From a virus, in the IMG/VR virus record IMGVR_UViG_3300020000_000060, positions 1 through 23,208 of that record: DNA of 23,208 bases; one strand, written 5' to 3'. The position numbers and the translations under genes are program-made. The notes beneath the pieces are model-generated. The model was not told where the DNA came from, did no database searches, and saw only the letters and a list, made by a program, of their open reading frames with translations. Below, one piece after another: positions 1 to 23,208 of the stretch. Each line of letters opens with the position of its first letter. The stretch's first letter is position 1.

Positions 1-743
1 GCTGTTACTAATGCCGCTGTGGGAGAAGTAGAACCGTTTGATTCTGAGACTGCGTCTGCTTCTTCTGGATGCAACCATTTCTCAACTGCATCTTTGAGTT
101 CTTCATAAGACTTCAGGGGGAAGATTTGAAGAATATCTGTTTGATCCCTTACCTTATCCAATAAGTCTTTCCGGGTTGGATCTACTACTGGAGTTTTTGT
201 GGGATATGGAGTAATTTTCGTTTCTGGAAACGAATCTCCTTTTGCATTCTTTTTCTTCCCGATCTTATGGAATTCAACTTCCAGGTCATTTCCTTCTGTT
301 AATGAAGTAATATCTCCCCACATTGCTGGCTTAGTAGTCAATGTCAATAGTTGAGTATAAACTTGAATTCCAAATCCCCAGAATCGAACTCCAAGTTCTT
401 CCTCACCACGAACAATGACCGGTGCATAGGTTCTTACTGTAGGAGTAAGCTTTGCTGCAATTTCCTTTTCTTCATTACTACCACTAGAACGAAGAGCCTC
501 AACAACTTCCATGATAGGATCTGGCTTGCCGAAGGTACAAGGAGCCAAATAATGATTTCCACCAAGATTATAATAGAATTTCAATTCGATGAATGGAGAA
601 TCTGAATTGAACTTATAAGGAACAATCCTTACCACTTGAATACCTTCTTTAGGTTTCCAGAGAAGTTTTGCGAATCCTGAAGCTTTTTGACCATCTTCAA
701 TTTCTTTGAGGCGAGCTGCGAGTTTTTGTACATTTATTGCCAT
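1..743 (-). CDS. 32: T4 gp32-like single-stranded DNA-binding protein (C-terminus cut by the left edge)
   Basis: This reading frame starts at the ATG at 743-741 and stays open to the left edge, giving about 247 visible residues. It opens MAINVQKLAARLKEIEDGQ, followed by FAKLLWKPKEGIQVVRIVPY (residues 24-43), an OB-fold-type beta region (FIELKFYYNLGGNHYLAPC, 51-69) and aromatic-rich strands (VRFWGFGIQVYTQLLTL, 119-135). This is the layout of gp32-type SSBs, which coat ssDNA and recruit replication and recombination proteins in the cytoplasm. T4 gp32 binds zinc through one His and three Cys; here only one Cys (C69) and H64 are visible, so that zinc site appears absent. The acidic C-terminal tail expected of the family would lie outside the window. 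No Shine-Dalgarno sequence precedes the start; the 20 bases before it are almost all A/T. Family assignment is from motif and layout, not a search. Confidence 0.8.
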   Translation of the reverse strand, partial: MAINVQKLAARLKEIEDGQKASGFAKLLWKPKEGIQVVRIVPYKFNSDSPFIELKFYYNLGGNHYLAPCTFGKPDPIMEVVEALRSSGSNEEKEIAAKLTPTVRTYAPVIVRGEEELGVRFWGFGIQVYTQLLTLTTKPAMWGDITSLTEGNDLEVEFHKIGKKKNAKGDSFPETKITPYPTKTPVVDPTRKDLLDKVRDQTDILQIFPLKSYEELKDAVEKWLHPEEADAVSESNGSTSPTAALVT

Positions 744-895
744 AATTTTTAATTAATTTAATTGTTAACTAGAGATAAGAAAGTTAATCATCAATCTCAG
801 ACCAAATCTTAATTTCCTTATTCTAATAAATAGCATCTTACCAGAGAAAAAACACATTGTAAACTTATTTTAATTAAAAAAAGAATTATAATAAC
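744..895 (-). promoter_or_regulatory. Upstream region of the SSB gene: candidate sigma70-like promoter and A/T-rich leader
   Basis: This gap separates the SSB gene from the next gene. On the minus strand it contains TTTACA (863-858), a 17-base spacer, and TAAGAT (840-835). That is 5/6 and 4/6 to the bacterial consensus, with a predicted transcription start near 828 and a leader of about 85 bases. The last 20 bases before the ATG consist almost only of A and T, with no Shine-Dalgarno. T4 gp32 represses its own translation by binding an A/U-rich unstructured leader, so the same control is plausible here; this is inference. A one-base variant of the intergenic octamer (TAATAAATA on +) lies at 824-832. 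Confidence 0.4.
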
Positions 896-1294
896 TCAAT
901 CAATAACTTCATGAATTTTGAGAGGGATAATACGAACTGAAACATCACCTGAAATCACAAGAGAGTTGGTGTAAAGGTTCCAATCCAAAACAAACGATTT
1001 ATCCAAACTACCATGTTCTTCTTTGATCAGAGTGTTTAGAGCATTTAAACTATACAGAGTATTAGTTTGTTTTTTACGATGAATCAAAATAGTATTTGGA
1101 AATCTTGGAGATTCTTTTTGCATGTTTAAAACATTATAAGTAAGATAAATTTCTTTTGGATTATTAACATTAGAAAAAACAAATATGCGATTGTTGTACA
1201 TTTCATAAAACTTCTTGATTTCAGTTGCGGCTGTCCTAAAATCATTGCTGTTAGAGAATGTACATAACAACTGAAGGTTATCTGAATCTTGCAT
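896..1294 (-). CDS. Conserved-looking small phage protein of unknown function
   Basis: A 132-residue soluble protein beginning MQDSDNLQLLCTFSNSNDF. It has a mixed alpha/beta appearance (NRIFVFSNVNNPKEIYLTYN near residues 35-54, then PNTILIHRKKQTNTLYSLNA near 67-86), no membrane segment and no catalytic motif I recognise. It sits between the SSB gene and the 254-residue gene in the same direction. In T4 the neighbours of gene 32 include the small late-transcription coactivator gene 33 and helicase loader gene 59; position and size allow a gp33-like role, but I see no sequence feature that supports it. No clear Shine-Dalgarno precedes the ATG at 1294. Function is unassigned. Confidence 0.75.
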   Translation of the reverse strand: MQDSDNLQLLCTFSNSNDFRTAATEIKKFYEMYNNRIFVFSNVNNPKEIYLTYNVLNMQKESPRFPNTILIHRKKQTNTLYSLNALNTLIKEEHGSLDKSFVLDWNLYTNSLVISGDVSVRIIPLKIHEVID

Positions 1295-1311
1295 AAGTCT
1301 TAAACAAAGAA

Positions 1312-2076
1312 TTAAAGATCTACATACCGAGTTAAAAACTTTTCCGCTTCCCTAAATCCCCATTCATTACATTTTTTATACATTTCATTTAATTGATGTT
1401 TAAGTAGGTTCTCATTTAATCCATGAGTATTAATCAATCCAGAAGGAGGATTAATATTTGATAGCGTGGTGTCGTCTGTATTCATAATTTGTTTCACTAC
1501 TTCTTTTTCTGCGCCCACTCTTTCTGGAGTTCTTGGTATTGCTTCTGGAGTAGGAGAGGATGGAGCAGGAATAGAAGCCGGGAGTTCTTCTCCACGAGGA
1601 GGCTCAACTTCTAATTCTTTATCCCCCTGTGATACTTTCTTTCCTTCTGGACCACCAAAAATATTTGGTTCGCCTCTTCCTCCCGATTTTGAAGAATCTC
1701 CGTCATCTTCTGGTTCTTTATCTTCAGGAGGTTCTCGTTTAATAGGTTCTTTAGAAGGTTCATCTTCTTTTGGTTTTGGATTTGGATTGTTTTTTATATA
1801 TTTACCTGGATTTTCTTTAAAAGCTTTAGCCATGTGTTTTGGTGACGGCCAAGTTACTAAAATACCATCTTCTCTTCTGTATGCTTGTCTCTCAGGAAAT
1901 TTCCCCTCCACCATGCGATTTGTTACATGAATAGCTGCCTCCTGAGCAATACCCTTTTTAACAAAATAATCACGGAGAGCATTCATGTGATTTTCATTTT
2001 CCATTTTGAAAATACCATCCTCGACTCGTTCATCCAGACAAACTTCTGCAAAAACATTATCTATAATTTGTGACAT
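1312..2076 (-). CDS. 254-residue protein with ordered ends and a Pro/Glu-rich linker, unknown function
   Basis: The N-terminal ~95 residues look folded (CLDERVEDGIFKMENENHMN; ALRDYFVKKGIAQEAA; VTNRMVEGKFPERQAYRRED; ILVTWPSPKHMAKAFKENPG). Residues ~96-190 form a charged, Pro/Glu/Lys/Gly-rich low-complexity linker. The C-terminal ~45 residues are helical and end KFLTRYVDL. No enzymatic motif is visible. The gene follows the polymerase-like gene after a 43-base gap that contains the TATTTATA element 10 bases before the ATG. No Shine-Dalgarno is seen (TTTTAAGAT before ATG). The opposite-strand open frame at 1466-1930 is a shadow of the linker's codon bias. A folded-linker-folded layout suggests an adaptor or structural accessory, but that is only inference. 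Confidence 0.8.
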   Translation of the reverse strand: MSQIIDNVFAEVCLDERVEDGIFKMENENHMNALRDYFVKKGIAQEAAIHVTNRMVEGKFPERQAYRREDGILVTWPSPKHMAKAFKENPGKYIKNNPNPKPKEDEPSKEPIKREPPEDKEPEDDGDSSKSGGRGEPNIFGGPEGKKVSQGDKELEVEPPRGEELPASIPAPSSPTPEAIPRTPERVGAEKEVVKQIMNTDDTTLSNINPPSGLINTHGLNENLLKHQLNEMYKKCNEWGFREAEKFLTRYVDL

Positions 2077-2085
2077 ATCTTAAAA

Positions 2086-2093
2086 TATAAATA
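2086..2093 (-). promoter_or_regulatory. Intergenic octamer TATTTATA (TATAAATA on +), copy 1
   Basis: It lies in the 43-base gap upstream of the 254-residue gene, ending 10 bases before its ATG. The octamer matches the T4 late-promoter core but in the orientation opposite to the gene. A short A/T hairpin (AATATC-AAAAA-GATATT on +) overlaps it and continues to its right. Promoter function is inferred from the repeated gap-only occurrence of the octamer in this window. Confidence 0.4.
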
Positions 2094-2119
2094 TCAAAAA
2101 GATATTCGAAAAGGTCATT

Positions 2120-3475
2120 TTAGATGCTTACCAGATGTACATCGTGGTAGGAATTGCCAAAATAGGTCTTCATAGGAAACATACCGTTACAACTCATTAC
2201 TTGACGTATATGATTAAGAGTTTGTAACCCATCATTCTTATGAAAGTCATAAAGTGCCGCATCATACGTATAAAGCACCAACTTTGTCTTCTTATCTTTC
2301 AAATAATCCATTACAAATTGCAACTGAGGAATAGCAATCTCACCCTCTACGGCTTGAAGAATATAATTAAATACTTTACTGGGGTTTGGATCTTGAATAT
2401 GTTTGCTTGTAATTTTTCGTTTGAAAATAGGGGTTTCAACATATCCATTCTTCTGAAAAAACTCCCACTGTTCGTCTATGAAAATTTTGAGATTAGACAA
2501 ATACTTTATATGAGAATATTTATCTTCTACACCACCATAGAACTGTCTAAAAGTTAATTGTTTGGCATTTTTTATATCTGTTTCATCTACTTCTTTCTTT
2601 TGAAAATAAAGTTTGGCAAGATATTCGTAAATATCAGTTTCTATTGGAAGAGGATATTTGGTAAGGTTACAAATAATACGAGGATGAAAAGTAGAATAAT
2701 CAACAATAACCATTCTTCCATCTTTTCCATAACGAGAAACAAAACAAGATCTAGAACCATCTGTATGATTTAAAGCAGCATAATTTATCCCACCATACCT
2801 ATTGCTGGGTCGTCCAGTAGATGTATATACATTATATTGACTAAATACCAATCCTTTCTTATTAGGAGAAGACTTAAAATGTTTAGCAAAAAGAGAAGCA
2901 TCAACATATATTCCGCTTTTTTCAATTTTTCCAAGAGTCCTAATAATTGTGTCATTAAACCTCGTATATGGATCATCAATTGTAAATTTACTAATCATTT
3001 TTTCAATATTCACGCACATATCGTCAAATGCTTCTTTATGTTTTAATAAAGGTATTGATTTATTTATTTGTCCCATTCCGCTGGAATTTCTACGTACAAG
3101 ATTATGTGCTGAAGTTTCAAAATCTGAAAAATCTAAAATTTCATTATTTTCCAAAAACCCACAAAGATTAGCATCGTTTACATAAGGTAATTCTATCAAT
3201 TGATGAAATGCCTTTTTATCTAACACCCATATTCGATTCTTTGCCTTTAATAAGAATTCTTGAACAAACCACGCATCTGTCACCTTAGAAATAGAATCTG
3301 GATGATTAAAAGAATAATAGTAAGTCTTTCCAGTTAAAACATTTCGGATAAATAAAATACCGGGGGTATTATCGGCAGGATGAATTCCATCCTCAATTGG
3401 TACAACATGTACAATCCAATCTCCTTCAATATTTTCGGAATGGAAACGATTACAATCCTGAGTTGTCTCTATCAT
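2120..3475 (-). CDS. Divergent family-A DNA polymerase-like protein
   Basis: 451 residues from the ATG at 3475. A longer frame opens at 3628, but that part overlaps the hub gene and shows no polymerase similarity, so I chose the downstream ATG; no Shine-Dalgarno supports either. Family-A features in order: a thumb-like TLGKIEKSGIYVDASLF (180-196); TSTGRPSNRYGGINYAAL (218-235), matching the TGRLSS...LQNIP region; motif A VDYSTFHPRI (D259; the usual Glu of DYSxxELR is His); motif B IKNAKQLTFRQFYGG (K305, F309 and Y313 match Pol I K758, F762 and Y766; R754 is replaced by Ile); motif C LYTYDAALYDF (D405 kept; the flanking His and Glu are Tyr and Ala). The N-terminal ~150 residues occupy the place of the 3'-5' exonuclease domain but lack a recognisable DxE motif. 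Both metal-binding Asp are present, so polymerisation is plausible and proofreading doubtful. It sits between tail genes and the SSB gene. Confidence 0.75.
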   Translation of the reverse strand: MIETTQDCNRFHSENIEGDWIVHVVPIEDGIHPADNTPGILFIRNVLTGKTYYYSFNHPDSISKVTDAWFVQEFLLKAKNRIWVLDKKAFHQLIELPYVNDANLCGFLENNEILDFSDFETSAHNLVRRNSSGMGQINKSIPLLKHKEAFDDMCVNIEKMISKFTIDDPYTRFNDTIIRTLGKIEKSGIYVDASLFAKHFKSSPNKKGLVFSQYNVYTSTGRPSNRYGGINYAALNHTDGSRSCFVSRYGKDGRMVIVDYSTFHPRIICNLTKYPLPIETDIYEYLAKLYFQKKEVDETDIKNAKQLTFRQFYGGVEDKYSHIKYLSNLKIFIDEQWEFFQKNGYVETPIFKRKITSKHIQDPNPSKVFNYILQAVEGEIAIPQLQFVMDYLKDKKTKLVLYTYDAALYDFHKNDGLQTLNHIRQVMSCNGMFPMKTYFGNSYHDVHLVSI

Positions 3476-3509
3476 TAACCAGTAATGGTAGCAGATCTTA
3501 TATCGGAAG

Positions 3510-6500
3510 TCAATTTGTTTTAGAGGACACTGGAATATTGAGACGTACTTTGATGTGTTCTCTAAGAGGAATAATGCCTGCGGTAATGACTGTAGTCCAC
3601 TTGCCAGCTTCAATTGTTTCCTGTACATCTACAATTCGAAATACAATATTTTCATGAGAATATGGTTCGGGTAAATTGCGAACAAGAAACATCATAAAAG
3701 TTCTTAATCCCCCAATTCCTTGAATGGTAAAACTTGCTTGAATACCGGGCATTATACCAGTATATTTAGGATTAAGTTCTTCGTCTCCATCATCAAGTAG
3801 AAGTTTTAAAAGCTGACTTGAACTTGAATATGGAATTGCTAACCGACGAATAAGAGTCTGGCCACCTGCTCTTTTATTTGTCATTTGATAAGAACCAGGT
3901 GGCGGTGGTGTTATCTTTTGTAATGGATTCATAGCTGCCGCAAATTCTGTATCTATAGGTATATTTGCAGGAGTATCTTTCTTATTATCATCCATAATTA
4001 ATCGATCTTTAAATTTATAATCTAACAACTCATTATCACCATTAACTACCGTTACGTTTCTATCTGGTTGATTTGTCTGAGCATAAATTGTACGAATCGC
4101 CTGTGCATTACTAAGTGTTGGTTTAAAATTAAGTCCAAGCAATAAACTATCGGAATCAAAATAATCAAATGTATATGGAACTCCTGTGTTAGCCGTATTT
4201 ATAAATCGATCATCTATAATTTTCATAGTTGCTGGTCCAACTGTTTTTACAGCCGCCGAACCATCCTTTTTAAAACTTCCTCTTCCTGATCCCGAAACCA
4301 ACCTAAAATCCCAGAATCCTCCTGCCGCCTCACTTATACTTGACAGAAGTCTCTCAATAAAATTAACATATGTTTTTATACCAGTATCATTTACCAATTT
4401 TTTTAAAAGTTTAGTGTTGATGTAAATATCTTTTAGATATCCCGAATATTTAGCGGGATATAATTTGGAAGCCATTTCTGGATTTTTATCAGTAAAAAAT
4501 GGAAATGCATATGCATGATCTTCATTATTAGTTGTATTCTTATAACGTATATCATTAATTAGTTCATCTAAATTATCTCTATATGCTCCTCCACTTTGAC
4601 CACAAACCTTGAATAACCTATAATCAGCGAGAGATTTATTTTTTTTAGCAGTTTCATAATCTTTTATTTCAATCATTACGTCACAATTTTTCATTACTTC
4701 TAAATCTTTTTTTTGTAGTAATGCTTCAATACGAATCTTTTCTGCTGCTTCTCTTTTTTCTATAGCTTCTTTTGCAAAAGAATCTTTTATTTTTTGTCTT
4801 TCTTCTTGTGTCTTTGCTTTAGAAAGTAAATCCTGTTCCTTATTCCGTATCACTCCGGGAGAAGTATGCGTAATACTTTTTCCCGGTATAGAAGTACCAA
4901 ATAATTTTGAAAATGCATCCTCAATATCTACCGTAATTGGTCCTACATCTTCTAACGGACTTCCAAAAATACCTTGACTAATTAGCCTTCCTCCTGGAAA
5001 CGATAAATCTTTAGGATCAAGAGCATATTTCCCCTGAAAATATTTTGGTGCGCTGGCATTAGGAATTAATATTGAATATCCATCTCCGGAAATCAAATTG
5101 GGATGTGCCGAAATTACAACATCATCAATATCCACTCGAAAAATTTCATCTTGTTTAAATGATTTCATGGCTTGAACATGGTAATTAATAATTTCTATAA
5201 CTAATCCCATATTTAGCCATAGATCATCATGCACCGCTTGATAATCAAAATCATAAGTAGTATCGGCACCAACATTAATATTTGAAGTAATATTATCAGT
5301 TGTACTACTAGTGGTGGTAGTGGTGGGGGTGGCATTAGGAAAGCTTCCTTTCGACCCGTGGGACAAAGAATCTCTATCTATGTTAGGAAAGCTTCCTTTC
5401 GATCCGTGAGACAAAGAATCTCTATCTATGTTGGGAAAGCTTCCTTTTGATCCACGAGATAAAGAATTCTCATTTGAATTAGGAAAGCTTCCCTTTGATC
5501 CACGGGATAAAGAATTTTTGTTTGTACCAATGGATTTCTCATCCGATCTTCCAAAAAATACACCATAAATATATTTTCTCCATCGGTCTTTGTCTTCTTT
5601 GGGGCTATGATGATTATATACATAAGTTACAATATCTTTTAGTCCCGGAATTGACACTGGCGTTTGAGAAAAATTACGTACCTCTTTAAATGCCGATATA
5701 TTTTTGTTAATAAAATCTACTAAACTACCAAACGGTCTAATCTCATTTTCCGCTCCTTTTTTTACATTGGAATAAACAGAATTAGAATCTACGGCAAGTC
5801 CAGCATAAATACGATCCTGAGAAGTTATTTCGGTTTTACATTTAAATTTATTACCTTCAACCGACCATTCAAAATGTGTAATTCTTCCGAAAAGAACATC
5901 ATAATTTCCTTTGGAGCTTAAAATATGATCTGTGTATAGAGGATAGGGGTTATTATTAAACTCCTTCAGTGTCTTTTCATCTGTCAAATCAAGTAAGGAT
6001 TTAGGATCAAAATGATTCCATCCCCACTCAAGAATACAAGAAAGACCAGGAACCAAAAAATAAGGAGTCATGTATTCTAGTTGTGTCTTTGAAAAACAAA
6101 CCCACTCAACCGTGGCCCGACGATATAATTCTTTTTGAATAGTTATACTTATTCTTTCAATTTCGGGAGACGGAAAATGAATCGGATAATGACTAGTACG
6201 AAAATCATTCTCAATAGTATGAGTTTGAATACCATCTGGTAGATATCCGATTATACTTTCAGGAGTTCCATTAGTATTCTTAGCAAACCCATATCCATCA
6301 TAAAAATTTTTTCCACCAAAAAATACAAATCCAGGCTTAATTTTTTCAGACGGAAGAGGATTTCCCTTGAGATCTTTTTCTCTTCCATATCCGTTGGAAC
6401 AAAATCTTACCCACGGAGTCATTGGCCCACGATATTTTATCCAATCCCCGCTAGATCTTCCGGCTTCATCGGCTTTATCCCAGTCTCCTTTACTAGAATT

Positions 6501-6599
6501 GACGTACACAAAACTGCGATTAACCTTTCGACGGTTAAGTTCATCCTGGATCTCACTAGGAATATTTGATGGCTGCCACGGAATTATTGGGGCTGGCAT
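3510..6599 (-). CDS. Large baseplate/tail hub candidate with an internal repeat linker
   Basis: A 1029-residue protein with no signal peptide or membrane segment. The N-terminal ~340 residues are beta-rich (RATVEWVCFSKTQLEYMTPY; FLVPGLSCILEWGWNHFDPK; DVLFGRITHFEWSVEGNKFK), a look common in hub/gp44/gpD-type tail proteins. Residues ~357-420 are four 16-residue repeats (core SRGSKGSFPN), followed by a Thr/Ser run. A Lys/Glu-rich helical stretch (around AKTQEERQKIKDSFAKEAIE) lies near residues 590-640. The C-terminus (TIQGIGGLRTFMMFLVRNLP; VDVQETIEAGKWTTVITAGI) is beta-rich. It lies after the tape-measure, tube-end and LysM-like genes, where hubs sit in P2/Mu-type tails (T-U-X-D order) and where T4 gp27 would be expected functionally. 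The hub call rests on position and general fold look, so it is moderate. There is a gap of 17 bases from the preceding gene and 34 to the polymerase-like gene. Confidence 0.6.
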   Translation of the reverse strand: MPAPIIPWQPSNIPSEIQDELNRRKVNRSFVYVNSSKGDWDKADEAGRSSGDWIKYRGPMTPWVRFCSNGYGREKDLKGNPLPSEKIKPGFVFFGGKNFYDGYGFAKNTNGTPESIIGYLPDGIQTHTIENDFRTSHYPIHFPSPEIERISITIQKELYRRATVEWVCFSKTQLEYMTPYFLVPGLSCILEWGWNHFDPKSLLDLTDEKTLKEFNNNPYPLYTDHILSSKGNYDVLFGRITHFEWSVEGNKFKCKTEITSQDRIYAGLAVDSNSVYSNVKKGAENEIRPFGSLVDFINKNISAFKEVRNFSQTPVSIPGLKDIVTYVYNHHSPKEDKDRWRKYIYGVFFGRSDEKSIGTNKNSLSRGSKGSFPNSNENSLSRGSKGSFPNIDRDSLSHGSKGSFPNIDRDSLSHGSKGSFPNATPTTTTTSSTTDNITSNINVGADTTYDFDYQAVHDDLWLNMGLVIEIINYHVQAMKSFKQDEIFRVDIDDVVISAHPNLISGDGYSILIPNASAPKYFQGKYALDPKDLSFPGGRLISQGIFGSPLEDVGPITVDIEDAFSKLFGTSIPGKSITHTSPGVIRNKEQDLLSKAKTQEERQKIKDSFAKEAIEKREAAEKIRIEALLQKKDLEVMKNCDVMIEIKDYETAKKNKSLADYRLFKVCGQSGGAYRDNLDELINDIRYKNTTNNEDHAYAFPFFTDKNPEMASKLYPAKYSGYLKDIYINTKLLKKLVNDTGIKTYVNFIERLLSSISEAAGGFWDFRLVSGSGRGSFKKDGSAAVKTVGPATMKIIDDRFINTANTGVPYTFDYFDSDSLLLGLNFKPTLSNAQAIRTIYAQTNQPDRNVTVVNGDNELLDYKFKDRLIMDDNKKDTPANIPIDTEFAAAMNPLQKITPPPPGSYQMTNKRAGGQTLIRRLAIPYSSSSQLLKLLLDDGDEELNPKYTGIMPGIQASFTIQGIGGLRTFMMFLVRNLPEPYSHENIVFRIVDVQETIEAGKWTTVITAGIIPLREHIKVRLNIPVSSKTN
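5338..5529 (-). repeat. Four tandem 48-bp repeats encoding a 16-residue Ser/Gly/Lys linker
   Basis: GGAAAGCTTCC begins at 5338, 5386, 5434 and 5482 on the + strand, an exact 48-base spacing. The unit keeps the reading frame of the hub candidate and encodes GSKGSFPN plus a variable part (SNENSLSR, IDRDSLSH). Copies differ by a few silent or conservative changes. The block sits mid-protein and is followed by a Thr-rich run, so it is likely a flexible linker or an expandable surface segment. Confidence 0.9.
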
Positions 6600-6616
6600 T
6601 TTATTTCTTTCTTATT

Positions 6617-6916
6617 TTATGAATTTACTCTATTGAATTCGTTTAGATATCCACTAACATTTATAGGAATTCTTAATGTAAGTCCTGCTGTAACCGCAAA
6701 TTTACCACGCCCAAGTCCAGGATTTGCCAAAGCTATAATGAACCATAATGTGGGATCTCCATAATATCTATATGCGAGGGTATCAAGATAATCTCCTTCA
6801 TTTGATATCACTTGAATATCAGACGTTGATAATGGAACCGGAGGATAAATAGTTGATCTATACACACGTTTACCATCATATCTAGTTTTAACTGATATAT
6901 TGTTATATCTCTTCAT
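6617..6916 (-). CDS. LysM/tail-protein-X-like small baseplate protein
   Basis: 99 residues. The core EGDYLDTLAYRYYGDPTLWF, then IIALANPGLGRG, with LRIPI near the end, is the LysM-like pattern (a GDxLxxLAxRxYGxxxxWxxIxxAN core followed by an aliphatic-Pro end) found in phage tail protein X and some baseplate proteins such as the gp53 group. These small domains sit at the tube-hub or wedge junction. The gene lies between the 792-residue gene (2-base gap) and the hub candidate, the same place as X between U and D in P2-type clusters. No Shine-Dalgarno is visible (AATATGAATAAAT before the ATG), so translation is probably coupled to the upstream gene. Exact T4 equivalence (gp53 versus X) cannot be settled by eye. 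Confidence 0.7.
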   Translation of the reverse strand: MKRYNNISVKTRYDGKRVYRSTIYPPVPLSTSDIQVISNEGDYLDTLAYRYYGDPTLWFIIALANPGLGRGKFAVTAGLTLRIPINVSGYLNEFNRVNS

Positions 6917-6918
6917 AT

Positions 6919-9297
6919 TTATTCATATTTTGCTTGTGTCTCTTCATAACTCAAGATTTTCTCACTATCCTTAGTTACAACAAGAGATTCATGAAACTTA
7001 TTTGGACGCTTTCCATCTGGAGTTGTATTGGTATTCCAATATTTAAGATCATCTCTTCTTGGCGCATGTCCAAAGTTAGCTCCACCCACAATCGCACGTT
7101 CTTTTTCAAGTAATACCAGAGTAAGCGCCACATCTACTGTACGAGGTAACTGAGCATAAATAATCCCAGGTGCTTTAATATAATTTACTAAATGTGACCA
7201 TCCTTCAGAAGAATTTGTATTTAATTCGTTTTGTGTTTCCCACGACGCATCATCAGGAACAGTTATTCCAACACTTTGAATTAATATTGGTTGATCCTTG
7301 TACAAATCCCCTATAGTCATCATTACCATTGGTGGAATCATAAAACGATTCATTACACCATTATAATCACTAGTAGTATAATTAGCTGGTTTTATAAGGG
7401 TTGTCAAGTAATTTATTCTCTGCCACGTTGGAGCAAGTTCAATAATACTACCAATAACAATACTAAAATTCAGAGAAAGATTACGAGTAAACCCTGCATA
7501 TGAATATACTTTATCTCCACGGCCAATTAGTGGTATATCTTCCCATGATGCAGCTCCCGTTTCAGACAATCCTTTAATGGTAGCTCTAAATGGAATGTAT
7601 TTTTCGTTTATAATATCATAAAAAAAGAAAGCAACCTGATCGTCATAATAAGCTTGCCACGTAGATTTTCCACGAATTCCTGAAGATGTTCTATTTCCAT
7701 TTTCATTAAAAGAAAGAGCCTCAACTTCAAGAATTCCATGAAGATCCTTTGATCCTTTTGCATCCAATACCGTTAACCTGTTTATACTATCAAACTGTCC
7801 ATTAGTTGGAAGCCCCTTTGATAATCTTGGAGAAGATGCTACATTATAATCAATCATTTGCGTGTTAGCATCCCTATATTTTTGTAATAATCCAAGAGAA
7901 GTGGCACTTCTTCCTTTATCCTTTTTTATAGCTGATATTCTATCATATCCATTTACAGAATTCTTTCCGCTTCCAACTGCAAATGAATCGTCGGGCAAAT
8001 TAACCTTATAAATGAGATTCGGCTGTCCTCCCGAATTTTGAATATTATCCAGAGATTTTTTTAGACTAATATTTATGGATTCTATATCTTCTTTCTTAGT
8101 TCTTTTAGTTGGAAATTTATTTTCTTCATCCGCATATTCCGCATAATCCAACATAACCGTAGAAGCTCTAAACTCTTTATCCACAGATGTTCCAACAGAA
8201 TCTCCATATCTTATTCCTGGTTTTAATTGATTAGAACTCTCCTTAATATCAATTCCAACCATTCCAACTCCTTCAATAGATCCTTTCGAGGCATCGGCAA
8301 CATGAGACGTTTTACCATCGGGATTATTGGAAATACGAGATGCAAAAGTATTTTGTCCACCCGGTCGTATTACATTTCCACTATTTCCTCCTCCAGCTAA
8401 CCATATTTGTGTAAATCCAAATATTTTACTATTTCCTTTATATCCAAATCTATCTCCTCCTGCGCCAACCATTAATCCATATGTGCCTTCATCACTTCGT
8501 TGTCGTATTCCAGATTGAGAGGCCGGTATAAAATTGGCAAATAAAGATGTTACCAAATTTTTTACAATTGATCCAAACGAGAAATTTTGTCTTCCTACTG
8601 GAACCCAGGCAGCTTCCAAATGTGCTTTTGCTCTATTAGCAGTTCCAGCCCTAATTAGTCCTTTTCCTCCAGTATTTTCCAAAGGGCCGCCAGTCAATGC
8701 GTCTGGAGCCGTACCATATGGTTTATATATTTTAGGAGGGCCAAAAATGGCATCAGGAATAGCATTTCCAATAAGAGTTCTGGCAATACCTCCAAGTCCA
8801 GCAAATAATCCTCCTCCAAAAGCAGAAGTATCGAAATTACGTTGAGGACGTATTGATCCTAATGCCAACCCCATTCCGGCTGCCACAATAGGAGAAGTGG
8901 GGTTATATATACGTGTTTCATTGAAAGGATTGCCTGTCTGAAGAAGAAACTGCTTTCCAAGAAATATTATACCTCTTCCAGACCCAAGGAACTTTGCTAC
9001 ACGAATTACATCAATAGGAGCGGCACCAATCGGAAATATTCTGGAATCATACTTTCTAAGAGCGTTTAACCCCTTTTTATTCTCATCAGCATAAACATAA
9101 TAAAAAGGTTCTTTGTCTCCAAATACCTTATTGATTAAAGTCATGTCATAATCAGTATAAGGAGAAAGACGATGATATAAAGAATGATAATTATTCTCCC
9201 AAATGGATTGGAGTTTTCCCGATTCTGGTTGATTAGGATAATTCTCTGGTCTTTTAATCAAAGCCCACGTTGGTTCTAATGTTTGTTGACTTCCCAT
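6919..9297 (-). CDS. 792-residue baseplate / tail-tube-end protein candidate
   Basis: No signal peptide. The N-terminal ~190 residues include a Gly/Ala-rich stretch with possible short hydrophobic segments (VAAGMGLALGSIRPQRNFD; GGGLFAGLGGIARTLIG). The middle is Gly/Ser/Asn-rich and beta-like. Residues ~560-730 resemble tube-cap or tail-assembly proteins (VAFFFYDIINEKYIPFRATI; AGFTRNLSLNFSIVIGSIIE; LAPTWQRINYLTTLIKPANY; MIPPMVMMTIGDLYKDQPIL; IQSVGITVPDDASWETQNEL). The gene follows the tape measure directly (3-base gap) and precedes the LysM-like gene, so a role in starting the tube at the baseplate (like T4 gp48/gp54 or P2 gpU) fits. The assignment is by position and general look. There is no clear Shine-Dalgarno (AAAGTATAAAAT before the ATG). 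Confidence 0.6.
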   Translation of the reverse strand: MGSQQTLEPTWALIKRPENYPNQPESGKLQSIWENNYHSLYHRLSPYTDYDMTLINKVFGDKEPFYYVYADENKKGLNALRKYDSRIFPIGAAPIDVIRVAKFLGSGRGIIFLGKQFLLQTGNPFNETRIYNPTSPIVAAGMGLALGSIRPQRNFDTSAFGGGLFAGLGGIARTLIGNAIPDAIFGPPKIYKPYGTAPDALTGGPLENTGGKGLIRAGTANRAKAHLEAAWVPVGRQNFSFGSIVKNLVTSLFANFIPASQSGIRQRSDEGTYGLMVGAGGDRFGYKGNSKIFGFTQIWLAGGGNSGNVIRPGGQNTFASRISNNPDGKTSHVADASKGSIEGVGMVGIDIKESSNQLKPGIRYGDSVGTSVDKEFRASTVMLDYAEYADEENKFPTKRTKKEDIESINISLKKSLDNIQNSGGQPNLIYKVNLPDDSFAVGSGKNSVNGYDRISAIKKDKGRSATSLGLLQKYRDANTQMIDYNVASSPRLSKGLPTNGQFDSINRLTVLDAKGSKDLHGILEVEALSFNENGNRTSSGIRGKSTWQAYYDDQVAFFFYDIINEKYIPFRATIKGLSETGAASWEDIPLIGRGDKVYSYAGFTRNLSLNFSIVIGSIIELAPTWQRINYLTTLIKPANYTTSDYNGVMNRFMIPPMVMMTIGDLYKDQPILIQSVGITVPDDASWETQNELNTNSSEGWSHLVNYIKAPGIIYAQLPRTVDVALTLVLLEKERAIVGGANFGHAPRRDDLKYWNTNTTPDGKRPNKFHESLVVTKDSEKILSYEETQAKYE

Positions 9298-9300
9298 ATT

Positions 9301-11649
9301 TTATACTTTGTTTACTCCATATCCTCCATGAAAGTCTGTTTGTCTTGCTAATGTAGCACTTAATAATTGACCATCCATATTAATTCCTATTTTACCAGCA
9401 TTCAAATCTGCTCTCAATGCACAGATTTCACTTAATAATTTTAATCCAGTTTCGTTGGTCATAAGAATAGACTCGTCTTTTCCTACTTGAGCAGGTGTTT
9501 GTTTTTGATCAGTAGAGGCGCCAGCAATAGTGGTTCCATTAGGAGTAACCTGAACCGCAGGAATATATGCAGCCGAAGCTTTTACTTCTACTGGTTTATT
9601 CATTAACTCTCCCATGCCTCCACGAAGCTTTTCAGCTACTTTACCCATGCCTGGAATCCAATCTACTATCCATGCAAGTCCTCTACGGAATGGAGAGGTC
9701 AATGCATCAAACATCATTGTTCCAACTGATACAATACCTTCAAGAATTAATAGTCCAATTTTAGACGGCGATTTTCCTCCCCATAGTCCCATGATCCAAT
9801 TAAATGCGTCCACAAAGGGTTGAATTATTACATTGTACAATGCTCTAAATGGAATTGCAAATCCTTCATATATACGTTTTCCCCAAGACATATTTTCCCA
9901 GTTTTTAAAATACTCTGAAAATCCTTTCCATAACTCAATTGCAAGTTGAACTCCCATAATTATCCATCCAAGAATAGGAACCCACTTTCCAAAAAATCCA
10001 CCAATCCTAAGAGCCCATCCTCCTATTTTTGCAAGAGTTAGAATAAGTCTTTCCATCGGCGTTAAAATTTTTGTTCCAAATTCTGAAGCCAAAAAAAGTA
10101 CAGCAGAAAATTTTTCAGTTAATCCAACAAGATTAAACAGTTTAGTAGATATCCATACAAAAAGATTTCCCATGGCTACTAAAATCGGAAGAACTGGCAA
10201 TAATCCAACAACAAGTTCAAGAAACTTATCAACAATAAAAAGAATAGGCGGAGCTAATCTAGCTATAATCTGATTCCATTTTTGAGAAATTGCTGTTATT
10301 CTTTCTTGATTGGATCTTTGTTCAATCATGTATTTTAAATTCTCCGCACTGGATTTTGCTATAGACTCATTTGCTCGTCTAAGAGCCTCATATTTTTCAA
10401 CTTTTCCTGCCAATAATGGATCTCTTCTGGCCGCTTCCCATTGACGTTCAGCAACAACCATACGCAAAAGTTCATCTACACTCTTTCCAGTAGCCTTAGC
10501 AAAAGCTTCTTGCTGGAATACATCAAGATTCTCAAAACTAATAGATTTAGTTATACGTAAAATTTCTTTGGTAGATCCTTCCAAATCTCTTCTATATGCC
10601 AACTCACGGGCTTTTTGTAAATTGATAGCACGACCAAGTAATACTGAAGCTTCCATTTCGTCAGCAACATTAGTAGAAAATTGTAATATTTGATGACTAG
10701 AATTTGCTGCATCCTCAAGCGAACTTCCCATCTTTCTAAGTTCAATTGCTGATCTCATTACAATAGCCGGAATACGAGACATCATAGACAAAGTTGTCGC
10801 ACTTCTTGTTGCAACATCTTTCATTATCTGTGGGAATTTAGTTCCGGCTGCTTGTGACAAATCTGCGGTCATATATGCCATGTTTTCTTGAGATTCCATT
10901 GTACTCTTAGAAATCGCTGCCATGTTACGGAAAAATCCTGCACTATCTTCTTCAGCAACTCCAAGCTGAGATTGTAATATTGCCGTAGTTTTTACCAAAT
11001 CTCTAGTAATTATATGAATAGACCCCATTTGATCAGATAAAGCCATTGCCGATTTGAATACTCCTTCAAATGTGACTCCGACATGCATAAACTCAATCGC
11101 AATTTCTTGCGCCAACCTTTTTATGTCTTGAGAAACTAGTCTAGTCATTCCCATAGCTTTACGAAATTCCCATGCTGCTTTATCTATGTCTTTGAATAAA
11201 TGATATGCCTTAGAAATGACATATAGAATGGGCATCCATCCTCTCAATAAAATTTTGTTGAGGAAATCCAACTCAACTTCATAATCTTTTATTCTCTGTT
11301 GTATACCTTTAAGAATACTATCATATTCTTTTCTTTGAGTTTCATTCTGAGCCAATGATAATTTTTTAGCGGCTACTATTTCTGCTTCTTTATCTAATTT
11401 AAGAAGTTTATTTATTTCTCGCTTATCTTTCAAAGCTCTAAATAAATTAATATTAATACTTTTTGTAACATCAAACACTTGATGGAGATTATTAGCTTGA
11501 AGTTTAATAACCTCATTAATCTGTTTGGAAATGTCTAAAAACCCAAGTAAAGATCTTTCCTCATCTCGTGCTATTCTAGGATCCCCATATCGAGCCGCCG
11601 AGGGTGATATAGGTGGTGTATTTGGTGTATTATTTGGTGTATCGGCCAT
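9301..11649 (-). CDS. Tail tape-measure protein
   Basis: 782 residues, mostly alpha-helical. A Pro/Asn-rich start is followed by long charged helices (~40-135), a helical block (KAMGMTRLVSQDIKRLAQEI; DLSQAAGTKFPQIMKDVATR; SSLEDAANSSHQILQFS), and hydrophobic segments near residues 465-515 (PPILFIVDKFLELVVGLLPV) and 543-571 (WALRIGGFFGKWVPILGWII). The C-terminus is more polar and ends FHGGYGVNKV. This is the standard composition of tape-measure proteins, which fill the tube, set tail length and probably help DNA cross the inner membrane. At about 1.5 angstrom per residue the tail would be roughly 115-120 nm. It lies downstream of the gp26/51-like pair and upstream of tube-end genes. No Shine-Dalgarno precedes the ATG. 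The divergent + strand membrane-protein gene starts 81 bases away. Confidence 0.85.
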   Translation of the reverse strand: MADTPNNTPNTPPISPSAARYGDPRIARDEERSLLGFLDISKQINEVIKLQANNLHQVFDVTKSININLFRALKDKREINKLLKLDKEAEIVAAKKLSLAQNETQRKEYDSILKGIQQRIKDYEVELDFLNKILLRGWMPILYVISKAYHLFKDIDKAAWEFRKAMGMTRLVSQDIKRLAQEIAIEFMHVGVTFEGVFKSAMALSDQMGSIHIITRDLVKTTAILQSQLGVAEEDSAGFFRNMAAISKSTMESQENMAYMTADLSQAAGTKFPQIMKDVATRSATTLSMMSRIPAIVMRSAIELRKMGSSLEDAANSSHQILQFSTNVADEMEASVLLGRAINLQKARELAYRRDLEGSTKEILRITKSISFENLDVFQQEAFAKATGKSVDELLRMVVAERQWEAARRDPLLAGKVEKYEALRRANESIAKSSAENLKYMIEQRSNQERITAISQKWNQIIARLAPPILFIVDKFLELVVGLLPVLPILVAMGNLFVWISTKLFNLVGLTEKFSAVLFLASEFGTKILTPMERLILTLAKIGGWALRIGGFFGKWVPILGWIIMGVQLAIELWKGFSEYFKNWENMSWGKRIYEGFAIPFRALYNVIIQPFVDAFNWIMGLWGGKSPSKIGLLILEGIVSVGTMMFDALTSPFRRGLAWIVDWIPGMGKVAEKLRGGMGELMNKPVEVKASAAYIPAVQVTPNGTTIAGASTDQKQTPAQVGKDESILMTNETGLKLLSEICALRADLNAGKIGINMDGQLLSATLARQTDFHGGYGVNKV

Positions 11650-11665
11650 AATCTATGTTTATAAG

Positions 11666-11673
11666 TATAAATA
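11666..11673 (-). promoter_or_regulatory. Intergenic octamer TATTTATA (TATAAATA on +), copy 2
   Basis: It lies in the divergent gap, 16 bases upstream of the tape-measure ATG on the minus strand. It could also be read as a T4-type late promoter on the + strand, about 56 bases before the 97-residue membrane-protein gene. Confidence 0.35.
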
Positions 11674-11678
11674 TGACC

Positions 11679-11698
11679 TCAAGTAGATTTCTACTTGA
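11679..11698. promoter_or_regulatory. Perfect 20-bp palindrome overlapping the -35 box: candidate operator
   Basis: TCAAGTAGATTTCTACTTGA: arms of 9 bases around a TT centre. Its right end covers TTGA of the -35 hexamer TTGACA (11695-11700). No gene ends here on either strand, so it is unlikely to be a terminator. Occupancy by a dimeric repressor would block the promoter. The regulator is unknown. Confidence 0.5.
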
Positions 11699-11723
11699 CA
11701 GATTATAAAAAAGGTGGTATAGT
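11695..11723 (+). promoter_or_regulatory. Near-consensus sigma70 promoter for the rightward membrane-protein gene
   Basis: TTGACA (11695-11700), a 17-base spacer, and TATAGT (11718-11723): 11 of 12 consensus bases at ideal spacing. Six bases separate the -10 from the ATG at 11730, so the expected start is the A or a base next to it. The mRNA would be leaderless or nearly so. This is a host-type promoter inside a virion gene block that otherwise points left. Confidence 0.75.
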
Positions 11724-11729
11724 ATTAGC

Positions 11730-12023
11730 ATGAATGAAAAACCAGTGAAAATTGACCTGATTGGATCGGTTGAAGAGACCGTCGAAGAGGGAGTAGCCTT
11801 TATTGGATTTTCCCTTATTGTACTCTTGATAGTTGGATGCTTAATTGCTCCATGTTTCACAATGTTTTTTGAAAGTGGACTGGAGAAAAAATACGACTGT
11901 TCCAACCATCCAGAAAACTACCCAATAGTTCATAAAGAATTGTCTAAAATTCGATTTAATTTAACCATATTTGCTATTATCTCGTGGTTAATATTGGGGT
12001 ATATAACCATCAACTTCTGTTGA
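11730..12023 (+). CDS. Two-helix small membrane protein, moron-like, rightward
   Basis: 97 residues, and the only gene on the + strand that I accept here. There is a short acidic N-terminus (MNEKPVKIDLIGSVEETVEE), a first membrane segment at ~22-47 (FIGFSLIVLLIVGCLIAPCF), a ~30-residue polar loop (LEKKYDCSNHPENYPIVHKE) and a second membrane segment at ~77-95 (LTIFAIISWLILGYITINF). Topology cannot be settled from charge. It has its own promoter, a candidate operator and a terminator, and converges on the gp51-like gene with a 14-base tail overlap. Small two-helix phage proteins expressed early include superinfection-exclusion proteins such as T4 Imm, so an inner-membrane exclusion or host-modifying role is a reasonable guess, not a demonstrated one. 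I recognise no family. Because of the -10 position there is no room for a Shine-Dalgarno. Confidence 0.8.
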   Translation: MNEKPVKIDLIGSVEETVEEGVAFIGFSLIVLLIVGCLIAPCFTMFFESGLEKKYDCSNHPENYPIVHKELSKIRFNLTIFAIISWLILGYITINFC

Positions 12024-12273
12024 TTGCTGGACCTCTTGCAATCTTTTTTTGTGAAGTTGCCTCGTTCTTTCCAGAAGCAGCATCGTATTGTTGCTTCTCT
12101 TTTTCCTTAAGATTCATAAGCTTCTTTATATAGAAGCTTCTATATTGAACTGGCATTGAATATATTGCATCGTACTCGATTTTTCCAAAATGACAAAGTT
12201 CAAATATTAATTCGTGAAGTTGAATTTTGTAATTATCTGTTAGGCCAAAAAAAGGATATCCCCATCGGGACAT
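12010..12273 (-). CDS. 51: T4 gp51-like small tail/baseplate hub assembly protein
   Basis: 87 residues from the ATG at 12273, which has a good ribosome-binding site (GGAGAG eight bases upstream); the frame also extends to 12327, but without a start as good. The core MSRWGYPFFGLTDNYKIQLH, then ELIFELCHFG and MPVQYRSFYIKKLMNLKEKE, resembles the short protein that follows gp26 in T4-like phages and is often called gp51, a non-structural hub assembly catalyst. Its first 41 bases overlap the end of the gp26-like gene in another frame, including a run of seven U that could allow a frameshift fusion. The C-terminus is a Lys/Ala/Ser-rich tail; the last codons also encode the terminator of the opposing gene. 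The gp51 name is from recall of general pattern and gene order. Confidence 0.6.
   Translation of the reverse strand: MSRWGYPFFGLTDNYKIQLHELIFELCHFGKIEYDAIYSMPVQYRSFYIKKLMNLKEKEKQQYDAASGKNEATSQKKIARGPAINRS
12022..12050 (+). terminator. Rho-independent terminator of the rightward membrane-protein gene
   Basis: Stem GATTGC (12022-12027) with GCAATC (12038-12043), a 10-base loop, then seven T (12044-12050). It starts inside the TGA stop at 12021-12023 and lies within the coding 3' end of the opposing gp51-like gene. There is no T run on the other strand, so it should act only on rightward transcripts. Confidence 0.75.
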
Positions 12274-13054
12274 CTTCCTTTCTCTCCAAATTACAATTAG
12301 AACAATAGAAATCAAACGATGTATCAATATCAGGCATATTTTCTCTTATAAACTTACGGAAAGCAAGACTATCTTTGGAAATCAACTCTTCATTTACAAA
12401 CTTACGGATACGTACTCTTTCAGAAGATCCATCAATAGCGGTGATTATATGACTTAAACGAGTCGTAATTTCTTTAGTAAAATCTTTGGATATTTTTGCA
12501 AATCCAGTGAGTTCTTGTTCAATAGTATTTTCATCTTTCTTATTCAGAATTTTATATGTCAAAGTAATTCCAGAAAAGGGAAGTTTAAACGTGAAGGAAT
12601 TTTCTCCTTTAGGATAGTTTTCAAAATCAAATGGGCGATTATCCAGTTTTCCCAAATCAATCGTAATAGAACTTTCTTTATTACATCGTCCACATGATAA
12701 TGTAGCTTCGTATTGATCTCCATATGCCAATCTTCGAATAGCAAAAAATGCGGCGTTTCTGTCACAGATAAACATTTCATCAAGATTTATTGTTTTATTA
12801 ATAACTACCGATTCAAGCAATTTATCCAGAACTATATTCTTTTGAATGAGATTTCGTGAAGTAAGAATATCTTCTTCTTTAGCAGTCATCATCTTTAATT
12901 CAAGAGTCCCATTTGAAAGGGGATAATCCAGTGGATAAAACCAACCTTTTGATGGTAAATTGATAACCTCGGTGGGAAATTTAGTTTCTGTTCTTGGTGA
13001 AACAGGAGACGCAGCACTTGGACGTGTAATAGGAATAATCTGATCATCTGCCAT
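12233..13054 (-). CDS. 26: T4 gp26-family baseplate protein with two CxxC pairs
   Basis: 273 residues. A disordered N-terminus is followed by FPTEVINLPSKGWFYPLDYP (26-45), LSNGTLELKMMTAKEEDILT (46-65), then NLIQKNIVLDKLLESVV (68-84): the hallmark layout of the T4_baseplate (gp26) family. C121/C124 (LSCGRCNK) and C251/C254 (FYCSNCN) form a probable zinc-binding pair of knuckles. T4 gp26 is needed for central baseplate hub assembly. Upstream is a 69-base gap without the TATAAATA octamer (A/T-rich, no clear promoter) and no Shine-Dalgarno before the ATG (TTTTTTTAAAGTT). The 3' end overlaps the gp51-like gene. Placed between tube and tape-measure genes, it occupies the slot of tail assembly chaperones in many other phages. 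Confidence 0.75.
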   Translation of the reverse strand: MADDQIIPITRPSAASPVSPRTETKFPTEVINLPSKGWFYPLDYPLSNGTLELKMMTAKEEDILTSRNLIQKNIVLDKLLESVVINKTINLDEMFICDRNAAFFAIRRLAYGDQYEATLSCGRCNKESSITIDLGKLDNRPFDFENYPKGENSFTFKLPFSGITLTYKILNKKDENTIEQELTGFAKISKDFTKEITTRLSHIITAIDGSSERVRIRKFVNEELISKDSLAFRKFIRENMPDIDTSFDFYCSNCNLERKEDVPMGISFFWPNR

Positions 13055-13123
13055 AACTTTAAAAAAATTTGAATTGTTACATTTCTACAATATACATAGA
13101 ATGACAACTTAATTTTTTATTTA

Positions 13124-13486
13124 TTATATTTTATTAGCTGTTTGAAGTTCTTTTTTTGATGCATTAATCTTATCCATATCATCTCGTCTGGTATATCTGT
13201 CATAAGATTTTACTTTCGATTTATGGAATTCTGCTTCTTTCTTATCCGTCTCAAATTGTGCTTTATTCTGCGTTATATCTTTTGCCGCTTTTAATCTAGC
13301 ATCTCTTGCTGCTTTAGCCTTTTCTGCCGTCGTCATTGCTTCAACTGGAGGAGAATTTGGATCTTGGTTTGGATCTGGTTTACTACTATTACTGGAGGAT
13401 AACGTAGAAGATGACATGGAAGAAAACTCTTTCAATACGGAACGAGTAATGTGACGGATAAGTTCTTGAAGTTGTTTCTTTTTCAT
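13124..13486 (-). CDS. Small charged protein with an N-terminal amphipathic helix
   Basis: 120 residues. It begins MKKKQLQELIRHITRSVLKE, an amphipathic basic helix very similar to the start of the upstream 419-residue protein. Next is a Ser/Pro/Asn-rich linker (~22-50), then a highly charged helix likely to form a coiled coil (AEKAKAARDARLKAAKDITQ; ETDKKEAEFHKSKVKSYDR). No enzyme motif. It has a strong ribosome-binding site (AGAGGA) inside the 3' end of the upstream gene, and one base separates the upstream TAA from this ATG, so translation is probably coupled. The function is unknown; see the finding on the shared helix. Confidence 0.75.
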   Translation of the reverse strand: MKKKQLQELIRHITRSVLKEFSSMSSSTLSSSNSSKPDPNQDPNSPPVEAMTTAEKAKAARDARLKAAKDITQNKAQFETDKKEAEFHKSKVKSYDRYTRRDDMDKINASKKELQTANKI

Positions 13487-13487
13487 T

Positions 13488-14747
13488 TTATTTTCCTCTA
13501 TCTAATACTTCGTTTACCATCTTTTTAATCATTTTTTTAAGTCTTTCATCGACTTGATCATTTGTATCTGGATCTTCTGCTGGCATTTCCGGTCTTACTT
13601 TTCCTTGAGATGCCATTCTCTGAGAAAATTCATCTGGTTCAGAACTCATAGGATCAAAATTTGATGGTGCAACCTGAGATGTAGGAGATCCATATATTTG
13701 ATCCAATGGAACAGAAGAAATGTCTGCCCCCTGTAAACTAGAATCGGCCATAACAAAATACATGTCTGATTCTGGATCTTTTGTTAAATAAAGATATATA
13801 GAAGAGTTTGGCTTAATAATAGAACCTCTTATAGCATTTATAGTACTAAAAGAAATTTGAACATTACGGCCTACGACTCTTGATGCTTCATCATATACAA
13901 TTTTGTTAATCTTTCCGTCATTATCTATGCTCTTAATAGGAAGTTTTTTAAGCCTTGATTTATCCATAGGATTAACAAACACTACACCCTTTAAGTTAGG
14001 CTGAGATGGAGTTTCTGGTTTAGATGGTGGCTCTGGGGTAGTATCCTTTTCCTTTGGAATTTCTGGTTGTTCAGCCGTTCCTTGTCCCGACGCTGGAGGA
14101 GCTGGAGCACCCTTTGTATCATCATCAGCCTCTTGAACACTCATCGATGGGCTTCGGGATCCGAGTTTGGTTGCATCCTGTTGAATTTTAGCAGTAATTG
14201 GTTGAAACAACCTTCCTGCCGGAAGATTAATAGCACTGGTTACACTACCATAAGGAACTTGTGAATTTTTTGCAATCTGACGACTTGGAGAAGCCAATAA
14301 GGATAATACTCCTTCTTTATTTGCAACATAAAGATAATATGTATGATTTATCTGGCTTCTCAATATATTCTTAATTATATGCAAAGTAGAAATATCTACT
14401 TCTATTCTTTCCCCATATATTGGCCTCATAATATACCTTATTCTTTGCAACAATTGAGCATCTGGTATCTCTATATTTGGATTTGATGGATGTACTAAAT
14501 TTACTTTTTGTAGTTTGGATTTGTCTCGTGGATTAATTAAATACAATCCTCTGGATCCCGGAGCATCAGCCACTTTCTCATCTTCGGCTGGACTTAATAT
14601 ATCATCCTCTTGATCTGATGGTATTTTAGGTTCTCCCTCTATATCTTCAGGATTGTCTTTTAATGGATCTTTATCGTGTAAAGGTGTTTGTTCCAGTACC
14701 TCACGCACACAATGTCTAACAAGATATTCTAAAAGTTTTTTCTTCAT
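13488..14747 (-). CDS. 419-residue protein with a duplicated ~90-residue domain and helical tags at both ends
   Basis: N-terminal helix MKKKLLEYLVRHCVREVLEQ, an acidic Pro-rich linker, domain copy 1 at ~67-175 (GLYLINPRDKSKLQKV; STLHIIKNILRSQINHTYYL), a Pro/Ala/Glu-rich linker (~200-252), domain copy 2 at ~254-360 (GVVFVNPMDKSRLKKLPIKS; STINAIRGSIIKPNSSIYLY), and a C-terminal helix LKKMIKKMVNEVLDRGK that resembles the N-terminal one. The two domain copies share the xNPxDKSxLxK start, the STxxxIxxxI core and an aromatic YLY strand. I do not recognise the domain. There is no Shine-Dalgarno before the ATG. It lies among tail genes and is likely virion-associated, by context only. Confidence 0.75.
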   Translation of the reverse strand: MKKKLLEYLVRHCVREVLEQTPLHDKDPLKDNPEDIEGEPKIPSDQEDDILSPAEDEKVADAPGSRGLYLINPRDKSKLQKVNLVHPSNPNIEIPDAQLLQRIRYIMRPIYGERIEVDISTLHIIKNILRSQINHTYYLYVANKEGVLSLLASPSRQIAKNSQVPYGSVTSAINLPAGRLFQPITAKIQQDATKLGSRSPSMSVQEADDDTKGAPAPPASGQGTAEQPEIPKEKDTTPEPPSKPETPSQPNLKGVVFVNPMDKSRLKKLPIKSIDNDGKINKIVYDEASRVVGRNVQISFSTINAIRGSIIKPNSSIYLYLTKDPESDMYFVMADSSLQGADISSVPLDQIYGSPTSQVAPSNFDPMSSEPDEFSQRMASQGKVRPEMPAEDPDTNDQVDERLKKMIKKMVNEVLDRGK

Positions 14748-14760
14748 ATGTGATTTTCTA

Positions 14761-14973
14761 TTATCTCTCCCCCAAAATCTTCTTATATTGTTCAGGAGTT
14801 AGTATGGAAGTTCCTGTATTATCTATTAAACTTATTCCTTTATCGGTCCTTACTATAATCGGCCCAATATTAAAAACTTTGTGGAATAACTCTGCACATT
14901 TAACAGATCGGTCCATATTCTGACCTATTCGTGGTGTAATAACTATGCTATCATTGCCTTGTATTGTTTTCAT
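14761..14973 (-). CDS. 70-residue orphan protein
   Basis: MKTIQGNDSIVITPRIGQNM, then IGPIIVRTDKGISLIDNTGT and a helical end (ILTPEQYKKILGER). It appears a small beta-rich fold. A weak ribosome-binding site (GAGA) lies about nine bases before the ATG. It is the first gene after the tail-tube terminator and has two overlapping copies of the TATTTATA element 33 and 39 bases upstream, so it probably starts a new transcript running into the 419- and 120-residue genes. No family recognised. Confidence 0.65.
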   Translation of the reverse strand: MKTIQGNDSIVITPRIGQNMDRSVKCAELFHKVFNIGPIIVRTDKGISLIDNTGTSILTPEQYKKILGER

Positions 14974-15006
14974 GTATATTCTCTATATTCCTAAAAGCTT
15001 ATACTC

Positions 15007-15020
15007 TATAAATATAAATA
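15007..15020 (-). promoter_or_regulatory. Two overlapping TATTTATA octamers (TATAAATA on +), copies 3 and 4
   Basis: On the + strand they occupy 15007-15014 and 15013-15020. They lie between the tail-tube terminator and the 70-residue gene, exactly where a new leftward promoter is needed, 33 bases before a start codon that has a ribosome-binding site. Read on the + strand, the second copy continues TATAAATACTTCATT, close to a T4 late promoter pointing the other way. Confidence 0.5.
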
Positions 15021-15040
15021 CTTCATTCCAAAATGATAAC

Positions 15041-15064
15041 AAAAAACCCCTCCGAAGAGGGGTT
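15041..15064 (-). terminator. Strong rho-independent terminator after the tail tube gene
   Basis: On the minus strand: AACCCCTC, loop TTCG, GAGGGGTT, then a T run (six T at 15046-15041, the first two paired in the stem) and GTT. The eight-base stem closed by C(UUCG)G is the extra-stable tetraloop form common in phage terminators. It begins 20 bases after the tail tube stop, so it should isolate or attenuate the abundant tube transcript. Confidence 0.9.
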
Positions 15065-15084
15065 GAAATGATGAACACAATACA

Positions 15085-15576
15085 TCAGTACTGGAGTATG
15101 GCATAATCATATGAAAGTGTAAGAGTAATTAGCAATGGTTCTCCTGTATCTGTCCAGTTGGGGGATCCACCATCAAAGGCTGTAGGGAAAGCTCCTTTTA
15201 GAGTCCATTCTTCGACTTTATCTCCTACCGGGCCTAGAACATTAATTGTAATTTCTTTTTTATAAAAATCTTGATATCCATCACGACCGGTTACAGATTC
15301 ATGAGACAAACGAAACCATTCCATTACAGTTTGTGCTCCTGATGGTACAATTGGATCATACAATTCAAGAGTAATTTGTTCCCATATAGTTTTACCTTTA
15401 TAGAACCATTGCAAATTGATATAATCAATTGTCTTACGTTCTTGGGTCCATTTTGGTCTGTCCGTTTTACGAATAAGGTATGATGGAATTCCATCAATAT
15501 ACATTATAAAACGATTGAGCGTTTTGGGTTCCCAAATCGTAAAAAACATTTCCTGGTTAGTTAGTAAATCTGCCAT
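15085..15576 (-). CDS. 19: Tail tube protein, T4 gp19-like
   Basis: 163 residues, the same length as T4 gp19. The middle KTIDYINLQWFYKGKTIWEQ (48-67), ITLELYDPIVPSGAQTVMEW (68-87), and the C-terminal WTLKGAFPTAFDGGSPNW with EPLLITLTLSYDYAILQY match the tail tube layout: a beta-barrel subunit that polymerises into stacked hexamers around the tape measure. This is one of the most abundant virion proteins. It has a good ribosome-binding site (AAGGA, eight-base spacing) and the TATTTATA element 33 bases upstream of the ATG, with a terminator immediately downstream, so it can be expressed as a single-gene unit. The sheath gene expected nearby in T4-like phages is not in this window and probably lies to the right. 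Confidence 0.9.
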   Translation of the reverse strand: MADLLTNQEMFFTIWEPKTLNRFIMYIDGIPSYLIRKTDRPKWTQERKTIDYINLQWFYKGKTIWEQITLELYDPIVPSGAQTVMEWFRLSHESVTGRDGYQDFYKKEITINVLGPVGDKVEEWTLKGAFPTAFDGGSPNWTDTGEPLLITLTLSYDYAILQY

Positions 15577-15609
15577 AAATTAAATCCTTATTGTACACTA
15601 CTCTCTGGA

Positions 15610-15617
15610 TATAAATA
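15610..15617 (-). promoter_or_regulatory. Intergenic octamer TATTTATA (TATAAATA on +), copy 5
   Basis: In the 81-base gap upstream of the tail tube gene, 33 bases before its ATG: the same spacing as upstream of the 70-residue gene. With the terminator downstream, this frames the tube gene as its own unit. Confidence 0.5.
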
Positions 15618-15657
15618 TCTATTACTTTAAGAATATGTCATAAATTATGAAGTATAA

Positions 15658-18600
15658 CTAATTCTCCTGATTTTCTGATTTCCACACTTCCAAAGTTTTT
15701 CCGGTGAGACTTTCCAGCAAATTTTCTGTTCTTCCCAATGTCTCATCTTTTATAAAATCACATCTATTATCAAGTGCCCAATCTTTTAATGCTTGTATTT
15801 GTTTAGGAGATAAAGGTTTAATCTTATCATAATTATATATTAAAGTAGAAGTATTGTCATGTTTATTGTTGATTTTTGAGACTCTGATGAACTTGAGTCT
15901 ATACATCATCAAATATACTTTCTCATTTGGTTCGAGTTTTATTGACTGTTCTTGCTGATATCTTCTTGCCCACGCCATATGTCCCATAAAAGGAACTTTT
16001 TCAAATTTTAATTCGGGGGTCATCCACCAGAATTCATCAATTTTATCTTCTTCTTTTGGATTATCCTTTTTTTTTATATCTTCTTCAGCTGGCATTTTAG
16101 GAGTTTTTCTTCCGCCGAATTTTATTCTCCATCTTTCACCCGGAATATGCAATGGATCTTTTTCAGGATTATGTCCTAGACCAAATCCTTCTTTTACTTG
16201 GGTAGATTCCATCAACGGCTTACCTTCTCCAATTTCAAATACCTTAGTAATAGATTTATGAGTTTCTTGTAAAATTTCATTCAAGTGTGTTATTTGTTTT
16301 GATAATATAGTGCTTTTTCCAGGATAATCTTCAGATTTTATTGTTCTTTTAACCACATCTAATTGACCTTTTATTTGAAAAAGATGATTGGCAATTTCTT
16401 TTGCCATAATAATAAGGCTTCTCTCTCTCTCTGGATTCTCGTCCAAAAATTTTTTAGCCCACAATGCAACTAGTTCCATCAAGCTTATTGAAACCTTCGT
16501 CAAAGCCGCATCAAATTCTTTTTCTCTTCCAACCTTATTATTTATATTTAATTCTAAAATTGTTTTTGTTATATTTATTAAATGATCAACTCCGTTTCTA
16601 CATTCACGTTTGGCTTCAATTAAATTATTTGATGCGTGTGGAGGAGATTCTCCGACAGGTTCTTCTTTATATCCAAAAAGATTTTTAAAAACATCTACTA
16701 GAGCATCAAATGGATCTTCTGGCTTCTCTGGGAGTGAAATTTCCGTCAGTGGTTCTCCTCTAAAAAGTTTAAATATATTTTCAATCGATCTTTTAGTCAA
16801 TGCAATAATCTCATTTAAATGTTCCGTCTCTCTTGAAGCATTAATAAAATTACCATGTGTATTTAAACTATCACAAATAGTTTTGATCTGATTATCCAGA
16901 TGGGTTACATGTCCCATAATGTTTTCAACGGCTTCTTTGAGTTCATTTCTTTTATCGGGATATGCATTTAAAAATTTATTTCCAATCGATTCAATAGCCA
17001 TTCTTATCCCGCCAGAACCACTATCTATAGTGTTAGAAATTTGTTCGCTCGTTTCTTTGTCACCTATAAACGTGGTTTTTAAAAACAGCTTTATTAACTC
17101 TACAATATGAAAGAACTGTTTATTACATAAATTCTGAGCTTCATCTATATCTTTAGATGAGATATAATTATTTTTTAAGTCTACACTTCCTGCCTTGTGA
17201 TCTTCCCTAATGGGTTTGTTAATATATGCCAGTCTTCTTTTTATTTCATCATCATAAAGCTTGGTATCATTAAATGCTTTCAATTCTCCTGCCTCATCAT
17301 TGTGTCTTCTGGCAATTTCCCATTTACTTGCGGCATCTGATTTTTTAGACTTCAGATCATCAAGGGTCATCATATTTATGTCATTTCCCACATAAGATGA
17401 AGTATTATTTGGATTTATATCTTTATAAGTTACCTTCTCTTCATTAATCGGTTTATTGATATATTTCAATCTCCTTTTAATCTCATCATCATACATCTTA
17501 AAATCTTCAAGGGCCGTTTTACACTTTACTTCATCATTATGTTTTCTTGCGTAATCCCAGAAACGAGCTGCCTTTTTCTTCATTGACATAAGATTACTAA
17601 GATTCATTTTGGTCAAATCTACATCGCCTTTATATATTGCTCCTGGAATACGAGGATATCTTGCGTTTATATCTCGATGAGTTACTTTCCCCTCAAACAA
17701 TCTCTTTAATACTTTAACTGCTTTGGATAATTTATATCTCCCAGCTGGAAGAGTAAGAAATTCCGCCGAAGTAGGTAATTTATATCCATACTTTATCATA
17801 TCTTCAGGATTACTTGAAAAATGATTATCTCCTTTTGAAACATCGTCTATTTGAACAAAATTGGCTTCTGGTAATGAAGCATCTTTCTGTACCGTAACAA
17901 TAAGATTTCCATCATTTATATGTGGAAATCGACTAGTTACTTGTTTGTCTTTTATATCTTGATCTTTCTGAGTCATTTCAGAGACCGCCGATTCATCAAA
18001 ATTATACATTGCCTTATGTCTTGGATTAATTATTCCCCGCATTTCTAACCATTCATTGACTTCATCAACACTTTCTTGTTCCGGTTTTAAGTTCCACCAT
18101 ACCAGATTTTTATCTCTTTCATATCTCCAATTAGTACTATTTTGACCAGAAAATAAACCCTTAAAATCTCCATGTACACGTTTTAATACAGTTCCTTTTT
18201 TAACTGGTTCTCCCCTCACTTCTCCGCTTAAAATGCCACCTATATAATCACAATCTCCGGTTCTATTTTTCTTTCCAACTTCGGCAACTGTCATTTCTTT
18301 ATCGTATATTGCTACAATAGAATCCTTCAATCTTTTTATAAGTCCTCTGGAACGAAGTATCTTAAATATAATATTTTCTATACTTAACTCTCCAACGGTA
18401 TCTAATCCATATTGACGGAAGGCATCAATGTACTTTTTTGCTTTCTTCATTTCTTCTCGGTTTCCGCTATTAATAGATGTATCAATATAAGTTTTTAATC
18501 CACTATATTTGGATTGAATACTAACTTTATCCACTTGAATATCATTCTTTACAACCGGATTTCTTATCCATTGATCCTTAACCAGAGAATAAATTCCAGT

Positions 18601-18969
18601 AACGTGTGGTTTTACTTCATTAGAATTCTGAATATTCATTTCAGCTTTATGCCCCTTTATTATTACGTTGTGTTGGTCATTCCACAAAGCACTTTCAGAT
18701 TTCATTGCTTCTTCGGCCGTATCAAGAGGAATTTGAAGTTGATTAAAATCAACAATTATATGTACATCAACATCACTTTGAGGAGACCAATTATAATTTG
18801 CTATTGATCCCATCAAATAAATGTCAATAATAGGAGCTTTAAAATTGGTATGTTCATAGAAATCATATGCCATTCTAAGAAGATTTACTCGTGATCTTGG
18901 ATCTAAGTGAGAATATTCATCCCATAATTCCGGACAAAGAGTTCTATTATAAATTCTAAATTGAGACAT
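15658..18969 (-). CDS. 1103-residue protein: N-terminal nucleotidyltransferase domain plus duplicated helical domains
   Basis: Residues ~1-230 carry a DNA-polymerase-beta-superfamily nucleotidyltransferase: IIDIYLMGSIANYNWSPQSD then VDVHIIVDF, giving the GS motif at 54-55, the catalytic DxD at D66/D68, and a possible third acid at E110 (GHKAEMNIQ). Such enzymes transfer a nucleotide to RNA, protein or a small molecule; the substrate is not evident. Residues ~235-425 are a middle region I do not recognise (WRYERDKNLVWWNLKPEQES). Two ~80-residue repeats (428-508 and 511-588) begin GKVTHRDIN / EKVTYKDIN and end YDDEIKRRLxYINKPI. Two ~135-residue helical repeats follow (609-745 and 784-922, each ending HLNEI...SI...G.PL.E). 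The C-terminus (~975-1103) is Lys/Glu-rich, then folded (EFWWMTPELKFEKVPFMGHM). The ATG at 18969 has a short AAGAG; nine bases separate it from the Zn-ribbon gene. Size and context suggest a virion-carried or assembly-linked enzyme, by inference. Confidence 0.75.
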   Translation of the reverse strand: MSQFRIYNRTLCPELWDEYSHLDPRSRVNLLRMAYDFYEHTNFKAPIIDIYLMGSIANYNWSPQSDVDVHIIVDFNQLQIPLDTAEEAMKSESALWNDQHNVIIKGHKAEMNIQNSNEVKPHVTGIYSLVKDQWIRNPVVKNDIQVDKVSIQSKYSGLKTYIDTSINSGNREEMKKAKKYIDAFRQYGLDTVGELSIENIIFKILRSRGLIKRLKDSIVAIYDKEMTVAEVGKKNRTGDCDYIGGILSGEVRGEPVKKGTVLKRVHGDFKGLFSGQNSTNWRYERDKNLVWWNLKPEQESVDEVNEWLEMRGIINPRHKAMYNFDESAVSEMTQKDQDIKDKQVTSRFPHINDGNLIVTVQKDASLPEANFVQIDDVSKGDNHFSSNPEDMIKYGYKLPTSAEFLTLPAGRYKLSKAVKVLKRLFEGKVTHRDINARYPRIPGAIYKGDVDLTKMNLSNLMSMKKKAARFWDYARKHNDEVKCKTALEDFKMYDDEIKRRLKYINKPINEEKVTYKDINPNNTSSYVGNDINMMTLDDLKSKKSDAASKWEIARRHNDEAGELKAFNDTKLYDDEIKRRLAYINKPIREDHKAGSVDLKNNYISSKDIDEAQNLCNKQFFHIVELIKLFLKTTFIGDKETSEQISNTIDSGSGGIRMAIESIGNKFLNAYPDKRNELKEAVENIMGHVTHLDNQIKTICDSLNTHGNFINASRETEHLNEIIALTKRSIENIFKLFRGEPLTEISLPEKPEDPFDALVDVFKNLFGYKEEPVGESPPHASNNLIEAKRECRNGVDHLINITKTILELNINNKVGREKEFDAALTKVSISLMELVALWAKKFLDENPERERSLIIMAKEIANHLFQIKGQLDVVKRTIKSEDYPGKSTILSKQITHLNEILQETHKSITKVFEIGEGKPLMESTQVKEGFGLGHNPEKDPLHIPGERWRIKFGGRKTPKMPAEEDIKKKDNPKEEDKIDEFWWMTPELKFEKVPFMGHMAWARRYQQEQSIKLEPNEKVYLMMYRLKFIRVSKINNKHDNTSTLIYNYDKIKPLSPKQIQALKDWALDNRCDFIKDETLGRTENLLESLTGKTLEVWKSENQEN
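16204..17145 (-). repeat. Pair of ~135-residue helical repeats inside the nucleotidyltransferase-fusion protein
   Basis: Residues ~609-745 and ~784-922. Both run EAxxxC, a helix with His and Leu/Ile/Lys, then KFL followed by a P and charged residues (KFLNAYPDKRNELKEA; KFLDENPERERSLIIMA), then H..Q...I, and close with HLNEI..T..SI..F...G.PL.E. They are diverged at DNA level and are separated by an acidic Pro-rich linker. Bounds are approximate. Confidence 0.65.
17206..17688 (-). repeat. Pair of ~80-residue tandem repeats inside the nucleotidyltransferase-fusion protein
   Basis: Residues ~428-508 and ~511-588. The shared frame is (G/E)KVT(H/Y)(R/K)DIN, then L(M/K)SxK(K/S)xAAxxWxxAR(K/R)HNDE, then YDDEIKRRL(K/A)YINKPI. 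The HNDE and YDDEIKRRL parts are identical. The copies are adjacent, which points to a tandem duplication. Confidence 0.85.
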
Positions 18970-18978
18970 ATCTCTTTT

Positions 18979-20178
18979 TCAGTCAAGATTTACCGCACTC
19001 ATTGTTCCTCCGGGTTCTTGCTTGGAATATTTCTTTTCACCACCAATCGGAAGTTTCCCATCTATGTCATCTCCAGATTTATTGTTTAAACCGCTTCTTT
19101 TATTTTTATCAATAAGATAGGCTTTAACCACGGCCCGATTAATTTGATCGTCTGTAGGAAGAGATTTGGATTCCTTCAACTGATTTAGAACTTTGGATCC
19201 AAGAGCATCAGTAATATTCTTGCTATGATTTTTATACCAATGTTTTTGGGATATCTCAATAAGATTTTTTGAAATAGGAGATTTTTGTTTATTTTCTTTT
19301 TTAATAATTTTTTCTCTTAAATTAGATTTTGTTAAAAGAGGATAAAATCTTACGGGTACATTAAGATCAAATTTTTCAAAAGGATATCCAAGTTTTATCA
19401 ATGTTGTATACCAATAATCGCCGCCAGAATTGTAGAAAGTTTTTTCAAATTCGACAGGAGTAAACGTATGTTTAATATGTTTAGGCGGCTCAATACTAAG
19501 AGGTATTTCCATTGTAATATTTCCTGTTATCGTGTCATAATCAGTATATCCAACACCGCCAGCCCCCCGTTTTATACTTATTATACGGGGTTCGGAAGAT
19601 GATTCGGGGTCTTCTAATTTAGAAGGTTTTTCAGAAGGTTTTTCCGGTTTTGCTGTATCTGTAGGTTCTGGTGAATGAGCTTGGCGAAGTACATTATTTC
19701 TCACGTTTTCAGGATCATCCAAAATTTTTTGAATTAGATATGAGTCTAAATCAGTGTTTTTATCATAATCGCCGTAAGTATTTTTAGCATTCTCCTTATA
19801 TGCCGGCATATATTTTGCTACAATTTCGATTTCTTTTGGATTTAAGTCGGCGAGTTTATGCCTCCACACTTCATTTATTCCCAATGCTTTTCTTGCCGCC
19901 TTTTTCTGATCACGAGCTTCTTCAATTCCTGGTCTTAACCATTCAACAAAAGTATCCAGTGGTTCTTCTTTTCGATCAATCAATCCCCCACATCCAGAAT
20001 GTCTCCAGGTTGTTCCCCCATCTTCAGTGTATTCATGTCTTTCATAAATTTCTTCTTTACAATGTGGGCAAATATCATAATATTCTGGTCGTGTTCCTTG
20101 TTCTACCATTTTCATGGGAGCACTTTGGAAAATTTTATCCACCGTTTCCGTAATTAGTTTTTGAAGGTCTTTATCCAT
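18979..20178 (-). CDS. 399-residue Zn-ribbon protein with a shared C-terminal domain
   Basis: It begins MDKDLQKLITETVDKIFQSA, an amphipathic helix like those of the 419- and 120-residue proteins. A zinc-ribbon-like ICPHCKEEIYERHEY...WRHSGCGG follows, with C37, C40, H60 and C63 as probable ligands. A helical part (~80-165) leads to a Pro/Glu/Ser linker (~168-198). Residues ~205-273 form a domain ending LGYPFEKF that resembles the C-terminus of the large protein upstream. The last ~120 residues are Lys/Asn-rich and polar. No catalytic motif. It is separated from the HAD gene by only 15 bases, which hold the TATTTATA element; no Shine-Dalgarno precedes the ATG. The function is unknown; a nucleic-acid- or protein-binding virion or assembly factor is possible. 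Confidence 0.7.
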   Translation of the reverse strand: MDKDLQKLITETVDKIFQSAPMKMVEQGTRPEYYDICPHCKEEIYERHEYTEDGGTTWRHSGCGGLIDRKEEPLDTFVEWLRPGIEEARDQKKAARKALGINEVWRHKLADLNPKEIEIVAKYMPAYKENAKNTYGDYDKNTDLDSYLIQKILDDPENVRNNVLRQAHSPEPTDTAKPEKPSEKPSKLEDPESSSEPRIISIKRGAGGVGYTDYDTITGNITMEIPLSIEPPKHIKHTFTPVEFEKTFYNSGGDYWYTTLIKLGYPFEKFDLNVPVRFYPLLTKSNLREKIIKKENKQKSPISKNLIEISQKHWYKNHSKNITDALGSKVLNQLKESKSLPTDDQINRAVVKAYLIDKNKRSGLNNKSGDDIDGKLPIGGEKKYSKQEPGGTMSAVNLD

Positions 20179-20185
20179 ATATGAT

Positions 20186-20193
20186 TATAAATA
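20186..20193 (-). promoter_or_regulatory. Intergenic octamer TATTTATA (TATAAATA on +), copy 6
   Basis: It fills half of the 15-base gap between the HAD and Zn-ribbon genes and ends seven bases before the Zn-ribbon ATG. If it is a -10-type promoter core, the transcript would start at or next to the ATG. Confidence 0.4.
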
Positions 20194-20772
20194 CTAGTGA
20201 TAATATCGTTTTGCTAGTTCTGAAAGGTTTAATGGTCTCGCAATATCTTCTAAATCCTCAATAGTTTTTCTATAATCACTATGATAATGGTGAATTCCAT
20301 ATCCACCGGCTTTTGTCCACCTATTAATTGTAATCCAAACATCATCAACTAAAATGCTATCCTTACTGGCATAATCAATTTTCAAATGTTTGCCAAAAAC
20401 TATAAAAACGCCAGAAGAATTCATTTCTGGGATATTTTTTCTTACCCATATACGTTTTCCCTCTTCGATCGCCTTATTACCACCTTCACCAGCAGAAGAT
20501 AGAATATTAACCCTTTCAAATAGATTATTTGAGGCATCCCATAGTTCCTTGCCACCTTCGATCCAGTCAAGATTTGCCCAAAAATCTGGAGAAGAGAGAA
20601 TTGCGTCAAGATATTGCTTCTCGGCAGCTTCTTTTCCATGTTTGGCAGCTATATCCTTCCAATTTCTTCCTTTTACGAGTTTGACAATGCCGCCGTCATA
20701 ATCCACTAAAACCCCATCCAAATCTAAAAAAATTCTATAATCTACGTTTTTCATTATATAAAAACTTGACAT
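20194..20772 (-). CDS. HAD-superfamily 5'(3')-nucleotidase-like phosphatase
   Basis: 192 residues from the ATG at 20772, chosen because AGGA lies nine bases upstream; a TTG six bases earlier is in frame but less likely. HAD motifs: I, FLDLDGVLVDYDGG (nucleophile D17 and acid/base D19); II, NILSSAGEGG (S92/S93); III, a Lys in GKHLKIDYASK; IV, SILVDDVWITI (D143/D144). The C-terminal INRWTKAGGYGIHHYHS matches the aliphatic-W-x-x-x-GG-GI ending of NT5C-type deoxynucleotidases. Such enzymes remove phosphate from (deoxy)nucleoside monophosphates and are common in large phages, where they tune nucleotide pools. All catalytic positions are present, so it should be active in the cytoplasm. A phosphatase for another substrate cannot be excluded. 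Confidence 0.8.
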   Translation of the reverse strand: MSSFYIMKNVDYRIFLDLDGVLVDYDGGIVKLVKGRNWKDIAAKHGKEAAEKQYLDAILSSPDFWANLDWIEGGKELWDASNNLFERVNILSSAGEGGNKAIEEGKRIWVRKNIPEMNSSGVFIVFGKHLKIDYASKDSILVDDVWITINRWTKAGGYGIHHYHSDYRKTIEDLEDIARPLNLSELAKRYYH

Positions 20773-20793
20773 GATCAAAAATCCTGATATAAT
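20766..20793 (+). promoter_or_regulatory. Perfect-consensus sigma70 promoter pointing rightward with no gene behind it
   Basis: TTGACA (20766-20771), a 16-base spacer, and TATAAT (20788-20793): 12 of 12 consensus bases. A direct repeat ATGATCA at 20771-20777 and 20792-20798 (21 bases, two helical turns apart) flanks the spacer and -10 and could hold a regulator. It overlaps the HAD start codon on the other strand. Rightward from ~20800 there is only a six-codon open frame and then the antisense of the large gene, so a small or antisense RNA is the likely product, if it is used. Confidence 0.5.
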
Positions 20794-20812
20794 GATCAGT
20801 ACAAGTACATAA

Positions 20813-20820
20813 TATAAATA
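20813..20820 (-). promoter_or_regulatory. Intergenic octamer TATTTATA (TATAAATA on +), copy 7
   Basis: It lies 40 bases upstream of the HAD ATG, which has a ribosome-binding site. To the right on + is a purine-rich run (~20821-20858) that reads as a pyrimidine-rich leader on the coding strand. Confidence 0.4.
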
Positions 20821-20861
20821 ATAAAGAAAATAAGAAGAAGAGAGAAATAAAGAAGATCCTG

Positions 20862-20886
20862 GTACTATAAATAACTACTATAGTAC
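20862..20886. repeat. Inverted repeat GTACTATA / TATAGTAC between the large gene and the HAD gene
   Basis: Eight-base perfect arms around a nine-base loop, starting a few bases after the stop of the large gene. The loop and left arm contain copy 8 of TATAAATA (20866-20873 on +). There is no T run on either side, so it is a poor intrinsic terminator; it may be an mRNA 3'-end or processing hairpin or a protein-binding site. Confidence 0.5.
20866..20873 (-). promoter_or_regulatory. Intergenic octamer TATTTATA (TATAAATA on +), copy 8
   Basis: It is embedded in the left arm and loop of the 20862-20886 inverted repeat, 93 bases upstream of the HAD ATG. It is the second copy in this gap. Confidence 0.35.
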
Positions 20887-20889
20887 AAA

Positions 20890-23208
20890 TTAAAGGAAAT
20901 TTGATTTCTGGAATGGATCAATAAACTCTTCTTTTATGTTTGAACTAACTCCGAATTTGACAAAAGGGTACCCTGCGTGCAACATTGCGGTCACTAATCT
21001 CTTTGAATGCATGGACTTTTTGAGTTGAGTTAGAGTAATTTTAATTGATTTACCGTCTGGTTTTGTCCAAATAACCGTTCCAGTTTCTGGATCAAATGCG
21101 GCTTCCCCAACCCCATATTTAAATTCTTTTTCTTCAGGACTAAGTTCTTTAGGATTTTTGGGTGCTGGTGGTTGTATTTCTTGTCTGTTCTTTGGTTCTG
21201 TTTTAGTGTTATCAGTACTATTATCAGTACTGCTTACAGTAGGGGAGCTCGACGGAAGTGGTTGAACTTGTGGATTCAATACTGCATATATTTTTTTACT
21301 GGTTTGGTCTGCAAGTTTTTCAGCAGAAATAGGAACTCCTAAACTTTCTAATTCTTTTAAAGTTTCTTTAACCTTCTTTTTAATTAGGTCTTTGTCTAAA
21401 CTAAGCTTAGGATCTTTCATTAATATTTCTATAGCCCCAGATTCTTCAGGACTCATATCCGCCGAAGGCTTTGGATAAGTTTTATCTGAAGCAACATTGA
21501 TAATGTTCTTTTGATCTGGAAAGAGATCAAAATATCCAGCATCAATTAAAGCTTCCTTTTGGTCTGGTAATAAGTTGTTGAATTGCCAAGCAACTTTGCT
21601 TTTGTCGGGAGCTATTATATAAATTTTTCCATTTTCTTCCCACCCTACAAAGTTTTCTTTTGCCTTTTCTAATGCTTCTTTACTTTTAAATTTCTTACTT
21701 TTGAATTCCATCACCCCTTTTCTTCTAATTACGGCATACAACGCAGGTTTAAGGCGTTTTACTTCTTTTGTAATCAATGCTAAAAACTTTTGGGTTCCTT
21801 TACTAAATAACTGTTTCAATCTTCTATCACACTGTTCAAGAAACAATGATGAATTTACCTGATAACTTGGACTTCTTGGATTTACTTGATCGTCATAGAA
21901 TTTCAAAAGATTAAATGTTTTCCAATCATCACTTTCAAGATCTCTCATTTGAATTATAATATTATTCTCACGTTTCTTCCACTCCCAAAAAACACGAATT
22001 ACTTTTTGTCCAGATGGAAGATTTACAATCCTTCCACCACTAACACCAACGTCTGTACCAGTACCAGTACCAGTTACTTCAATAGTCCACTCACCTGGAT
22101 GTTTATTATAAAGACTGGCAAAATCATATACAAAATTTCCCGTTTGATCATATTCTTCTTTATCTTTGTCCTTATCTTTGTCCTTATCTTTGTCTTTACC
22201 TTTGTCTTTATCTTTGTCTTTATCTTTGTCTTTAGGATCATCTGCTTCAGACATTGGGGGCTTGGGGGTTTTCAATACATATTTATAATTACCATTCGCA
22301 TCTCTTTTATAATAACCCCCGCTATCTTTAGGATTTGCTACGTTTGTATGTGGGTCATATAATTCTGGGTGTTCTGCTGGATCAAGATAGTTCCACGCAT
22401 CTTCGGTCGTATGCGGTTCGTCCATGGCCGTTGGAAGATAAAACTCTCCATTAGGAAGTGGCTTAGAAAAGTAATGTTCTGAATGAGCCGTATCACTTTG
22501 AACTCGATCATTTATTATTCTTAACACATTATATACAAGCATTACTAAATCATCTGCCCCAAGAGATTTGGATTTACCCATTGTTGTTGCTGTAGATTGT
22601 ACAGGTTGTGTACTTGCTGCCGGTGGATCTACTGGTGGTTGTTGTGATGGGTCTGGTTGTTCAGGAACTTCTGGTTCAATAGATTTTTTAATAACTTCAA
22701 GATCATCAATAATCTTCTTTACAATCCCATATTGATTAATCTTTATAACAGCATCTGGGACGGAAGATTTTACAATGTTTGTCATTTTAGAAGTATCATT
22801 TATAAACTTATCATACAACTTGGCAATATCGTTCTTATAAGCATCAAAAACATAAATACTATTTCCTGATAAAGTGGCAGATTTCACTTCTTCACTTCTC
22901 AACGAAATCAAGTGATTCTTAAAAGGAGTGTCCGTTCTATGAGAAGGTATTGATAGAACCGTAGCACCTATATTGGTTGTATAATAAAATAACTCATTAA
23001 ATACAGATAGAATATCACGTTGTACATTTGGAATAGCTCTGGTGTTAAGTGATGGTAAAGAATTGTATCGAAAGTCGGCAACAATATAGAATAGTTTTAC
23101 CAGAAACACATTCCACAACTTGCTTATTTTAACATTTTGAGGATAATCAAAAACTCCTTCTTCTATGCCATAAGGAGAATTTGTCCATATTTCTTCTCGT
23201 ATCCGCTT
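20890..23208 (-). CDS. Large protein of unknown function, N-terminus beyond the right edge
   Basis: The frame is open from the stop at 20890 to the right edge; reading beyond the TTG at 23118 gives sensible protein (WTNSPYGIEEGVFDYPQN), so the real start lies outside and at least 772 residues are visible. The visible N-terminal part is folded (LVKLFYIVADFRYNSLPSLN; SVFNELFYYTTNIGATVLSI). It is followed by a Pro/Gln/Thr-rich linker, a His/Pro-rich stretch, a Lys-Asp repeat (~22159-22235), a beta-rich part (GEWTIEVTGTGTGTDVG; VIRVFWEWKKRENNIIIQMR), helical parts with EAL repeats, another Pro/Ser/Thr linker, and a C-terminal ~57-residue domain ending HAGYPFVKFGV that resembles a domain in the Zn-ribbon protein. 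There is no catalytic motif or membrane segment I recognise. Length and modular linkers suggest a virion or assembly protein; this is inference. Confidence 0.75.
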   Translation of the reverse strand, partial: KRIREEIWTNSPYGIEEGVFDYPQNVKISKLWNVFLVKLFYIVADFRYNSLPSLNTRAIPNVQRDILSVFNELFYYTTNIGATVLSIPSHRTDTPFKNHLISLRSEEVKSATLSGNSIYVFDAYKNDIAKLYDKFINDTSKMTNIVKSSVPDAVIKINQYGIVKKIIDDLEVIKKSIEPEVPEQPDPSQQPPVDPPAASTQPVQSTATTMGKSKSLGADDLVMLVYNVLRIINDRVQSDTAHSEHYFSKPLPNGEFYLPTAMDEPHTTEDAWNYLDPAEHPELYDPHTNVANPKDSGGYYKRDANGNYKYVLKTPKPPMSEADDPKDKDKDKDKDKGKDKDKDKDKDKDKEEYDQTGNFVYDFASLYNKHPGEWTIEVTGTGTGTDVGVSGGRIVNLPSGQKVIRVFWEWKKRENNIIIQMRDLESDDWKTFNLLKFYDDQVNPRSPSYQVNSSLFLEQCDRRLKQLFSKGTQKFLALITKEVKRLKPALYAVIRRKGVMEFKSKKFKSKEALEKAKENFVGWEENGKIYIIAPDKSKVAWQFNNLLPDQKEALIDAGYFDLFPDQKNIINVASDKTYPKPSADMSPEESGAIEILMKDPKLSLDKDLIKKKVKETLKELESLGVPISAEKLADQTSKKIYAVLNPQVQPLPSSSPTVSSTDNSTDNTKTEPKNRQEIQPPAPKNPKELSPEEKEFKYGVGEAAFDPETGTVIWTKPDGKSIKITLTQLKKSMHSKRLVTAMLHAGYPFVKFGVSSNIKEEFIDPFQKSNFL
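22159..22235 (-). repeat. Lys-Asp codon repeat (about 12-bp units) in the large protein
   Basis: On + the units read roughly TTATCTTTGTCC / TTATCTTTGTCT, repeated about six times with single-base changes. They encode alternating Asp-Lys with one Gly. It is a low-complexity, zwitterionic spacer and prone to slippage. The long opposite-strand frame over it (21886-22362) is a by-product. Confidence 0.85.

Follow-up and report, generated by a model that had tools for sequence, protein, structure and literature searches.

In the temperate siphophage HK97, the superinfection exclusion protein gp15 is a 62-aa membrane protein that matches the YebO family and is encoded by a moron. Its gene fills the junction of the frameshifted tail assembly chaperone gene (G/GT type) with the tape measure gene, on the strand of the tail genes and with an annotated terminator. 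In the T4-type phages, Imm (PF14373, Imm_superinfect; 83 aa) is a small two-helix membrane protein with a short L-x7-W pattern in its second helix. Imm-like genes are also carried by the Guernseyvirinae (K1ind2 ORF20, Ent3 ORF24); in Escherichia phage K1ind2 (locus L192, 4025–5165), the Imm-like gene is antisense to the frameshifted chaperone/tape measure pair and immediately upstream of it, has a Shine-Dalgarno-like leader before its start, and groups with the Imm proteins. Known exclusion morons are often sporadic in occurrence. For lambda cI transcribed from PRM, and for other leaderless phage mRNAs, the −10 element is placed such that transcription starts at the AUG.

The window analyzed here, the whole of a 23-kb stretch (23,208 nt) from a viral metagenome record, covers a T4-like tail region in which all of the main genes face leftward. 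Within it, a gene for a 97-aa two-helix membrane protein (11730..12023, + strand; ATG start, TGA stop) is located, as is HK97 gp15, between a probably frameshifted tail assembly chaperone gene and the tape measure gene. Unlike gp15, the gene and its relatives encode proteins of 81–119 aa, run opposite to the tail genes, belong to a T4-like clade, and lack a conserved terminator. Both the two helices and the L-x7-W pattern are shared with T4 Imm, which occupies a different genome position. The K1ind2 gene is likewise a small antisense membrane gene adjoining a frameshifted chaperone/tape measure pair, but it is upstream of the chaperone gene and not between the two. Whereas lambda cI is the repressor gene of a temperate phage, the gene described here encodes a membrane protein of a T4-like clade.

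Results

Genomic context

The left flank of the membrane gene is the tape measure protein gene (9301..11649, − strand), assigned by tblastn to annotated tail tape measure proteins, and the right flank is a gene for a gp26-like tail assembly chaperone/T4_baseplate protein (PF12322, Pfam E 6e-13; PHROG 150; 12233..13054, − strand). A +1 frameshift site, TTTTTTTGG, was present in the chaperone gene at 82 of 82 loci, and the gp26-like gene ends in TTT TTT TGG CC(T) in nearly every locus, with the variants TTC TTT TGG and TTT CTT TGG found once each. In the window the slippery TTT TTT TGG is at 12247–12253 (− strand), at the end of the gp26-like gene. The +1 frame (12010..12253, − strand) continues as FFGLT..., and is conserved in the relatives as an extension of ~80 aa. 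It has no separate start codon in 58 of the 61 outgroup loci, nor in three loci that carry the membrane gene. The ‘gp51-like’ gene of the earlier note is thus better read as an extension of the gp26-like chaperone, probably made by programmed +1 frameshifting, and gp26 with this extension resembles the tail assembly chaperones of other long-tailed phages. This reading places the membrane gene between chaperone and tape measure. The extension and the membrane gene overlap tail-to-tail by 14 bp.

Two other genes in the window were recorded. A DNA polymerase family A-like gene of ~500 aa (2120–3628, − strand; Pfam E 3e-8, slightly below the curated cut-off) lies within the tail gene cluster, and a 1029-aa gene (3510–6599) contains tandem repeats with a ~17-aa unit (SLSRGSKGSFPN...; about 5430–5620, − strand).

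Membrane protein family

The gene, strand, and promoter described in the earlier note all proved real. The rightward orientation against leftward neighbors, as first noted, was borne out by the ORF map, and the 97-residue ORF with two hydrophobic helices was established as a gene by homology and dN/dS. A direct search of viral contigs with the window protein, a relative, or an alignment matched only the query itself. As searches with the membrane protein found nothing, relatives were fetched through the conserved neighbor gp26, which yielded 80 related loci. Homologues occupied the matching site and strand in all 20 related contigs holding the junction (gp26 identity, 66–76%; all carriers are metagenomic contigs), for a total of 17 distinct proteins including that of the window; these 17 sequences are related to one another and hence non-independent. 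Members of the family have two helices, mostly begin with MNE, close helix 1 with [LM]-x-[AC]-P-x-[FL], and have L-x(7)-W in helix 2. Leave-one-out HMMs recovered every member (E 8e-12 to 4e-33 with Z fixed at 1000; E 2e-17 for the window member), and a scan of all the collected DNA set the weakest member (2e-21) well apart from the match that followed it (0.013). No convincing second copy was found elsewhere in four large relatives (best E, 0.013). In the closest pairs with estimable dS, dN/dS was ~0.17–0.29, and every listed pair for which it could be estimated fell below 1. These ratios show purifying selection on the gene.

Profile searches of Pfam, PHROGs, and PDB with the membrane protein gave no meaningful match, so that the profile search proposed in the earlier note assigned the 97-residue protein to no known family, and structure searches with the predicted fold gave no match at E <0.001. 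PF14373 was not among the matches listed for the 17 members at E values up to 10 (25 of 34 families), nor was it found in a search of the window in which the controls were also empty. Homology to T4 Imm, which the short helix-2 pattern had suggested, was rejected on a profile score of 13.0, compared to shuffled-column controls with a mean of 11.9 and a maximum of 18.7 (hhalign), and comparison with HK97 gp15/YebO returned an hhalign probability of 0.2%. Matches of single members to holin families were at chance level.

The AlphaFold model is a helical hairpin (mean pLDDT, 78.6; pTM, 0.48). In 16 of 17 proteins the loop contains more Lys and Arg than both tails combined, and, because the loop is rich in these residues, the positive-inside rule predicts a cytoplasmic central loop with both ends outside. 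The mean distance among the membrane proteins was 1.92, compared to 1.08 for the tape measure and 0.34 for gp26. Once gp26 distance was removed, divergence of the membrane protein was not correlated with that of the tape measure (partial r = 0.09, p = 0.28), leaving a coevolutionary or cognate link between the two unsupported.

Distribution and origin

The carriers formed one clade (support, 100/99) in a 61-row gp26 tree, consistent with a single change. Between the stop codon of the chaperone gene and the ATG of the tape measure gene lay a median of ~40 bp in the 61 outgroup loci and a median of 350 bp in the carriers; the outgroup range was 24–61 bp apart from two loci, of which one (L046) has a tape measure frame that is broken in the contig. 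The other, L083 (Microcystis phage Mel-JY01), carries a same-strand gene at the junction (5039–5254) for a soluble, unrelated protein of 71 aa. The membrane gene is absent from the closest cultured relatives, Flavobacterium phage immuto and Mel-JY01, and no cultured relative above 42% gp26 identity was found. A gp26 search of genome contigs aimed at finding the host returned no relatives.

Since the tree requires a single change and the outgroup site is empty, the distribution is most simply explained by one gain in the clade ancestor, after which the gene would have been kept by every sampled member. The proposal of a gene inserted between otherwise adjacent genes holds accordingly, and the comparison of related genomes at the junction found it in 20 of 20 clade contigs and in none of the outgroups.

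Promoter and transcript start

A sigma-70-type promoter (11695..11723, + strand; TTGACA at 11695–11700, a 17-nt spacer, and TATAGT at 11718–11723) precedes the gene, as the earlier note had described. It has a TG-type extended −10 and is the best (11/12) of 16 promoter-like sites in 4 kb, where 16.1 are expected by chance. The arrangement is conserved by sequence: TTGAC[AT]-N16/17-TANNNT ending 6–7 nt before the ATG occurs in 17 of 17 distinct sequences (L014 fits if the ATG one codon upstream is taken), and the 16–17-nt spacer holds a conserved TATAAAAA-like core. The base at −1 to the ATG is C, the preferred −1 of sigma-70 starts, in 13 of 17 sequences. No Shine-Dalgarno sequence is conserved, with an SD-like tetramer in only four of 17, where it overlaps the promoter, while elsewhere these genomes use Shine-Dalgarno signals above chance. 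Because the −10 sits 6–7 nt from the ATG with C at −1, transcription is predicted to begin on or beside the first base of the start codon (11730, A), which would make the mRNA leaderless. A promoter of host sigma-70 type makes early expression of the gene probable; the timing given in the earlier note is retained at this strength, as a reading of promoter class.

Leaderless-type promoters (spacing, 6–7 nt) also precede the AAA-ATPase gene in three large relatives, and host-type promoters are found 6–9 nt before the ATG of AAA-ATPase or DNA polymerase A-like genes (G007:C1:70568, G010:C1:11307, and G001:C1:45131; also G007:C1:53160 and G010:C1:32786). These placements suggest that leaderless early genes may not be rare in the clade. 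A search of openly available papers turned up none that deals directly with leaderless early genes in T4-like phages.

Palindrome, hairpin, and late box

Overlapping the −35 is a 20-bp palindrome with 8-bp arms and a 4-bp loop (TCAAGTAG-ATTT-CTACTTGA; 11679..11698), and a terminator-like hairpin with a run of seven T was read from the sequence at the end of the gene (12022..12050, + strand; stem 12022–12027/12038–12043, T7 12044–12050). Both had been reported from the window, and both were graded confirmed but REINTERPRETED: they exist, and neither is conserved. Palindromes of this kind are common in the AT-rich window, which holds 12 of them, and the chance of one in an 80-bp intergenic stretch is ~3.5%. 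At the matching site an 8-bp-arm palindrome is missing from 15 of 16 relatives (L018 is the sole exception), so the proposed operator, and with it a ‘repressible’ gene, finds no backing in the clade; the palindrome is probably fortuitous or specific to this phage. The hairpin-T7 is almost wholly inside the opposite-strand coding sequence of the chaperone extension, with the T-run antisense to Lys codons. In a relaxed scan a terminator-like element occurred near the stop in four of 16 relatives; in most, the 110 nt around the membrane gene stop contain no terminator. An ‘own terminator’ was therefore dropped, as the element is formed by codons of the other strand and is not conserved.

Upstream of the promoter, a TATTTATA box, the inverse of the T4 late box, is present at 11666..11673 (− strand) and is likely the late promoter of the leftward tape measure gene. 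When the 70 nt preceding each of 309 distinct gene starts in the tail region were examined, TATTTATA occurred 125 times and TATAAATA nine times. The box reads as A or C followed by TATTTATA on the coding strand, and many copies are only 3–5 nt before the ATG. Inverted late boxes were seen in the window at 2086, 11666, 15007, 15013, 15610, 20186, 20813, and 20866, and in a relative (L082) at 1181, 3360, 3948, 4963, and 8016. In this lineage the inverted box may act as a reversed late promoter whose transcripts have very short leaders; a search of openly available papers turned up none that deals directly with a TATTTATA late promoter. The idea that TATAAATA at 11666–11673 drives late transcription of the membrane gene was rejected, because tail genes in general, the tape measure of outgroups without the membrane gene among them, are preceded by this same box facing the same way; it is the box of the tape measure read backwards.

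Discussion

Judged from sequence comparison, the gene belongs to a family of small two-helix membrane proteins that is conserved clade-wide in uncultured T4-like phages and placed antisense within the late tail genes. The term ‘moron’ applies in part. The gene is extra, lying between genes that are adjacent in relatives, and has a conserved promoter sequence of its own; the terminator and the sporadic presence are lacking, and at this scale a sporadic insert is contradicted by its presence in every clade contig that reaches the junction. As the palindrome is not conserved and the hairpin is made of the opposite gene's codons and mostly missing in relatives, the self-contained repressible cassette of the earlier note gives way to a gene that is resident in the clade and has its own promoter.

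Superinfection exclusion is our leading guess at function, based on size, membrane topology, expression class, and location, and we hold it tentatively, at slightly under an even chance. The earlier suggestion that the protein may exclude other phages is kept as the best guess by analogy to HK97 gp15 at the matching junction. Under this reading, host RNA polymerase would transcribe the gene soon after DNA entry, ahead of phage late transcription; the mRNA would start at its AUG and be translated leaderless; and the protein would form a hairpin across the inner membrane, its central loop facing the cytoplasm and its two ends the outside. From there it may block or alter genome entry by later-arriving, probably related phages, as do HK97 gp15 and T4 Imm. 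Exclusion-type genes may favor the chaperone/tape measure neighborhood. Against exclusion, profile comparison shows no homology to Imm or to HK97 gp15, and the gene is fixed in its clade where exclusion morons often come and go. The fuller proposal, a new and sequence-unrelated exclusion family in T4-like phages that sits reversed at the junction of HK97 gp15 and uses a leaderless early promoter to close the cell soon after DNA entry, is doubtful as a whole.

A gene that has an early-type promoter and is retained throughout the clade would also fit a routine function in infection, in which the protein acts early to inhibit or redirect a membrane enzyme, transporter, or membrane-bound defense of the host and does not act on other phages. 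Fast divergence would fit adaptation to differing hosts. Such a role in host takeover offers no homology or nameable host target and leaves the siting inside the tail operon unexplained, and we regard it as unlikely.

Holin-like size and the two-helix hairpin, along with the chance-level matches of single members to holin families, raise a role in lysis as a holin, an antiholin, or a regulator of lysis timing. Holins are normally late, yet the promoter here is host-type and the nearby late-type box faces the opposite way; the C-terminus lacks a charged tail, no endolysin was recognized alongside, and the predicted topology has both ends outside. A lysis protein is therefore improbable. A membrane factor for tail or baseplate assembly, sited beside its partners, would account for a gene that is fixed in the clade between the chaperone and tape measure genes; all outgroups have the equivalent tail genes without it and it lacks the late box of the tail genes in its own direction, which makes such a factor very improbable. 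An early antisense RNA that damps premature late expression of the chaperone genes, with the protein as a passenger, is the least credible reading and highly improbable: most relatives do lack a recognizable terminator between the membrane gene and the antisense chaperone genes, but the protein is under purifying selection and early sense transcription should be weak or absent anyway.

The analysis defines a family of small phage membrane proteins that spans a clade and for which promoter, start site, and topology are predicted. The predicted leaderless promoter would be an instance, in a T4-like phage, of early expression from an mRNA that opens with its AUG. If superinfection exclusion is the function, then unrelated exclusion genes would have settled beside the tape measure in siphophages and T4-like phages alike, which would bear on how the specificity of exclusion stays linked to the injection machinery.
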